A DNA stretch of 64,000 nt, from the NCBI RefSeq assembly GCF_010686655.1, contig NZ_JAAGVY010000027.1, positions 1 to 64,000 on the forward strand. Direction: 5' to 3'. The notes beneath the pieces are model-generated. The model had not been told where the DNA came from. It was given only the letters and a program-made list of their open reading frames with translations, and searched no databases. The translations under genes were made by a program, and so were the position numbers. Shown piece by piece: positions 1 through 64,000 of this stretch (position 1 is the first letter of the stretch; the number at the start of each line of letters is the position of its first letter). Origin of the DNA: Cryomorpha ignava (lineage in GTDB: Bacteria > Bacteroidota > Bacteroidia > Flavobacteriales_D > Cryomorphaceae).

Positions 1-55
1 GACGCGAGCGTGTGCGTGTGTGCCGTCGCTCGTGTCTCGTGTGTGTGCATGTGCG
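1..55. repeat. GT-rich low-complexity stretch at window edge
   Basis: The first 55 bases are almost entirely alternating G with T or C (many GTGTG runs) and do not resemble any other part of the window. They lie directly downstream of the asnB stop codon. I see no gene in them. This could be a genuine simple repeat or an assembly or contig-end artefact; the sequence alone cannot distinguish these. Confidence 0.4.
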
Positions 56-1909
56 CTAGAAGTTTATTTCTTCCCAAATCCGAAAGGAAATCAGTACGTA
101 GAGAAGAGCGGATTGATCCTGCTGGCCGGATTTGTGGGCAGTGATAAGCTTTTTAATTGCGTCGGCATTGAAGTATGGGCGGTCGCCAAAATAGTCGAGA
201 GGGAGAAGGCGGTTTAGCACTTCGTCTTTCGCAAGCAGGCTGCGCAGAGGCATTCCAAATCCGGCTTTGCGACGTTGGGTTACATAAGCGGGGATTTCGG
301 CGGAGTAAGCTTCTTTCAGGATCTTTTTCGATTTCATTTTCCAGTTTAGCTTGTAGTCTGTGGGCAAGCCCGCAGCAAATGTTACCAGCTCATGGTCTAA
401 AAAGGGTACCCGGCTTTCGAGTCCGAAGGCCATGCTAGAGGCATCGAGGTAGTGAAGGTTTTTGACCAGAAAGTTTTCCATTTCAAAGTCGAATAAGGCA
501 TCAAAAGGATCTTTGCCGGAAGAGAAATATGGGGCGACATATTCGTCAAATCCCGCATCGCCATTGAATACAGAGAGTGCAGAATCCACATCGCCTACTA
601 CGCTGTAGCGGCTTGCTTCATACTTTTTGCCCATGTTGTTGCCCCACTTTTGCAGGTAGCGGCGGTAGGCTTTGAAAGGGCCTTTGCCGGCATTGACAGA
701 GCGCATCGCAGAACCTATAACGGGCTTGAGTCCGGGAATGCGCTGCGACATTTGGCTTAGCCGAAGCAGAAAATGTCCGTTATAACCCAAGAAGAGTTCG
801 TCGGCACCCATACCACTTAGCACCACGCGGTGATCTGTGGCTGCTTTTTGGGCAATGAGCATGGCTGGAATGATTGATCCATCGGCAATTAAATCGCCGC
901 AGGAACTTACAGCATTGCGCAGATTTTCTTCGGTAAGGGTGTCTTGACCAATGCTGATTTTGCGTAGGTCTAGACCCCAGTCGGCGGCCAGCTTTGCGGC
1001 GTAATATCCATCTGATGTTGTGCCCTCGGCCTGCAAATCGCTTTGATTTTTTACAGCGCAGAAATGCACATTGTCACCACCTTTTAAGTAGTGGGCAATA
1101 ATAGAGCTGTCGAGCCCGCCCGAAAGGTAATTGGCAATGGGTACATCGCCGATCAGGCGGCTCTTTACTGCGTTTTCTACAAGATGCCTCAGTTCAGATT
1201 TGGCATCAGCGTACGAACCTTTAAACGGAACGATTTCACGCGATAGCTCCCAATATTTTGAGGTGTTTTGTCTGCCGGTGCTGAGGTCAAATTCAAGTAT
1301 GGAGGCCGGCATGAGTCTGCTTACTTCCGTAAATAGGGTTTCACTGCCCGGCGAATACTTAAAAGCCAGATACCGCCCAATTCCCTGCGTATTCAGCGAA
1401 AGCGAAAGACCGGCAGCCTTAAAAGCACTGATTTCGCTGGCAAAGGCGAAGACACCTCCATGCTCATAAATGTATAATGGCTTTACGCCCATACGGTCGC
1501 GTACAAGGAAGATTTCTTGCTTTCGCCTGTCTAATATGGCAAGTGCAAAATCGCCACTTAACTTATTCACAAAATCAATTCCATAGCGGATATAGAGTTT
1601 TAGAATTACCTCCGTATCTGTTTGTGAATGAAATGCCTCGCCGGAAAGGTAGGTGCGGCGCAGCTCTTCAAAATTATAGACTTCGCCATTGTAAATCAGG
1701 GTAACGTGGTCTTGGGTCATGGGCTGGTTTCCGGCGGCGCTCAAATCTATAATTGACAAGCGACGATGCCCTAGCCAGACCCGGCTGGCAGCGCAGGTTT
1801 CGGCTACAAAACCATCAGAATCGGGGCCGCGATGTTCCAGGCTTTGGAGTGCTGCAGCTGTGTTTATCCCATCCAGGCTGGGCGCAATAAATCCGACTAT
1901 TCCACACAT
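56..1909 (-). CDS. asnB: asparagine synthase (glutamine-hydrolysing)
   Basis: Glutamine-dependent asparagine synthetase, 617 aa, cytosolic. It starts MCGIVGF, so Cys2 becomes the N-terminal nucleophile of the class II glutaminase domain (about residues 1-200). The C-terminal synthetase domain has the pyrophosphate-loop motif SGGLDSS near residue 263. Ammonia released from glutamine is channelled to an adenylated carboxylate. Its ATG overlaps the stop of the upstream glycosyltransferase by one base (TAATG), and an O-antigen ligase-like gene precedes that, so it sits in a polysaccharide operon. In such clusters AsnB paralogues often amidate a sugar acid rather than make free asparagine; which applies here is inference. 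Length and motifs are complete; it ends in TAG. Confidence 0.9.
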   Translation of the reverse strand: MCGIVGFIAPSLDGINTAAALQSLEHRGPDSDGFVAETCAASRVWLGHRRLSIIDLSAAGNQPMTQDHVTLIYNGEVYNFEELRRTYLSGEAFHSQTDTEVILKLYIRYGIDFVNKLSGDFALAILDRRKQEIFLVRDRMGVKPLYIYEHGGVFAFASEISAFKAAGLSLSLNTQGIGRYLAFKYSPGSETLFTEVSRLMPASILEFDLSTGRQNTSKYWELSREIVPFKGSYADAKSELRHLVENAVKSRLIGDVPIANYLSGGLDSSIIAHYLKGGDNVHFCAVKNQSDLQAEGTTSDGYYAAKLAADWGLDLRKISIGQDTLTEENLRNAVSSCGDLIADGSIIPAMLIAQKAATDHRVVLSGMGADELFLGYNGHFLLRLSQMSQRIPGLKPVIGSAMRSVNAGKGPFKAYRRYLQKWGNNMGKKYEASRYSVVGDVDSALSVFNGDAGFDEYVAPYFSSGKDPFDALFDFEMENFLVKNLHYLDASSMAFGLESRVPFLDHELVTFAAGLPTDYKLNWKMKSKKILKEAYSAEIPAYVTQRRKAGFGMPLRSLLAKDEVLNRLLPLDYFGDRPYFNADAIKKLITAHKSGQQDQSALLYVLISFRIWEEINF

Positions 1910-3027
1910 TAGCTTTCCAGAATTTGGTTAAAAACAGTACCGAGATTCTTGACCATCGCGGCGGCGGTAAATTCGGCTTCGTACATAGCCCGCGATTTGG
2001 CACCCATTTCTTCGCGTAAAGCGGCATTTTCAATAAGGGCAATTAATTTTCCGGCCAGGATTTCCGGAAACGGATCCGCGAGTAAATATCCATTTTCGCC
2101 ATTTAATACACTTTGCGAAATCGCTCCTCTGTCGGTGGTAATTATTGGCAGCCTGGCAGCCATGGCTTCCACAATACTCCAGGGGTGTCCTTCGGGCATG
2201 GTGGGCGCAAAAACAAAAATATCGGTATCGGCTAGCACCTGCCATTTGGCCGAGCCACTCACTGCTTGGTTTAGTGTAACTTGGGGCAGCCTTCCGGCGA
2301 TGGATTCGCATTGGGCGCGATAGGCTGGGTTGTCCCAGTTGCCATATCCATTAAATTCAAAGGTGGGCAAGTTGCGCTGCTGCGAAAGCAATTCAAGCGC
2401 CTGGAGGAGTTCCAGAATTCCTTTTCCCGGAAGGTAATTAGCGAGATAAGTAATGCGCAGCCCTGTTCTTACCCTGTCGACTGTTAAGGAGTGCGTAGGT
2501 ACGGGGAATGTATAATCGGCGCCGTTGGGAACCGTAAATATCTTTTCGTCGGCAATCAATCCTTCAAATATTGGACGGAGATTATCGCCCAGCACAATAG
2601 CTCCGCTCACCCTGCTTAGGCTTTTCATTACCGCCATTCGCCGAAAGGCACCCGAACTGTTAAACCAGCTACGCCATGCGCTCCCGCGGAGTTGGATGAC
2701 AACCTTTGCTCCCGATTTTGCTGCCATGCGGATAAAGGGCATATCTTTAAAAAAGCCTGCTGTGGTTTGACCAATGGGAATGAGCACAAGCTGCGGCTTT
2801 ACCTCTTTAAGCATCGCTTTAAATGCCCGGTACTTACGGCGAATGATCTGAATTTTAGCCAGTTTTAACCTACCCATATCAGCCACCGATTCGTTGATGC
2901 GCGTATCGAAATGGTGCAAATTATACTCTTCGCGCAGGCCTGAGCCCAGAATAATCTCCGTAGCCAGCGCAGGACCCATAACAGGCGGCGGGAGCTTGCC
3001 GAGAATCAGTACGCGCGGTTTTTCCAT
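1909..3027 (-). CDS. glycosyltransferase, GT4-like
   Basis: 372-aa GT-B fold glycosyltransferase. The C-terminal half shows the GT4 signature around EGHPWSIVEAMAARLP followed by PIITTDRGAI, where the two glutamates of the E-x7-E motif bind the nucleotide sugar donor. The N-terminus (KPRVLILGKLPPP) is the usual first Rossmann strand. No signal peptide; likely cytosolic or peripheral at the inner membrane. It overlaps the upstream O-antigen ligase-like gene by 22 bases and asnB by one, so the three are probably co-transcribed and translationally coupled. The sugar donor and acceptor cannot be predicted. It most likely adds a sugar during assembly of a surface polysaccharide. Confidence 0.85.
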   Translation of the reverse strand: MEKPRVLILGKLPPPVMGPALATEIILGSGLREEYNLHHFDTRINESVADMGRLKLAKIQIIRRKYRAFKAMLKEVKPQLVLIPIGQTTAGFFKDMPFIRMAAKSGAKVVIQLRGSAWRSWFNSSGAFRRMAVMKSLSRVSGAIVLGDNLRPIFEGLIADEKIFTVPNGADYTFPVPTHSLTVDRVRTGLRITYLANYLPGKGILELLQALELLSQQRNLPTFEFNGYGNWDNPAYRAQCESIAGRLPQVTLNQAVSGSAKWQVLADTDIFVFAPTMPEGHPWSIVEAMAARLPIITTDRGAISQSVLNGENGYLLADPFPEILAGKLIALIENAALREEMGAKSRAMYEAEFTAAAMVKNLGTVFNQILES

Positions 3028-4277
3028 TGTGTAAGTTTATTTCCCGTTAGAGCGACATACGCAAAAACAGTTAAGACGAAGTACATAAACGGAGCGTATA
3101 ACGTGGGCGTGACGCTGATGCTGTAAAACAAAAGAGCTGTAAAGCTGGCGGTGAGCAGGTAGCGCTGGGCGGGGCCGAGAAACACACGGCGCATCCAAAA
3201 GTTAACCAGGAGAAACAGGTAGAGAAATAGGCCTACAATACCCGTTGAGAAAAGGATGCGTACAAAATCGTTGTGAGAGCCGATGCCTATAAACTGATAG
3301 ACATAATCTAGCTTGAGCGGATAACCAAAAAACTGGATGGCTACCGACTCTGACGAGAACTTTCCGAGCATCATACGCCAGCGCCCCACGCGGCCGTGTA
3401 GCAGGCGATCTGAATCTTGAACACCTGAATATACCTCAATATCTGTTTGCACCAAAGGTGAAATTTGCTCATTGATAATTTGCGATCCCCAGAAGCTGAT
3501 GACTACCCCGGCTACAAAAATGATGGCAATGGCTACGCTTCGGTTTTGTAAACGGAAATTGAAAAGAATAAATAGCAAAAGGAGCAGAACGAATACTGTA
3601 TAAGAGGCAGTGTGATGGATGTTTGCAAGACCCAATAGTGCAAGTAAGGTTACGGCAATAACGAGGATAAGTCGGCGATTTTTAGTGATCAAATGCTGGC
3701 GGGCAAAGAAATAATAGGAGGCTACGATGAGCGAAAACGTAATATACATTCCGTAGCTTACCACATCGCCAAAGCTTGCTTGAATGCGCACCATTCCACG
3801 GCTTTCTTCTATTCCAATTGGGTTAACGAATACTTCGTAAACGAGTAAAACGGCTACGAAAATGGTCGAAAAAAGAAAGCTTTGCAATACGCCGTGAAGA
3901 TCGCGCAAATCTGTAATAAACAAGCGCAAAAAGAAATAGATGTAAACAGGCATTGATAGTTTGAGCACAAACTCAATAGTGAGCAGCGAAAACGGATCGT
4001 AAAATAGCAGCAGGAGTACCCCAAAAATCACGGCCACACTCCAGTACAAAAAGGCTTTATCGGCGGTATTAAACTTTGGAAATTTATACCTTACGAAAGC
4101 ATTGATACAAAGTATTGGCGTAAGCACACCCACAATATACGGCGGCGAAAGCACCGGGCTCACCTCTTTAAGAAAGTAGAGATTGTCAATAACAGGCCTA
4201 AGGATGACCAGCACCGGAAACCACTTAAAGGCCCATGGCAAGTCTTTTAACCAGGCAGTCCATTCAGTAAATGTCAC
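3006..4277 (-). CDS. O-antigen ligase / polysaccharide polymerase-like membrane protein
   Basis: 423-aa polytopic membrane protein with about ten hydrophobic helices. A large periplasmic loop in the C-terminal half (about residues 265-330, after SFWGSQIINE) is followed by GSHNDFVRILFSTGIVG, matching the conserved His-containing region of the WaaL/Wzy O-antigen ligase family. Expected role: joining or polymerising lipid-linked glycan at the periplasmic face. The predicted start is GTG at 4277; a later start would cut into the first membrane helix. First gene of the three-gene unit inside this window. Ligase versus polymerase cannot be decided from sequence. Confidence 0.75.
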   Translation of the reverse strand: MTFTEWTAWLKDLPWAFKWFPVLVILRPVIDNLYFLKEVSPVLSPPYIVGVLTPILCINAFVRYKFPKFNTADKAFLYWSVAVIFGVLLLLFYDPFSLLTIEFVLKLSMPVYIYFFLRLFITDLRDLHGVLQSFLFSTIFVAVLLVYEVFVNPIGIEESRGMVRIQASFGDVVSYGMYITFSLIVASYYFFARQHLITKNRRLILVIAVTLLALLGLANIHHTASYTVFVLLLLLFILFNFRLQNRSVAIAIIFVAGVVISFWGSQIINEQISPLVQTDIEVYSGVQDSDRLLHGRVGRWRMMLGKFSSESVAIQFFGYPLKLDYVYQFIGIGSHNDFVRILFSTGIVGLFLYLFLLVNFWMRRVFLGPAQRYLLTASFTALLFYSISVTPTLYAPFMYFVLTVFAYVALTGNKLTQWKNRAY

Positions 4278-4307
4278 TCAATTTGTTTAAGGAGACAAAG
4301 TAAATCA

Positions 4308-4363
4308 TTTTTGGTTCTTTGTTCTTTGTTTTTGGTTTTTAGTGTTTGGTTTTTGGTGATTTG
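4308..4363. repeat. heptanucleotide repeat tract (CYAANNA type)
   Basis: Read on the minus strand this is a run of 7-base units of the form CCAAAAA, CCAAACA, CTAAAAA, CCAAAAA, CAAAGAA, CAAAGAA, CCAAAAA. The same degenerate heptad recurs in at least six other gaps in the window (near 8731, 37826, 37995, 39210, 39727, 39828). Confidence 0.75.
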
Positions 4364-4630
4364 CTGATGGAGAATGGGTGGAGAGGATGTGTGGATGCGT
4401 TGCAGTGAGCGGCGGTTATCGAGTGGTTATTGAGCTTGTCGAAATGCGAATATGAGATGAGTCGAAGTGTGCGGGGTTGCGTGCGACCTGAAAGGTATTT
4501 CTCTCCTCATGGCTTCTGCCATGCCGATGGCTTGATCCAAGGACTTGATCCGAGTTTTGAGATCTTTTTGGATTATTTGTTGGAGAGTAGCCTGCGGCTT
4601 GATCAAAAGACTGGCGCGCTTATGGTTTTT

Positions 4631-4655
4631 CACGCAAAGACGCAAAGACGCAAAG
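4631..4655. repeat. 8-base tandem repeat (CGCAAAGA)
   Basis: Three consecutive copies of CGCAAAGA in noncoding DNA. Words of this kind (CTTTGCGT on the other strand) are common in bacterial intergenic repeats. A weaker cousin occurs near 35580 (CCGCAAAGGGCACAAAG). Confidence 0.6.
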
Positions 4656-4932
4656 AAAGAGAGTTTGACGTGTTTGGTAGCTTTGAGGGCGCGCCGTACG
4701 GACTCTTTGCAGTCGAAAGGGTGCAAGCACGCTGAGAAGGTCGCAAAGGGGTGGCGATCCTGACGCTTTGTAGGTTTTTAAAGGTGATGGGTTTGTTGGT
4801 TGCAGCCTTGCAACCACCGGGCGCCCGTATGGGCTATTGAGCTTCATGATCCAGCCACTTGAGTGTATTGACAGACTCTAAGTAAAATTGCATGTATCTT
4901 TTTGTTGTGTGTAATTTGATGATTTGGATATT

Positions 4933-4949
4933 ATACCATTTTTTGGTAT
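4933..4949. promoter_or_regulatory. inverted repeat, likely ParD/ParDE operator
   Basis: Perfect 6-base arms ATACCA and TGGTAT separated by five T residues, ending 22 bases before the parD start codon. ParD-type antitoxins bind palindromes overlapping their own promoter, alone or with ParE, to repress the operon. The position and symmetry fit that role; binding is inferred. Confidence 0.5.
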
Positions 4950-4970
4950 GTTTGAAACAACAATAACAAA

Positions 4971-5222
4971 ATGAACAAAAACACATCAGTATCACTCGGA
5001 AACTATTTCGACGAGTTCGTTCAGAGCCGAATAAAAGAAGGCCGATTCAAAAATGTTAGCGAAGTTATACGTGCAGGATTAAGGCTTTTGGAAGAGGAAG
5101 AAAGCCAAGTAACTGCTTTAAGAAACGCGATTCAAGAAGGAATTGACAGCGGAATTGCGTACGACTTTGACCCTAAAAAACACCTTGAATCTTTAAAAGC
5201 AAAAAAGCATTTGAATGGCTGA
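4971..5222 (+). CDS. parD: ParD-like antitoxin (CopG/RHH family)
   Basis: 83-aa antitoxin of a type II toxin-antitoxin pair. The N-terminus (SVSLGNYFDEFVQSRIKEG) is a ribbon-helix-helix DNA-binding domain; FKNVSEVIRAGLRLLEEEE is the conserved ParD helix. The C-terminal 35 residues (GIAYDFDPKKHLESLK) are the flexible part that wraps the toxin. The next gene, a ParE-like toxin, overlaps its end by eight bases, the usual tight coupling. A palindrome (4933-4949) lies just upstream and is probably its operator. Confidence 0.88.
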   Translation: MNKNTSVSLGNYFDEFVQSRIKEGRFKNVSEVIRAGLRLLEEEESQVTALRNAIQEGIDSGIAYDFDPKKHLESLKAKKHLNG

Positions 5223-5514
5223 ATATAAACTGACCAATAAAGCGGTTAGGGATTTAGCTAAAATTTGGGATTACACATTTGAGGTTTGGTCGGAGAAACA
5301 AGCCGACAATTATTACCAATCTCTTATTTCTAATTGTCAGGAAATTGCAGACAATCCAGATTTAGGCAAAAACTATGAGGGAATAACTCAAAGTTTACTC
5401 GGACTGAAAGCAAATCGACATGTCATTTTCTATCGACCCCTGAATAAAGATTATATTGAAATTACGAGAATTTTACATGAGAGAATGGATTTAAAAAAGA
5501 GAATAGCCGAATAA
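5215..5514 (+). CDS. parE: ParE/RelE-family toxin
   Basis: 99-aa toxin of the RelE/ParE fold. Visible family features are the N-terminal AEYKLTNKAVRDLAKIWDYT, the central NPDLGKNYEGI and the C-terminal HVIFYRPLNKDYIEITRILHERMD. ParE proteins poison DNA gyrase, while RelE relatives cleave mRNA on the ribosome; overall pattern and the ParD partner favour ParE. Full length. The ATG sits inside the last codons of parD. Stop is TAA. Confidence 0.88.
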   Translation: MAEYKLTNKAVRDLAKIWDYTFEVWSEKQADNYYQSLISNCQEIADNPDLGKNYEGITQSLLGLKANRHVIFYRPLNKDYIEITRILHERMDLKKRIAE

Positions 5515-5584
5515 TAACCACACACAATAAACAATATACGTCATTAAAAAACGGCGCATATTATAGTCGTTAAAAAATTGACCT

Positions 5585-7144
5585 ATGAAACTTAGTTTGA
5601 TAAAACTGCTTCTTTTTGTTTTGATTTTATTGCCTTTGGAAATGTGGGCGCAGGAAAGTCCGATGCTTTTGAGGTCTGAATGTAATTCCTGGCGGGGTAC
5701 TGAAATTACTGCTGGTACCGAGTCGCTGTGTTTTTCTGCGACGGGTGTTGTTCAGGAGATTCATGTGGATTCATCTCACGCTATCTTATATGCGCTTATT
5801 CGCGAAAGCAAAAGAGGTAATTTGAAGAGAGACGGACATGTGGTGGCGTATGATCTTGGTCAGAGCCGGGAGCTATGGACTATCCCTTTTGACTTTATTC
5901 GCGATCAATTTTTTCTGGTGGATAGTTTGCCTGTCATTACGGGAAGGGATGAAACTTTTTGCGTAAATCGACAATCTGGTGTGGAGCTGTGGCGTGTTAA
6001 TTTCGAAATCGGTTTGGTAACGAAGCGAGGTGTAGGCTTAGGGAAGGATTTTAATGTTTTATTGGGTTTAGATTTGCGAAATGGAAAGGAGCTTTGGCGG
6101 AAGTCGGGCAAATTTGATGAAATAGAATCTTTTGAAATTCATGGTGATACGGCGGCTGTTTTTTTGAGAAAGGGATTAAACTTTCTGGATTTGCAAACGG
6201 GTGCGGGTTTTGTTGTGGAGGCTAAAACACTGGAAGGAGCGAATGCGGCGAGCGGAGCAGGAATAGGAGCAGCGGCTGCATTTGGAGCATTAGGCGGACT
6301 CGTAGGCGGACTGCTTTTAGGCGTTGCTGTAATAGTCGTTTCTGCCGATGCCGGTCCAGCAAACCAACGAGCTGATAATTCGCTAACCTCAATTTACATT
6401 TATGAAGAACACGTATTTTTTACTTCAAAAACAGAATTGTATAAAGTAAATCTGAATGGCGACGTAGTTTGGAAAGAACCTGTTGAAAAAGCGATTGGCT
6501 CTGCCCGAAAAGTGTTTGTAGTCAATGATGCCGTTTATTTGATTTCTAAAGGAGTCCTTTCTACACCTAATGGACCCATCTATAGCGATGCGGTGCTACA
6601 TAAAATGAATGTGGATGGAAGGGGATCTATACTTGGCGTACAGCTCAACACCGGAAACCGGGAGTATGTGGAGGATTTTTTGATAAAAGACTCGACCATT
6701 GTGATTGCGCTTAAGAATAAACTTGTAGAAATAAGACTTGATGATTTGAGTACGATGCAGGAGGAGTCTTTTGGAAGATCTAATCAACATGCGGGTTTTG
6801 GGGCTATTCTCAATCCGCCGGCTATTCTTTTTTCCGATTCGACTTTTGTAATGGCTGCCGAAAAATACCCGGGCGATTTTTTTGTGGCAAATACCGGTGG
6901 AATGAAGATTCGGTTTTCGGAAGGATTAGCGCCGGTGGAAGCTATTCGCGAAAAGAATTATTTTGCAATACGCCAGAAGGTAAACGGGAATGATATGTTT
7001 ATAACCAATGGCACCGATGTTTACTTGGTAGATTCAAAAGGTGAAAGGTTGAGTGATTTTAGTTTTACTACTGGGATGAAATATGTTGGTGGGAAGGTTC
7101 ATGATTTTGAAGATAATCGGATTTTTGTTGTTGAGGGTTTTTGA
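5585..7144 (+). CDS. secreted PQQ-like beta-propeller protein with an internal glycine-rich hydrophobic segment
   Basis: 519-aa protein with a clear N-terminal signal peptide (LIKLLLFVLILLPLEMWAQ). The body contains PQQ/quinoprotein-like blade signatures such as GHVVAYDLGQSRELWTIP, GVELWRV, LDLRNGKELWRK and LNGDVVWKEP, suggesting a beta-propeller of the outer-membrane assembly or quinoprotein type. Odd feature: at about residues 218-252 the propeller is interrupted by a run rich in Ala and Gly (GAGIGAAAAFGALGG, GGLLLGVAVIVV) that looks like a glycine zipper or membrane insertion. No T9SS sorting domain is visible at the C-terminus. Function unknown. No catalytic motif recognised. The upstream toxin pair ends 70 bases before it. 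Confidence 0.6.
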   Translation: MKLSLIKLLLFVLILLPLEMWAQESPMLLRSECNSWRGTEITAGTESLCFSATGVVQEIHVDSSHAILYALIRESKRGNLKRDGHVVAYDLGQSRELWTIPFDFIRDQFFLVDSLPVITGRDETFCVNRQSGVELWRVNFEIGLVTKRGVGLGKDFNVLLGLDLRNGKELWRKSGKFDEIESFEIHGDTAAVFLRKGLNFLDLQTGAGFVVEAKTLEGANAASGAGIGAAAAFGALGGLVGGLLLGVAVIVVSADAGPANQRADNSLTSIYIYEEHVFFTSKTELYKVNLNGDVVWKEPVEKAIGSARKVFVVNDAVYLISKGVLSTPNGPIYSDAVLHKMNVDGRGSILGVQLNTGNREYVEDFLIKDSTIVIALKNKLVEIRLDDLSTMQEESFGRSNQHAGFGAILNPPAILFSDSTFVMAAEKYPGDFFVANTGGMKIRFSEGLAPVEAIREKNYFAIRQKVNGNDMFITNGTDVYLVDSKGERLSDFSFTTGMKYVGGKVHDFEDNRIFVVEGF

Positions 7145-7406
7145 GTTAGGATGCGCTGATACTGACGCTTCGGTCAGCAAGTTCCATATGCTGATGTGCG
7201 AATGTTCTGATGGCGAGTATGGTGGAGAAAGTTTATTAAGGCGTTGATCTGAGCTGTCGATATGCCTTTCAAAATGTACCGAATGTACTTCATGTTCTCC
7301 GAGAAGACTGGCGATTAAATTCAAAACGTTATCGTTTGTTTCATCATCAAGACGGAACATTTCAATCGATTTGCCACGAATTAAAACTGGTATTAAAAAA
7401 GAAGAT

Positions 7407-7414
7407 TATATTTG
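7407..7414 (+). promoter_or_regulatory. candidate -7 box (TATATTTG)
   Basis: Matches the Bacteroidota TAnnTTTG -7 element exactly. It ends seven bases before the GTG at 7421, so a transcript from it would be nearly leaderless for that start, or would favour the ATG at 7472. I see no good -33 TTTG at normal spacing, so this is weak. Confidence 0.3.
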
Positions 7415-7420
7415 TTGTAA

Positions 7421-8164
7421 GTGGATAAAATAGGCGACATAGAAATCAGAGTGATTGGGAAGTCAGGAAATATGGACTTGACACCTGATAATTATGACAT
7501 CAGTCAAATAGCTTCTATTCTTAAAAATGTGGAAGATTTATTGTTTCCCACGAGCAAAAAGGACAGACCGCTGGTAACTTACAACATTGAAGAAGGCTCG
7601 GTGCGTCATATATTTAAAACCTCTATTCAAACGGTTATTGGCTTTAGTGCGGTGATCGCACAGGTTCAATCCGCAAACTCGATAGAATTTCTTGATTTAA
7701 AATCGGCCAGAGCATTTGAGAATATTCAAAGCCTTGCACGACAGAAAGACTATGAGTATTAGATAAAGACTTCACTAAATATAAATGCGGAACTCATTAT
7801 TAGCCCAAATACTCATTTCGTTCGTATTAAAAATCTTTGGGTTGAGGCGTAGCTTTATTTTTATGGTATTATAAAAGACGCAGGGGGGAAGAATAAAGCT
7901 AATATTCACATTGATACACCTGACGGATACATTGCAATTGAGACCGGAGAAGATTTCCTAAAAGGACAAGAAGAAAACCTTTTGTACAAGAAATATGGTG
8001 TTCGCGCAGTTGGGCTTCAAAACATTGAAACAGGAGAAGTCGATACAAAATCTCTGAAGTTGAAAGAATTGATTGACTACAGTCCTACTTATGATTCTGC
8101 TTATCTGGACGGGCTTATTAATCGCGCAAAACAGAGCTGGAAGAATATAGACCCTGATTCATAG
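7421..8164 (+). pseudogene. interrupted gene (two in-frame TAG stops) upstream of a PIN-domain protein
   Basis: One reading frame stays open over 248 codons except for TAG at 7760-7762 and TAG at 7850-7852. The first part (113 aa, from GTG 7421 or ATG 7472) reads IGDIEIRVIGKSGNMDL...; the last part ends LIDYSPTYDSAYLDGLI...WKNIDPDS. No frameshift is needed, and the protein-like character continues through both stops (for example IHIDTPDGYIAIETGEDFL after the second). TAG ends other genes here (asnB, ackA), so general recoding is unlikely. I do not recognise the family. The intact PIN gene begins 22 bases downstream, so the pair may be a toxin-antitoxin-like module whose first gene is broken or whose product is now a 113-aa fragment. 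Confidence 0.65.
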
Positions 8165-8186
8165 TTATTAAATCTTCGCGGTGGGT

Positions 8187-8615
8187 ATGAAGCATAGTGT
8201 ATTGCTTGACACGAGCTTTTTTATTCGATTCCTTAACAGCGAAGATGAACTTCACTCCAATGCTAGGGGATATTTCAAATACTTTTTGGAAAATGAAATA
8301 ACCCTTAAGGTATCGACCATTTCAATCGCAGAGTATTGTGTAGTCGGACAGCTTCAAGATTTGCCCTTAAGGAATGTCCAAATTCTTCCATTTAATTTAA
8401 AAGACGCAGAGAGAACCGGCGAATTTGCTAAAATTATTTTTTCTGAAAATCATATGAGTTCAGAAAAATTGTCGCCTCGAGCCATTATACCAAATGATTC
8501 AAAGCTTTTTACTCAAGCCGATATTGATGAAACGATTACGCATTTGGTTACTTCAGACAGTCGATCCAAAAGTACTTTGTCATTACTTAAAAGGAGAACA
8601 AACCCAAAGTTTTAA
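8187..8615 (+). CDS. PIN-domain protein, putative ribonuclease toxin
   Basis: 142-aa PIN-like protein. The N-terminus MKHSVLLDTSFFIRFLN carries the first catalytic Asp; SIAEYC supplies the conserved Glu; HLVTSDSRSK near the C-terminus supplies the later Asp. PIN proteins are Mg-dependent ribonucleases, often VapC-type toxins. I chose ATG 8187 over GTG 8181 because it gives the normal short N-terminus before the first strand. The middle section is diverged from typical VapC. The gene follows an interrupted frame that may once have been its partner. If it is an active toxin, something else must restrain it, or the partner's fragment still works. Confidence 0.65.
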   Translation: MKHSVLLDTSFFIRFLNSEDELHSNARGYFKYFLENEITLKVSTISIAEYCVVGQLQDLPLRNVQILPFNLKDAERTGEFAKIIFSENHMSSEKLSPRAIIPNDSKLFTQADIDETITHLVTSDSRSKSTLSLLKRRTNPKF

Positions 8616-8730
8616 TTTATTAGCATTGATATTCCTTTTAATGTAAAATTTGGGATTTGGGATATTTGATATCTGGCGTATTTAATTCTGTGAATTTCAA
8701 AATTAGAAATTTGTCTACAGAATTATCCAA

Positions 8731-8765
8731 ACACCAAAACTAAAAACCAATCACCAAAAACTAAT
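8731..8765. repeat. heptanucleotide repeat tract (CYAANNA type)
   Basis: Units such as CCAAACA, CCAATCA, CCAAAAA and CTAATGA in near-perfect 7-base register. The 3' end of the minus-strand gene at 8751-9197 runs into it, so that gene's last residues (LISFW) and stop codon are encoded by the repeat. Confidence 0.65.
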
Positions 8766-9197
8766 GAGGGTGGTTGGGTCTGTTTCGGCAATATGAGGTT
8801 TTTCCCTGATAGTATTCATGGCCGGAGGATTGAACTGATAATCTACCAATTGCATCATGGCAGTTTCAGTTGGCTTTCTCTTTCCTTTGGGATTTTCTTT
8901 GTCGTATTTCGCGAAGATGCGCAGCTTGCCAACCATCTTTTCGTGTGCGGTTCCCTTGATGTTGGCCTTAAATTCCTTTCTGTTTATCGTGTTGTAAATG
9001 GCAGTGGCCATGAGGGATGCTTTGCCAAATTGGGTTGAATTATTAAAGACCTCTATGTACTTGTCATCTTTGCCATTCTTGAGACCCTCTGATGTAAAGC
9101 CTCCAGGCAGGGAGGTTATAAAAACTCCGTTTAGTTTGCGGCCTACTACCTCTCCGAGTTTGCCGGTAAATGGGTTGATTCCGTGTTGCTTCGCCAT
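8751..9197 (-). CDS. conserved hypothetical protein of a Bacteroidota-type small family
   Basis: 148-aa protein beginning MAKQHGINPFTGKLGEVVGRK and continuing FNNSTQFGKASLMATAIY. The pattern (short basic start, a GKLG or GTIG turn, then NNxxxFGKA) resembles a common Bacteroidota family of small uncharacterised proteins whose function is not known. No signal peptide, no membrane segment. The C-terminus reads into a heptad repeat tract, so the native end may have been replaced. It is isolated, on the strand opposite its neighbours. Confidence 0.55.
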   Translation of the reverse strand: MAKQHGINPFTGKLGEVVGRKLNGVFITSLPGGFTSEGLKNGKDDKYIEVFNNSTQFGKASLMATAIYNTINRKEFKANIKGTAHEKMVGKLRIFAKYDKENPKGKRKPTETAMMQLVDYQFNPPAMNTIREKPHIAETDPTTLISFW

Positions 9198-9327
9198 GAT
9201 TTCTTCCTATTTGCGAATAGTCAGAAGAATAAGGGTAAAATGGTTCTAACTACTTGCTGGTGTTTAGTTAGCTAACGGTTAATTAGGGGTTGTAGTATGG
9301 TTGTATAGGAGTTGCACCGCCAGCAAC

Positions 9328-9371
9328 CCGCTAGCATGGCGCTATGATCGCGCTAGCATCGCGCTATGACC
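9328..9371. repeat. four tandem 11-base units (GCGCTAnnATN)
   Basis: Four contiguous 11-mers: CCGCTAGCATG, GCGCTATGATC, GCGCTAGCATC, GCGCTATGACC. Units 1 and 3 share TAGCAT and units 2 and 4 share TATGA, so it can also be read as two copies of a 22-base unit. The spacing is about one helical turn. It lies between the minus-strand hypothetical gene and the restriction operon. Confidence 0.6.
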
Positions 9372-9774
9372 TGTTTGTTTTTTGGTTGTTTTTAGAAGGA
9401 TGTGTGGCGGGTGACGTGACCATTTTTTGTTTTTTTGAATATTATGTAAGATAGGGAAATAGTTTGAGAAATGGAACTATGCGGGGAGAAAATTTATTTT
9501 TCTTACTTAATGAAAGCAACTGGTGTTATGCTTTAAGGGGTCTGTCAGTAAGCCTCTCTTACCTTCCTATAATTGGGAAGTTTAGAAAATTTCTCTCAGA
9601 GTTGATTGTCAAATTATATGCAATTGCCATTCCCAAGCTTTCAATATGTATTAATATATTTTTTTTGATATGGATTTTGCCAATGTTCCTTAGAAAACAT
9701 CAAGATAGAGACCATCTCAATGGGGGATTTCGTAATTTGTAATCATTCTACTTAAAAATTAAATCACTTTTTTA

Positions 9775-9805
9775 CTTGTCTTATTGAATTTTCATTTTAT
9801 ATTTG
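9775..9805 (+). promoter_or_regulatory. candidate promoter of the restriction-CBASS operon
   Basis: A -7 element TATATTTG (9798-9805), an exact TAnnTTTG match, with CTTG (9775-9778) 19 bases upstream as a -33-like element. It lies about 30 bases before the first S-like gene. It is the only clear promoter-like site I see at the head of the long plus-strand gene run. Confidence 0.45.
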
Positions 9806-9835
9806 TAGCCGTCGTACTCAATAAATAAGACAGAA

Positions 9836-10396
9836 ATGAAAACAGAGTTGAAAAATATTGCTAATATCCAAACCGGAGTTTTTGCTAAGGCTGTAGCAAA
9901 AGGGGATATGGTGTATTTACAACCCAAGTACTATGATGAAGACGGAAACCGGGTTACCGAAGTTGTCCCGGATCTGAATTCAATTGGGATTTCAGCTAAT
10001 CACCATTTGCAACCCGGAGATATATTGTTTTCATCTAAAGGTACTAAGAATTTTGCGACCTGTTTTGATGATGAAGACATGAACGCTGCGGCATCTACTT
10101 CTTTTTTTGTTGTCCGGTTGCAAGATAGGAATGTGCTCCCAGAATTTTTAACTTGGCACCTGAATCAACCAACAACCATGTCTTATTTAAAAGCCTTTGC
10201 GAAGGGTTCTTCGATACCTTCCATTTCAAAAGAAGTGCTCGGCAAAACGGAAATTACGGTTCCAAGTATTCAGAAGCAACAGTTGATCTGTAAAATAGCT
10301 AAGCTAACTACTTATGAAAAGCAAATCCATTCAAAGCTTATGGAACTCCGAAATGAATTTTACCAACAAAAACTTTATACCGCTTTAAACAACTAA
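9836..10396 (+). CDS. half-length type I restriction specificity (S) subunit
   Basis: 186-aa protein with a single target-recognition domain (TRD) followed by a coiled helix. Typical HsdS features are LKNIANIQTGVFAK at the start, LQPGDILFSSKGT in the middle, FAKGSSIPSISKEVLGKTEI and IQKQQLICKIAKL before the C-terminal helix. Normal HsdS has two TRDs and about 400 residues, so this is a half S. Half-S proteins can dimerise to recognise symmetric sites. It precedes hsdM by three bases, while a full two-TRD S follows hsdM. It may be an alternative specificity, a regulator, or the remnant of an older S gene. No truncation scar is visible and the frame is clean. Confidence 0.75.
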   Translation: MKTELKNIANIQTGVFAKAVAKGDMVYLQPKYYDEDGNRVTEVVPDLNSIGISANHHLQPGDILFSSKGTKNFATCFDDEDMNAAASTSFFVVRLQDRNVLPEFLTWHLNQPTTMSYLKAFAKGSSIPSISKEVLGKTEITVPSIQKQQLICKIAKLTTYEKQIHSKLMELRNEFYQQKLYTALNN

Positions 10397-10399
10397 AAA

Positions 10400-11971
10400 A
10401 TGGCAAACAAAATTACACAACAAGTCATTAATAACGCAGTTTGGAAAGCCTGCGACACATTTCGGGGAAGTATAGATCCAAGTGTTTATAAAGACTATGT
10501 GCTTACCATGCTTTTCATCAAATATCTTAGCGATGTGCATGACGACAAGTACGCAACGTATCTTGAAAAATACAATGGAGATGCAGAACGTGCGAAGCGC
10601 AGCATGCAGCACGAACGCTTTGTAGTTCCAGAGCAAAGCCATTTTAAATTCCTTTACAACAGCCGAAATGAATCTAATATTGGTGAGTTGATCAATATTG
10701 CTCTAACAGATTTGGAAGAGGCCAACCGCGAAAAACTTTACAGCGAAGATGGTGCGGGGATATTCCAAAACATCGATTTTAATAATAGCAAATTGGGCGA
10801 GCCAAAAGACAAAAATACCCGGCTTAAGAATCTACTGTTAGACTTCAATTCAGATAAACTGGATTTACGTCCATCACATTTGGATGGAAATGATATTATT
10901 GGCGGAGCTTATGAATACCTGATTGCCAATTTTGCCAGCGATGCGGGGAAGAAAGCGGGAGAATTTTTCACTCCAAGCGAAGTTTCAACCCTCTTGGCCA
11001 AACTCACTAAATCTAAGCCCGGTTCGCGCATCTGTGATCCAACTTGTGGTTCAGGATCATTGCTGATAAAAGCCGGAAATGAAGTTGGCTCACCCAATTT
11101 TTCGCTTTATGGACAAGAAGCCAATGGAAGCACCTGGGCTTTGGCTGTGATGAATATGTTTTTGCATGGATTTGACAATGCCACGATTCGTTGGGGAGAT
11201 ACCATTCGAAACCCGAAACTGAAAGAAGGGGATGAATTAATGAAATTCGACACGGTAATAGCAAACCCCCCGTTCTCATTAGATAAATGGGGTAAGGTAG
11301 AAGATAAAGAAGAAGGTAGAAACACCACTTCTTATGATCCTGAGACAGATCAATACAATCGTTTTTGGAGAGGTGTTCCACCTAAGAGCAAAGGCGATTG
11401 GGCATTTATAACCCACATGATCGAGACCACCTACGAAGGTACAGGCAAGGTGGGAGTTGTCGTGCCCCACGGTGTATTATTTCGAGGGGCGAGTGAAGGA
11501 AAAATTCGCAGAAAAGTGATTGAAGAAAACCTGTTGGAAGCGGTCATTGGCTTGCCGGCCAACTTGTTTTTTGGAACGGGGATCCCGGCAGCAATATTGA
11601 TTTTTAACAGAGGGAAGGCTGATAATACTGACGTTTTATTTGTGGACGCCAGCCAATGTTATGAGTCTGCTAAAAACCAGAATAAACTCCGGATGGAAGA
11701 AGACATTATCCCCATTGTAAAAGGCTATGAGGAGTTTAACCAAGGCAAATTAAAACCCGGAGTGGTAAAAGACAAATACAGCTATGTAGCGACTTCTGAA
11801 GAAATAGCGGAGAATGATTTTAACCTCAATATCCCTCGTTATGTGGACACTTTTGAGGAAGAGGCAGAGGTGGATATTGCTGCGGTGCAAAGTGAGATTG
11901 AAAGTTTGGAAGATGAATTGAAAAGTGTGCAGGAGGAGATAGGAAAGTACTTAAATCAATTGGTGGACTAA
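10400..11971 (+). CDS. hsdM: type I restriction-modification DNA methyltransferase (M subunit)
   Basis: 523-aa N6-adenine methyltransferase. The N-terminal HsdM helical domain begins ITQQVINNAVWKACDTFRG; the AdoMet motif I is CDPTCGSGSLLIKA near residue 212; the catalytic motif NPPF is near residue 288 (VIANPPFSLDKW). The C-terminus ends in a coiled coil (VQSEIESLEDELKSVQEEIG) that contacts S subunits. With S it methylates the recognition sequence and, with HsdR, forms the restriction complex. It overlaps hsdS by one base (TAATG). Full length. Confidence 0.95.
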   Translation: MANKITQQVINNAVWKACDTFRGSIDPSVYKDYVLTMLFIKYLSDVHDDKYATYLEKYNGDAERAKRSMQHERFVVPEQSHFKFLYNSRNESNIGELINIALTDLEEANREKLYSEDGAGIFQNIDFNNSKLGEPKDKNTRLKNLLLDFNSDKLDLRPSHLDGNDIIGGAYEYLIANFASDAGKKAGEFFTPSEVSTLLAKLTKSKPGSRICDPTCGSGSLLIKAGNEVGSPNFSLYGQEANGSTWALAVMNMFLHGFDNATIRWGDTIRNPKLKEGDELMKFDTVIANPPFSLDKWGKVEDKEEGRNTTSYDPETDQYNRFWRGVPPKSKGDWAFITHMIETTYEGTGKVGVVVPHGVLFRGASEGKIRRKVIEENLLEAVIGLPANLFFGTGIPAAILIFNRGKADNTDVLFVDASQCYESAKNQNKLRMEEDIIPIVKGYEEFNQGKLKPGVVKDKYSYVATSEEIAENDFNLNIPRYVDTFEEEAEVDIAAVQSEIESLEDELKSVQEEIGKYLNQLVD

Positions 11972-13191
11972 TGGCAGTTGAGACACTAAAAAGCATACCC
12001 TATTATGACATAAGAATTCCAAGTGAATGGGGTGTGTACAGATTGGAAGAAATTGTAAAAAAACCAATAGTTTATGGAATAGTACAGGCTGGTGTAGAAG
12101 TTTCAGATGGAGTCCCATATATCAAGAGTACTGATGTTGGTGGTGATATTAATATCGATAAATTGAGTAGAACATCCCTTGAAATCGCAAAGAAATATAA
12201 GCGATCGGAAGTTTTCCCAGGGGATATAGTTTTTTCTTTAAGGGGAAATATTGGTGAATTGAGTATAGTACCCTACGCCCTCTCGAAGGCAAACTTAACA
12301 CAAGGGACTGCGCGAATTTCCGTTGAAAATACCAAAGCGGATAGTCGCTTTGTGTCATATGCGCTTAAATCTTCACAAGTTTATAAAAGTATTATCAAAG
12401 CGTCAAAGGGTAGCACATTTAGCGAAATATCTCTTGGTGAATTGAGAAGGATACAAACTGCATTACCATCACTATCAGAACAAGAATCCATCGCAAAAGC
12501 CTTGAGTTTAATGGATGAAGCCATTAACACCAACAACCACCTTATCGCTCAAAAAGAGCTGCGCAAAAAATGGTTAATGCAGAATTTATTAACCGGCAAG
12601 AAGCGTTTGAAGGGGTTTTGTGGGGAGTGGAGGGAATATTCTTTGGGTGAAATGTTTTCTGAAAGAAATGAAAGGGAAACAGAAGGGCTTACTCTTTTAT
12701 CTATTGGCCAAAATGGTGTTTACCCGCAAAATCAATCTGTAAAAAAGGATACATCGAATGCTGACAAGTCAAAGTACAAAAAGATTTGCGTTGGCGATAT
12801 CGGATACAATACAATGCGGATGTGGCAGGGAAGAAGTGCTCTTTCCGGCCTGGAAGGGATAGTTAGCCCCTCATATACGATTGTAAGGGCAAAAAAAGGA
12901 GCAGACGCCTTATACTTCTCGTACTTTTTTAAGACTCCAAAAATGGTCAATCTCTTTTGGAGAAATTCCCAAGGTTTGGTTGGTGATACATTGAATTGTA
13001 AGTTCAAGGATTTCTCAATTGTAAAAGCAATCCTACCGCAAAAGGAAGAACAAGTGGCGATTGCTCGATTACTTCAAAAGGTGGATGAAGAAATGAATAT
13101 TCTGAGATCAAAAACCGAAAAATTAAGCGATCAGAAGAAATGGATGATGCAGGTTTTATTGACGGGTAAGAAACGATTAAAAATAAACTAA
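11971..13191 (+). CDS. hsdS: type I restriction specificity subunit (two TRDs)
   Basis: 406-aa specificity subunit with two target-recognition domains (about residues 10-175 and 215-375). Each is followed by a helical spacer ending in nearly the same motif: QNLLTGKKRLKGF near residue 208 and QVLLTGKKRLKIN at the extreme C-terminus. These internal repeats give the pseudo-twofold symmetry that reads a bipartite site. Complete, with no frameshift. The next gene of the restriction system, hsdR, is 5.7 kb away because the CBASS-like module and fic lie between. Confidence 0.92.
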   Translation: MAVETLKSIPYYDIRIPSEWGVYRLEEIVKKPIVYGIVQAGVEVSDGVPYIKSTDVGGDINIDKLSRTSLEIAKKYKRSEVFPGDIVFSLRGNIGELSIVPYALSKANLTQGTARISVENTKADSRFVSYALKSSQVYKSIIKASKGSTFSEISLGELRRIQTALPSLSEQESIAKALSLMDEAINTNNHLIAQKELRKKWLMQNLLTGKKRLKGFCGEWREYSLGEMFSERNERETEGLTLLSIGQNGVYPQNQSVKKDTSNADKSKYKKICVGDIGYNTMRMWQGRSALSGLEGIVSPSYTIVRAKKGADALYFSYFFKTPKMVNLFWRNSQGLVGDTLNCKFKDFSIVKAILPQKEEQVAIARLLQKVDEEMNILRSKTEKLSDQKKWMMQVLLTGKKRLKIN

Positions 13192-13202
13192 AATTGAAAA
13201 TT

Positions 13203-13445
13203 ATGCCAAAAAGGAAAGAAATACATGTAGTACCTAATGGTGATAGAGGTGGCTGGGATGCAAAAAAGAATAATGCTGAAAGAGCATCAAAGCACTTTGA
13301 TAAAAAAGATGAAGCGATGCAATGGAGCAAAGAGAGAGCGAAGAAAGATGGAGCAGAATTGATTCCCCATAAACGAGATGGGAAAATTCAAAACCCAAAC
13401 AGCTATGGCAATGATCCAAATCCGCCAAAAGACAAAAAGCACTGA
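13203..13445 (+). CDS. DUF2188 small protein
   Basis: 80-aa basic protein of the DUF2188 family, recognisable from IHVVPNGDRGGWDAKK, the alternating basic and acidic helix, and KKDGAELIPHKRDGKI. The function of the family is unknown; members are often found beside restriction and other mobile genes. I prefer ATG 13203 over TTG 13194 since the family begins at MPKR. It ends two bases before the patatin gene, so it is probably translated with the CBASS-like module, although it could equally be a passenger of hsdS. Confidence 0.75.
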   Translation: MPKRKEIHVVPNGDRGGWDAKKNNAERASKHFDKKDEAMQWSKERAKKDGAELIPHKRDGKIQNPNSYGNDPNPPKDKKH

Positions 13446-13447
13446 GT

Positions 13448-14464
13448 ATGTCGGAAAATAAACCGTTTAAAATATTATCAATTGATGGGGGCGGTATAAA
13501 AGGGCTGTACAGTGCTACCGTACTCTCGCGACTCGAAGAAAAGGCAGGAAGAAGGGCAGGAGAATGCTTCGATATGATTTGTGGAACATCTACTGGAGGT
13601 ATAATAGCCTTGGGAGTTGCATCAGGTGAAAAGGCTACAGACTTAGCTAAATTATATTCTGAACATGGGAAAAGTATCTTTCCCACAAGTAACTATCGTT
13701 TCTTTAGATATTTTCAATCTAAAATACAAGCTTTAAAACAAACTCTGTTTTGGGGAAAGTATTCGGCAAAGCAGTTAAAAAAACAACTAACCAATACATT
13801 TAAGGAAAAGAAATTAGGTGAGCTTGACAATTTAGTATGTATTCCAAGCTTTAACTTAACTTCTGGATTGCCACGCGTCTTCAAGTTCCCGCATAAAGAA
13901 GGTGGATTCTTTATGGACAAGGAAATTCCATTAGTTGACGCTGCTTTAGCAACCTCTGCTGCTCCTACATATCTACCCATACATGAGTATAACGACACAA
14001 TGTTTGTAGACGGGGGTGTCTGGGCAAATAACCCTTCATTGTGCGGTTTGTTAGAAGCTTTAAAATTTTTTGTTGGTGATGAAGGCAAAAATTATACCCA
14101 CGTTGAGCTTTTGTCTATTGCCAGTATATCTCAGGCCAGCGGATGGGCGGCTAAATCAAGAAAGAGAAGGTCTTTTATTGGATGGAAATCAAAGCTCATG
14201 CAAACATCCATGGATGGGCAAGCTTATTTCACCCATTTCTTTATTCAAAATGCGATAAAAAAAATTGACCCAAGGGCAAAATATGTGCGTATCGAATCTC
14301 CAAAACTCTCCTGTGAGCAAATGGAAGTTTTAGAAATGGACAGAGCTGATAAAAGGGCATTAGCGACACTTAAATCATTGGGTAATCAGGATGGATATAC
14401 AAATGCAAATATTGAAAGTGTAATGAATTTCTTTAAAACAGATAAAACCTATAAAACACAATAA
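13448..14464 (+). CDS. capV: CapV-like patatin phospholipase, CBASS effector
   Basis: 338-aa patatin-family phospholipase. The glycine-rich oxyanion motif DGGGIKGL is at residues 13-20, the nucleophile elbow GTSTGG at 46-51 (catalytic Ser48), and the second catalytic residue in VDGGVWANNP at 187-196 (Asp188). All are intact. In the Vibrio CBASS system CapV is activated by 3'3'-cGAMP and degrades membrane phospholipids, killing the infected cell; the same role is expected here because two CD-NTase genes follow. The gap to the first CD-NTase is one base. No transmembrane helix or N-terminal signal, so it is cytosolic until activated. Which cyclic nucleotide it senses cannot be told. Confidence 0.88.
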   Translation: MSENKPFKILSIDGGGIKGLYSATVLSRLEEKAGRRAGECFDMICGTSTGGIIALGVASGEKATDLAKLYSEHGKSIFPTSNYRFFRYFQSKIQALKQTLFWGKYSAKQLKKQLTNTFKEKKLGELDNLVCIPSFNLTSGLPRVFKFPHKEGGFFMDKEIPLVDAALATSAAPTYLPIHEYNDTMFVDGGVWANNPSLCGLLEALKFFVGDEGKNYTHVELLSIASISQASGWAAKSRKRRSFIGWKSKLMQTSMDGQAYFTHFFIQNAIKKIDPRAKYVRIESPKLSCEQMEVLEMDRADKRALATLKSLGNQDGYTNANIESVMNFFKTDKTYKTQ

Positions 14465-14465
14465 T

Positions 14466-15482
14466 ATGTCAAACTGCCACAACCTTTTTCAAACCTTTAA
14501 TCGAGAATTGAATATCAAGCCAACTAAGAAAAAGAGCTTGATGACATCTCGTGATAATCTAAGAGATGAGATTAGAGACTATTTCAAAAAAAATCATAGT
14601 GACTATATTCCTTTTTTCAGAGGGCAGGGATCGTACTCCTTAGGTACTATGATTCGCACCAAGGACGACACATGTGATCTTGATAACGGAGTGTATTTTT
14701 TCCCAAAGCCGAGTGCAACAGGAACCGCGCTTCAAGGTTGGGTATGGGATGCTGTTGAGGATGTTACATCGGTAAAGCCACAGCACAGACAGCGATGCAT
14801 TAGAGTTGTTTACGTAAATGATTACCACATTGATTTACCAGTTTATTATAAGAGTAGTAAAACTGACGACAACGAAAAGCCGCATATAGCAGTCAAAAAT
14901 GATGAATGGTCAAAGAGTGACCCAAAGGAGTTTAGCGATTGGTTTTACGATGTAAAAGACGCGAATGGTCAATTAGTGAGAATTGTAAGATATTTGAAGG
15001 CATGGTGTGATAACCGATCTAAAAAGATGCCAAATGGATTGACAATGACAGTTTTGGCAGCTCAGCAAATAGTATATAATGATCGAGACGATATTTGCCT
15101 TAGGGATACGCTTAAGAAAATTAGGACGAGCTTAAAAGCAGATTGGTCATGCGTGATGCCCACGACTCCTAAGGATGATTTGCTTGAGAATTTCGGCGGA
15201 AGTAAAGATTACTTTTTCGAATCTCTTCAAGCTCTTATTGAAGATGCGGATATAGCAATAGATTCAGAAAAAAACCAATTAAAGGCGAGTAAACTCTGGA
15301 AGAAACATTTGGGATCATACTATCCGGAAGGCGAGGATAAGGATGTTGATAAACAAGAATCTAAATTGTCTTTAATTGCTGCTTCGATTCTCACTGGTAA
15401 AGCTAAACTTGATGATCAAGGCATAATTCAGGAAAAGACCGGGGTCGGTCATTTGCCCCATAAAAATTTTGGAGGCCAATGA
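14466..15482 (+). CDS. CD-NTase 1 (cGAS/DncV-like cyclic nucleotide synthase) with C-terminal tail
   Basis: 338-aa DncV-like nucleotidyltransferase. Catalytic signature GSYSLGT at residues 55-61, metal-binding Asp71 and Asp73 (CDLDNGVYF) and third Asp123 (HIDLPVYY) are all present. A later SDPKEFSDWF block matches DncV (SDPKIVEDWF), followed by an RYLKAW helix. The expected reaction is cyclic di- or trinucleotide synthesis upon phage infection. After the core end (KASKLWKKHLGSYYPE) there is an extra tail of about 50 residues ending HKNFGGQ, absent from CD-NTase 2. In type II CBASS the CD-NTase C-terminus is the point of attachment for the E1/E2 machinery, so this tail probably engages the E2-like protein whose ATG overlaps its stop (ATGA). 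Confidence 0.88.
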   Translation: MSNCHNLFQTFNRELNIKPTKKKSLMTSRDNLRDEIRDYFKKNHSDYIPFFRGQGSYSLGTMIRTKDDTCDLDNGVYFFPKPSATGTALQGWVWDAVEDVTSVKPQHRQRCIRVVYVNDYHIDLPVYYKSSKTDDNEKPHIAVKNDEWSKSDPKEFSDWFYDVKDANGQLVRIVRYLKAWCDNRSKKMPNGLTMTVLAAQQIVYNDRDDICLRDTLKKIRTSLKADWSCVMPTTPKDDLLENFGGSKDYFFESLQALIEDADIAIDSEKNQLKASKLWKKHLGSYYPEGEDKDVDKQESKLSLIAASILTGKAKLDDQGIIQEKTGVGHLPHKNFGGQ

Positions 15483-15907
15483 GTTTTTTTAAAAAGAAAT
15501 ATATCAATCCATTAGTGATTGCGCATCGGGAGATGAAATTGCTAAACGCAAATTATTCATTTCTGGAATGCAAGATTCAAAATAGTGTATTGTACTGTTA
15601 TGGAAGCATTCAACCAACAGAAGAGTCTATAACATATGACTACCGGATTAGGTACATTCCTTCGATACGACCAACAGTTACAGTCACTAATCCGATAATC
15701 GTATACAATGATGATATTCATATGTACCCTGCGGATAATTCATTGTGCTTGTATCACAGCTCCGATTTAGTTTGGAATTCAACTTGCCATTTGTACAATA
15801 CAATTATTCCATGGACGCATGAATGGTTTGTGTTTTATGAGTTGTATAAAATTACGGGTAGGTGGCTTCATCCATTTGTACCACACAAAAAAGAAAAGAA
15901 GAAATAA
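15479..15907 (+). CDS. standalone E2-like protein of short type II CBASS
   Basis: 142-aa protein resembling bacterial E2 ubiquitin-conjugating-like enzymes. The core reads VTVTNPIIVYNDDIHMYP, then DNSLCLYHSSDLVW; His81 and Cys90 match the conserved HxYP...LCLY catalytic region, Cys90 being the predicted thioester residue. WTHEWFVFYELYKITGRW is the usual C-terminal helix of these CBASS E2s. There is no E1 domain and no JAB peptidase gene nearby, so this fits the short type II layout in which an E2 acts alone on the CD-NTase C-terminus. It overlaps CD-NTase 1 by four bases and abuts CD-NTase 2 with no gap. The basic KKEKKK end is notable. Confidence 0.78.
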   Translation: MSFFKKKYINPLVIAHREMKLLNANYSFLECKIQNSVLYCYGSIQPTEESITYDYRIRYIPSIRPTVTVTNPIIVYNDDIHMYPADNSLCLYHSSDLVWNSTCHLYNTIIPWTHEWFVFYELYKITGRWLHPFVPHKKEKKK

Positions 15908-16771
15908 ATGGGGAACGCACACAATCAATTTTTACAGTTTGAAAGGGCGATATCCCTGAGTCCTGTTAAAAAAAGAAAGCTAATAATATCTCGAAGAGCA
16001 TTGGAGAAGCGTATTCGTGAATACTTTAAGGCGCATGTCAACTTTCTTACGCCAAAATTTTATATTCAAGGCTCATTCAAAATGGGGACAATGGTCATTA
16101 AAAAAAATGGTACTTATGATGTTGATGTTGGCGTTTACTTTTTGGAGAAACCTAAGATAAAGGCCTTGAGCTTGCAGGCAAATGTATCGAAGGCAGTAAA
16201 TGGACACACGCGTGGTGGTGTAGGGCATCGAGAGAAGTGTATCCGTGTCATTTATCAAGGGGCCTTTGATGTTGATCTTCCTGTGTATTACAAAATACCG
16301 CAAGACAAGCATCCCTTCATAGCCACTAAGAAAGGCTGGCATCAAAGCGACCCCAAAGAATTGTGCGATTGGTTTGAAAAGAAACGGAAAGAAAAGGATA
16401 CTGATGGCCAGATGCTGCGGCTGGTGAAATATTTTAAAGCTTGGGCAAATCAAAGGGAGAAAAAAATGCCAAGTGGTATAGCGTTAAGCGTATGGGTGGC
16501 GAACCATTACAGGTTTAATAAGAGAGATGATATTGCATTTTTCGAAACTGCAAAGTCTATTAAAAGCAAATTTTGGTGGGAAGTGGTTTGTAAAAATCCT
16601 GCAACACCCGGTGATGATTTCTTAGCAAAATTGGATAGAAACCAAGTAAGCAATTTTAAAAAATCCTTTTATCTCTTAGTTAGCGAGGCAGAACAAGCTA
16701 TCCTGCAAGATAATCACATTAAAGCCTCATATATTTGGAGGCAGCAATTCGGAGAAAAATTCCCCACATGA
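15908..16771 (+). CDS. CD-NTase 2, tandem paralogue without C-terminal tail
   Basis: 287-aa nucleotidyltransferase collinear with CD-NTase 1: GSFKMGT at residues 55-61, Asp71 and Asp73 (YDVDVGVYF) and Asp123 (DVDLPVYY) occupy the same residue numbers. The SDPKELCDWF block and RLVKYFKAW helix are also shared. It ends shortly after KASYIWRQQFGEKF, where CD-NTase 1 has about 50 more residues. It looks catalytically intact, so the operon probably has two working synthases, perhaps with different products or triggers, or an obligate pair. Its stop overlaps the ATG of the GGDEF gene (ATGA). I cannot say which nucleotides either enzyme uses. Confidence 0.85.
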   Translation: MGNAHNQFLQFERAISLSPVKKRKLIISRRALEKRIREYFKAHVNFLTPKFYIQGSFKMGTMVIKKNGTYDVDVGVYFLEKPKIKALSLQANVSKAVNGHTRGGVGHREKCIRVIYQGAFDVDLPVYYKIPQDKHPFIATKKGWHQSDPKELCDWFEKKRKEKDTDGQMLRLVKYFKAWANQREKKMPSGIALSVWVANHYRFNKRDDIAFFETAKSIKSKFWWEVVCKNPATPGDDFLAKLDRNQVSNFKKSFYLLVSEAEQAILQDNHIKASYIWRQQFGEKFPT

Positions 16772-17544
16772 TAAATAATGAAAGGATGAATAGCTACTTT
16801 ATTGAATCCATTAGAAAGTTCAAGAACGACATATTGTCTAAGGGTATTTATGATATAGTTAAGTGGCTTGTAATCATATTGTTTATATTTGTTTTCACCA
16901 ATTTGGTTCCTGCTGTTGATAATCTTCTGTCAAGCACACACGTCATTTCTTTGTACTGGATTGTAATATTAGTAATCTCCTTCACTTTATTAACAATAAT
17001 CATTGTTAGCAGTGTTTTTAGAAACAAAATAAGCAAAATTTTAAAAAAATATCATACTGATGAACTTACGGGATTAAAGAATAAACATGTAATAAAGGCA
17101 TATTTAAATCAAAAGATCGATGAGTTCAGAACGAAAGATGAATCAATGTCTATTATTTTGTTGGACATTGATAACTTTAAAAAATTTAACACGGAAATGG
17201 GTCACAATTCCGCTGATCAGATTATCAGGAAAGTTGGTGAACTTCTTCGAAATGACAAAAGAGTTACCGATGAAACATTCAGATATTTTACTGGGGATGA
17301 GTTTCTCGTAGTTGCTTGTTATACAAGTTTAAGCCAAGCATTGCAAGCCGCAGATCGAAAAAGGGATCTAATTCACAAAAATCTATTCGCAGTAAATGGA
17401 AAAAAACATATAGTTACCGTGTCTTGTGGTGTTGCTGAATTCAAAAAGGATGATGATTACATATCATTCACGAATAGAGCAATAGAAGCATTGAATGAAG
17501 CAAAAAAAGTAGTTGGTAAAAACAATACGAAATCAATAGTTTAA
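16768..17544 (+). CDS. membrane GGDEF-domain protein coupled to the CBASS module
   Basis: 258 aa. Two transmembrane helices (about residues 32-50 and 61-83), then a GGDEF domain from about 95: DELTGLKN (98-105), LLDIDNFKKFN (131-141), GHNSAD (145-150) and FRYFTGDEF (171-179), where the signature is TGDEF rather than GGDEF. The metal ligands and the Asn and Asp equivalent to the guanine-contacting residues of PleD (N141, D150) are present, so cyclic-di-GMP synthesis is plausible, but the Gly to Thr change may alter activity. I chose ATG 16768, which overlaps the upstream stop (ATGA), over ATG 16735, which would overlap CD-NTase 2 by 37 bases. GGDEF proteins are scarce in Bacteroidota, and one in a CBASS operon is unusual. 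It could be a third synthase, a decoy-signal maker or a membrane effector. Confidence 0.78.
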   Translation: MINNERMNSYFIESIRKFKNDILSKGIYDIVKWLVIILFIFVFTNLVPAVDNLLSSTHVISLYWIVILVISFTLLTIIIVSSVFRNKISKILKKYHTDELTGLKNKHVIKAYLNQKIDEFRTKDESMSIILLDIDNFKKFNTEMGHNSADQIIRKVGELLRNDKRVTDETFRYFTGDEFLVVACYTSLSQALQAADRKRDLIHKNLFAVNGKKHIVTVSCGVAEFKKDDDYISFTNRAIEALNEAKKVVGKNNTKSIV

Positions 17545-17609
17545 TGGGATCTCCAAGTTTCAAAGAGTATTGTTTCAGTTCGTTTTTTCTATAATGAAAA
17601 ATTAAAAAT

Positions 17610-18689
17610 ATGCCATACAAAATCCCACAACTCCCTTTTGATTTCGATATAGAAACCAAAGCCATCATGAAGAAAACAGCAGTTGCGCGAAGTGCTTTGG
17701 CAGAGATGAAGGGTGCGGCGTTGAGTATTCCCAATGAAGATATTCTTATTAGTTCGCTTTCGCTGCAAGAGGCGAAGGATAGTTCGGCCATTGAGAATAT
17801 TATCACCACCCACGATGAGCTTTTTAAGTCTGATTTTATGGCACAGGATTTTACAAGTCTTGCCAGTAAGGAAGTGCATAATTATGCTGCCGCCTTGCGA
17901 TGGGGTTTTCAAACCGTGAAAAAATTAGGTTTCTTGAGCAACAATCATATTACCGACATACAGGCCGTTTTAGAAGAAACGAAGGCTGGATTTCGGAAAG
18001 TGCCGGGGACGGATTTGAAAAATGAGCAAACTGGAGAAGTAGTTTACACCCCACCTCAAACGTATGATGAAGTAGTGGCGCACATGGTAAATCTGGAGAG
18101 CTTTATAAATAACGACGATTTAACGGATTGGGATCCATTGGTAAAGATGGCAGTTCTCCATCATCAGTTTGAAAGTATTCACCCTTTTTATGACGGCAAT
18201 GGGCGTACGGGTAGGATAATAAATATTCTTTATCTGGTAAAAGAAGGCTTGTTGAACTTGCCTATCCTTTATTTAAGCCGGTATATCAATCGGAATAAAG
18301 CTGACTATTACCGTTTGCTTCAAAAAGTGCGTACTGAAAATGCCTGGGAAGAATGGATTTTGTTTATCCTCGACGGTGTAGAGGAAACCGCATTGCAAAC
18401 CATTAAAATCATTGAAGGAATTAAAAACTTGATGAAAAGCCACAAGGAAAGAATCCGAACAGAGCTACCTAAAATATACAGTCAGGATCTCCTTAACAAC
18501 CTATTCCGACATCCATACACCAAGATTGATTTTGTTATGCAAGATACCGGCGTGAGCAGAAAAACGGCTGCCAAGTATCTGGACGAACTGGATAAACTCG
18601 GAATCGTATTCAAGCAAAAGATTTGGAAGGACAATTATTATATCAACACAGATTTATTTAACCTTTTGCAGCATGTCAACAAATTATAG
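17610..18689 (+). CDS. Fic family protein (AMPylase-like), inhibitory helix present
   Basis: 359-aa Fic protein. The catalytic motif HPFYDGNGRTGR is at residues 191-202, with catalytic His191 and the phosphate-binding GNGR. An N-terminal inhibitory motif SSAIEN (58-63) matches the S/TxxxE(G/N) pattern that blocks ATP binding in self-inhibited (class II) Fic proteins. The C-terminal part (FVMQDTGVSRKTAAKYLDEL) looks like a winged helix-turn-helix. These proteins transfer AMP to protein hydroxyls, and many lie in restriction loci. It is 65 bases after the GGDEF gene and 221 before hsdR, probably same transcript. Target unknown. Confidence 0.9.
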   Translation: MPYKIPQLPFDFDIETKAIMKKTAVARSALAEMKGAALSIPNEDILISSLSLQEAKDSSAIENIITTHDELFKSDFMAQDFTSLASKEVHNYAAALRWGFQTVKKLGFLSNNHITDIQAVLEETKAGFRKVPGTDLKNEQTGEVVYTPPQTYDEVVAHMVNLESFINNDDLTDWDPLVKMAVLHHQFESIHPFYDGNGRTGRIINILYLVKEGLLNLPILYLSRYINRNKADYYRLLQKVRTENAWEEWILFILDGVEETALQTIKIIEGIKNLMKSHKERIRTELPKIYSQDLLNNLFRHPYTKIDFVMQDTGVSRKTAAKYLDELDKLGIVFKQKIWKDNYYINTDLFNLLQHVNKL

Positions 18690-18732
18690 TCAGGTGCATA
18701 AATGGATAAAACCTACCCACGAGGACTCTCTC

Positions 18733-18888
18733 ATGGGTAAATTATTCCGTTTTTTACCTATGACAAACCTGTCGTGTGTAAAAAGTGCGCAAAAACTGCG
18801 CATGAACAACCTAACATGTATAGAAAAGCACCGGAATCTATACATGCCAAGCGTGATATGTATAGAGAATGCCACTTTTCTATACATG
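18733..18888. repeat. array of four 42-base palindromic units
   Basis: Four units in 42-base register. The right-arm ATG ends fall at 18762, 18804, 18846 and 18888. Each unit is an inverted repeat: unit 1 ATGGGTAAA/TTTACCTAT, unit 2 TGTGTA/TGCGCA (with GU pairs), units 3 and 4 ATGTATAGA/TCTATACAT. The arm sequences change between units while complementarity is largely kept, and every right arm ends in ATG. The loops (about 11-16 bases) are unrelated. Because 42 is divisible by three, long frames stay open on both strands with 14-residue repeats, but I take these as a by-product. It sits between fic and hsdR. It could be a structured RNA region or a recombination or protein-binding array. Confidence 0.75.
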
Positions 18889-18910
18889 AAATAAAGAAAT
18901 TAAAGAATGT

Positions 18911-21900
18911 ATGGACACACCCAGTTTTAAAGAAGACCACATAAGCCAAATACCGGCATTGCAAATGTTGCAAAAATTGGGGTATCAATATCTCACACCC
19001 GATGAGGCTTTGCAGATGCGCGGTGGAAAAACGACCCAGGTTATTTTGGAAGATGTTTTACGTAAGCAGCTCACGGAAATCAACAGCATAAAAGTAAGCG
19101 CAAAGAAAACCAGCTTCTTTTCGAATGATAATATTGATCGTGGCATTATGGTCTTGAAAGAGATTTTGATGAATGATGGCTATATAAATGCTTGCGAAAC
19201 GGCGTATAATCTACTCACCTTGGGCAAGGCGTTGGAGCAAAGTATTGATGGTGACAAAAAGAGTTTCAACTTGCGCTACATTGACTGGGAAAACATGGGA
19301 AACAATGTATTTCATGTTACCGAAGAATACAGCGTAATGCGCAGCACCAGCAAAGACCATTACCGACCTGATTTGGTTTTGTTTATTAATGGTATTCCAA
19401 TTACAATAATAGAATGCAAACGCCCAGATATGAAAGAGCCGCTAAAACAGGCTATCAGTCAGCATTTGCGCAACCAGCAGGAAGATGGCATCCGGGGATT
19501 ATATATTTATTCGCAACTTACTTTGAGCATTGCAACCCAAGAAGCGGCTTATGCTACCAATGCCACACCAGAAAAGTTTTGGTCGAAGTGGAAAGAAAAG
19601 TTTGAATCGAAGCAGGACGAAGAGCAATACAAGGAGACGCTCCATGAGTTAAAGAATAGTCCCTTAACTACCGATCAGAAATCAAAACTGTTTTCAGATC
19701 GCTTCCGCTATGTTAAGTCCTATTTTAATGCATTAGAAACCGAGGATATTCTAACAACGGTTCAAGACGAATACCTTTTTGGTTTATGTCGTCCCGAGCG
19801 TCTCATGGATATCATGCATAACTTCATTCTGTTTGATAATGGGGATAAGAAAATAGCCAGATACCAGCAGTATTTTGCCGTTAAGAAATCAATGAAACGC
19901 ATTCAGCATATAGAAGGAGGCAGGCGCAAGGGCGGAGTGATTTGGCATACGCAGGGAAGTGGGAAATCTCTCACAATGGTTATGCTTGCTCAAGCCATTG
20001 CGATGGATAAGAATATTCGCAATCCTAAAATTATTCTTGTAACAGATAGAACAGATTTGGATCGCCAAATTACCGGCACGTTTCGTAAATGCGGGATGTT
20101 TGTTGAGAATGCTTCTACCGGGCAACGTTTGGTTGAGCTGCTTGAAAGCAAAAGCGATGCGGTGGTTACTACCGTTATCAACAAATTCGTAGCTGCGGTT
20201 AAAAAGATTAAAAAACCGCTTCAGAGTCACGATATATTTGTGTTGGTAGATGAGGGGCACAGATCTCAAGCCGGTACCTTTAATATTGAAATGCAAAAGA
20301 CATTACCCAACGCTTGTTTTATTGCACTCACAGGTACACCGCTTTTCAAAAAGGATAAGAGTACTGCAGCAAAGTTTGGAGGTATTATTGATGATTATAC
20401 GGTAGATCAGGCGGTAAAAGACAAAGCCGTGGTTCCCTTGTTGTATGAAGGCAGGTTGGCAAAGCAAACAGTTAATGCCAGTCCTTTAGATACTTTTTTT
20501 GAAATGGTTTCGGAGCCATTAACAGTTTACCAAAAAGCAGATTTCAAGAAAAAATTTAGCCGCGCTGATCAGCTCAATAGTGCAGAGCAAAAGATTTATG
20601 CCATTGCCTGGAATATCAGTTTACATTTTAGAGATAACTGGCAAGGCAAAACTCCATTTAAAGCACAACTTGTATGCGATAAGAAAGTGAATGCAATTCG
20701 CTACAAGCAGTTTCTGGACGAGATTGGTATTGTATCAAGCGAGGTGTTGATTTCATCTATTGATGACCGTGAAGGTGAGGACAGTGCTTATGAGAAATCA
20801 TCAGAAAAGGAAAATCGCTTTTGGAAGCGAATGATGGATGAACATGGGAACCAGAAATTATACGAGAAAAACATAATCAGTCGATTTAAAAACCAAAAGG
20901 ATCCTGAGATAATCATCGTTGTAGATAAGCTCCTTACGGGCTTTGATGAACCTAAAAACACTGTTCTATACCTAACAAGAAATCTTCGAAATCATAAGCT
21001 ACTGCAAGCTATTGCTCGGGTTAACAGGATATATCCTGACAAGGAATTTGGCTATATCGTAGATTACTATGGAGTTATTGAAAACTTGGATGATGCTCTC
21101 TTGATGTATTCATCTTTTGAAGATTTTGATGAGGAAGATTTGGAAGGTACGCTGACCAACATTGCTGAAGAAATCAAGAAGCTTCCGCAAAAGCATTCTG
21201 AACTATGGGATATTTTCAAAACCGTGGCAAACAAGCGAGACGCTGAGGCATATCAGGTTTTGCTTAAAGATGAAGCGATACGTGCAGTGTTCTATGATAA
21301 ATTGGCTGCATTTGCCAAAGGATTGAAGTTGGCACTTTCATCAATGTTGTTTCACAAAGAAACAGAGGAAAAGGTCATCGATCGATACAAGGAAGACTTG
21401 GCGATGTTTATGAAATTAAGAATGTCAGTAGTTGAGCGGTACTCTGATGCTGTAGATTACAAGCAATATGAAGGGCAAATTCAAAAGCTGATCGATACGC
21501 ACGTCACCAGTGAGAAAGTGGAAGTGATTACTGAGCTGGTAAATATTTTTGATAAAGATAAGTTTCAGGAGGAAGTTGAGAATACAACCGGCAAAGCTGC
21601 CAAGGCGGATAAGATTGCCAGCAGAACCGCTAAACACATCTCTGAAAAGATGGATGAAGATCCTGCTTTTTATAAAAAATTCTCGCAGATGCTAAAGGAT
21701 GCAATTTCCGAATACGAGACGAAGCGGATAAATGAAGCTCAGTATTTACGTAAAGTCCAAGATATTATGGAAAATGTGCTGGCCAGAACCGACAGTGATA
21801 TTCCTGAAGCTTTGAAAGATAGAGATGTGGCCAAGGCATTCTATGGGTTGACTCTTGAGGCGCTAACGGATAAGATAGAAAATATAAACTTGAGCACCGA

Positions 21901-22138
21901 AATTGCTTTGCATTCTGCGCTTGAAATTGATGATCTAATAATAAATGCTGTACTTGATAAAGGCAAAGCAATTGTTGACTGGCAGCAAAAATCCAGCATT
22001 ACCGGAAAACTGCAAATTGAGATTGGAGATTATCTCATTGATGAAGTTAGAGACAAATATCACATTTCATTAAGTTTTGGTGAAATGGATGAGATTGCAA
22101 ATAATTGTATTGAGGTTGCTAAATTAAGATACAAGTGA
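18911..22138 (+). CDS. hsdR: type I restriction endonuclease, R subunit
   Basis: 1075-aa motor and nuclease subunit. The N-terminal PD-(D/E)xK nuclease shows YRPDLVLFINGIPITIIECK (about residues 152-171). The superfamily 2 helicase follows, with Walker A QGSGKSLTM near 348, DEGH motif II near 445 and LTGTPLF motif III soon after. The C-terminal helical part (about 850-1075) binds the methyltransferase core. It cuts unmethylated DNA after ATP-driven translocation. Full length. Its stop overlaps the GTG of the YgjP-like gene. It is separated from hsdS by the CBASS-like module, fic and the 42-base array. Confidence 0.95.
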   Translation: MDTPSFKEDHISQIPALQMLQKLGYQYLTPDEALQMRGGKTTQVILEDVLRKQLTEINSIKVSAKKTSFFSNDNIDRGIMVLKEILMNDGYINACETAYNLLTLGKALEQSIDGDKKSFNLRYIDWENMGNNVFHVTEEYSVMRSTSKDHYRPDLVLFINGIPITIIECKRPDMKEPLKQAISQHLRNQQEDGIRGLYIYSQLTLSIATQEAAYATNATPEKFWSKWKEKFESKQDEEQYKETLHELKNSPLTTDQKSKLFSDRFRYVKSYFNALETEDILTTVQDEYLFGLCRPERLMDIMHNFILFDNGDKKIARYQQYFAVKKSMKRIQHIEGGRRKGGVIWHTQGSGKSLTMVMLAQAIAMDKNIRNPKIILVTDRTDLDRQITGTFRKCGMFVENASTGQRLVELLESKSDAVVTTVINKFVAAVKKIKKPLQSHDIFVLVDEGHRSQAGTFNIEMQKTLPNACFIALTGTPLFKKDKSTAAKFGGIIDDYTVDQAVKDKAVVPLLYEGRLAKQTVNASPLDTFFEMVSEPLTVYQKADFKKKFSRADQLNSAEQKIYAIAWNISLHFRDNWQGKTPFKAQLVCDKKVNAIRYKQFLDEIGIVSSEVLISSIDDREGEDSAYEKSSEKENRFWKRMMDEHGNQKLYEKNIISRFKNQKDPEIIIVVDKLLTGFDEPKNTVLYLTRNLRNHKLLQAIARVNRIYPDKEFGYIVDYYGVIENLDDALLMYSSFEDFDEEDLEGTLTNIAEEIKKLPQKHSELWDIFKTVANKRDAEAYQVLLKDEAIRAVFYDKLAAFAKGLKLALSSMLFHKETEEKVIDRYKEDLAMFMKLRMSVVERYSDAVDYKQYEGQIQKLIDTHVTSEKVEVITELVNIFDKDKFQEEVENTTGKAAKADKIASRTAKHISEKMDEDPAFYKKFSQMLKDAISEYETKRINEAQYLRKVQDIMENVLARTDSDIPEALKDRDVAKAFYGLTLEALTDKIENINLSTEIALHSALEIDDLIINAVLDKGKAIVDWQQKSSITGKLQIEIGDYLIDEVRDKYHISLSFGEMDEIANNCIEVAKLRYK

Positions 22139-22833
22139 TATCAGCTAATATTCAATTCGGATCTAAACAGATTGAGTTTAGGGTAGAATACACCGATCGA
22201 AAGACGCTTGGAATTACCGTTACACCTGAAATGGATGTGCTGGTTAAGGCCCCGAATGATAGTACGATGCCCAAAATAAAAGAAAAGCTCCAAAAGAAAG
22301 CAGCTTGGATTTTAAAGCAGCAAAGCTTCTTTCTGACATTTCATCCGAAGGCAACTGATCGTAAATATATCTCGGGAGAAACGCATTTGTATTTGGGCAG
22401 GCAGTACATTCTTAAAGTAGATGAAAGTGATCAGGAATCAATAAAGCTTAAAGGAAAATTTATTGAAGTAAAAGCGCGTAATAAATCAAGAGTTAAAGAC
22501 TTGATTAAGAGCTGGTATTTGGAACGCGCCAGGTCTAAATTTCATTCGACCGCCCAGCCTCTAATTGAAAAATTCAAGAAATATAATGTTGAGCCGAGCT
22601 CAATTGTATTAAGAGAAATGGCAACTCGTTGGGGTAGTTGTACTCCAAAGGGAAAAATTATATTAAATCCTGAATTGATTAAAGCTCCTAAAGGATGTAT
22701 CGAATATGTGATTATCCATGAGTTATGTCATTTAATTCACCGCGACCATACTCAAAGGTTTATCGATTTGCAAACAAAAGAGATGAAGGACTGGGAGAAG
22801 TGGAAGGGGAAATTGGAGAGGTTGTTGGCTTGA
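22135..22833 (+). CDS. YgjP-like (DUF45) M48-type metallopeptidase
   Basis: 232-aa protein of the YgjP/DUF45 family. The zinc motif HExxH is IHELCHLIHRDH (about residues 193-204), preceded by the family block LREMATRWGSCTPKGKIILN. Members often sit directly behind hsdR and are thought to be metalloproteases, but their substrate is unknown. The GTG start at 22135 overlaps the hsdR stop by four bases (GTGA). It is the last gene of the restriction operon; 171 bases without a gene follow before the helicase. Confidence 0.88.
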   Translation: MISANIQFGSKQIEFRVEYTDRKTLGITVTPEMDVLVKAPNDSTMPKIKEKLQKKAAWILKQQSFFLTFHPKATDRKYISGETHLYLGRQYILKVDESDQESIKLKGKFIEVKARNKSRVKDLIKSWYLERARSKFHSTAQPLIEKFKKYNVEPSSIVLREMATRWGSCTPKGKIILNPELIKAPKGCIEYVIIHELCHLIHRDHTQRFIDLQTKEMKDWEKWKGKLERLLA

Positions 22834-23004
22834 AAGGGTTAACGCTATGTGCAATTACTCTATAAAAATCGTAAATTTCGCGCTAAAGCCAAAGATAGAG
22901 TGAACAGCATTTAGGATTTCTTGAAAGTTTTAAATATTACTCATGTAGCAATACCATAAACTCACAAGGGATCCAGTTTTTAATGGTTTTGGCAAATAAA
23001 AGAT

Positions 23005-26000
23005 ATGGAGATAACCGAAAAGCTATTAATTGAGTTACAAAACCGGCTCAAAATTGGTAACCGAAGAGGTGTTCACTTAAATGCCATTCCGGGTCGTTCA
23101 AGATATAAATTTGATCTAACACGACTTTCTCATATTGACGAGAATCTCCCGAAGAATTTCATTAATTCTTTGCTGACTGAATTACCTTTAAAGTTTAAAA
23201 TAAGTTGGAAAGACAATGTTCCTGATTTGAATTCGCTGTTTGAAGAAGATCAAACTCAATTAGTGAAAATCACAAAATCCTTTGAGAATCTAATCAATCA
23301 GACTGATGCGATTGAATCAGAAAAGGGATTAAATACGTTTGGTTTTGGTTTTCCAATATTAATACGCAGAGATGAATCAGATAATAAACTAACAGTTGCT
23401 CCAATCTTAATCTGGTCTTTAAGAATTAAACGAACAAGGGAATTTAACACTTGGGAAATTCAACGAAGTGAAGATGATCCGATATATATCAATGAGGTTT
23501 TAATCAATCATTTACATAATGATTCGAAAATTGGGATTGAACAAATCTCGAGCGAACATTTGGATGATGGATTAATTGACAGGGATGAACTCTTGGATAT
23601 TTGTGTAAATATTATTGAATCAATAAATAGCACTTCGCCGAGCGACCTACGAGAAACCTTTGCCCAAAAATTAAATAAGATCAAGCCAATAGCTGATAAA
23701 AATCATTATGAAAAGCTACCATTAACTTCAAATAATTCATTCATAGATTTCGGAGGGCTATTTTCCATTTTCGAAGTGCAGAAACAAAATATTATTCACG
23801 ATTATGGAAATCTACTTGAGCTTCAAGGGGCAACAATTAACCTTGAGGATATGGACGAACATTCTTTTCAACCTATTTCATCGGTGGAAACTGACCCATC
23901 TCAACAAGGCATTTTACATTCTTTAAAAACCTCGAGGAATATTCTTATTCAGGGGCCTCCCGGAACAGGCAAAAGCCAGTCTTTAACGGCTATTTTGGTT
24001 AACGCTCTTGAGAATCATAGGAAGACCATAGTAGTTTGCGAGAAGCGTACCGCTTTGGAAGTTTTATTCAATGCATTGAATGAGAAGGGGCTTGGTGATC
24101 AATCCATTTTAATCAAGGATATTGTAAAAGATAGGAGACAAGCGGTTAATTCAGTCAGAGAAAGAGTTGATAATTTTTCCTATCGCAGATCCGGATATGC
24201 TTATTCTAAAGAGACGCTCGATAATATAATTGAGAAATCGAAAACTCTCATTGATGCAATAAACAGGAGGCACCAAAAGTTGGATGAGAAGCTTATTGGG
24301 AATAAAAATTGGACAGATATTGTAGGTTCCTTACTTCTTGAGTTAAAAGATAATTCTGAAGATTATAATTTGGATTTAAGTAGGGAGAGCTTTTCTTATC
24401 AATCGGCTGAACTTAATGGTTTACTTGAAATGATTAGACAGGGTCAAAATTTGTATAACGATTATAAGCCATTTCAGGAACTATCGTTTTTAGAGCCTTC
24501 AAATTTAATAGGTGACAATCCTTTTATTATTGAACGTAAAATTGAGGAAGATTTTTCGTTTTATAAAAATGAACTTGAGAGTATTAGGAAGCTAAGCGAA
24601 AGCTACGAGCAAGAATTTTATTGTATTCGAATTGAACAGCTAAATAAGCAGGTGTCTGAAATTGATAAAATATCTGGTCTCTTATTTGAAATATTTTCAA
24701 AATATGAATCATCTGATGATTTTTATGATGAAGAAAAAACGAGTAGTCTTTTCTTCAAAGCGGTATCCATCTTTTCAAGGAAAAGAAAATTAGCAATTCA
24801 AGACCAATTGCAGGTAAATAGTTTGTTTGCCAAATATTTAGAACAATCTAATTCCTGTAAAGACTTAGTACAGATTTCATATGTAGATACCATCAGTAAT
24901 AAGAAATTAAGTCTTTTAGACCATCAGAAAGTTCTTAAGGACATAAAGAATAACTTTCAGGCTAAAATTTCAAATGAATTTAGCGAGTTAAATGTGCTTA
25001 GGGTTGATAGGAAACAATTTGAAACCGACACATTAATTTTTATTATAAAAATGGTTCATGGCTTATTACGCCGCATAGTTGAAGATGATTGGAGTTGTCC
25101 AGATCTTAGAGGTGATGATCTGAATTATTATATTGAAAGTATTCAAGAGATTATCAACCAAAAAGAAAGATTCTTTGGAAACGAAAACGACCTCTTTTCG
25201 ATTGAGTTCAAATGGTTTCAGTATTATAATAGCATTTCGTCTGAAAATAAATTGATTATCGATCAATTAGTTGAAAAATTGGATTGGAGAAAAACATTTT
25301 TGCTATTCTATTTAAATTCAATGCTCGTGAATTCAGCTAATATGGATTTGCCCACAAGTGATAATGACCACTTAGAATTGGGTAAGTCTTTATCAGAACT
25401 TGAAAAAGAACAAATAAGATACATAAGGGGCCATTGGTTTTCGGAACAAATTGATGCCACACGGGAGTTTTATCTCGATAATCCGAATTTGGCTGTTGAG
25501 AATCTCTATAATAAGCGGGCAAGTACAAACCATAAAAGGCTTTCGTTACGAGAAATTGTGAAGATGGATTTGGATTTATTCACTACTTTCTTTCCTGTTA
25601 TTCTTACAACACCGGATGTTGCAAGTAATCTTTTCAAAGGACAAAATCAATATTTCGATATTGTAATGTTTGATGAGGCAAGTCAATTGAAGTTAGAAGA
25701 TAATTTGCCAGCGCTATTAAAGGGGAAACAAATAGTAATAGCCGGAGACGAACATCAAATGCCGCCTTCCAATTATTTTAGCAAAATCTTTGATGGTACT
25801 ATAGATGATGAAGATGAATTCGAAGATGAGGTAGATAGAATTCGAAACGATTTAAGCACTTCTTTACTGGACTGTGAGTCACTTCTTGATTTTGCGTCTG
25901 AACTTGGTTTTGAAAAAAAGCATTTAGATTTCCATTATCGTTCGCGACATCCTTACCTGATAGACTATTCAAATTACGCCTTTTATAATCAACGGTTAAA

Positions 26001-27387
26001 GCCTTTGCCCAATAGCTTTGAATATGTTCCAATAAAATATATTCCTGTTAATGGAACCTATACAAACACTTCGAATGATTCTGAAGCAGAAACGGTTCTT
26101 TCAATTCTTGAGAACAATATTGCAAGATTTTCGGATGGAAATTACCCAACAGTTGGGGTTGCCACATTCAACATAAATCAACGAAACTTAATTTTAGGAA
26201 AAATAAATGATAGAAGAAAGTTAGAACATTATAAAGACTTTAATGATAAAATCGTTGAGCTGGAAGAGAATGGATTCTTTATAAAGAATTTGGAGAATAT
26301 TCAAGGCGATGAAAGAGACGTTATTATTCTTTCTACAACATACGGGATTAATAACGAAGGTAAGTTCGCGCAGCGGTTCGGTTCAATTAATCACCAAAAA
26401 GGGTATAAATTATTAAACGTAATAATTACCAGAGCAAAATACAAAATATATGTTTGCTCATCTATTCCGCAAGAGGTGTTTCTAAACTACAAAGAACACT
26501 TAATTACAGAGGGTTCTAATAATAGGAGAGGTGCTTTCTATGCCTATTTAGCCTATGCCAAAGCAGTAAGTGACCAAGATAATGAGACCAGAATTTCGGT
26601 ATTGAACGCACTTGCCGAAAACTCAACTAATAAGACGGCTATTGACAATTTCAATGCTGATCTGGAATCACCATTTGAAGAAGAAGTTTATGAAGCGCTA
26701 AAAGAGCATTTTGATCAAGACAAAATAATACCACAGCTTCAATTTGCTGGTTTTAGAATTGATTTAGTTTATGACACAAAACGAATTGGTTTACCCAGAA
26801 TTGCCATAGAATGTGATGGAGCTGCATACCACTCCAGTCAAGAAGCTTATTTACATGACCGACATCGCCAAAAGATTCTTGAAGGACATGGTTTTGTCTT
26901 TCATAGAATTTGGAGTACAAATTGGTGGAGAAATCCGAAACGAGAAACCCGTAAACTAGTTGAATTCATTCAAAGCATTGAACATAGCCAGCCATCGCTT
27001 TTTGAGGATAATCATAGAACTGGTTTTGCTTTTACTGATGATATAGTCATAAAGGAGAATGACCAAGCCAGGATTGTTACTGATGCCATGGAAAATCTTG
27101 AATTCCGAATAAATTCAAAACGTGGAAATGAAACAACTCAAACTGAATTATTCAAAGAAATCATAGGTTTAAATAGTAAAGTAAAAGTCAAATACTTGAA
27201 TGATAACAAAATATTGAAAGTTCAGTTAGTTGACCAAACAGTTTCAACATTAGAGAAAGTAAGCGGGATTCAAAAAATCAATATAAAATCTTCAATGGGA
27301 GTTGCATTAATTGGAAAATCAGTAGGTGATATTGTGAAAGTTGGAGCTTTGGATACTTATGTGGGAATATTGGAGATATTAGAGTAA
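23005..27387 (+). CDS. superfamily 1 helicase with C-terminal Vsr-like nuclease
   Basis: 1460-aa fusion. An N-terminal region of about 290 residues of unknown type is followed by an SF1 (UPF1/AAA_11-like) helicase: Walker A QGPPGTGKS near residue 316 and MFDEASQLKLED (motif II) near 888. Between them is a long, coiled, poorly conserved insert (about 400-830). Helicase domain 2 includes FHYRSRH and NIQGDERDVIILSTTYG. The C-terminus (about residues 1225-1330) is a Vsr/DUF559-like nuclease: SPFEEEVYEAL, IDLVYD, IECDGAAYH, DRHRQKIL, WWRNP. The order resembles DUF4011-helicase-Vsr proteins reported as anti-phage systems (hhe), but I cannot confirm a DUF4011 domain. Probably a standalone nucleic-acid-targeting defence protein. 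Confidence 0.85.
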   Translation: MEITEKLLIELQNRLKIGNRRGVHLNAIPGRSRYKFDLTRLSHIDENLPKNFINSLLTELPLKFKISWKDNVPDLNSLFEEDQTQLVKITKSFENLINQTDAIESEKGLNTFGFGFPILIRRDESDNKLTVAPILIWSLRIKRTREFNTWEIQRSEDDPIYINEVLINHLHNDSKIGIEQISSEHLDDGLIDRDELLDICVNIIESINSTSPSDLRETFAQKLNKIKPIADKNHYEKLPLTSNNSFIDFGGLFSIFEVQKQNIIHDYGNLLELQGATINLEDMDEHSFQPISSVETDPSQQGILHSLKTSRNILIQGPPGTGKSQSLTAILVNALENHRKTIVVCEKRTALEVLFNALNEKGLGDQSILIKDIVKDRRQAVNSVRERVDNFSYRRSGYAYSKETLDNIIEKSKTLIDAINRRHQKLDEKLIGNKNWTDIVGSLLLELKDNSEDYNLDLSRESFSYQSAELNGLLEMIRQGQNLYNDYKPFQELSFLEPSNLIGDNPFIIERKIEEDFSFYKNELESIRKLSESYEQEFYCIRIEQLNKQVSEIDKISGLLFEIFSKYESSDDFYDEEKTSSLFFKAVSIFSRKRKLAIQDQLQVNSLFAKYLEQSNSCKDLVQISYVDTISNKKLSLLDHQKVLKDIKNNFQAKISNEFSELNVLRVDRKQFETDTLIFIIKMVHGLLRRIVEDDWSCPDLRGDDLNYYIESIQEIINQKERFFGNENDLFSIEFKWFQYYNSISSENKLIIDQLVEKLDWRKTFLLFYLNSMLVNSANMDLPTSDNDHLELGKSLSELEKEQIRYIRGHWFSEQIDATREFYLDNPNLAVENLYNKRASTNHKRLSLREIVKMDLDLFTTFFPVILTTPDVASNLFKGQNQYFDIVMFDEASQLKLEDNLPALLKGKQIVIAGDEHQMPPSNYFSKIFDGTIDDEDEFEDEVDRIRNDLSTSLLDCESLLDFASELGFEKKHLDFHYRSRHPYLIDYSNYAFYNQRLKPLPNSFEYVPIKYIPVNGTYTNTSNDSEAETVLSILENNIARFSDGNYPTVGVATFNINQRNLILGKINDRRKLEHYKDFNDKIVELEENGFFIKNLENIQGDERDVIILSTTYGINNEGKFAQRFGSINHQKGYKLLNVIITRAKYKIYVCSSIPQEVFLNYKEHLITEGSNNRRGAFYAYLAYAKAVSDQDNETRISVLNALAENSTNKTAIDNFNADLESPFEEEVYEALKEHFDQDKIIPQLQFAGFRIDLVYDTKRIGLPRIAIECDGAAYHSSQEAYLHDRHRQKILEGHGFVFHRIWSTNWWRNPKRETRKLVEFIQSIEHSQPSLFEDNHRTGFAFTDDIVIKENDQARIVTDAMENLEFRINSKRGNETTQTELFKEIIGLNSKVKVKYLNDNKILKVQLVDQTVSTLEKVSGIQKINIKSSMGVALIGKSVGDIVKVGALDTYVGILEILE

Positions 27388-27596
27388 ATCACAGATAAAA
27401 TTATCATGTCACCAATTTTCGCTTCGTTGCATTCACAGTGTTCTAATAATTAGGCTTTTCCATCGCTTGTCTATTTCATTTCAATAACAATCATCATATG
27501 CGTGGGCACTTACCTCTCCTTAATGATGATTAGCTTAAAATGAGTTGCTTCCTTGAACTTTGCCGTCTTACTTGAATTCCTATCTTTCACCACCAC

Positions 27597-28361
27597 ATGA
27601 GAAACCCTAAATGGCATCGGGATGAAATAATTCTTGCTTTGGATCTATATTTTCAATTAGAACCTGGGCAGATCAATCATTCCAATCCGCGTATTATTGA
27701 GGTATCCAAAAATCTAAATCGATTGCCGATTCACGATACCCGTCCGGATGAAGTGAAGTTCAGGAATCCCAATGGGGTGAGTCTTAAGCTCAGTAATTTT
27801 TTAGCAATAGATCCATATTATCATGGGAAAGGCATGCAGAGCTTTAGCAAACTTGACAAGAAAGTCTTTGATGAATTTATCACAGACAAAGCACGTCTTC
27901 ATCGATTAGCTGAACAAATACGATTGGCCACTCAAGATGATGATCGCAATTTCGCCCTTTATGAGATTCCTCAAGCCGAAGAATTTGACCCAATAGAAGT
28001 TTGGGAGGGTCAGGTGATTTATAAATTGCATAAACTTCGCGAACGCAATTCTAAGATTAATCAACGAAAGAAAGACACGTTTTATAACCAATTTGGAAAA
28101 CTCGAATGTGAAGCCTGTACTTTTGATTTTGAGAAATTCTATTTGGAGCTTGGAAAGGGATACATTGAATGTCACCACCGTATTCCTCTGGCCGATTTAG
28201 AGGCAGAAAAGAAAACAAGTCTTGATGATTTGGCACTTGTATGCAGCAATTGTCACCGGATGCTTCACAGAGAAATCAGCACGCTATCGGTAGAAGAGTT
28301 GAAATGGCGAAACAATGGAAGTAAGTCTTTGTACTTTAATTTTGAGAGAATGCGTTTTTAA
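27597..28361 (+). CDS. HNH endonuclease, McrA-like
   Basis: 254-aa protein with a C-terminal HNH nuclease: CEACTFDF, then IECHHRIPLADL, LALVCSNCHRMLHR, giving the two CxxC-type zinc pairs and the HH metal motif. The N-terminal half (RNPKWHRDEIILALDLYFQ, RNPNGVSLKLSNFLAIDP) is a conserved recognition domain of restriction-type HNH proteins, some of which cut modified DNA. It follows the helicase-Vsr gene by 210 bases on the same strand, extending the defence island. Modification specificity is unknown. Confidence 0.85.
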   Translation: MRNPKWHRDEIILALDLYFQLEPGQINHSNPRIIEVSKNLNRLPIHDTRPDEVKFRNPNGVSLKLSNFLAIDPYYHGKGMQSFSKLDKKVFDEFITDKARLHRLAEQIRLATQDDDRNFALYEIPQAEEFDPIEVWEGQVIYKLHKLRERNSKINQRKKDTFYNQFGKLECEACTFDFEKFYLELGKGYIECHHRIPLADLEAEKKTSLDDLALVCSNCHRMLHREISTLSVEELKWRNNGSKSLYFNFERMRF

Positions 28362-28529
28362 TAGAAAATCGAAAAGGGCAAGAATGCTGTCAAAACCTCC
28401 ACAGCCTCCAGTTGCACCTGCTAACTTTCCTATCTTGTAAAAAAAAATACCCAGAGCTTGCCAATATCTGATTAACACACCCGAAAAAATCCGTTAACCT
28501 TTGTATTTTAGCCATGCCTAATTACTGCT

Positions 28530-29567
28530 ATGTCAAAGATATATTTTACCATCTTGTTTTTTGCCTTTACGGGATTTGCTTTTGCACAAACAGATACCAC
28601 TTCATCTCCCCCTGAGCCCTTAGGCGGAATAGAGCGATTAGCGCTGCGGTATTACGACATTGAATTTACACCCGAGCAGCGACAATTACTGAAAGGTGTG
28701 GATGTGGAAATGATATATTTTGTGAGTGATTCAGGTGTAGCGCGGCTTGAATCGGTAAACGGAATTCTGAATCGAGCCATCAGGGACAGTCTTTTTTCGC
28801 GGACCGATGACCTGCCGCGCTTTAAGCCGCAGATGACCCGGGGTATTGCAAAGCAGTCACTTTACTTTATGCAGATGCAATTTCCGGAATATATCATCCG
28901 GCCACAAGACCCTTTGTACAATTCACCGATGTACTTACAAAAACTCGAAATGGATGATTTCGAATTTATTGAATTGTCTGAAGCCAGGTTAGATATGGTC
29001 ATCGGTGGCATGGTAAATACCTTTATTGGTAGTCCTGCAGATTATCTCAACACGGGTGGCGGAATGAAGTTGCTGCTTGCGGCGACGGGTGAAAACAAGA
29101 TGTTTTATGGAATGAATATGAATTTTTATGGCAATAAACGAAAGGCACAATACGACGTGAAGAGCACCCTCGAGCAGTATGAGAATCCTGGCACATTATT
29201 TATTGGAATTACCGCGGGTAGATGGTTCAATCCGTTTTCGTTGCAGGTAGATTTGAATTATGCTATCCAGAATATTACAGAACGCAAGGAAGACGATGAT
29301 TCGGAATGGATTCAATTCCGCGGATTCAGTCCGGGTCTGATAGCTCATTATCCGCTGCAACTTGGCAAAGATAAATTATCAGTCAACGCACTCTATGGTC
29401 GCCCTAGCTTTGTAGCCCATTACCTAAGCTTTAGTTTTGGTATGCGTTACATGTTTATGAACCACTCTGCTGCAAGCGGCCTCATGGCTGAGGTGGGAGT
29501 TAGTTATCGCCTGACCACGAAAATGGTTGAGTCGTATAAAATTAAAGATTCATTTTATGAGCGGTGA
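28530..29567 (+). CDS. secreted hypothetical protein
   Basis: 345-aa protein with a signal peptide (SKIYFTILFFAFTGFAFA, cut before QTDT). The rest is rich in beta-strand and aromatic residues (ENKMFYGMNMNFYGNKRK, LFIGITAGRWFNPFSLQVDLNYAIQ, LSFSFGMRYMF), suggesting an outer-membrane barrel or a periplasmic beta protein. The N-terminal section has a TonB-like sequence of the kind found in Bacteroidota envelope proteins (VARLESVNGILNRAIRDSL). No catalytic motif. It is followed by another envelope protein. Function unknown. Confidence 0.6.
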   Translation: MSKIYFTILFFAFTGFAFAQTDTTSSPPEPLGGIERLALRYYDIEFTPEQRQLLKGVDVEMIYFVSDSGVARLESVNGILNRAIRDSLFSRTDDLPRFKPQMTRGIAKQSLYFMQMQFPEYIIRPQDPLYNSPMYLQKLEMDDFEFIELSEARLDMVIGGMVNTFIGSPADYLNTGGGMKLLLAATGENKMFYGMNMNFYGNKRKAQYDVKSTLEQYENPGTLFIGITAGRWFNPFSLQVDLNYAIQNITERKEDDDSEWIQFRGFSPGLIAHYPLQLGKDKLSVNALYGRPSFVAHYLSFSFGMRYMFMNHSAASGLMAEVGVSYRLTTKMVESYKIKDSFYER

Positions 29568-29639
29568 TGTTCGTGATAAAGGTTCAGTCTTTATTTTTTA
29601 AACGAAGAGTTGTTTATCTTGTTCCATCAAACTACTCCC

Positions 29640-30527
29640 ATGATAAAACATACCATTTCCATATTCCTCTTTTTTCTCCTATCAGCAAGCGCCATCGCCC
29701 AAGACACCACCATCACCTGGATTAATCAGATTGAAAAGCCGGTTGGGCGCGAGTTAGCAGCTTATGAAAGGTATTCCTGGCAAGAAAATGATAGCATCTG
29801 GCAAGTGCGGGATTATTTTCCGGAAGGAGATTTGCAAATGAGTGGAACCTGCGCTGACGCAGATTTGAGCGTGAAGCATGGGGAATATCGTTATTTTGCA
29901 GAAAATGGCACATTGACGACAGAAGGCCGCTATGATCAGAATGTTCGGGAAGGCTTTTGGAATAATTGGTACGACAATGGAAACCTGATGGAGCATGGAA
30001 AGTTCCTGAGTGACGACACAGACCTGGAGCGCGACAGTATTTGGAACAGTCTCATGGAAATGAAAGAGATTGCCCGATTTTATATGCGGGAAAGTTTAAA
30101 AGACAGTACCTGGGAATATTTCCATGAGAATGGAGTGAGAAGTGGCCTGGAAGAATATGAATCCGGAATTTTAATAGAAGGCCAATATTGGAATGCAGAT
30201 GGCTCGGAAGTCGCATCGGATGCGATTGTCAACAGGTTTCCTGAATACCCAGGAGGTTTGGAGAAAATGATGCGTTACTTAACGAGAAATATGGAATATC
30301 CTAAAGCAGCCAAGAGAAACGGGATTGGAGGGACTGTTTATATCAGTTTTGAGGTTGATAAAGAAGGTAACGCTAAGAATTTTGCTGTGGCTAAGTCTGT
30401 CTCACCCGATCTCGACGCTGAAGCACTACGTGTATTGCAGTCGATGCCGCGTTGGACTCCGGGGATGGCTCAAAATCGCCTGGTAAATGTTCAATATACG
30501 ATGCCGATCAAATTTACTTTGAGGTAG
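29640..30527 (+). CDS. envelope protein with YwqK/MORN-type repeats and TonB C-terminal domain
   Basis: 295 aa from ATG 29640; an upstream start (29610) would precede the signal peptide (IKHTISIFLFFLLSASAIAQ) with ten unneeded residues. The middle has MORN-like repeats typical of the YwqK group (GEYRYFAENGTLTTEGRY, GFWNNWYDNGNLMEHGKF, WEYFHENGVRSGLEEYESG). The C-terminus is a TonB_C domain (YPKAAKRNGIGGTVYISFEV, AEALRVLQSMPRWTPG). In Bacteroidota such proteins are exported or periplasmic; their task is not established. It follows the secreted protein by 72 bases. Confidence 0.75.
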   Translation: MIKHTISIFLFFLLSASAIAQDTTITWINQIEKPVGRELAAYERYSWQENDSIWQVRDYFPEGDLQMSGTCADADLSVKHGEYRYFAENGTLTTEGRYDQNVREGFWNNWYDNGNLMEHGKFLSDDTDLERDSIWNSLMEMKEIARFYMRESLKDSTWEYFHENGVRSGLEEYESGILIEGQYWNADGSEVASDAIVNRFPEYPGGLEKMMRYLTRNMEYPKAAKRNGIGGTVYISFEVDKEGNAKNFAVAKSVSPDLDAEALRVLQSMPRWTPGMAQNRLVNVQYTMPIKFTLR

Positions 30528-30584
30528 GCGATTAGTTTACTGCAATAAGTGAGTGATGAGGTGGAATCAAAATAAGGCAAATTA

Positions 30585-30890
30585 GATGTTGTTTTAGATG
30601 AAGAAACTGTTTGGCTGATTCAGGTACAACTGGGGCAATTGTTCGGAAAAGACAAACGCCCCATTTCAGAGCATATCAGAAATATGTTTAAAGAGGGAGA
30701 ACTGAAAGAAAATATGGTTGTCCGGAAATTCCGGACAACCACTCAACATGGTGCTATTCCAGAGAAAACGCAGGAACATGTTAAGAACTTTTTTATAGAA
30801 AAAGAACTTGAAGCAGATCGAATTAGTTGGAACTTCCGAACAGTTCAAACCGAAGGTTCAAGTACGGTTGAAAGAGAAATAGAGCACTAA
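30585..30890 (+). pseudogene. rhuM-family remnant with internal duplication
   Basis: The frame from 30585 (DVVLDEETVWLIQVQLGQLF, then SEHIRNMFKEGELKEN) aligns with the N-terminal third of the RhuM gene 430 bases downstream (DVRLDEETVWLTQAQL, SEHIKNVFEEGELKES). After FRTTTQHG the frame reads a second, more diverged copy of the same block (EHVKNFFIEKELEADR, then WNFRTVQTEG) and stops. It lacks a start codon in the right place and most of the protein. So this is decayed tandem copies rather than a gene. Confidence 0.7.
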
Positions 30891-31013
30891 GCAAGAATTC
30901 AATCCTTTTCATCGGCAAGCCAACTTTGTCAACCCTTCTTTGTATTTTTGAAGAGAGAATTAACGCGGCCTACTTTTGTCAAAAAAATCAGAGCAAAACA
31001 ATAATTTACAACC

Positions 31014-32011
31014 ATGAATACCAGCGACATTCTTATCTACCAAAACCAAGACGGCAACATCAAAATAGATGTTCGCTTAGATGAAGAAACTGTTTGGTTG
31101 ACTCAAGCACAGCTTTGTGAGCTATTTCAAAAATCGAAAGCCACTGTTAGCGAGCACATTAAAAATGTGTTTGAAGAAGGTGAATTAAAAGAAAGTTCAG
31201 TTGTTCGGGAATTCCGAACAACTGCCGCTGATGGCAAAAATTATGCTACCAATCACTATAACTTAGATGTGGTGATTTCAGTAGGCTATAGAGTAAAATC
31301 CCAACAAGGAACGCAATTTCGTATTTGGGCTACCCAACGACTAAAAGAATACATTGTCAAAGGTTTTGCGCTGAATGATGACCGTTTTAAGTCGGGTAGT
31401 TCGATGAACTATTTTAATGAACTGCAAGGCCGTATTCGCGAAATACGCCTATCTGAAAAGTTCTTTTACCAGAAAATAAAAGAGATTTATACCACCAGTA
31501 TTGACTACGACCCAACGAATGAAAAAACGATTGCATTTTTTAAAATAGTACAAAACAAATTGCTTTGGGCAATTAGCCAACAAACCGCAGCAGAATTAGT
31601 GTATAGGCGTGCAGATGCGCAACTACCTTTAATGGGAATGCTCTCTTATGATAAAAAGCAGGCAGCTTCTATCAAAAAAGCTGAGGTGAGCATTACTAAA
31701 AATTATTTAGGCGAAGATGAGATGAAACTATTGGGTTTATTGGTAGAGCAATATCTCGCATTTGCCGAGCCATGGCACAGCAAAAGACTCCAATGTATAT
31801 GAGAGATTGGGCTGATAGGCTAGATGCTATTTTACAACTCAATGGAAGAGAATTGCTAACCCACGCAGGTAAAGTATCTCATAAAATGGCTTTGGAAAAA
31901 TCGGGAACAGAATATGAAACATTTAAGGAGCAGCTAAAATCAACTGAAAAAGAAGAAAGCCTAAAAGAGCTGGAAGAGGATATTGAAAATTTGAAAAAGC
32001 TTCAAAAGTGA
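31014..32011 (+). pseudogene. rhuM: RhuM-family protein, frameshifted near its C-terminus
   Basis: The first frame (31014-31802, 262 aa) is a normal RhuM N-terminus and middle (TQAQLCELFQKSKATVSEHI, NHYNLDVVISVGYRVKS, LVEQYLAFAE). After FAE it runs into unrelated residues and stops. The rest of the family C-terminus continues in another frame from 31772 (KTPMYMRDWADRLDAILQLN, GRELLTHAGKVSHKMAL) to 32011. A single-base deletion around 31767-31771 explains it. RhuM proteins are DNA-binding-like accessory proteins with unclear function, often in restriction or defence contexts. It may be inactive, or a sequencing error could account for it. Confidence 0.8.
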
Positions 32012-32127
32012 AGTTTGCCGGAATCTCATTCCCTCTCAAAGCGTCCCAAGAATCCTCAAAATCTCTACCCCAACCTTCTTGCCTTACTCCCGCCAAATCC
32101 TTTTACTTCCATGATTTCTTCCGGAAT

Positions 32128-32205
32128 AGTGGGTTAATTAGGAAGGAATAATTAAGAACAGTCACTTGCGAATTCTTAATTCACCATTCGTAATTCCTAA
32201 TTGGC
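32128..32205. repeat. heptanucleotide repeat tract (TAATTNN type)
   Basis: Units such as GAATTCT, TAATTCA, CCATTCG, TAATTCC, TAATTGG in 7-base register (32170-32205), preceded by the partly complementary GTTAATTAGGAAGG and AATAATTAAGAA. The two halves could pair. It lies in the gap before pta. Confidence 0.45.
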
Positions 32206-32235
32206 AAAACCATAACTTCGCCCCAAATACCTGCT

Positions 32236-34344
32236 ATGACAGATAAAGAAACCAACAAAGCCATTTACATCGCCACGACTGAGCCGAATAGCGGTAAGTC
32301 TATTATCTCTTTGGGGTTAATGCAATCGCTATTGGGAAAGGCGGCACGAGTTGGCTATTTCAGACCGATTGTTGATGACTTTAAGCCCGGAAAAATCGAT
32401 AACCATATCAATACCGTCTCAACTTATTTCAACCTGGACTTGAAGTTTGAGGATGCTTATGTTTTCACCCGGAGCGAGGTGATTCGAAAGAAGAATGAGA
32501 ACAAAGACGATGAGATAATCGGTAAGATTATTGAAAAGTATAAGGCACTTGAAGAGCGGTTTGATTTTATTTTGGTAGAAGGCACCAGTTTTACCGGCGA
32601 AGGTTCCATTATAGAATTTGATATTAATGTATTGATCGCCAAAAATCTGGGTGTTCCGGCAATAATTTTAGCCAGTGGTATTGGCAAAACATTGGAAGAA
32701 CTTGTGGGCAACTTACAAATGGCTTTTGATACTTTTAAAGACAAAGGTGTTGAGGTTTTGTCTGTGATCGCGAATAAGGTACAGCCCGAAAATCTGGAGC
32801 TTGTGGTTTCTGAATTGGAAAAATACTTGCCTTCAGAAGTCATTGTAAGCGCTATTCCATTGAATCCTGTTTTGGCGAATCCGTCCGTTAAAGAAATTGT
32901 GGAAATTCTAAATGCCGAAGTCCTTTTCGGAGCGGAATTTATCAATAATCAAGTGGGTAATTTTAGTGTGGGCGCCATGCAACTGCACAATTATCTGCTT
33001 TTTCTGAAAGAAAATGATTTGGTAATTACGCCGGGCGACAGAGCCGATTTAATTGTGGGAGTGTTGCAGGCAAATATGTCAGACAACTATCCAACTATAT
33101 CAGGCATTGTGCTTACAGCGGGTCTACGCCCTGAAAATTCAATTATCAAACTCATTGAAGGGCTTCCAAATATTGTTCCGATCATTTCGGCAAAAGAAGG
33201 AACATTTACGGTAACGAATAGTATTGGAGCCATAAAATCACAGATCTACGCTGAGAACACAGAAAAGATAACTACTTCTATTCAGGATTTTGAAAAGTAT
33301 GTAAAAGTGGATGCTCTGGTGGAAAGACTTATTACATTTAAATCAAATGGAATTACGCCCAGGATGTTTCAGTACAATCTATTGAAGAAAGCCAGAGCGC
33401 ACAAAAAGCATATTGTTTTGCCGGAAGGACTGGATGAGCGCATTTTAAGAGCCACAAAACATTTGGTTGATCTGGATGTAGTGAAAATCACATTGCTTGG
33501 CGACAGAAAACAAATAGAAGAGAAAGTAATCATGCTTGATATTGGGCTGGATATCAACACGGTTAACATTATAAACCCTATTGAATCTGTCCAGTTTGAA
33601 GCGTATTCAAAAAACCTCTATGAGCTTCGGAAACACAAGGATGTGAATCTTGCGATGGCTAAGGATTTGATGGAAGATGTTTCTTATTTCGGCACCATGA
33701 TGGTAAATAATGGGGATGCTGATGGGATGGTTTCGGGTGCCATACATACTACCCAGCATACGATTCGGCCTGCCCTGCAAGTTATTAAGACTAAGCCGGA
33801 TACGTCGATTGTCTCTTCGGTGTTTTTTATGCTTTTGGAAGATCGCGTTACGGTATATGGAGATTGTGCGATCAATCCCAGTCCCACAGCCGAGCAATTG
33901 GCAGAAATTGCGATTTCGTCTGCAGCCACCAGTTTGGCTTTTGGGATTAGTCCTAAAATCGCTATGCTATCCTATTCTTCTGGTACTTCGGGTGTGGGAG
34001 AGGAGGTAGAAAAGGTGAGAAAGGCAACAGCAATCGTAAAGCAGAAAAGACCCGATCTAAAAGTGGAAGGGCCAATCCAATACGATGCAGCGGTTGATAT
34101 AACAGTCGGTAAATTAAAGCTTCCCGATTCAGAGGTTGCCGGTCAAGCCAATGTCTTTATTTTCCCGGATTTGAACACAGGGAATAACACTTACAAAGCA
34201 GTGCAAAGAGAGACCAAGGCAATGGCGATTGGACCTGTCATTCAAGGCTTGAACAAACCGGTTAACGATTTAAGCCGTGGCTGTACCATCGACGATATTT
34301 TTAACACAGTGATCATTACTGCTATTCAGGCGCAGGGCATTTAA
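32236..34344 (+). CDS. pta: phosphate acetyltransferase
   Basis: 702-aa Pta of the long form. The N-terminal BioD-like P-loop domain begins IYIATTEPNSGKSIISLGLM; a DRTGG domain lies in the middle (about 210-320); the C-terminal PTA_PTB catalytic domain (about 370-702) starts RMFQYNLLKKARAHKKHIVL and includes MVNNGDADGMVSGA and SYSSGTSGVGEEVEKVRKA. It interconverts acetyl-CoA and acetyl phosphate. The acetate kinase gene follows after 14 bases, so this is the usual pta-ackA overflow and acetate-use operon. Confidence 0.95.
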   Translation: MTDKETNKAIYIATTEPNSGKSIISLGLMQSLLGKAARVGYFRPIVDDFKPGKIDNHINTVSTYFNLDLKFEDAYVFTRSEVIRKKNENKDDEIIGKIIEKYKALEERFDFILVEGTSFTGEGSIIEFDINVLIAKNLGVPAIILASGIGKTLEELVGNLQMAFDTFKDKGVEVLSVIANKVQPENLELVVSELEKYLPSEVIVSAIPLNPVLANPSVKEIVEILNAEVLFGAEFINNQVGNFSVGAMQLHNYLLFLKENDLVITPGDRADLIVGVLQANMSDNYPTISGIVLTAGLRPENSIIKLIEGLPNIVPIISAKEGTFTVTNSIGAIKSQIYAENTEKITTSIQDFEKYVKVDALVERLITFKSNGITPRMFQYNLLKKARAHKKHIVLPEGLDERILRATKHLVDLDVVKITLLGDRKQIEEKVIMLDIGLDINTVNIINPIESVQFEAYSKNLYELRKHKDVNLAMAKDLMEDVSYFGTMMVNNGDADGMVSGAIHTTQHTIRPALQVIKTKPDTSIVSSVFFMLLEDRVTVYGDCAINPSPTAEQLAEIAISSAATSLAFGISPKIAMLSYSSGTSGVGEEVEKVRKATAIVKQKRPDLKVEGPIQYDAAVDITVGKLKLPDSEVAGQANVFIFPDLNTGNNTYKAVQRETKAMAIGPVIQGLNKPVNDLSRGCTIDDIFNTVIITAIQAQGI

Positions 34345-34358
34345 ATTACAATAGACCT

Positions 34359-35546
34359 ATGAATATATTGGTAATCAATTCCGGAAGTTCTTCTGTGAAA
34401 TTCCAGTTAATCGAAATGCCTTCTGAAGTTTTGATTTGTAGTGGATTGGTAGAGCGGATTGGTCATGCCGATGCCATTCTAAACTATAAAACAAGAAGTG
34501 GGGTAGCCTTTCGGCAAATAGATCATATAGAATCGCATAGCGAAGGACTTCGTAAAATTGTAGAATTATTGCTTGATCCTGAAAAAGGAGTTATAGCGAA
34601 TAAAGATGAAATTGCCGTGGTGGGCCATCGGGTTGTTCACGGAGGTAAGTTATTTTCAGAGACCATCTTGATCACTCCAGAAGTAAAGCAAAATATTGCG
34701 GAATATTCTGCTTTGGCGCCTTTGCACAATCCGCATAATCTGGAAGGTGTTTTGGTGGCCGAAAAGCTTTTTCCTAATGCAAAACAAGTTGCGGTTTTTG
34801 ATACTGCTTTTCATCATACTATCCCTGAAAAGGCAAAAAAATATGCGATTCCAAACGAGTTTTATGAGAAGCATGGTGTTCAGGTATATGGTTTTCATGG
34901 AACGAGTCACCAGTATGTTTCCGCGAAAGCGATTGAATATTTAGGACTTAAAACATCAAAAATTATTTCTATTCATTTGGGCAATGGTTGCAGTATCACT
35001 GCGGTGATGGATGGCAAAAGTGTAGACCATAGTATGGGATTTTCGCCCTCTCCGGGTTTGATAATGGGAACCAGAGCCGGAGATATCGATCACGGTGTTA
35101 TTTTCTTTTTAATCAATAATTTGGGTTACAGTGCTGATGAAGTTAACAATCTGCTCACCAGACAAAGTGGAATGCTGGGGCTTACGGGTCATATGGATTT
35201 GAGGGATATTCAGGCTGAAGCCGAAAAAGGAAATGCTCATTGTCAGCTCGCTTTAGCGATGAATGCTTATCGGATTCAAAAATATATTGGTTCGTATGTT
35301 GCTGCTATGAATGGATTGGATGCTATTGTTTTTACTGCTGGGATTGGTGAGAATTCGAAGATGATGCGTAGATTGGTTTGTGCCGATATGGATTTTTTTG
35401 GGATTGATTTGGATGATGATAAGAATGAATCTGATTCTAAAGTGATGCGGGAAATTAATGCTGCGGCTTCGAAAGTTAAGATATTGGTTATTCCTACCAA
35501 TGAGGAATTGGAGATTGCTAAACAAGCTTTTGAGTTGGTGAGGTAG
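34359..35546 (+). CDS. ackA: acetate kinase
   Basis: 395-aa acetate kinase. It begins MNILVINSGSSSVKFQLIEM, the family N-terminus with the phosphate loop. VVGHRVVHGGKLFSE, VFDTAFHHTIPEKA and GFHGTSHQYVSAKA carry the conserved His residues; GTRAGDIDHG and IVFTAGIGENSKMMRR are the ATP-site blocks. It converts acetyl phosphate and ADP to acetate and ATP. Co-transcribed with pta. Length normal. Stop TAG. Confidence 0.96.
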   Translation: MNILVINSGSSSVKFQLIEMPSEVLICSGLVERIGHADAILNYKTRSGVAFRQIDHIESHSEGLRKIVELLLDPEKGVIANKDEIAVVGHRVVHGGKLFSETILITPEVKQNIAEYSALAPLHNPHNLEGVLVAEKLFPNAKQVAVFDTAFHHTIPEKAKKYAIPNEFYEKHGVQVYGFHGTSHQYVSAKAIEYLGLKTSKIISIHLGNGCSITAVMDGKSVDHSMGFSPSPGLIMGTRAGDIDHGVIFFLINNLGYSADEVNNLLTRQSGMLGLTGHMDLRDIQAEAEKGNAHCQLALAMNAYRIQKYIGSYVAAMNGLDAIVFTAGIGENSKMMRRLVCADMDFFGIDLDDDKNESDSKVMREINAAASKVKILVIPTNEELEIAKQAFELVR

Positions 35547-35736
35547 GTTTTTCTCTGGCCTATTTGGTTTTTCTTCAACCGCAAAGGGCACAAAGATTTT
35601 ATGCAATGGCCGCAGAGGGTTTTTGTTATGAATTATGAAGAACTTGTTAGGGTTTCATGCGGTTCCGGCTTTCTTAATAGAGTCTATCATTGACGTATTG
35701 TATCAAGTGTTGATATACAGCATTTTAGTCGTGTGC

Positions 35737-35858
35737 GCTCCGCAGCGGTATCTACCCTGCGGAAAACATCTATAAATTATAGACTGAACATTTTAAAGCA
35801 GCGGTTATCAATATTTACTTGAAATTAATGGCCTCAGGGGTAGATTACCCAGCGGAGC
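35737..35858. repeat. imperfect long inverted repeat, MITE-like
   Basis: Left arm 35737-35762 starts GCTCCGCAGCGGTATCTACC; right arm 35832-35858 is its near reverse complement (CCTCAGGGGTAGATTACCC then AGCGGAGC). About 22 of 26 positions pair, with one or two single-base gaps, around a loop of about 69 AT-rich bases. There is no coding capacity. It looks like a degraded small inverted-repeat element or a structured RNA. Confidence 0.5.
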
Positions 35859-35975
35859 AGTTTTCTAAGATTTAACGTCATCATATCCGTTTTTCAATTT
35901 TTTATTGAAGCAGATCTCGATGTGACGAACACTTAGGAATATTGTAACCTAATCCGAGAATCATATTACAAAACA

Positions 35976-36002
35976 AATAACCCCGCAAGATGCGGGGTTA
36001 TT
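35976..36002 (-). terminator. hairpin terminator after the fad operon
   Basis: Perfect 12-base stem (AATAACCCCGCA / TGCGGGGTTATT) with an AGA loop, 18 bases downstream of the acyl-CoA dehydrogenase stop codon on the minus strand, followed there by TGTTTTGT. It may act in both directions since ackA converges on it. Confidence 0.8.
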
Positions 36003-36020
36003 CACTATTCAACTATCTAT

Positions 36021-37817
36021 TTAATAAGGAAATTTTCCTTCTTCAATCAGCGTTTGAGCAATTTGCTGACGCAATTCTTTCACGTTTTCACCATCGTTTT
36101 TAGTAAAGCGTTTTAGACCCATCAGCATCATTCGTTTCTCATCTCCCTCAACGAATGAGTTTATCGCATCTTTTGCCGCTTTGTTCATACGGTCTGCGGT
36201 GTCATAAAGCCATAATTTTGTCATGGCGATTTGATCTTTCGCAGCAGCTTCGCCTTTCATCTCAACTATTTTTTGTGTACGTAGCAAAGTGCTTTCGCTT
36301 ACATAAGTCCAAATGGCCAGGTCGGCAATATTCATCAATATTTCCTGCTCTTTAGACAGGGTTTGGATTAGCTTTTGTGCGGCAGATCCTGCCACCATCA
36401 AAACAACTTTCTTAAAGTTTTCTACAACCTTTTTCTCTGCTGCAAATGCACCGTCATCACCATTTCCAAACTCGGGAATAGATGTCAATTCCTGGGCTAC
36501 CTTCATTGCCGGGCCCATAAGGTCAAGCTCGCCTTTCATCGCTTTTTTCAAAAGCAAATCAACGGTGAGCATTCGATTAATTTCGTTCGTTCCTTCAAAA
36601 ATACGGTTTATACGAGCATCGCGGTAAGCACGCTCTACACGTGTTTCGGCACTATAGCCCATTCCACCATAAATCTGTACACCTTCGTCGGCCACATAAT
36701 CAAGCACTTCCGATCCGAAAACCTTCATCATAGCACATTCGGCTGCAAAGGCTTCGATTCCCTGAAGGATTGCATCGCCTTTGTCCATACCTTCGTCAAT
36801 TCGCCTATCAATGGCGTTTTGAATGTCTTGCGCTGCACGATAGGTTGCAGATTCGAGCACATACGTGCGCATTGCCTGTTCGGCTAGCTTAAAGCGAATG
36901 GCTCCATATTTCGAAATTTGGCGACCAAATTGATGGCGCTCGTTGGCGTATTTAATGCTGTGGTTGATAATATCTTTGGAACCACCAAGAACGCCGGCTG
37001 CCAATTTAATCCGTCCGATGTTGAGTATGTTCAAAGCTATTTTAAATCCTTTTCCACGCTCGTAAAGCAGGTTTTCTACCGGCACTTTTACATCGTTGAA
37101 AAATACCTGGCGGGTAGAGCTCCCTTTAATCCCCATTTTTTTCTCTTCGGGATTTAGTTGAATACCATCTATATCGCCATCAACGATAAATGCGCTTAGG
37201 TTTTCATCATCGTCAATTTTGGCGAAAACGATGAATACATGTGCAAAACCAGCGTTGGTAATCCACATTTTCTGACCGTTAATTACGTAGTGCTTTCCAT
37301 CGGCAGTAAGAATAGCCTTGGTTTTACCAGAGTTAGCATCAGATCCTGCGCTTGGCTCGGTAAGAGCGTAGCTTGCTTTCCACTCGCCTGTAGCCAGTTT
37401 TGGGATGTATTTTTTCTTTTGCTCTTCGTTTCCGTAATAGAGAATAGGAAGTGTTCCAATTCCTGTATGCGCACCATAAGCAACTGAAAACGAATGCCCT
37501 GCGCCGAGTGCATCTGCAGCAAGCATACTCGACTTAAAGTCAAGACCCAGTCCGCCGTACTCTTCTGGAATACTTATTCCCAATAGACCCAGCTCCCCGG
37601 CTTTGTCAAGCGCGTTTTGCATAAACCCTTCTTCCATGCTGTCCATTCTGTCCAGATTTGGAACAATTTCAGTCTCCAAAAAGTCGTAGCATGTTTGGGC
37701 TATCATTTTATGTTCTTCACTCCACTCTTCGGGAATGAATATGTCGGATGGGCTTGTTTCGCGAATGAGAAATTCACCTCCGCGCATTGATTTTTTCTTA
37801 TCAGTTGTTGTTTCCAT
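36021..37817 (-). CDS. acyl-CoA dehydrogenase (VLCAD-like length)
   Basis: 598-aa FAD-dependent acyl-CoA dehydrogenase. Family motifs are YALTEPSAGSDANSGKTKA (FAD and substrate site), WITNAGFAHVFIVFAK, and YADEGVQIYGGMGYSAE with RIFEGTNEINR near the C-terminal core. It is about 200 residues longer than short-chain enzymes, resembling the very-long-chain type with a C-terminal helical extension. It catalyses the first step of beta-oxidation. It is the last gene of a minus-strand unit with a thiolase and a FadB-like protein under a MarR-type regulator. The catalytic base by family alignment is the Glu in the EGTNE region or equivalent; I did not assign it. Confidence 0.9.
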   Translation of the reverse strand: METTTDKKKSMRGGEFLIRETSPSDIFIPEEWSEEHKMIAQTCYDFLETEIVPNLDRMDSMEEGFMQNALDKAGELGLLGISIPEEYGGLGLDFKSSMLAADALGAGHSFSVAYGAHTGIGTLPILYYGNEEQKKKYIPKLATGEWKASYALTEPSAGSDANSGKTKAILTADGKHYVINGQKMWITNAGFAHVFIVFAKIDDDENLSAFIVDGDIDGIQLNPEEKKMGIKGSSTRQVFFNDVKVPVENLLYERGKGFKIALNILNIGRIKLAAGVLGGSKDIINHSIKYANERHQFGRQISKYGAIRFKLAEQAMRTYVLESATYRAAQDIQNAIDRRIDEGMDKGDAILQGIEAFAAECAMMKVFGSEVLDYVADEGVQIYGGMGYSAETRVERAYRDARINRIFEGTNEINRMLTVDLLLKKAMKGELDLMGPAMKVAQELTSIPEFGNGDDGAFAAEKKVVENFKKVVLMVAGSAAQKLIQTLSKEQEILMNIADLAIWTYVSESTLLRTQKIVEMKGEAAAKDQIAMTKLWLYDTADRMNKAAKDAINSFVEGDEKRMMLMGLKRFTKNDGENVKELRQQIAQTLIEEGKFPY

Positions 37818-37825
37818 GTTATCTT

Positions 37826-37857
37826 AGTTTTTAGTTCTTGGTGATTAGTTTTTAGAC
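37826..37857. repeat. heptanucleotide repeat, left partner
   Basis: On the minus strand: CTAAAAA, CTAATCA, CCAAGAA, CTAAAAA. It is inverted relative to the tract at 37995-38027, so the two flank the 140 bases between the thiolase and dehydrogenase genes. Confidence 0.65.
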
Positions 37858-37994
37858 ATGATGCAGACTGATTTCAGTCTATTCATGTAAGATATTCCTA
37901 ATCAATGCTTATTTTTATTATCAAATGGGTTGTTAATTAATTCCTTACATCATAACTTTTGCTGATGATTTTAATCTTTGGTCAAGTTAGAGTG

Positions 37995-38027
37995 TCCAAA
38001 AACCAAAAACTAATCACCAAAAACCAA
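37995..38027. repeat. heptanucleotide repeat, right partner
   Basis: Plus strand: CCAAAAA, CCAAAAA, CTAATCA, CCAAAAA, CCAATTA in exact 7-base steps, ending at the stop codon of the thiolase gene. Complementary to 37826-37857, so a long stem-loop in mRNA is possible. Confidence 0.65.
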
Positions 38028-39203
38028 TTAATTCAGTAGCTCAAAAACTCCAGCAGCTCCTTGCCCCGTTCCAACACACATGGTTACAATTCCATATTTG
38101 TTCTTTCTACGGCGCATTTCGTTAAAGAGTTGTACACTTAGTTTTGCTCCTGTGCAGCCCAGTGGGTGACCAAGTGCAATGGCTCCACCATTTACGTTTA
38201 CAATTTCTGGGTCTAAGCCCAGTTCTCGTATTACAGCAAGTGATTGTGATGCAAATGCTTCGTTTAGCTCAAATAGCTCTATGTCACTCTGTTTCAATCC
38301 AGCTTTTTTAATTGCTTCTGGAATGGCATAAATTGGCCCAACACCCATAATGCGCGGCTCTAAAGCTGCTACATGGTAGCTTTTTAGCTGAGCGATAGGA
38401 GTAAGGTTGTGCTCTTTCAGAAATTTTTCTGAAACGATCATCGTAAACGCGGCGCCATCAGATGTTTGCGAAGCATTTCCAGCTGTAACGCTACCTTTTG
38501 TGTCAAAAACAGGACGCAATCTAGCGAGTGCTTCCATATTTGTTCCGCGACGTGGCCCCTCATCAGTGTCAACAGTGTATGTGCGCGTTTGGCGTTTGTC
38601 GTCTTTCAGAAAAACTTCTTCAACTTCTATCGGAACGATATCTTCCTTAAACCGACCAGCATCAATTGCTGCCACAGCGCGATGATTTGATTGCATTGCA
38701 AAGGCATCCTGATCTTCACGTGAAACTTTGTACTCATTGGCTACAGCCTCTGCGGTAAGGCCCATGCCCCAATACCAATCTGGATCTTTTTTGGCTACAG
38801 CAGCATTTGGCACCAGGCGCCAACCTCCAAAAGGGATAGGCGACATGCACTCAACACCACCGGCAATAATACAATCGGCCATGCCAGAGTGTATTTTCGC
38901 GGAAGCGATAGCAATCGTTTCTATACCCGATGAACAATACCTATTTACGGTAACGCCCGGCACTTTTTCTGTGTCAAGACCCATAAGCGAAATCATTCGG
39001 CCCATGTTTAGACCTTGCTCGGCTTCGGGGGTTGCGTTTCCTACTATTACATCATCAATTCGCGTAACATCCAAATCTGGATGGTCGCTCAAAATTTTCT
39101 TAATTACGGCCGCGCCTAATTCATCAGGTCGCTTGAAGCGGAATACGCCTCTTGGGGCTTTTCCAACTGCTGTTCTGTATGCTGAAACTATGTATGCGTT
39201 CAT
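38028..39203 (-). CDS. fadA: acetyl-CoA C-acyltransferase (3-ketoacyl-CoA thiolase)
   Basis: 391-aa thiolase. The acyl-accepting Cys is Cys90 in VNRYCSSGIETI; the catalytic His is in GGAIALGHPLGCTGAK and the second Cys in MCVGTGQGAAG near the C-terminus. It splits 3-ketoacyl-CoA with CoA at the last step of beta-oxidation. Sits in the same minus-strand unit as the FadB-like and acyl-CoA dehydrogenase genes. FadA rather than a biosynthetic acetoacetyl-CoA thiolase is inferred from that neighbourhood. Confidence 0.92.
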   Translation of the reverse strand: MNAYIVSAYRTAVGKAPRGVFRFKRPDELGAAVIKKILSDHPDLDVTRIDDVIVGNATPEAEQGLNMGRMISLMGLDTEKVPGVTVNRYCSSGIETIAIASAKIHSGMADCIIAGGVECMSPIPFGGWRLVPNAAVAKKDPDWYWGMGLTAEAVANEYKVSREDQDAFAMQSNHRAVAAIDAGRFKEDIVPIEVEEVFLKDDKRQTRTYTVDTDEGPRRGTNMEALARLRPVFDTKGSVTAGNASQTSDGAAFTMIVSEKFLKEHNLTPIAQLKSYHVAALEPRIMGVGPIYAIPEAIKKAGLKQSDIELFELNEAFASQSLAVIRELGLDPEIVNVNGGAIALGHPLGCTGAKLSVQLFNEMRRRKNKYGIVTMCVGTGQGAAGVFELLN

Positions 39204-39206
39204 ATG

Positions 39207-39270
39207 AGAGAGTTTTTAGTTCTTAGTTTTTGGTTCTTAGTTTTTGGTGTTTGGTTTGGTGCGTGGTTTT
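39207..39270. repeat. heptanucleotide repeat tract (minus-strand CYAANNA units)
   Basis: On the minus strand: CCAAACA, CCAAAAA, CTAAGAA, CCAAAAA, CTAAGAA, CTAAAAA, six or more consecutive units. It directly precedes the thiolase start codon and ends 11 bases before the four-helix-bundle gene's stop. Confidence 0.7.
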
Positions 39271-39280
39271 GGAATAAAGT

Positions 39281-39664
39281 TTATTTCTTTTTCGACTTTT
39301 CGTCATCAATTGATTTTTGAACTGCTCTTTTAAGCTTATAAATCATTTTATGCAATACTTCCAATTTTAGCTGTAGTGCTTCAAAATCCGCATCCAAAAA
39401 GAATTTCAATTTATTAGCGATAATTAATTGTGTATTTAATTCGGCGGCAGAACCGCTGGCAATACTTAAAAATCGGTTAAATTCAAGTTGACTGTTTCTT
39501 CCTGCACCTTCAGCAATATTGCTTGGAATTGAAACTGCCGATCTTTTAATTTGATCTGAAAGTCCGTAAAGTTCCTGCTTCGGAAAAACTTTCACTTTTT
39601 CGTAAATTTCAACAGATAGTTCTACTGAGTCGTTCCATATTTTTAATTCTCTATAATTATTCAT
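39281..39664 (-). CDS. four-helix-bundle protein (23S rRNA intervening-sequence type)
   Basis: 127 aa from ATG 39664 (MNNYRELKIWNDSVELSVEI). An upstream start at 39751 would add 29 residues that overlap a repeat tract and are not family-like. The sequence SDQIKRSAVSIPSNIAEGAGR is the hallmark of the IVS-type four-helix-bundle family found inside or beside rRNA genes and scattered in Bacteroidota genomes. Function unknown. It interrupts the fad operon and has heptad repeats on both sides, which suggests a mobile or passenger cassette. Confidence 0.88.
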   Translation of the reverse strand: MNNYRELKIWNDSVELSVEIYEKVKVFPKQELYGLSDQIKRSAVSIPSNIAEGAGRNSQLEFNRFLSIASGSAAELNTQLIIANKLKFFLDADFEALQLKLEVLHKMIYKLKRAVQKSIDDEKSKKK

Positions 39665-39726
39665 AATGCACGTTTTTAAAGGTTTCTGATAATTTCTAAT
39701 TTGATGTTTTGATTGAATTAAGTCAT

Positions 39727-39758
39727 CCAATAACCAAGCACCAAAAACCAAAAACCAT
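39727..39758. repeat. heptanucleotide repeat, upstream of the four-helix-bundle gene
   Basis: CCAATAA, CCAAGCA, CCAAAAA, CCAAAAA in 7-base steps on the plus strand, inverted relative to 39207-39270. With that tract it brackets the four-helix-bundle gene. Confidence 0.65.
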
Positions 39759-39827
39759 TCTCAATTTCAATAATCACATTCTAAAGATTTCTATTTTTTG
39801 AAGTTCAATATTTGCATTGAAGTAAGT

Positions 39828-39864
39828 CTTCCAAAAACCAAACACCAAGAACTAAAAACCAATA
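39828..39864. repeat. heptanucleotide repeat after fadB-like gene
   Basis: CCAAAAA, CCAAACA, CCAAGAA, CTAAAAA, CCAATAT on the plus strand, ending right at the stop codon of the FadB-like gene (39865). Confidence 0.65.
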
Positions 39865-42273
39865 TCAATTCCTCAACACCTTCCCTTTCTGCACCATAGA
39901 TTGTAATCTCTCCAAGGTTTTACGCTCCTGACACAGTTCTACAAAGGCACGTCTTTCAAGTCCAAGCAAGTAATCTTCACTCACTTCGGTAATTTCAGAT
40001 AAGTCTCCACCAGCCATAACAAATCCAAGCTTCTCGCTAATAAGCTGATCGTGCTCTGAAATATAATGTCCAGATTTCATGCTGTTTGCACCTACGTAAA
40101 CGATTCCAAGAGCTTCTTTTCCAAGCACTTTCACATCTTTACGTTTGATTGGCTTCGTATATCCTTTTTGCGCAAGCAAAAGTGCCGCCTGTTTGGCGTA
40201 AGCCAACTGATCATCGCGGTTTACAACCACCTCGTCAATGCCTTCTCTTAGGTAACCCAAATCAAATGCTTCGTAAGCCGAAGTAGAAACCTTGGCTTGA
40301 CCGACTGTCAAAAACCGGTTTCTAAAAGTGTTTATTCTAATATCTCCATCGTGCATGGCGTCACCTGCTCGCATAGCGAACTCTTTGGTTCCGCCACCAC
40401 CTGGGATAACGCCAACGCCAAATTCAACCAATCCCATGTACAGCTCTGCATGAGCAATTACTTTATCGGCGTGCAAACATAGCTCGCAACCGCCACCAAG
40501 CGCCATTTGGTGTGGTGCAGCCACAACCGGAATGCTTGAATAGCGCATACGCATCATTGTGTTTTGAAATGAGCGTATGGCAAATTCCAACTCGTCGTAT
40601 TCCTGCTCTGCAGCCATCATGAAAATCATTCCCACGTTGGCTCCAGCGCTAAAATTGTCGCCTGTATTCGAAACAACCATTCCTTTGTATTCGGCTTCCG
40701 CCAAATCAACTGCTTTGTTGAGTCCCTCTAATACGTCGCCACCAATGGTATTCATTTTGGTGTGGAATTCAACGTTGATTATTCCATCGCCAAGGTCTTT
40801 GATTGTTACGCCAGAGTTTTTCCAGATTATACCTTCTTCAGTAATATTGTCAAGGAAAATCTGACCTTCAAGCGTTGGAACTTCTTTATAAGTTTTAGAA
40901 GGGATATCGTAGAAATATTTCGTTCCTTTTTCAATTTTATAAAAGCTTTCTTTTCCGGAGTCAAGCATCTCTTTAACCCAGCTATTAACTTTTAAGCCGG
41001 CTTCTTCCATGTTTTTCATGACTTTTTTCACCCCAATGGCGTCCCATTTTTCAAAAGGACCCATTTTCCAGCCAAAACCGGCACGTAAACCAGCATCGAT
41101 TTTATAAAGTTCGTCTGTTATTTCTGGAATGCGGAAGGAAACATAGCTAAACAAACCGTTGAACGATTTGCGGTAAAACTCACCCGCTTTATCTTGGCCA
41201 CCATAAAGCATTGGTAGTCGCTTGGCCAGATTTGATTCTGCCTTGGTCATTTCCAAAGTAGGGAATGTTGTTTTTTTCTGCTCGCCATATTCCAAAGTTT
41301 CCAGGTTGAGCGATAAAATATCAGATTTACCACCTTCGCCTTTCACTTTCTTATAAAAGCCCTGGTCAGATTTGCTACCAAGCCATTTGTTGTCAACCAT
41401 TTTCTGAACGTAATCTGGAATGGCAAAGACTGCATTTCGCTCATCATCTTTACAATTGTCTTTTACCCCATTTGCAACGTGCACAAGCGTGTCAAGACCA
41501 ACCACATCGGCTGTTCTAAAAGTTGCAGATTTGGCATGACCAATAACTGGCCCGGTTAGCTTATCAATATCTTCTACCGAAAGTCCAAGCTCTTTCACCA
41601 AATGGAAAATCTCCATAATGGAATAAACGCCTACGCGGTTGGCGATAAAAGCTGGGGTATCTTTACAAAGCACTGTTTCTTTTCCAAGAAAACGAGACCC
41701 GTATTCCATCAAAAAGTCAATTACTTTTTCGTCTGTTTTCGGGCCTGGAATTATCTCCATCAGACGCAAATATCGCGGTGGATTAAAAAAGTGGGTTCCA
41801 CAGAAATGGTTTTGGAAATCTTCGCTGCGGCCTTCGCTCATCAAGTGAATAGGAATACCCGATGTATTAGATGTAATCAAGGTACCTTCCTTGCGATGCT
41901 TTTCTACGTTTTCGAAAACCTGTTTCTTAATATCAAGGCGCTCTACAACCACTTCTATAATCCAGTCAACTTCGCCAATGCGCTTCATGTCATCATCAAA
42001 GTTTCCTGTTTCTATTCGGCTCGCAAATTTCTTATCGTAAATAGGAGATGGGTTGCTTTTGAGTGCCGCTTGAAGCGAATCATTTACGATTCTGTTTCGC
42101 ACTTTCGGATTTTCCATATCCATTCCAGCACTTTTTTCTTTATCGTTTAGCTCTCGCGGCACAATGTCTAAAAGCAAAACCTGTACGCCAATATTGGCAA
42201 AATGGCAGGCAATTCGCGATCCCATAACTCCGGATCCAAGAACTGCTACTTTTTCAATTTTTCTCTTGCTCAT
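39865..42273 (-). CDS. fadB: 3-hydroxyacyl-CoA dehydrogenase / enoyl-CoA hydratase (FadB-like)
   Basis: 802-aa bifunctional beta-oxidation protein with the dehydrogenase first. The NAD motif is VAVLGSGVMGSRIACHFA (about residues 8-25), and ITSNTSGIPIHLM and HFCGTHFFNPPRYL (about 150-175) carry the catalytic region. The C-terminal crotonase domain (about 490-720) has FSAGANVGMIF and MALGGGCELCLHADKV with GVIPGGGGTKE. The order is opposite to E. coli FadB, but is usual for Bacteroidota proteins of this type. It follows the MarR gene by 15 bases, so it is probably first of the metabolic genes controlled by it. Confidence 0.92.
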   Translation of the reverse strand: MSKRKIEKVAVLGSGVMGSRIACHFANIGVQVLLLDIVPRELNDKEKSAGMDMENPKVRNRIVNDSLQAALKSNPSPIYDKKFASRIETGNFDDDMKRIGEVDWIIEVVVERLDIKKQVFENVEKHRKEGTLITSNTSGIPIHLMSEGRSEDFQNHFCGTHFFNPPRYLRLMEIIPGPKTDEKVIDFLMEYGSRFLGKETVLCKDTPAFIANRVGVYSIMEIFHLVKELGLSVEDIDKLTGPVIGHAKSATFRTADVVGLDTLVHVANGVKDNCKDDERNAVFAIPDYVQKMVDNKWLGSKSDQGFYKKVKGEGGKSDILSLNLETLEYGEQKKTTFPTLEMTKAESNLAKRLPMLYGGQDKAGEFYRKSFNGLFSYVSFRIPEITDELYKIDAGLRAGFGWKMGPFEKWDAIGVKKVMKNMEEAGLKVNSWVKEMLDSGKESFYKIEKGTKYFYDIPSKTYKEVPTLEGQIFLDNITEEGIIWKNSGVTIKDLGDGIINVEFHTKMNTIGGDVLEGLNKAVDLAEAEYKGMVVSNTGDNFSAGANVGMIFMMAAEQEYDELEFAIRSFQNTMMRMRYSSIPVVAAPHQMALGGGCELCLHADKVIAHAELYMGLVEFGVGVIPGGGGTKEFAMRAGDAMHDGDIRINTFRNRFLTVGQAKVSTSAYEAFDLGYLREGIDEVVVNRDDQLAYAKQAALLLAQKGYTKPIKRKDVKVLGKEALGIVYVGANSMKSGHYISEHDQLISEKLGFVMAGGDLSEITEVSEDYLLGLERRAFVELCQERKTLERLQSMVQKGKVLRN

Positions 42274-42288
42274 GGTATATTCTTTATT

Positions 42289-42744
42289 TTATCGGGTTCT
42301 CATTTTTTTATCAGAAAATATGGTCTTTTCTTCAAGTAATTCATTCATTTGAGTAGCGACTTCAAAAAAAGTTTTCAATTTCTCTGGCTCAATATTACTT
42401 TGAAGGTAAGCATTAAGGCGCAAAACCACTTCGCGTGACGTATCGCGGTATTTTTTACCCTCTTCGGTTAAATGTATCAGAACTAGTCGGCCATCATTTT
42501 CAGACTGGGTTCTGCTTATAAGCCCTTTTTCTTCCATTGTTTTCAAAGTGCGCGTAAGGCTGCGCGATTCAATGCCCATTTTTGGGCCGAGCTTGGTGCT
42601 CGGCGTGCCTTCTTTGTCGATGTTTAGCAAAATATAGCCTACCGACATGGTACCAGTAAACTTGGCAGCTTCTACATTATACAGTCGCATAATCTTCTGC
42701 CACAGCCACCTAAGGTGAAAATCAATGGTTTCTTCAGGTTTCAT
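42289..42744 (-). CDS. MarR-family transcriptional regulator
   Basis: 151 aa from ATG 42744 (MKPEETIDFHLRWLWQKIM); an earlier start at 42777 would place the first codons in a palindrome. Winged-helix features: GYILLNIDKEGTPSTKLGP, then ESRSLTRTLKTMEEKGLISR and NDGRLVLIHLTEEGKKY (the wing). As first gene of the beta-oxidation unit it most likely represses itself and the fad genes and is released by an acyl-CoA or fatty acid; the ligand is inference. A perfect palindrome lies 22-43 bases before its start. Confidence 0.9.
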   Translation of the reverse strand: MKPEETIDFHLRWLWQKIMRLYNVEAAKFTGTMSVGYILLNIDKEGTPSTKLGPKMGIESRSLTRTLKTMEEKGLISRTQSENDGRLVLIHLTEEGKKYRDTSREVVLRLNAYLQSNIEPEKLKTFFEVATQMNELLEEKTIFSDKKMRTR

Positions 42745-43065
42745 TCTCGTAAAGATATAAATAAAAAAGGTATGCACGCATACCTTTACTGTTAAAATGT
42801 AATATGGCGGTTTTTAGGAATTGTTACTTTAGTTAATGGTAAGTGCAGAATGGGCTTGTTTTCTATGTGACAATCATTTCAAAAAAAAGCTTCTTGACAT
42901 TATGCCCGTTTCTACCGGGCTCCCTTGATCATTTCATCCATAATAAAAGACGTTGCTTTTGTTTCAAAGTCGTAGCGTTTTCTTTGCCAAGCCTGCAGTA
43001 CTTGTAGTCTATGAACTCATCCAACTATTTTAGTTAACTGCTCAAATATTATAGTTCTTCATTGC
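42745..43065. other. intergenic region with operator and a possible gene fragment
   Basis: Contains the palindrome at 42766-42787. At 42905-43010 the minus strand reads LQAWQRKRYDFETKATSFI then MDEMIKGAR and a TAG stop, with no start codon and an upstream stop. It may be the tail of a lost gene; I cannot name it. Confidence 0.4.
42766..42787. promoter_or_regulatory. perfect 22-base palindrome, likely MarR-type operator
   Basis: AAAGGTATGC, spacer AC, GCATACCTTT: perfect 10-base arms. It lies just upstream of the MarR-type gene that heads the beta-oxidation operon. MarR dimers bind palindromes of this size and normally overlap their own promoter. No other copy seen in the window. Confidence 0.7.
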
Positions 43066-43455
43066 CTATTTTTCCCAAACCGTTGGTGTGTCGTAATTTT
43101 CAATTTGACTATCTTTTGTCACAATTATCATTTTTTCACTCATAGCCTGAGCAATAATAATCCGATCAAATGGATCTTGATGGTGAAATGGTAAACTTGC
43201 ATTTCTCAATATGTGGTTCGTTGTTACAGGGATTGCATCAAATCCTGTTTCTTCAATTATATTGAAAATGGTCTTCAAATCAGATTTTAAGTCAAGCCTT
43301 CCTATCGAATTTTTGATTCCTATTTCCCAGTAAGTGGCAATGCTCACAAAACAGCGGTTCTCTTTATTCTCAATAATCGTTTTGGTCTTTTGGGGCAACT
43401 TTTCATTATCGGTTATAAACCAAATTAAGGTATGGGTATCCAGTAGTAAATTCAT
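43066..43455 (-). CDS. VapC-like PIN-domain toxin
   Basis: 129-aa PIN toxin. NLLLDTHTLIWFITDNEKL carries the first Asp; SIATYWEIGIK the Glu; HQDPFDRIIIAQAM the central Asp and VTKDSQI the last. These are Mg-dependent ribonucleases. Its ATG overlaps the antitoxin stop by four bases. The DTHTLIW plus DPFDR pattern is typical of VapC proteins paired with DUF2281 antitoxins, which fits here. Confidence 0.9.
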   Translation of the reverse strand: MNLLLDTHTLIWFITDNEKLPQKTKTIIENKENRCFVSIATYWEIGIKNSIGRLDLKSDLKTIFNIIEETGFDAIPVTTNHILRNASLPFHHQDPFDRIIIAQAMSEKMIIVTKDSQIENYDTPTVWEK

Positions 43456-43661
43456 TTCAAATAAGGGTCAAAACCTTCAATTGGATCATCAAAATTATCT
43501 TTCATCGCAATAAGTCCCTTGGCTTTACCAGCTATTCTCTTGCTGTTTTGTTTATCTTTCTTTTTTGACCTGAATTTCAAATAATCTATAAAATCTGATA
43601 CTTCAGCTTTCAAACTTGAAGGCAATTCAGCCAATTTCGCATACAATTGAATGTCCGTCAT
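43452..43661 (-). CDS. DUF2281-type antitoxin
   Basis: 69 aa from ATG 43661 (MTDIQLYAKLAELPSSLKAE); a TTG at 43682 is possible but adds nothing conserved. The helix EVSDFIDYLKFRSKKK and the C-terminal AKGLIAMKDNFDDPIEGF are family features. DUF2281 proteins neutralise the PIN toxin encoded directly downstream and bind the promoter. It overlaps the toxin gene by four bases. Confidence 0.85.
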   Translation of the reverse strand: MTDIQLYAKLAELPSSLKAEVSDFIDYLKFRSKKKDKQNSKRIAGKAKGLIAMKDNFDDPIEGFDPYLK

Positions 43662-43723
43662 GATTTTGTGCTTTAACTTCAAATTTATACATTTTTTTCA
43701 TGGTTATCTCAAATAGTGTTGGG

Positions 43724-43795
43724 TCACACATCAATGAACCCCTGAAATTCAAGTGGCGTAATAATTTCATCAAAAGCTTACGCATAAGCGTTGAG
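43724..43795 (-). pseudogene. remnant of the C-terminus of a DUF4143 ATPase gene
   Basis: The minus strand reads FDEIITPLEFQGFIDV then a stop, almost the same as the end of the ATPase gene at 46405-47535 (ITEIITPLEFQEFINV), and before it AYA with a stop codon inside. Nothing more of the gene remains. It is therefore a leftover of a second copy; the T9SS cargo gene lies between the two. Confidence 0.7.
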
Positions 43796-43916
43796 ACGAT
43801 ATTTGTGTTTAATTCCTAAACTTCTTAATTTACAGTGAGTCCGAGTCTTTTACAAAACCTTTTTCGATTGTTCTATATAAGATTGAAATTTGGATCGCTA
43901 TTTTTCCGTTTTCAAA

Positions 43917-46085
43917 TCAATATTTCACAAATTTCTGCACGCCAAGGCTATTTTCGTCATCACCAATCAATTGAATAAAGTAAACCCCAGTATCTAAATT
44001 CGACACATCGGCATTCACCCTATTCCCAGAGACTCGTTGAGACTTTACCAAGGCACCCAGCATATTGTAAAAGCGCAGTTCCGTAAAGTGGTTTTCTGCA
44101 ATAATATTTACTACTCCCGTGTTATTGGGGTTGGGATATATTGTAAAACGGGTTTTGGCGTGATCTTCTATTGCGGTTGGCACTATTAAAGTTGTACTTA
44201 CCATATTGGTGATTATCGGCTCGTTAAAATCAAAGAAAATTGCCGCTTCGTTGAGTATAGATTCGTTCACCTGCATATTGGAATAAGGTGCAATTCTAAA
44301 GGAAATAAATCCCTGACTTCCCAAAAAGTCGGCACCGCTATCGGGCAGCATTATGTTTTCGAAAAGCACCGTTAAGGTATCAGTATTAAATTCCAGATCA
44401 TAACCTTGATGCGAGGTGGCAACAAATTGCATCGTGGACATGTCGAGCTGATCAATTGGTAAAACATCCTCAATTTTAACGTTGTGAGCTTCTGCAGTTC
44501 CGGTATTCATAAAGCGAATGGTGTAATCGAGTTTTTTGCTTTCTGTGATAAACTGCGGAACAATAAACGCATCACTTACCTGCTTGTCATTCGGGTCAAA
44601 AGAGCCTATAATTATTTCGGTATAAACAAAAGAATTGTTTAATGGTGTCTCATCACTACCATCAAATGATATTGAAACATTGGTGACAATGGAGGAATCC
44701 AATATGGCAGTTTGGTTCACTAAATAATCAACATAAAAAGTGAAATTTTCCTGTGGGCAAATTTCATCCAGATTGTATGATAAGGAATTGGTATTTTCAA
44801 CAATTCCCACAAGATCTGAACCAATGTAGGCAAGGTTTGTATCCACGCTTATGTCAATATCGCTATCGGTGATGCATACAGTACCTTCATTTTTGAAATT
44901 ATAATAAATTCTATGCTCAAAGCCCGGCGCCGGCGAAGAAGTGGCATGAACGGAATGCACAGTCAAATCTGAAAAGCTACCCAATGAATTTAGAATAAAG
45001 TTAGCCGTTTCACTACCACCTGCCGCGTCAAATTGAAAAGGGACGGGGTTGGTTACAATAGAATAATAATTCGGCACTTCAACCAAGGAAATATCTCCCT
45101 GCAAAAGTGGCTCGCACAAGCTGTAATGGCCATTTTCATTGGTAAACGCATAGGAGCCTGCGCTCTGGCCTTGAATTAATTTGTCGGCAAAACGTAATTC
45201 ATTTGTCTCTGCAGTGTCATTGTTGTTGGCATCTTCAAATACTTTTCCGCTCAGGGAACCCCAGTCTAGGCATGGGCCAAGCTCAGCTTTGGCTTCTAAG
45301 AAAACAGCGCTATCAAAGGCACCGTCCAAGGCGTCACCAATTGCCAATTTAATATGGTAGGTTTCGCCAAAGGTCACAGTTGTTTTGGCTTCTAAGGTCA
45401 CTGTGAGGCCATTCATCACAAAATTATCTTGGGGCGGATTGTTGGGTATAAAGTAAATTGAATCATCAATCCAATTTGGATTTGCATCTTCACAAATACT
45501 TGCATTGCCTGGATTGCTCGATTGACCAGAGTTAAGTGTGTTTATGGATACGGGAATCTGAGACTCGGGAATTATTGCCAGATTAATTGAATTATTTGAA
45601 AATGGACCACTTATGCCTGGGCCGCTAATAAGCAAAGCAAATGGATCATTAAACTGAGAGCAAGTAAAGCTAGCATATTCATCACTGGCAAAGGAATAAA
45701 AGAAGCTCAAGGTATCGGCGTACACCGTTATGTCAAATTCCACTATGGCAGCATCATTTATATTCTGTCCAGATATGGTCATAAGGTCGGGGTCATTTAC
45801 TATTGTATTGGTTAAAAAACCGCCAAATTCACCAACGATAGACTGCGCACTTCCAGTTACCATTACAAGCCCGGAATCAATAGGAATTACGGAGTTATTA
45901 TTTTGAAAAAATGAAAATTGAGTGCTGTCACCTGAAAAAGTAACATTGGTGATGTCCACATTGTCCCCATTAAAAATAGCCTCGACTAATTCTTGTGGGG
46001 TATGGTTAAGGTTGTTTACGAATAATTGAGCCGATGCATATTGCATTGTTAAGATAGCGGCAATAAAGAAGTAAAGCTTTTTCAT
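43917..46085 (-). CDS. T9SS cargo protein with choice-of-anchor L domain
   Basis: 722 aa from ATG 46085 (MKKLYFFIAAILTMQYASAQ, a signal peptide); an upstream start at 46115 adds ten residues before it. The N-terminal part (NLNHTPQELVEAIFNGDNV, then VPIDSGLVMVTGSAQSI) matches the choice-of-anchor L domain. The middle has a DUF11/DUF7619-like stretch beginning SFDPNDKQVSDAFIVP and RFMNTGTAEAHNVKIEDVL. The C-terminal 80 residues (FTIYPNPNNTGVVNI, LDTGVYFIQLIGD) form a T9SS type A sorting domain, so it is exported through the outer membrane and kept at the cell surface or released. Function unknown, perhaps adhesion. Confidence 0.85.
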   Translation of the reverse strand: MKKLYFFIAAILTMQYASAQLFVNNLNHTPQELVEAIFNGDNVDITNVTFSGDSTQFSFFQNNNSVIPIDSGLVMVTGSAQSIVGEFGGFLTNTIVNDPDLMTISGQNINDAAIVEFDITVYADTLSFFYSFASDEYASFTCSQFNDPFALLISGPGISGPFSNNSINLAIIPESQIPVSINTLNSGQSSNPGNASICEDANPNWIDDSIYFIPNNPPQDNFVMNGLTVTLEAKTTVTFGETYHIKLAIGDALDGAFDSAVFLEAKAELGPCLDWGSLSGKVFEDANNNDTAETNELRFADKLIQGQSAGSYAFTNENGHYSLCEPLLQGDISLVEVPNYYSIVTNPVPFQFDAAGGSETANFILNSLGSFSDLTVHSVHATSSPAPGFEHRIYYNFKNEGTVCITDSDIDISVDTNLAYIGSDLVGIVENTNSLSYNLDEICPQENFTFYVDYLVNQTAILDSSIVTNVSISFDGSDETPLNNSFVYTEIIIGSFDPNDKQVSDAFIVPQFITESKKLDYTIRFMNTGTAEAHNVKIEDVLPIDQLDMSTMQFVATSHQGYDLEFNTDTLTVLFENIMLPDSGADFLGSQGFISFRIAPYSNMQVNESILNEAAIFFDFNEPIITNMVSTTLIVPTAIEDHAKTRFTIYPNPNNTGVVNIIAENHFTELRFYNMLGALVKSQRVSGNRVNADVSNLDTGVYFIQLIGDDENSLGVQKFVKY

Positions 46086-46404
46086 GGGAAGGTTATAAGA
46101 GATTGATGCAAGCAATATAAGAAAAATTAATTAACTTTTTTTTACGTTTGACTGGACGAAATAAAAATGAATTGGTTGTATAAGTATAGGTTTTGTAGCA
46201 TCCCCGGTTAGGTTTAAATCTAGTTCTCGATAAATTAAAAAAGAGAAAGCCAATGAATGAAGGGGTTTTGCTTGAGTATGATTTGAGAGCTGCTCTTATA
46301 ATCGTGATTCGTATTTTATTTCGGGTTACTCATTTAAATCGCGAGTTCATGTAACTAAATATAGATCAGAATTACTAATGATCGTGTATTTAACATAGAT
46401 CAGA
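46086..46404. other. 319-base gap, nothing recognised
   Basis: AT-rich spacer between the ATPase gene and the T9SS cargo gene. I see no repeat, RNA gene or convincing promoter in it. Confidence 0.5.
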
Positions 46405-47535
46405 TCACACATTAATAAACTCTTGAAATTCGAGCGGAGTTATAATCTCAGTAATAGCATCGGGATAAGCATTTGTAAAGGCACGCGTAATTTTATGCTC
46501 CTTATTTCTGTTCCATTTCATTTCAAAACCATATAGTTCGTTTTTAAACTCTTCCAGATAATCAACTTCGCTTTGGTTGTAGTTTCTCCAAAAATAACTA
46601 TTCATACGCTCATCTTTATAAGCCTTCATTTTCATCCGTTCTGAGACGATGAAATTCTCCCAAAGTTTGCCGTGGTCGTTTCGCAGTTCCAGCGGATTGA
46701 AGTCGTTGATCACAGCATTTCGAACACCATTGTCCCAAAAATAGACTTTTGACATTTTCGAAACTTCTTTTCGCGGATTCTTACTGTATGCGTTAAGTCT
46801 GAAAATAACGAATGCTTTTTCTAAGAGATCAACGTAGTTTTCTATGGTTTCAGCTTTCACTTTTAAGGTGTTGGCCAATTCATGGAAAGATACTTCCGAA
46901 CATACCTGATAGGCAAGAAGTTTTAAAAGTGATTCTAAAAGCTGGGGTTTGCGAATGTCTTTCCATACCAAAACATCTTTGTAAAGATATTGATCGCTCA
47001 AGTTGTTTAAAATCATTTCGGCATCTGGCTTATGGTTTACCACATCTGGATAAGAACCAAAAACAAGATGAAAAGGCAGTGCTTGTTCCCATTCAAATGC
47101 TGATTTTCCGGGGTACATTTCGGCCATTGCGAGTGGGTAAAGGTGAAAAAGAAACTGACGCCCGGTGAGTGGTTCAAATACTGTTTCTGAAATGTCTAAA
47201 GCAGACGAACCCGTTGCCACAAACTGAACTCCTTTGAAGTTATCGACAAGTAATTTGAGCAGCAGCCCTGGATTTACAATTCTTTGAACTTCATCTATTA
47301 CGACTAGTTTGTAATTTCCAATCACAGCTTTTAAACTCTGAAGCGAAGGGTTCGTCAATCTCTCACGCAGGGCTTGTTCATCGGCATTTAGCCAAAGCAT
47401 TTCCGTTTTGTTTTGAAATAAGTCTTGAAGTAGTGTGGTTTTGCCAACTTGTCTGGCGCCGGTTATAACCAGAACTTTTCCCTTAAAAAGCTGTTTTTCC
47501 AGCCTTCGTTTTAAAAGTCTATCAATCACTTGCAT
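46405..47535 (-). CDS. AAA ATPase with DUF4143 domain
   Basis: 376-aa protein. P-loop VITGARQVGKTTLLQDL lies near residues 23-39, Walker B VVIDEVQRI near 78. The middle has TGSSALDISETVFEPLTGRQ, and the C-terminal DUF4143 part contains KVYFWDNGVRNAVI and QSEVDYLEEFKNELYGFEMK. This family is common in bacteria; the function is unclear. Some members lie beside toxin genes. A decayed copy of its last codons sits at 43724-43795. Confidence 0.85.
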   Translation of the reverse strand: MQVIDRLLKRRLEKQLFKGKVLVITGARQVGKTTLLQDLFQNKTEMLWLNADEQALRERLTNPSLQSLKAVIGNYKLVVIDEVQRIVNPGLLLKLLVDNFKGVQFVATGSSALDISETVFEPLTGRQFLFHLYPLAMAEMYPGKSAFEWEQALPFHLVFGSYPDVVNHKPDAEMILNNLSDQYLYKDVLVWKDIRKPQLLESLLKLLAYQVCSEVSFHELANTLKVKAETIENYVDLLEKAFVIFRLNAYSKNPRKEVSKMSKVYFWDNGVRNAVINDFNPLELRNDHGKLWENFIVSERMKMKAYKDERMNSYFWRNYNQSEVDYLEEFKNELYGFEMKWNRNKEHKITRAFTNAYPDAITEIITPLEFQEFINV

Positions 47536-47635
47536 ACCCTAAAAGTATGAAATTTTCCGTTATATCGGAAATATTAGTACTAATTTTTCCGTTGTACTGG
47601 AAAAATTCATTGTTTCGACATTTTCAAGGTGTGTT

Positions 47636-49699
47636 CTATTCCACCGTTAGCTTTCGCGAAAGCTGAAACTCATCACTAATAACGGTATAGGTGTATATGC
47701 CGGCCGCTAAATCACCGCGCTGAAAATTGTAGGTGCGTGGAATTCCCGCAGACGTAATACCCATATTTCTGCTGAAAACCAGCTTTCCGGTTAAGTCTCT
47801 TACTTGTAATTCTATTTGTGATGTTTTATTGGTTCGAAACTGTATTGTGGTTTCATCGTGAAAAGGATTTGGATAGTTTTGAACCAGTTCCAATCCATTT
47901 TTTGAACTTACTTTTTCTAAGCCCACTGCTGTTTGCGTTATCAGGCGTATTGGCAATATTATTCCAACACCATTTGCAGTGTCGCCTAGTGCTTCCCAGT
48001 TTCCGATGTTAAAATCATAACGCACAGATCCATACGGTTCTTCTGTAACTCCTACGGGTTGATAAACAATTCCAACAGGAGCGACTGGTACGCGCATTTC
48101 TGCCTGATAAATATCAGAAGGGTTGACCAGAATCGGGTAGGGGAATTCAAATGATGTCCAGTTAAATTCGTTGCCGTCATCCGGATTCCACAAGTTATCT
48201 TGGGTTATAATGTGTTCCAGCGAGGTATCATCGTAGAATACCGGTTCTTCTGAATCATAGAAAACAGACGTAAAAGTGGAGGGGTTATTTGTTTCCTTTA
48301 GTACAGACCCACTCCTTAAATTGAAATAAACCAATTGATTAACTTCAGTTTCGGCCACCTCTTGGTCATAAAGAAAAACTGTTTCTATACCGGTTATTAT
48401 TTTGTATTCATCTGGCCCTGTTGGTTCTGGAAAGGCATAAACGGTACCTAAAATAACATCTTCGGCTACGTCTGTCAGAGTGCTTTCGTATACCTCACGG
48501 CCATTTTGAATAACCGCACCCGGAAGATTGAAATCATCGGTAATAAAAACACTTCTAGTTTCTCCCAGATTGTCTTCAGGAATGGCGTCTTCGTTATCCT
48601 GACTTAGGATATAATAAAAAACATATTCGCCGGGAAGGATGGGCGAAGCAATTTCATTGAAAGCGATCTCGTCGAGTTGAATCGTATCTGTAACTCCCGG
48701 TGCTAAGTTAATGGGCTGTGATGAAAAAGTTTCAGGAATATCGCCGCCGGGAATAATTACAGAAACGGTTAATATGACATTGTTTTGAGTTGTAGAACCA
48801 GCATTTGTTACCTCTGCGGCAAAATTAAGCTTGCTGGCAAAATAGTCGGGCTGTCCCTCGTATTCCAGACTTCGGTAATACGCCAGAGGAGAGATCTGAT
48901 TTGTTTCAAAATCGCTGATTTTCGTGAAGTACTCGTTGTAAAAGGTTTTGCCTGCCACGAGGTCATTTTCGGGCAGTGCTTCTATTTTAATATCATCGAG
49001 CATCCAGAAAAAATGAGAGTTACCTCCATTCCAACGATACCTGATGCGGCAATCTGAGATATCGCTCACTCCCGCCAATAATGAAGAGAGGTTAAAAGTC
49101 ATGCTCTGATCATTTGGCTCCTCAAGCGGGAATTCGAGCTGGCTTTCAAAGCCGAGATCTGTCCAGCTATTTCCACCATTGGTGCTAAACTCTACTTTCA
49201 CAAATCCAGAAAAATTTGAGCAGCAAATTTTTGAAAAAGTGTAAAACGTCAATGTTGAAAATGGATTGCCGGTAAGATTAATAGGAGGCGATTCTAAAAT
49301 TGAAAAAATAGGATTTGTAGTAGCCGTGCCTTCAGGAAAAGTTGGTGTAGCGGTAGAATTAAATCTATCAGCGTCAAGCATTGCTATTCCATTAAAGCGG
49401 GTAGGCGAACTAATTAAAGCCGTATTTTCAAAGAACAATGGAATGTGTTGGCCATACAAAGGGCTGGCATTTGGAAGAGGCGCTGACGAATTATATTGGC
49501 CGGCAGCCGTTTTAAACCAAAGCTCACCATGGATGAGGCCAAAAGTCCAGCTACCATCTGTGCCATCAAATCCATTGCTGAAATCTTCAGACCACAATAC
49601 ATCATTATCGCGACTGGTAGATGATTTGTTTATGTTTTGTGATAGGGATTGAAAAGTAAAAGTAAGAGTAAATAGAGCGAGGAGAAAGACAGCTTTCAT
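47636..49699 (-). CDS. T9SS cargo protein, large secreted
   Basis: 687 aa from ATG 49699 (MKAVFLLALFTLTFTFQSLS, a signal peptide). The N-terminal domain (WSEDFSNGFDGTDGSWTFG, then FSTNGGNSWTDLGF and WMLDDIKIEAL) looks like a jelly-roll, MAM-like fold. The last about 85 residues (LELVQNYPNPFHDETTIQF, LAAGIYTYTVISDEFQLSRK) are a T9SS type A sorting domain. So it is secreted by the type IX system; task unknown. A start at 49756 would place the signal peptide 19 residues in. Confidence 0.85.
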   Translation of the reverse strand: MKAVFLLALFTLTFTFQSLSQNINKSSTSRDNDVLWSEDFSNGFDGTDGSWTFGLIHGELWFKTAAGQYNSSAPLPNASPLYGQHIPLFFENTALISSPTRFNGIAMLDADRFNSTATPTFPEGTATTNPIFSILESPPINLTGNPFSTLTFYTFSKICCSNFSGFVKVEFSTNGGNSWTDLGFESQLEFPLEEPNDQSMTFNLSSLLAGVSDISDCRIRYRWNGGNSHFFWMLDDIKIEALPENDLVAGKTFYNEYFTKISDFETNQISPLAYYRSLEYEGQPDYFASKLNFAAEVTNAGSTTQNNVILTVSVIIPGGDIPETFSSQPINLAPGVTDTIQLDEIAFNEIASPILPGEYVFYYILSQDNEDAIPEDNLGETRSVFITDDFNLPGAVIQNGREVYESTLTDVAEDVILGTVYAFPEPTGPDEYKIITGIETVFLYDQEVAETEVNQLVYFNLRSGSVLKETNNPSTFTSVFYDSEEPVFYDDTSLEHIITQDNLWNPDDGNEFNWTSFEFPYPILVNPSDIYQAEMRVPVAPVGIVYQPVGVTEEPYGSVRYDFNIGNWEALGDTANGVGIILPIRLITQTAVGLEKVSSKNGLELVQNYPNPFHDETTIQFRTNKTSQIELQVRDLTGKLVFSRNMGITSAGIPRTYNFQRGDLAAGIYTYTVISDEFQLSRKLTVE

Positions 49700-49805
49700 A
49701 TTTAGATTTTTAATTAAATAGCTGCTAAAAGTACTTTTTTTTAGGCGAATAGGCATCAGCGCTTACTCAAACCACAAGATATTAACAGAAATAAGGACAA
49801 TAAAA

Positions 49806-49839
49806 AACCGCATCGGCAGCTTTCGCCACCGATGCGGTT
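49806..49839 (-). terminator. hairpin terminator after the DUF1573 gene
   Basis: 11-base stem (AACCGCATCGG / CCGATGCGGTT) with a 12-base loop. Read on the minus strand it is followed by six or more T residues, just 31 bases after the DUF1573 stop. Confidence 0.85.
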
Positions 49840-49869
49840 CTTTTTCACACTTAATACTAAACCAATATT

Positions 49870-50322
49870 TTAGTTAGTCATAGGAGCCATTGTTTCCTTT
49901 TTTACCGGAGCATCGCCGGCATTTTCAGAAGCAATTACATTACCTTTAATGCGTACTACCTTTGATTCTGCATTTGTTGCATTAGAAGAGATTGTAACAG
50001 ATTTATTAATCGGTCCAACTCGTTTTGTATCGTATTTTACTGACATTACTGCAGAAGCACCAGGCATAATTGGTTCTTTTGGCCATTCTGGAACTGTACA
50101 TCCACAAGATCCTTTAGCACGAGAGATAATTAGCGGCTCAGTACCATTATTAGTAAGTTTGAACTCAGATGTACCATTTCCACCTTGCTTAATAGTTCCG
50201 TAGTCATGTACTTCTTTGTCAACAGTAAGTTGTGGTCCACCGGTTACAGGTTTTGCTTCTTGAGAAAAGCCTGACAATGCAGCCAAAGCGACCATGGCGA
50301 TAGATAAGAATAGATTTTTCAT
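49870..50322 (-). CDS. DUF1573 secreted protein
   Basis: 150-aa protein with a signal peptide (KNLFLSIAMVALAALSGFSQ). The conserved block HDYGTIKQGGNGTSEFKLTN, then AKGSCGCTVPEWPKEPIMPG is the DUF1573 signature, with the CGC motif. Such proteins are common, probably periplasmic or outer-membrane lipoprotein-like, in Bacteroidota; function unknown. It ends in a strong terminator. It is divergent from valS. Confidence 0.88.
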   Translation of the reverse strand: MKNLFLSIAMVALAALSGFSQEAKPVTGGPQLTVDKEVHDYGTIKQGGNGTSEFKLTNNGTEPLIISRAKGSCGCTVPEWPKEPIMPGASAVMSVKYDTKRVGPINKSVTISSNATNAESKVVRIKGNVIASENAGDAPVKKETMAPMTN

Positions 50323-50435
50323 TTTATTTAGTTTTGTTTTGATGAGATAAAAGTACGCAACAGGGAATGTTATGTTCTATTCCTTAACAAAACTTTAACA
50401 TGCATTATAAATATCCTTCCCTCGCTGCATTTTTC

Positions 50436-50443
50436 TAAATTTG
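50436..50443 (+). promoter_or_regulatory. candidate -7 box of valS
   Basis: TAAATTTG, an exact TAnnTTTG match 33 bases before the valS ATG. No clear TTTG is seen about 20 bases upstream. Confidence 0.35.
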
Positions 50444-50475
50444 CACGGATTTTGACGTTCTACCTTCACCCTCAT

Positions 50476-53106
50476 ATGGAAATAGCTAAAGTTTACAACC
50501 CTTCACAACTTGAATCTAAATGGTATAAGTATTGGATCGAGCACAGATATTTTAATTCTGTTCCAGACGATAGAGAGCCCTATACTGTCGTAATTCCACC
50601 GCCAAATGTTACTGGCGTATTGCATATGGGCCATATGCTCAACAATACCATCCAGGATATTTTGGTTCGCAAAGCGCGCATGGAAGGCAAAAATGCTTGC
50701 TGGGTTCCGGGTGTTGATCATGCATCTATCGCCACGGAAGCCAAGGTAGTGCAAAAACTACGTGCCGAAGGAATTAAAAAGAGCGATTTGAGCCGCGATG
50801 AGTTTATGACCCATGCCTGGGAATGGAAAAACAAGCACGGCGGTATAATTCTGGAACAGCTCAAAAAGCTCGGTGCCAGCTGCGACTGGGAGCGAGAATC
50901 GTTTACAATGGATCCCGATTATTCGCGGAGCGTAATAGATACCTTTATTGATTTGTATCAAAAGGGGTTGATCTATCGCGGAAAGCGCATGGTAAACTGG
51001 GATCCTTCTGCAAAAACGGCCCTTAGCGATGAAGAGGTAATTCACAAAGAAGTAGATTCTAAACTCTATTATGTTCAATATAAAATAGTTGGAAGCGATA
51101 ATGAGTACGTAACGATTGCAACTACACGTCCTGAAACCATTTTGGGCGATACTGCCATTTGTGTAAACCCTAAAGATGAGCGGTTTACCCATTTGCATGG
51201 GAAAAAAGCAATTGTGCCTCTTGTAAATCGGGAAGTTCCGATTATTGCTGATGAGTACGTTGATATGGAGTTTGGTACGGGCTGTTTGAAAATCACGCCT
51301 GCGCACGATACCAATGATTATGATTTGGGTAAAAAGCACGATCTCGAAACAATTGATGTGCTAAATGCTGACGGTACCATGAGCGAGGCAGCTCAATTTT
51401 ACATTGGCGAAGACCGCTTTGAAGTACGCAAGAAAATAACCAAGGATCTCAAAGAATCGGGCAACCTGATTAAAGAAGAGTCTTATAAAAACAAGGTAGG
51501 ATATTCTGAGCGCACAGATGTACCCATAGAGCCGCGCATCTCGCTACAGTGGTTTGTGAAAATGGAAGAGTTTAGCAAGCCGGGGCTAGAGCACGTCATG
51601 AATGACGATGTAAAGTTTTGGCCGCCAAAGTTTAAAAATTCGTACCGCCACTGGATGGAAAATGTAAAAGACTGGTGTATTTCACGTCAGCTTTGGTGGG
51701 GCCATCGCATTCCCGCATTTTATTTTGGTGAGGGCGAAGCCGATTTTATTATCGCTACCAGCCGCGAAGATGCCATGGAAAGATTAAATGCTCTGGGAAA
51801 AGTAGTTAATCCCGAACATTTAAAACAAGACGATGATGTACTCGATACGTGGTTTTCGTCATGGCTTTGGCCAATTTCGGTTTTCAATGGCTTTTATTCT
51901 GACGAAGAAATAGATTATTATTATCCGACCAATGATTTGGTTACGGCTCCCGAAATTATGTTTTTCTGGGTGGCGCGAATGATTATTGCCGGATACGAGT
52001 ACCGTGGCAAGAAGCCGTTTGAAAACGTGTATTACACAGGAATTGTGCGCGATCAGCAAGGTCGAAAAATGAGCAAATCGCTTGGAAATTCTCCTGACCC
52101 AATTAAGCTGATGGAGCAATACGGTGCCGATGGTGTACGTATGGGAATGCTCTTTGCTTCGCCTGCCGGCAATGATTTGCTTTTTGACGAATCGCTTTGT
52201 GAGCAGGGGCGAAACTTTTCTAATAAAATATGGAATGCTCTAAGGCTTTTAAAAAGCTGGACACCTGAAGATAAACCGGCTCCTGAAGTGGCAAACCTCG
52301 CCTTAAATTGGATGGACAATAGGATGAGCCAGATAGTGGAAGAGATAAACGAACATTATTCAAAATTCCGTATTTCGGATGTGGTAATGACGTGTTATAA
52401 ATTTGCCTGGAACGACTTCTGCAGTTGGTATCTTGAAGCGGTAAAACCAAACTATGGCGAGACTATTGATTCGCACACGCTCGGTCGGGTGGTAAATCAT
52501 TTTGAAACCCTCCTTAAACTCTTGCATCCACTTACACCTTTTATTACCGAAGAAATATGGGATTTGCTCGATGAGCGAAATTCGCCACAAGACCGAGTGG
52601 TAGTAGCACGTTGGCCATTGATTACAGCATACGACTCTACTTTTATAGATGGGTTTACGCGGGCAACTGAGCTTATAACCCATGTAAGAAACATTAGAAA
52701 ACAAAACAATATTCCCAATAAAGTTGCAGTTGATCTTTTCATACGCGACGATGAAGAAGCTGATAGCGTTTTTTATCCATTGCTAAAAAAGCTCGCCAAT
52801 ATTGATACTTGTCACCGCAATACCGAAATGCCCGCCGAAGCATTCACATTTGTACTGGGACGAGCAGAATATGCAGTGCCTTACGGCGAAGAGGTGGATG
52901 TGGAAGCGCAAGTGGTCAAAATGCGCGAAGAGCTTGGGTACACCCGCGGATTTTTGAAAGCTGTTCAGCAAAAACTTTCGAATGAACGTTTTGTAAACAA
53001 TGCTCCAGATCAGGTCGTACAAGTTGAGAAAACAAAAGAGGCAGACGCTTTGGCAAAAATAGCCTTGATAGAAGAAAAATTAAAGACAATGGGGGAAGCG
53101 TTTTGA
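50476..53106 (+). CDS. valS: valyl-tRNA synthetase
   Basis: 876 aa. It begins MEIAKVYNPSQLESKWYKYW. The class I signatures are VTGVLHMGHMLNNTIQD (HIGH-type, about residue 45) and GRKMSKSLGN (KMSKS, about residue 535). The C-terminal coiled arm (REELGYTRGFLKAVQQKLS) is present. The start at 50476 is preferred over 50452, which would put eight extra residues before the conserved MEI. It charges tRNA-Val with valine. Adjacent ppx gene overlaps its stop by four bases. Complete. Confidence 0.97.
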   Translation: MEIAKVYNPSQLESKWYKYWIEHRYFNSVPDDREPYTVVIPPPNVTGVLHMGHMLNNTIQDILVRKARMEGKNACWVPGVDHASIATEAKVVQKLRAEGIKKSDLSRDEFMTHAWEWKNKHGGIILEQLKKLGASCDWERESFTMDPDYSRSVIDTFIDLYQKGLIYRGKRMVNWDPSAKTALSDEEVIHKEVDSKLYYVQYKIVGSDNEYVTIATTRPETILGDTAICVNPKDERFTHLHGKKAIVPLVNREVPIIADEYVDMEFGTGCLKITPAHDTNDYDLGKKHDLETIDVLNADGTMSEAAQFYIGEDRFEVRKKITKDLKESGNLIKEESYKNKVGYSERTDVPIEPRISLQWFVKMEEFSKPGLEHVMNDDVKFWPPKFKNSYRHWMENVKDWCISRQLWWGHRIPAFYFGEGEADFIIATSREDAMERLNALGKVVNPEHLKQDDDVLDTWFSSWLWPISVFNGFYSDEEIDYYYPTNDLVTAPEIMFFWVARMIIAGYEYRGKKPFENVYYTGIVRDQQGRKMSKSLGNSPDPIKLMEQYGADGVRMGMLFASPAGNDLLFDESLCEQGRNFSNKIWNALRLLKSWTPEDKPAPEVANLALNWMDNRMSQIVEEINEHYSKFRISDVVMTCYKFAWNDFCSWYLEAVKPNYGETIDSHTLGRVVNHFETLLKLLHPLTPFITEEIWDLLDERNSPQDRVVVARWPLITAYDSTFIDGFTRATELITHVRNIRKQNNIPNKVAVDLFIRDDEEADSVFYPLLKKLANIDTCHRNTEMPAEAFTFVLGRAEYAVPYGEEVDVEAQVVKMREELGYTRGFLKAVQQKLSNERFVNNAPDQVVQVEKTKEADALAKIALIEEKLKTMGEAF

Positions 53107-53999
53107 GGTTTGCCGCTATAGACATAGGTTCCAATGCAGTGCGTTTGCTTATTGCAGATGTAATTGAAACCGAAAAAGATTTATCGATTAAGAAACTATC
53201 GCTTACCCGCGTACCCATTCGTTTGGGGGCATCGGTATTTGATACCGGAAAAATTACGAGCAGCAAGGCAAAGGCATTGGCGAAAACAATGAAAGCCTTC
53301 CGTTATTTAATTGATGTATATAACGTAAAAGATTTCAGGGCATGTGCTACATCTGCCATGCGCGAAGCGGATAATGCTGAAGAGGTTATAGAGAAAGTAC
53401 ACGAATATTCGGGAATTAATATTGAACTCATAAATGGCCACACCGAGGCCAATATGATATTTTCGACTTTTAAGACACAGAAACTTGACCCCATGCAAAA
53501 CTACCTTTACATAGATGTTGGGGGTGGTAGCACCGAAATAACATTGCTTAAGCACGGCAAACGTATTAGTGCGCGTTCTTTTAAAATAGGAACAGTACGG
53601 ATTTTAAAGGGAAAGGTAAAACCAAAACTTTGGGACGAAATGCGACAGTGGGTTGCTAAAATTACAGCCAACGAAACCAATGTAACTGCCATAGGTACAG
53701 GAGGAAATATCAACAGATTATTTAAAATGAGTAAGCTGGGATATGGCGAGCTGATGACCCGTGACCAACTCGAAAAACTTCATGCCGAAATTAAGGCGAT
53801 GCCATTTAAGCAACGCATTGAAAAACTTCGACTTAGGCCAGACCGTGCAGATGTAATTGTACCAGCAGGTGAGATATTTACCACGATTTTGAATGTTGCT
53901 AAAATTGACAAGATGTCTGTTCCAAAAATCGGACTTTCAGACGGTATAGCACTTTATTTGTACCGGCAGCATGTGGCGAGTATTAAAACAAAAGTTTAG
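53103..53999 (+). CDS. ppx: exopolyphosphatase / GppA-type phosphatase
   Basis: 298-aa Ppx/GppA protein: FAAIDIGSNAVRLLIADV (ASKHA phosphate 1), then YIDVGGGSTEITLLKHG (phosphate 2) and IGTGGNINRLFKM. The likely start is TTG 53103, overlapping the valS stop as TTGA; this gives the family's natural N-terminus. It removes terminal phosphates from polyphosphate or pppGpp. It is shorter than E. coli Ppx because the C-terminal HD domain is missing. Co-transcription with valS is likely. Confidence 0.88.
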   Translation: MRFAAIDIGSNAVRLLIADVIETEKDLSIKKLSLTRVPIRLGASVFDTGKITSSKAKALAKTMKAFRYLIDVYNVKDFRACATSAMREADNAEEVIEKVHEYSGINIELINGHTEANMIFSTFKTQKLDPMQNYLYIDVGGGSTEITLLKHGKRISARSFKIGTVRILKGKVKPKLWDEMRQWVAKITANETNVTAIGTGGNINRLFKMSKLGYGELMTRDQLEKLHAEIKAMPFKQRIEKLRLRPDRADVIVPAGEIFTTILNVAKIDKMSVPKIGLSDGIALYLYRQHVASIKTKV

Positions 54000-54058
54000 A
54001 GTAGGTTCTATCAATTTTGTTTTTCGGTTATTCTATTTGAGCTTTTAAAAAGTGGGTT

Positions 54059-54610
54059 TCATTCCCACTCCTTAAAGTGCATTTGCTGCTTTATCAGGGT
54101 ACCATTTACGTAATCGTACTCTTTTGCAAGCCTGCCTTGCTCGTCCCAAACCAATACTTTTCCATCTAAAGTATTCTCGCTAAAATTACGTTCAGTATAT
54201 TTTCCACCTCCTTCGTACCACGATTTCCAAACGCCTTCTTTGCTTCCGTTTTTATAAGTGTAATCGTATTTCAGCTGTCCATTTTTATAGTACTCTTTGT
54301 ATTCACCATCATCCTCTCCATTTAAAATACTTCCTGTTTTTTCAGGCTGCCCATTTTCAAAATAAACTGTCCAAATGCCTTCTTTCTTGCCCTCGATAAC
54401 AGCTGTTTCAGTGTGTTTATTTCCATTGGGATACCACGAGCAGATTTTCCCCGAAAGGGGCACCATATGGTAATAAGTTAAACCGTTTGTTGATTCAGTT
54501 TCGCTTAATGCTATACACGTTGCCTCTCCATTTTCACTATTATCAGAGCCTTTCGGGGATTGGGCGCAGGAATGAATTAAAATCAGTAAAACTAAAACCG
54601 TTTTACTCAT
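54059..54610 (-). CDS. YwqK/MORN-repeat lipoprotein
   Basis: 183 aa from ATG 54610 (MSKTVLVLLILIHSCAQSP), a lipoprotein signal ending at Cys. Repeats such as SWYPNGNKHTETAVIEGKKE, WTVYFENGQPEKTGSILNGE and YKEYYKNGQLKYDYTYKNG are MORN/YwqK-type. Possibly membrane-anchored, periplasmic. Its start overlaps the end of the asparaginase-family gene by eight bases. Function unknown; the same repeat type appears at 29640-30527. Confidence 0.8.
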   Translation of the reverse strand: MSKTVLVLLILIHSCAQSPKGSDNSENGEATCIALSETESTNGLTYYHMVPLSGKICSWYPNGNKHTETAVIEGKKEGIWTVYFENGQPEKTGSILNGEDDGEYKEYYKNGQLKYDYTYKNGSKEGVWKSWYEGGGKYTERNFSENTLDGKVLVWDEQGRLAKEYDYVNGTLIKQQMHFKEWE

Positions 54611-55595
54611 CGCCATAAATCATGACTTTTTCGTCAGTTGCATTTTTGTATCCGCGATACATTCCCGGAGTGTTAAAAACCAATTCAAAATTTCCGTCCT
54701 TGTCCATGGCGATAATTCCACCTTGGGCATTCATTCCGCTAAGGTGTTCATTAACCGTATATTCTGCTGCTTCTTTTAGGGTTTTTTTACCAAATTTCAT
54801 CTGGTCAGAAATTTCTTTCGCTACGCCAATGCGAATAAAATACTCGCCGTGACCGGTACACGACACGCCACATGTTTCATTGTCGGCATAGGTTCCGGCG
54901 CCAATAATTGGGCTGTCGCCAATGCGGCCGTATTTCTTATTCATCATACCACCGGTAGACGTTCCGGCTGCAATATTCCCATCTTTATCTAATGCTACGC
55001 AGCCCACGGTTCCAAATTTCGAAAATTTTGATTTCGGTACATTGCTACCTTCTCCCTTATGCGATTCGTCCCATCTTTTTTGGATACGGGGCGTGGTGAA
55101 GTAAGTATTATCTACCATCTCAAGACCTTCTTGTTTGGCAAATTCTTCTGCGCCCTCGCCTGCCAGCATTACGTGAGGTGAGCGCACCATAACTGTTCGC
55201 GCGGCGAGAATCGGACTTTTTACGGTTTTAACTCCGGCCACCGCACCGGCGTTCAGGTCTGATCCATCCATTATTGAGGCATCAAGCTCGTGGGTGCCAA
55301 CATCTGTCATTACGGCGCCCTTTCCGGCATTAAACTCGGGGCAATTTTCCAATAGCGTTATGGTTGCTTCTACAGCATCTACAGCAGTACCTCCATTTTC
55401 TAATACGGCATATCCGGCATTTAGCGCATCTTGAAGCGCTGTTCGAATAATGGTTTCTAAACTATCTGAAAGCAAATGACGTTCTATAGTACCGGCACCA
55501 CCGTGAATGACAATTGCAGGGCGATTTATGGTCTGGCCAAATACATTTCCCGAAAGGGCAAATAGAACAAAAATGAGTGAAAATGTGAGTTTCAT
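54603..55595 (-). CDS. isoaspartyl peptidase / L-asparaginase (Ntn-hydrolase)
   Basis: 330 aa with a signal peptide (KLTFSLIFVLFALSGNVFGQ), so it is likely periplasmic or exported. It begins its mature part with RPAIVIHGGAGTIERHLLSD. The autocleavage point and catalytic Thr are in KFGTVGCVALDKDGNIAAGT, with GRIGDSPIIGAGTYADN and GHGEYFIRIGVAKEI as family blocks. It cleaves isoaspartyl dipeptides or asparagine. Length normal for plant-type asparaginases. Confidence 0.92.
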   Translation of the reverse strand: MKLTFSLIFVLFALSGNVFGQTINRPAIVIHGGAGTIERHLLSDSLETIIRTALQDALNAGYAVLENGGTAVDAVEATITLLENCPEFNAGKGAVMTDVGTHELDASIMDGSDLNAGAVAGVKTVKSPILAARTVMVRSPHVMLAGEGAEEFAKQEGLEMVDNTYFTTPRIQKRWDESHKGEGSNVPKSKFSKFGTVGCVALDKDGNIAAGTSTGGMMNKKYGRIGDSPIIGAGTYADNETCGVSCTGHGEYFIRIGVAKEISDQMKFGKKTLKEAAEYTVNEHLSGMNAQGGIIAMDKDGNFELVFNTPGMYRGYKNATDEKVMIYGDE

Positions 55596-55636
55596 TGTGT
55601 TGAGAATCAGGATTCAAATAATTAACTACTTATGTG

Positions 55637-55667
55637 TTTACAATTCAAATTAAGTACTATAACTTTG
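55637..55667 (+). promoter_or_regulatory. candidate promoter of the VTT-like gene
   Basis: TTTA (55637-55640), 19-base spacer, TAACTTTG (55660-55667; TAnnTTTG match), 39 bases before the ATG at 55707. Confidence 0.45.
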
Positions 55668-55706
55668 TATTCGCAAAAACCGTTAAAGTCTTGCTAAGGT
55701 AGTTTT

Positions 55707-56300
55707 ATGTGGAATTCAATTAAGCGTTATCATTTCTTTTATCACCGTAAGGGTTTTTACACCTTTTTAAAACAGGTATCAATTAAGTTTGGTATCCTAA
55801 TGGGTGTTATTTTGCTGGGCTTAATTCTTTTTGAAAGGTTTACTCCCGGCATTTCATTTTACTTCGCAAAGTACTCACTAATTGTTTCTCATGAAATAGT
55901 TCTTGCGGTATTTTTTGTAAGTGAAACAATTTTAGGTCTTGTACCGCCTGATTTATTTATAGTCTGGGCTAAGCAGTTTACTAACCCTTATGCGGTAGTT
56001 TTACTGCTCGCGGCGCTTAGTTATAGTGCAGGCCTGGTAGCATATTATATGGGTATAAAACTCGGTGCCATAGAAAAAGTAAGTGCTATTATCAATGTTA
56101 AATTTGCCTCCCAATTTAAAATGCTGCGCAGCTGGGGCGGTCTTATTATAGTTATTGCAGCATTGCTTCCATTGCCCTACAGCACTATGTGTTTAGGCGC
56201 TGGAATGCTTAAATATTCGCTTAAAGCTTTGCTCATTCTGGGGCTTTTTAGGTTTGTGCGTTTTTTTGCTTATGCCGCTGTGCTTTATCAGGTGGTTTAG
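55707..56300 (+). CDS. VTT/DedA-like membrane protein
   Basis: 197-aa polytopic protein with five or so hydrophobic helices. The region FVSETILGLVPPDLFIVWAK and the C-terminal GLIIVIAALLPLPYSTMCLG resemble the conserved VTT/SNARE-associated (DedA/YqaA) core, with a Glu and a PP motif in the first re-entrant part. Members move lipids or keep membrane homeostasis. It is a short member. No co-transcribed neighbour is obvious. Confidence 0.6.
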   Translation: MWNSIKRYHFFYHRKGFYTFLKQVSIKFGILMGVILLGLILFERFTPGISFYFAKYSLIVSHEIVLAVFFVSETILGLVPPDLFIVWAKQFTNPYAVVLLLAALSYSAGLVAYYMGIKLGAIEKVSAIINVKFASQFKMLRSWGGLIIVIAALLPLPYSTMCLGAGMLKYSLKALLILGLFRFVRFFAYAAVLYQVV

Positions 56301-56313
56301 TTTACTAATAATC

Positions 56314-56378
56314 AATAGGCAATTTGCAATAGGCAATAAGCAATTGGCAATAAGCAATAAGCAATTTTCAATAACGAT
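56314..56378. repeat. heptanucleotide repeat tract (CAATNNG type)
   Basis: Nine units in perfect 7-base register: CAATAGG, CAATTTG, CAATAGG, CAATAAG, CAATTGG, CAATAAG, CAATAAG, CAATTTT, CAATAAC. A different family from the CYAANNA tracts elsewhere. Confidence 0.75.
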
Positions 56379-56494
56379 CTTAATTACTACTCAAATCCTT
56401 CCAATTAGATTCTAATTTTTATTATACCTTAAGGTAAACTCCCTTTCCTGCATCCGACGAGGCTTTTCGCCGAGAGGAATGCACAAGGGCGGCA

Positions 56495-56568
56495 ATGAGC
56501 AATAGGCAATAGGCAATTCGCAATAGTCAATAAGAGACAGGTAATTGGCAATAAGCAATATGCAACCT
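56495..56568. repeat. second CAATNNG heptad tract
   Basis: Units include CAATGAG, CAATAGG, CAATAGG, CAATTCG, CAATAGT, CAATAAG, then two drifted units, CAATAAG and CAATATG. Same orientation as the tract at 56314, about 115 bases away. Confidence 0.7.
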
Positions 56569-56890
56569 GAAAATATTTAATGCTAGCCCAGTATATTTTC
56601 AACCGTTCGCTCCGCAGTCATTTTCTATGCTTCGGTCTTCCGCTCAACGTTCAGTCGTAAATCAACTCTGCTTCCAGAAGTTTTTCATCTCACCGTGGAT
56701 AAGATGGTCTGTTTAAAATCAATGTGACAAAAGGAAATCTTAAGGCTACGCTGATTTTATTGCAAATCATATTCCTCATTTTGCAAGTCTGAAAACCCAA
56801 CGACCAAAGGGAGCCCGTATGGGAAGCCAAAAACCAAAAACACCATTCAAAACATCAGCATTGAAATGACATAACGTCATGTAGATTTCC

Positions 56891-56898
56891 TATTTTTG
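56891..56898 (+). promoter_or_regulatory. candidate -7 box of uvrD/pcrA
   Basis: TATTTTTG (TAnnTTTG match), five bases before the ATG at 56904. A palindrome ATGAC-ATAAC-GTCAT is at 56866-56880, 10 bases upstream of the box. A start this close implies a nearly leaderless transcript or another promoter. Confidence 0.35.
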
Positions 56899-56903
56899 CG
56901 GTA

Positions 56904-59225
56904 ATGGATTACTTAGATCAATTAAATCCTGCACAAAGAGCGGCAGTAGAGCATACCGAAGGGCCATGCATGGTTATAGCCGGCGCAGGATCGGGAAAAA
57001 CACGCGTGCTTACCTATCGCATAGCCCACCTTATCAATAAAGGGGTCGATCCTTTTAATATTCTCTCGCTTACCTTCACCAACAAGGCGGCACGCGAAAT
57101 GAAAGAGCGTATTTCTAAAGTAATAGGCGGAACCGAGGCGAGAAATATCTGGATGGGAACCTTCCACAGCATCTTTGCCCGCATACTGCGTGTAGAAGCA
57201 GAAAAGCTGAATTATCCCTCTAATTTTTCCATTTATGACAGCGCTGATAGCAAAAGTCTGCTCAAAAGCATCGTTAAAGAAATGGCTCTTGATGATAAAC
57301 TCTATAAAGTAGGTTTTGTACAAAGTCGTATTTCCAAAGCGAAAAACAATCTGATTTCGCCAAAAGCATACCGTGAGAATGCCGAAATAATGGGCGATGA
57401 TGAGATGAGCGGCAGAACAAAAATTGTGGAGATTTATTATGAGTACAATTTGCGCCTTTTTAAATCTGGCGCAATGGATTTTGACGATTTGCTTTATAAA
57501 ACCAACGTTTTATTGCGCGATTTTCCGGAAGTGCTCCACAAATACCAACACAAGTTTAAATACCTGCTGGTTGATGAGTACCAGGATACGAATTTTAGCC
57601 AGTACCTTATCGTAAAAAAACTGGCCGCGCTTAATGAAAACCTTTGTGTAGTTGGCGATGATGCCCAGAGTATTTATGGATTCCGCGGAGCGAATATTCA
57701 AAATATTCTCAATTTTAAAAACGATTATCCCGATTACAAACTCTTTAAGCTGGAGCAAAATTACCGCTCTACAAAAACTATAGTCGCTGCTGCCAATAGT
57801 GTTATAGGAAAGAACCGCGATCAGATTAAGAAAAAAGTCTGGACAGACAATGTAGATGGAGATATCATACGTGTAAGTCGCTCCCTTTCAGACAATGAGG
57901 AAGGTCTTTTTGTGGCAAATGACATCTTTACCGATAGAAACAATAACCAACTTTCTAACAAAAGTTTCGCCATTTTGTACCGCACCAATTCTCAAAGTCG
58001 GGCGATGGAGGAAGCTTTGCGTAAAATCAATATTCCCTACCGTATCTATGGCGGACAATCGTTTTATCAGCGCAAGGAAATAAAAGATTTGCTGGCTTAT
58101 TACCGCCTTACGGCAAATCCCAAAGATGAAGAATCGCTGAAGCGGGTCATTAATTATCCGGCACGCGGAATCGGAAAAACAACCTTGGAGAAAATAACCA
58201 TTGCAGCTGCCGAAAACCAATCGAGCCTCTGGGAAGTGATTTCTTATGGGCTTAATACCCTTCAGGTAAATAGCGGTACGAAGCAAAAACTCGCCGACTT
58301 TGTAACGATGATTAGAAGTTTTGGCGCCCAATTGCAATCGCTCGATGCTTTTTCGATGGCAGAGCATATCGCAAAGTCAACAGGATTGCTTCGCGAGCTG
58401 TACGCCGATAAAACCCCCGAAGGGCTTACACGTTTTGAAAATATTCAGGAGCTATTAAATGGTATTAAAGAATTTAGCGAAAGCAATCTTCCTGAATTTA
58501 ATGGCGAGAAACCGCACCTTACCGACTTTTTGGTAGATGTAGCCTTGCTAACTGATGCAGATCAAAATGATGATGATGACGATAAAGTGAGTCTGATGAC
58601 CATTCATGCCTCAAAAGGGCTGGAGTTTCCACACGTGTATATTGTGGGTATGGAAGAGAATCTTTTTCCATCTCAACTTTCGCTAAGCGATAGAAGTGAA
58701 TTGGAAGAAGAACGTCGACTTTTTTATGTTGCCCTTACGCGTGCCGAGAAAAAAACAACGCTCACGTATGCCTTGTCGCGCTATCGATATGGAACTTTAA
58801 ACCACTCTGAGCCAAGTAGATTTATTGAAGAAATAGATCCGCAATTTATAGAAGCTCCAGAAAAACTTGAAACACCTTTTGAGCGTGACTCTGGTTTTGG
58901 TGCAACGCCATGGAAAGGTATGGGTAGCAGTGGTGATAGTAGGAATTTTCAGCGGAAGGAAAAATATGAACGACCCGCATCGCCGGCACCAACTGTGCCA
59001 CCTAATTTAAAAAGAGTAAGCCAGGTGCCGAATATTTCAACTGCTAATGCTACAGCGGCGGGCACCATAGTAGCCGGCAGCCAGGTGGTGCACGCCAAAT
59101 TTGGAAAAGGAAAAGTATTAAATGTGGAAGGCGAATCGCCTAATGAAAAGGCCACTGTGTTTTTCCCTTCGGTAGGGCAGAAGCAATTGTTGCTGAAGTT
59201 TGCGAAATTGACCCCGGTGGCGTAG
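56904..59225 (+). CDS. UvrD/PcrA-type DNA helicase
   Basis: 773-aa superfamily 1 helicase. It begins MDYLDQLNPAQRAAVEHTEG. Q motif; Walker A VIAGAGSGKTRVLTYRI (near residue 25-41); LLVDEYQDTN (motif II, about 225); VVGDDAQSIYGFRGAN; EQNYRSTKTI; and VSLMTIHASKGLEFPHVYI near 568. The C-terminal 60 residues (AGSQVVHAKFGKGKVLNVEG) are a Tudor-like PcrA-type domain that binds RNA polymerase. It unwinds DNA 3' to 5' in repair and replication. Complete. Confidence 0.95.
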   Translation: MDYLDQLNPAQRAAVEHTEGPCMVIAGAGSGKTRVLTYRIAHLINKGVDPFNILSLTFTNKAAREMKERISKVIGGTEARNIWMGTFHSIFARILRVEAEKLNYPSNFSIYDSADSKSLLKSIVKEMALDDKLYKVGFVQSRISKAKNNLISPKAYRENAEIMGDDEMSGRTKIVEIYYEYNLRLFKSGAMDFDDLLYKTNVLLRDFPEVLHKYQHKFKYLLVDEYQDTNFSQYLIVKKLAALNENLCVVGDDAQSIYGFRGANIQNILNFKNDYPDYKLFKLEQNYRSTKTIVAAANSVIGKNRDQIKKKVWTDNVDGDIIRVSRSLSDNEEGLFVANDIFTDRNNNQLSNKSFAILYRTNSQSRAMEEALRKINIPYRIYGGQSFYQRKEIKDLLAYYRLTANPKDEESLKRVINYPARGIGKTTLEKITIAAAENQSSLWEVISYGLNTLQVNSGTKQKLADFVTMIRSFGAQLQSLDAFSMAEHIAKSTGLLRELYADKTPEGLTRFENIQELLNGIKEFSESNLPEFNGEKPHLTDFLVDVALLTDADQNDDDDDKVSLMTIHASKGLEFPHVYIVGMEENLFPSQLSLSDRSELEEERRLFYVALTRAEKKTTLTYALSRYRYGTLNHSEPSRFIEEIDPQFIEAPEKLETPFERDSGFGATPWKGMGSSGDSRNFQRKEKYERPASPAPTVPPNLKRVSQVPNISTANATAAGTIVAGSQVVHAKFGKGKVLNVEGESPNEKATVFFPSVGQKQLLLKFAKLTPVA

Positions 59226-59344
59226 CATCAAAAAAATGCTGTTTTGCCATGAGCTTTGAGTCCTGAAACTTTGTTTTATTTCTTTTTATAGCAGAATGTG
59301 AATAACCGGCACACAAAGCTTTTGTATCCTTATAACACGGCATC

Positions 59345-59372
59345 TTTACCTCAATTTATCTGCCTATATTTG
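59345..59372 (+). promoter_or_regulatory. candidate promoter of the ABC export genes
   Basis: TTTA (59345-59348), 16-base spacer, TATATTTG (59365-59372; TAnnTTTG match), 26 bases before the permease ATG. Confidence 0.45.
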
Positions 59373-59398
59373 CCGCCGGCAAAAACCAGCTATTTTAC

Positions 59399-60253
59399 AT
59401 GAGCGAATTAGAAAAGCGCGTCTATACGTCCCAGTCAAATGTCCAGCATCCCTGGAAAATGATAAAGGATATGTTGCAAGATATCAAAAGAGGTCAAGAT
59501 CTTGCTAAAAGATTGACCATTCGCGATATAAAGGCTTTGTACCGACAAAGTTTTCTCGGTGTTTTATGGGCATTTATCATTCCTATTGCCAATACGCTTA
59601 CATGGATTCTGCTTAACGCTAGTGGAATCATTAAACTGGGCGAATCTACCAGCCTTCCTTATCCCATTTACGTATTTACGGGTACTATGATTTGGGCTAT
59701 GTTTTTGGAGAGCATGCAGTCGCCAATAAATCTTACTACCCAAAATAAATCGGTATTGGCTAAGGTGAATTTTCCGCGTGAAGCCATAATCATGTCAGCC
59801 GTTTATCAATCGCTTTTTAACGCAAGCATTAAAACGGTCATTTTGGTAATCGCATTGGCCTTTTTGGGTTATTTTGGTGGCTATACTTTGCTTTTGTTTC
59901 CGCTGGCCATGCTTTCTATGGTGCTTATAGGTACTACCATTGGCTTGATGCTTACGCCAATAAGTACACTTTATACAGATATCAGCAAAGGCTTGCCGTT
60001 GATTATGCAGTTTTTAATGTACACCGCTCCGGTTATCTACGCCATTCCCAAAGAGGGGCGAATGGCCGATGTAATCAGAGCAAATCCGCTTACGCCGCTT
60101 ATAGAAACAGCGCGTAGCTGGCTCACCGGCTCGATGGGCGATTTCTTGCCCGAGTTTTTTATTATTAATGCCATAAACCTTTTGCTTTTGGCCTTTATGT
60201 TTGTAGCATATCGCCTGGCATTGCCTATACTTATTGAACGAATGAACGCATAA
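59399..60253 (+). CDS. polysaccharide ABC transporter permease (Wzm/TagG-like)
   Basis: 284-aa ABC-2 type permease with about six helices. It has the family's N-terminal amphipathic part LTIRDIKALYRQSFLGVLWAF then a TM pair, PYPIYVFTGTMIWAMFLE, and QFLMYTAPVIYAIP. It moves lipid-linked polysaccharide or teichoic-like polymer across the inner membrane with the ATPase encoded five bases downstream. Confidence 0.92.
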   Translation: MSELEKRVYTSQSNVQHPWKMIKDMLQDIKRGQDLAKRLTIRDIKALYRQSFLGVLWAFIIPIANTLTWILLNASGIIKLGESTSLPYPIYVFTGTMIWAMFLESMQSPINLTTQNKSVLAKVNFPREAIIMSAVYQSLFNASIKTVILVIALAFLGYFGGYTLLLFPLAMLSMVLIGTTIGLMLTPISTLYTDISKGLPLIMQFLMYTAPVIYAIPKEGRMADVIRANPLTPLIETARSWLTGSMGDFLPEFFIINAINLLLLAFMFVAYRLALPILIERMNA

Positions 60254-60258
60254 AAGCT

Positions 60259-61497
60259 ATGGCCGAAGATACCCTTGTACGAGTAGAGCATTTGGCAAAA
60301 AAGTTTTGTCGCGATCTGAAGACCAGTCTATGGTATGGTGTGCAAGATCTTGGTGCTGAATTTGTTGGTAAAAAGAAAGAAGAAGATATTCAGCTGCGCA
60401 ACAAAGAGTTTTGGGCGGTAAGAGATATTAATTTTGAGCTAAAGCGCGGTGAATGTCTAGGACTTATAGGTCGTAACGGAGCCGGAAAAAGTACCTTGCT
60501 CAAAATGCTCAATGGGTTGATTAAACCCGACAAAGGCCGTATTGAAATGTATGGCCGCATTGGTGCTTTGATTGAGCTTGGTTCTGGCTTTAACCCCATT
60601 CTTACCGGGAGGGAAAATATTTACAACAACGGCTCGGTGCTTGGATTGAACAAAAAAGAAATTGACGGCCTGCTCGAAGAAATAATAGATTTTTCTGAAA
60701 TGGAGAAATTTATAGATACGCCTGTTCAGTATTACAGCTCTGGAATGAAGGTGCGGTTGGGGTTTTCTGTGGCAGCGCATATGAAGCCTGATGTGCTTAT
60801 TCTCGATGAAGTTTTGGCAGTAGGCGATTCAGGATTTAAAATAAAATCGTTTAACAAGATAAACGAGATTATGCGCGATGCAGCGGTGATTTTTGTGAGT
60901 CACTCGATGCCGCATATTGCCAATATTACCAATAAGGTGCTGCTTATGGAAAATGGCGTGGTAGATTATTACGGCGAAAACATTACCGATGGAATAGAGC
61001 GGTATTTTGGATTATTTGCCGGCGATAAAGAACGTGTAGAGTACAATGAATTTGCGACAATTGAAGATATGAAGGTTTACGCGTCCGCGAAATATGCCGA
61101 TGATCCGTCGCGAAAATTGCCCGCCATAGATTACCGCGATCCCATTCGTATCGATCTCGATTTAAAGTTAAAACCCAATGTTGAATGGTTTCATATAAAA
61201 TTGCAAATTACCGACAAGGATTTGAAGATTGTTGGAATTTACGACAGCTTTCAGTTTCAGGAAGCCATTAAAAACGACCGCGATCTGCATCATTTAAAAA
61301 TCACTATTCCCAATAGTATTTTTATCGATGGCGAATATTCAATAACGGTTTTTATCCAGCAGCGCGACCCTATTAATTCAAAATGGAATCTTTTAGCAGT
61401 GTATCGATACTGGCGTAAATTTAATATGAAAGCCAGCGCCGGGCTTGGTTATGTGCCAGCGGTTGTGTACCTGCCAGGACAGTGTGAGGTGGTGTAA
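60259..61497 (+). CDS. polysaccharide ABC transporter ATPase with Wzt-like C-terminal domain
   Basis: 412 aa. Walker A GLIGRNGAGKSTLLKML is near residue 73, the signature YYSSGMKVRLGF near 160 and Walker B PDVLILDEVLAVGDSG near 178. The last 150 residues (from about 262) form a beta-sandwich as in Wzt, which in some systems binds the capped glycan end. Partner of the permease. The cargo may be the product of the cluster seen at 56-4277, but they are far apart. Confidence 0.93.
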   Translation: MAEDTLVRVEHLAKKFCRDLKTSLWYGVQDLGAEFVGKKKEEDIQLRNKEFWAVRDINFELKRGECLGLIGRNGAGKSTLLKMLNGLIKPDKGRIEMYGRIGALIELGSGFNPILTGRENIYNNGSVLGLNKKEIDGLLEEIIDFSEMEKFIDTPVQYYSSGMKVRLGFSVAAHMKPDVLILDEVLAVGDSGFKIKSFNKINEIMRDAAVIFVSHSMPHIANITNKVLLMENGVVDYYGENITDGIERYFGLFAGDKERVEYNEFATIEDMKVYASAKYADDPSRKLPAIDYRDPIRIDLDLKLKPNVEWFHIKLQITDKDLKIVGIYDSFQFQEAIKNDRDLHHLKITIPNSIFIDGEYSITVFIQQRDPINSKWNLLAVYRYWRKFNMKASAGLGYVPAVVYLPGQCEVV

Positions 61498-61568
61498 TCT
61501 CAATACAACGTTACCAGATTTTATTTTTTTCCATAACTTGCTATCTGAAATATTAAAACTATTCTGCG

Positions 61569-62054
61569 ATGAAATTTCGAGTATCAGCCTGTGGCCTAAC
61601 AATACTTCTTCTCTTTATTCTCAGTTCAATTTCGGTATCAGCACAAACTAAGTCCATTGATCCAACTGCCAAAAAAGGAGTTTTTGAGCAGAATGGCATG
61701 CGCCTTACGCCGAAGCAATTATTAAAGATTACAGAATCGAACCCCGAGGCTTATCAAGAAATGAAAAAGGCCAAGGAGAATTATGATTTTGCCAATGTGC
61801 TTGGCTTTATTGGTGGAGGTTTAATAGGTTGGCCTATTGGTACGGCTATAGGCGGTGGGGAGCCACATTGGATTCTTGCCGGAGTGGGTGGTGCTGTGCT
61901 TTTATGCATTATACCGCTATCAAATGGTTATAATAATCGCTCAATGAACGCCGTAGAAATGTACAATAGTGGTTTAGTGCAAAGTCAGTATAAGGTGCCA
62001 TCTTTTAAACTGGGATCTACACAAAATGGAATAGGTCTTCTCATTTCGTTCTAA
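61569..62054 (+). CDS. secreted hypothetical protein with glycine-rich membrane segment
   Basis: 161 aa. Signal peptide (FRVSACGLTILLLFILSSIS then VSAQ). The mature part has KGVFEQNGMRLTPKQLLKI and a hydrophobic glycine-rich segment (VLGFIGGGLIGWPIGTAIGG) of the glycine-zipper type followed by another hydrophobic run. Probably inserted in a membrane. I do not recognise the family. It is 71 bases after the ABC ATPase gene. Confidence 0.6.
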   Translation: MKFRVSACGLTILLLFILSSISVSAQTKSIDPTAKKGVFEQNGMRLTPKQLLKITESNPEAYQEMKKAKENYDFANVLGFIGGGLIGWPIGTAIGGGEPHWILAGVGGAVLLCIIPLSNGYNNRSMNAVEMYNSGLVQSQYKVPSFKLGSTQNGIGLLISF

Positions 62055-62162
62055 AGCGATAGATTTTTACCGATACCAGAAGGTGTATAGTTATAATGCT
62101 ATTTATTTAAAAGCGACGATTTTTTTATATTAAGATTTGCCTATGTTGGCAGACGCAATCCA

Positions 62163-63632
62163 TTAATCGAGTTCAGAATCCATTTTCGCCTCTGAGTATA
62201 TCTCCAGCTCATCTATTTCTTCGTACACAAAGCTTGGGTCTTCAATTTCAAAACCACAGACAAGTACATCATCTGTTTGCTCGCATTTTTCTTGCCATTG
62301 GTGAAACTCTTTTACCAAAACACGTTTTTGCATAAACGAATATTCTGTATCCAGATGAGTTAGTATCTCATGGAAGCGTTCTTCGCCAAACTTTTCGCCA
62401 GTCTGATTCTCCTGATCCATAAATCCATCGGTTAACATATAGACCATATCGCCGATTTCCAGGTCAATATCCATTGATGAAAAGTGCACTTCAGAATCGC
62501 CGCAGCCAATTCCATTTGTATTTAAAACATGCTTTTTTACCGTGCCGTTTAAAGCGTTCTTAACAAATAAACCACCACCCGCTGTTGCGAATTTGGCCTT
62601 ATTTGTTTTAGCATTCACTACTAGTATAGTAAGTCTTACATCGAGTTTGATTCCTGTTAGGTCAAGGCTGTTTGAGTCGTGAATACTCATATTCATTTTT
62701 GTGAGAAAAGCTCCCGGGTCGCTTGATTCATTTTCTTGTAGAACTCGGTCTGCTATAGAGACCATAAGCATGGTAAGTAAGCCGTGAGATGAGCCTTTGC
62801 TGCTGCAATCGCCGGTTATAATGTATTTGAAATCACCTTTTTGCTCTGCCCAGATAAAATCGCCGCTTACATAATCGCGCGGTCCACGCAGTAAAAACAG
62901 CTTTGTGAAAATTGTTCGCAAATGGTCTTCGCTTTTTAGAAATGCCATTTGAATATCTCGCGCATGTACGAGGCCTTCGCGATGTTCGTCATTGCGCTCC
63001 TGAAGCACCATATTCAGCTCATTTACTTCTTGTACTGCTTTACCTAAATTTCTTTTGGTTTTTTCAACAGTTCCTACAAAGAAGTATCCTATAGCTAAAA
63101 TAACTCCGTATGTGCTTATGCTATTAAAAATGAGAAGATATATTGGATTCAGATCAAGTATAACCTCGAAGTGAAATAGCGGTGTGTTTTCGTAAACAAC
63201 GGTGATGGCTAGAACGAAAAGTGTAAATATTATCCACTTTATTATCTCTCGTGAAGTTGCATATACTGATATACTAAAAAGAGCCACCAGGCTCCAAATC
63301 ATTACTGCCCCTGTAGCCATGGCTCCTCCAGCCACAATTTGGAAAAGACAAGGAAAAATTATGCTCACCGACATCTGTAGATTGCAGCCTGCAGTGCTTG
63401 TACGCGAAATGCTGCATAGATACATACTGGCGGCAGAAATTACAAGATAGCACAGCGGTACAGTAAGAAGCGAATAAGCCCCTATAGCTAACATGCCTAT
63501 GGACCATAATAATGCTCCCGCCGACATGAGAATGGTCACTTTTGACACAACCTTAAATTGAAACCGTCTATCAGTTATTATTGGCTCTGAACGTTGAGCA
63601 GATCGGCTACCCCAAAAAGCTATTGTTGGCAT
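62163..63632 (-). CDS. membrane-bound SpoIIE-type (PP2C-like) phosphatase
   Basis: 489 aa. The N-terminal half is membrane-embedded (about six to seven helices, to about residue 190), followed by a coiled linker (TKRNLGKAVQEVNELNMVLQ). The C-terminal phosphatase domain contains GPRDYVSGDFIWAEQKG (metal Asp), ITGDCSSKGSSHGLLTMLM, FATAGGGLFVK and GDMVYMLTDGFMDQENQTGE. Such proteins dephosphorylate Ser/Thr of partner-switch anti-anti-sigma factors; no partner gene is adjacent. Lone gene. Confidence 0.88.
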   Translation of the reverse strand: MPTIAFWGSRSAQRSEPIITDRRFQFKVVSKVTILMSAGALLWSIGMLAIGAYSLLTVPLCYLVISAASMYLCSISRTSTAGCNLQMSVSIIFPCLFQIVAGGAMATGAVMIWSLVALFSISVYATSREIIKWIIFTLFVLAITVVYENTPLFHFEVILDLNPIYLLIFNSISTYGVILAIGYFFVGTVEKTKRNLGKAVQEVNELNMVLQERNDEHREGLVHARDIQMAFLKSEDHLRTIFTKLFLLRGPRDYVSGDFIWAEQKGDFKYIITGDCSSKGSSHGLLTMLMVSIADRVLQENESSDPGAFLTKMNMSIHDSNSLDLTGIKLDVRLTILVVNAKTNKAKFATAGGGLFVKNALNGTVKKHVLNTNGIGCGDSEVHFSSMDIDLEIGDMVYMLTDGFMDQENQTGEKFGEERFHEILTHLDTEYSFMQKRVLVKEFHQWQEKCEQTDDVLVCGFEIEDPSFVYEEIDELEIYSEAKMDSELD

Positions 63633-63759
63633 ACTGTAAATTTTTAAGAAAATTTGTGGTTTGCTTACGCGAATGAAGGTGTTTTTGTTGCGAAGGTGAA
63701 TTGCCGGATAGAAACAAGAATGTCAAAAAACGTATTCGCGGCAAACATGTATCCCATAA

Positions 63760-63800
63760 AAAAAAAGGCCAATCTTCTAAATAAATAGAAAATTAGCCTT
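63760..63800 (-). terminator. hairpin terminator after the glucan phosphorylase gene
   Basis: A 14-base stem with two GU pairs on the minus strand (AAGGCTAATTTTCT / AGAAGATTGGCCTT) with an AAATAAAT-type loop and nine T residues after it. It ends the minus-strand gene that runs off the right edge. Confidence 0.85.
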
Positions 63801-63823
63801 CTGAAATAAATGTAATATTGGTT

Positions 63824-64000
63824 TTAGATATAGAGCTTTTCGTAGTATTCTTCAAGCATGCGAAGTACCGCAAATTCATCTTTGCAGTCCATGATACTCT
63901 GCTGCATCATAGCTACCCATTTTTTATGATTGTCGTAGTAAGTAGGCATTACTTCTTCGAGCAAAACCTTATATAAAGCGTCGCCATCGTGCTTGTCGTG
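63824..64000 (-). CDS. glgP: alpha-glucan phosphorylase, C-terminal fragment (partial)
   Basis: The last 58 codons of a gene running off the window: LYKVLLEEVMPTYYDNHKKW, then VAMMQQSIMDCKDEFAVLRM and LEEYYEKLYI with a TAA stop. This matches the C-terminus of the glycogen phosphorylase (GT35, alpha-glucan family) proteins of Bacteroidota, which release glucose-1-phosphate from glycogen or maltodextrin. A terminator follows. The gene start is outside the window. Confidence 0.75.
   Translation of the reverse strand, partial: HDKHDGDALYKVLLEEVMPTYYDNHKKWVAMMQQSIMDCKDEFAVLRMLEEYYEKLYI

Follow-up and report, generated by a model that had tools for sequence, protein, structure and literature searches.

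What is the series of palindromes that separates fic from the type I restriction gene hsdR in Cryomorpha ignava, and which molecule does it serve? We addressed this question in a 64,000-nucleotide stretch (the window; contig NZ_JAAGVY010000027.1, positions 1 to 64,000, assembly GCF_010686655.1). A preliminary description, made from the sequence alone, reported a four-unit, 42-base palindrome array with compensatory arm changes, including GU pairs, and suggested a role in mRNA structure, recombination or insertion of the defence cassette. Our analysis indicates that the palindromes are very probably docking sites for the neighboring anti-phage protein SoFic, although DNA binding by SoFic has not been demonstrated (PMC10628234).

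Structure of the palindrome array

The array described at this locus was confirmed. The right arms (CATG or its variant) end at 18762, 18804, 18846 and 18888, at exact 42-base steps, and the previously given arm sequences are correct. The pattern TGTATAG-N11..16-CTATACA occurs twice in the window, both times within the array, against 0 in 100 shuffles, and the region folds with z = -5.86 against dinucleotide shuffles. Two corrections were required. A further half-site, CTACCCAC (reverse complement GTGGGTAG), missed in the preliminary description, lies in register with the rest (18762 - 42 = 18720), so that the array comprises nine half-sites. In addition, unit 2 is weak as a palindrome, reading GTGTGTAAAA...CTGCGCATG. 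The two perfect TGTATAGA...TCTATACA units are the only ones in the 5.0 Mb draft genome, whereas the ATGGGTA...TACCYAT form is found here and once elsewhere with a shorter, non-matching spacing. The array is thus not a repeat dispersed in this genome, and the many copies per genome expected of REP/BIME-like elements were not observed. No direct-repeat family was found, in agreement with the earlier statement that the array is not a CRISPR. A search against Rfam returned only rliG, at 30.1 bits against a gathering score of 55 bits, and no tRNA was found in the window, which gave no support to a tRNA or att-type site.

The upstream gene encodes a SoFic-type (class II) Fic protein: it carries Fic_N, the Fic core motif HPFxxGNGR, a SoFic-like C-terminal domain and, as read directly from the translation, SSAIEN as a match to the N-terminal inhibitory motif [ST]xxxE[GN]. 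The coordinates of these and neighboring features are summarized in the table. Short heptamer repeats (CCAAAAA/TTTTTGG, AATAAGC) are also scattered through the window, at 4308-4363, 8727-8765, 37824-38027, 39211-39269, 39727-39862 and 56307-56565.

Table. Features of the fic–hsdR region and its surroundings in the window (L222, a locus encoding the other clear K-type SoFic protein)
Feature	Position	Strand	Description	Supporting data
CBASS cluster	13448-16771		Phospholipase effector, two cyclase genes and an E2-like gene between them; two cyclases side by side is unusual	
GGDEF gene	16735-17544		Diguanylate cyclase gene; overlaps the end of the second CBASS cyclase and directly precedes fic	
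fic	17610..18689	+	SoFic-type Fic protein (359 aa); Fic_N + Fic (HPFYDGNGR) + SoFic-like C-terminal winged helix; recognition helix VSRKTAAKYL	Pfam PF13784 2.6e-25, PF02661 1.2e-17, PF21248 1.4e-24; PADLOC SoFic 1.5e-120; PDB 3eqx/3zcn/9vjc
Whole operator-like array	18713..18887	.	Nine alternately inverted half-sites	Exact 42-base steps; half-site measurements
Half-site R0	18713..18720	-	GTGGGTAG (K-type), in register	Half-site measurements
Unit 1	18733..18761	.	29 bp; ATGGGTAAA ... TTTACCTAT, K-type half-sites	Same half-site as the K-helix SoFic in L222
Unit 2	18774..18803	.	30 bp; GTGTGTAAAA ... CTGCGCAT, intermediate or decayed half-sites	Half-site measurements
Unit 3	18816..18845	.	30 bp; ATGTATAGAAAA ... 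TCTATACAT, L-type half-sites	Half-site measurements; genome search
Unit 4	18858..18887	.	30 bp; ATGTATAGAGAA ... TTCTATACAT, L-type half-sites	Half-site measurements; genome search
hsdR	18911..22138	+	Type I restriction subunit; start codon 23 bases after the last half-site	TIGR00348 1.5e-135; PADLOC REase_I 7e-211

Related arrays accompany SoFic genes

The absence of any other copies and of significant covariation had been named in advance as the outcome that would overturn the original interpretation; neither condition was found, since copies exist in many phyla and covary. A DNA search of 100 related genomes found similar palindromes in the same gap between fic and hsdR (one genome), before hsdR (another), beside fic without hsdR (a third, with four units) and beside mnmG (a fourth), as single loci in relatives. 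A scan of the GTDB genome collection with a single-unit pattern, not based on protein, returned 119 loci falling into two classes. One is a Clostridial hairpin with T/A-rich flanks, TTTTAT-TGTATAGGAAA...TTTCCTATACA-ATAAAA, recurring between genes in 54 loci (L033, L034, L036 and 51 further ones), often several per genome and often beside a second hairpin; none of the 54 lies near fic, and this class was separated off as unrelated. The second is the present kind, spread over Bacteroidota, Proteobacteria, Chlamydiae, Cyanobacteria and others. Among 63 loci with this palindrome or related to the window, 37 have an adjacent homologous ORF of about 360 aa, identified as SoFic, a Fic protein with an N-terminal inhibitory domain and a C-terminal winged helix that is listed as an anti-phage system. 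By tblastn, fic lies within 700 bp of the palindrome in 48 of the 79 rows examined, repeated loci included.

We next started from the protein. SoFic homologs collected by protein similarity, together with the palindrome-found loci holding a full-length fic, gave 146 distinct full-length loci. Of these, 81 have a significant tandem palindrome (exceeding 30 shuffles by 2 or more) in one flank, 60 upstream and 21 downstream including the window, and none in both, compared with 2 of 200 control flanks. Among the 112 proteins with an R-X-T-A recognition helix, 74 pass this criterion, and many of the others show the same half-sites by eye.

The geometry of the arrays is fixed. Measured between half-sites, the unit is 29 or 30 bp in 99 of 99 cases and the gap between units 11 or 12 bp in 85 of 86, for six different half-site sequences; the window conforms, with units of 29, 30, 30 and 30 bp and gaps of 12. 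Half-sites thus alternate in orientation about every 20–21 bp, i.e., two helical turns.

Symmetry at the DNA level

A covariation count on 53 distinct units was strong, with a score of 0.430 against 0.173 in shuffles and at most 0.152 for slid versions, and 104 cells changed on both sides against 43 in shuffles and at most 17 in slid versions; units were picked partly for complementarity, which raises these figures. This confirms, across homologous loci, the earlier claim that changes on one arm are matched on the other, and that selection keeps the dyad symmetry rather than plain duplication producing it. The GU pairs, however, are not special. RNA pairing would tolerate G-T and not A-C, yet among imperfect arm pairs in 142 related units, G-T (63) and A-C (54) are equally common (p 0.46). 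The symmetry is therefore kept at the DNA level, within the power of this test.

The half-site follows the recognition helix

The half-site sequence follows one residue, X, of the recognition helix (R-X-T-A). Without any use of palindromy, we recorded the commonest of six candidate half-sites in the flanks of each locus. Proteins with L/I/V had TGTATA in 36 loci and TGTAAA in 5, with 10 undecided; P had TGTAAA in 15 and TGTATA in 1, with 2 undecided; A.RQTA had TGTCGA in 24, with 2 undecided; other Q had TGTTAA in 4, with 3 undecided; N had TGCACA in 3; and K had TGGGTA in L222, in addition to the window. The four or five L/I/V proteins that use TGTAAA belong mostly to one clade with TAAN/TAAS helices. 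The pattern was the same in loci found by protein search alone (P 15/15, Q 4/4, A.RQTA 24/24, N 3/3, L/I/V 13 of 17), and a later Q-type locus (L293, ITRQTA) has GTTAACATG after fic. Mutual information exceeded all 5000 permutations. These counts are not phylogenetically independent, as relatedness inflates such figures (the A.RQTA proteins are one clade), and the six candidate half-sites were chosen after looking at the data. On a tree built without the C-terminal domain, the residue changes about 14 times and independent pairs never go the other way, but only two pairs rest on strongly supported branches. The closest relative examined (locus L160), 73% identical to the Fic protein of the window, has P instead of K and ATGTAAAG half-sites in the same fic–array–hsdR setting.

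In the window, the array grades from GTGGGTAG and ATGGGTAAA at the fic end, through ATAGGTAAA and two intermediate half-sites, to four ATGTATAG half-sites at the hsdR end. A K helix is expected to pair with TGGGTA; two exact such half-sites lie near fic while four TGTATA half-sites lie near hsdR, a mixture that leaves the agreement between helix and half-site undecided for this array. The L222 protein (LTRKTASKYL) has nine TGGGTA half-sites after its fic, and a further search in the class found no second K-type protein. The neatest inference is a recognition helix that has changed from L-type to K-type, with the operator rewritten from the fic end, although this rests on a single other locus.

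The same genome encodes a second, distant SoFic homolog (40%; contig C3, 128313-129383), whose upstream region has a different repeat (TTTTTAATGCC...GAGTAAACATTA...TTTTTAATGTCTAC).

A putative operator array of SoFic

Taken together, the best explanation, which we hold with high but not complete confidence, is that the array is a DNA operator: a ladder of alternately inverted half-sites bound by dimers of the adjacent SoFic protein through its C-terminal winged helix. The matched changes on both arms are what a dimeric DNA-binding protein would enforce. In most relatives, the array lies upstream of fic; in E. coli, it runs up to the sofic start codon, with the best sigma-70-like site inside it, 36 bp before fic, suggesting autorepression as the likely role upstream. 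No palindromes of this kind were found in the 330 bp before fic of the window, so here the operator does not lie in the promoter of its own gene. In the window and at least four relatives (L005, L047, L080 and L160), the array separates fic from hsdR, and SoFic bound there would limit transcription into hsdR (and of anything starting in the gap), coupling the restriction subunit to the SoFic level. A simple promoter–operator reading does not cover all cases, since in several of the downstream loci the next gene is convergent, and a role independent of the next promoter (holding SoFic, or an antisense promoter) remains possible. The conservation, the fixed geometry, the correlation between helix and half-site and the absence of an RNA-type pairing bias come directly from our data, while binding, repression, the effect on hsdR and the transitional state of the window are inferred, neither binding nor transcription having been assayed here.

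The closest published case is CccR of Yersinia pseudotuberculosis (PMC9755527), a dimeric Fic protein of the same architecture that binds inverted repeats at long spacing and represses its own promoter. Its DNA-binding helices are 70.2 angstrom apart, which we calculate as the length of about 20.6 bp of B-DNA. CccR differs in being a secreted T6SS effector and in its operator, a single pair of 10-bp repeats 26 bp apart rather than a ladder, with a different half-site (AGATAATCAT), located upstream of its own gene. Among SoFic anti-phage proteins (S. oneidensis, PDB 3eqx/3zcn; E. coli Sofic, PMC12249575), the type to which the window protein belongs, E. coli sofic has an array upstream; in one E. 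coli genome (S10), the gene is annotated as frameshifted while its upstream array is present. We found no operator or DNA binding reported for SoFic in the papers searched and read. RptR, a repressor of type I R-M defence islands (PMC12255303), also has several palindromic sites near a type I R-M system and represses itself, but it is an unrelated small protein with TAGCTA sites arranged as 9-bp direct repeats. CbFic2 of Coxiella (PMC10628234) combines Fic with a winged helix, and DNA binding alters its activity, but it was tested with random DNA only and targets host histone H3.

How SoFic, a toxic anti-phage protein, is kept quiet and then activated is an open question (PMC12249575). The proposed operator gives a concrete, widely conserved DNA partner for its C-terminal domain, with a readable specificity code (one helix residue against four bases), and makes DNA binding, autoregulation and coupling to type I restriction directly testable. 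It also offers a natural series of a repressor and its operator changing together, with the window apparently caught between two states.

Alternative explanations

The interpretation offered in the preliminary description was thus only partly supported: selection on the dyad held, but neither a role in mRNA structure nor one in recombination or cassette insertion did. Hairpins acting in the fic–hsdR mRNA (stability, processing or an antitoxin-like RNA) would agree with the strong folding, the compensatory changes and the downstream placement in 21 loci; we consider this very unlikely given the balance of G-T and A-C pairs, a gap between units as fixed as the unit itself, half-sites that follow the recognition helix, E. 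coli arrays lying over the likely promoter and the lack of an Rfam family. A mobile palindromic element or cassette boundary (REP/MITE-like), left as a scar where fic is lost, is equally improbable. It could account for orphan arrays near hsdR, hsdM, mnmG and in phages, for decayed fic beside some arrays (L063, L081, L102) and for a RAYT-like (Y1 transposase) gene 257 bp from one array (L071:3351-3879, the other side being cut off by the contig end), but there is one locus in this genome, half-sites change with the helix and arrays lie on one side of fic rather than flanking it. The least likely reading is a small repetitive peptide, perhaps an antitoxin like AS1, a 47-residue ORF reported downstream of E. 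coli sofic (PMC12249575). A period of 42 is 14 codons and both strands are open here; however, periods of 40, 41 and 42 occur in near-equal numbers in related arrays, which breaks any frame, no Pfam match was found, and arrays occur upstream or downstream of fic. The main text of that paper gives no AS1 sequence, and AS1 itself was not compared with the arrays.

A tether or sensor role, with DNA-bound SoFic held inactive and released when phage destroys or out-titrates host DNA and transcriptional control being secondary, is possible but unlikely. The free position of the arrays relative to promoters, the change in dimer state and AMPylation activity of CbFic2 upon DNA binding (PMC10628234) and the dependence of SoFic toxicity on dimerisation and the C-terminal domain (PMC12249575) are in its favor, while direct evidence is absent and CccR toxicity and regulation were reported as independent (PMC9755527). 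In a more speculative and likewise doubtful version, the array is a holding device as well as an operator: SoFic dimers are stored on it in an inactive state, its position is therefore free, and phage attack on host DNA, or phage-borne copies of the array, shifts SoFic between bound and free forms, switching abortive infection on or blocking it.

Arrays without SoFic

Arrays without a detectable SoFic count against the operator reading and are unexplained. In bacterial genomes, no SoFic was detected at E 1e-30 in 14 of 22 cases, although MAGs may be incomplete; several of these arrays lie beside hsdR or hsdM, and some bacterial cases have broken fic remnants and look like relics. Tandem TGTATAG arrays with a 41/42-bp period also occur in phage contigs with terminase, portal or head-tail genes (L339:7952-8021, L347:11875-11944, L340, L348 and L349) and no SoFic gene in the sequence examined; we have no explanation for these. 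Reverse searches of viral contigs with K-, N- and TCGA-type half-sites gave mainly single terminator-like hairpins without fic, which do not bear on the question either way, and P-type hits there look mainly like terminators. Finally, two loci carry two arrays each, some 2 to 6.6 kb apart and possibly flanking a block of genes (L144:43-113 and 6682-6750; L125:2531-2673 and 4798-4828).
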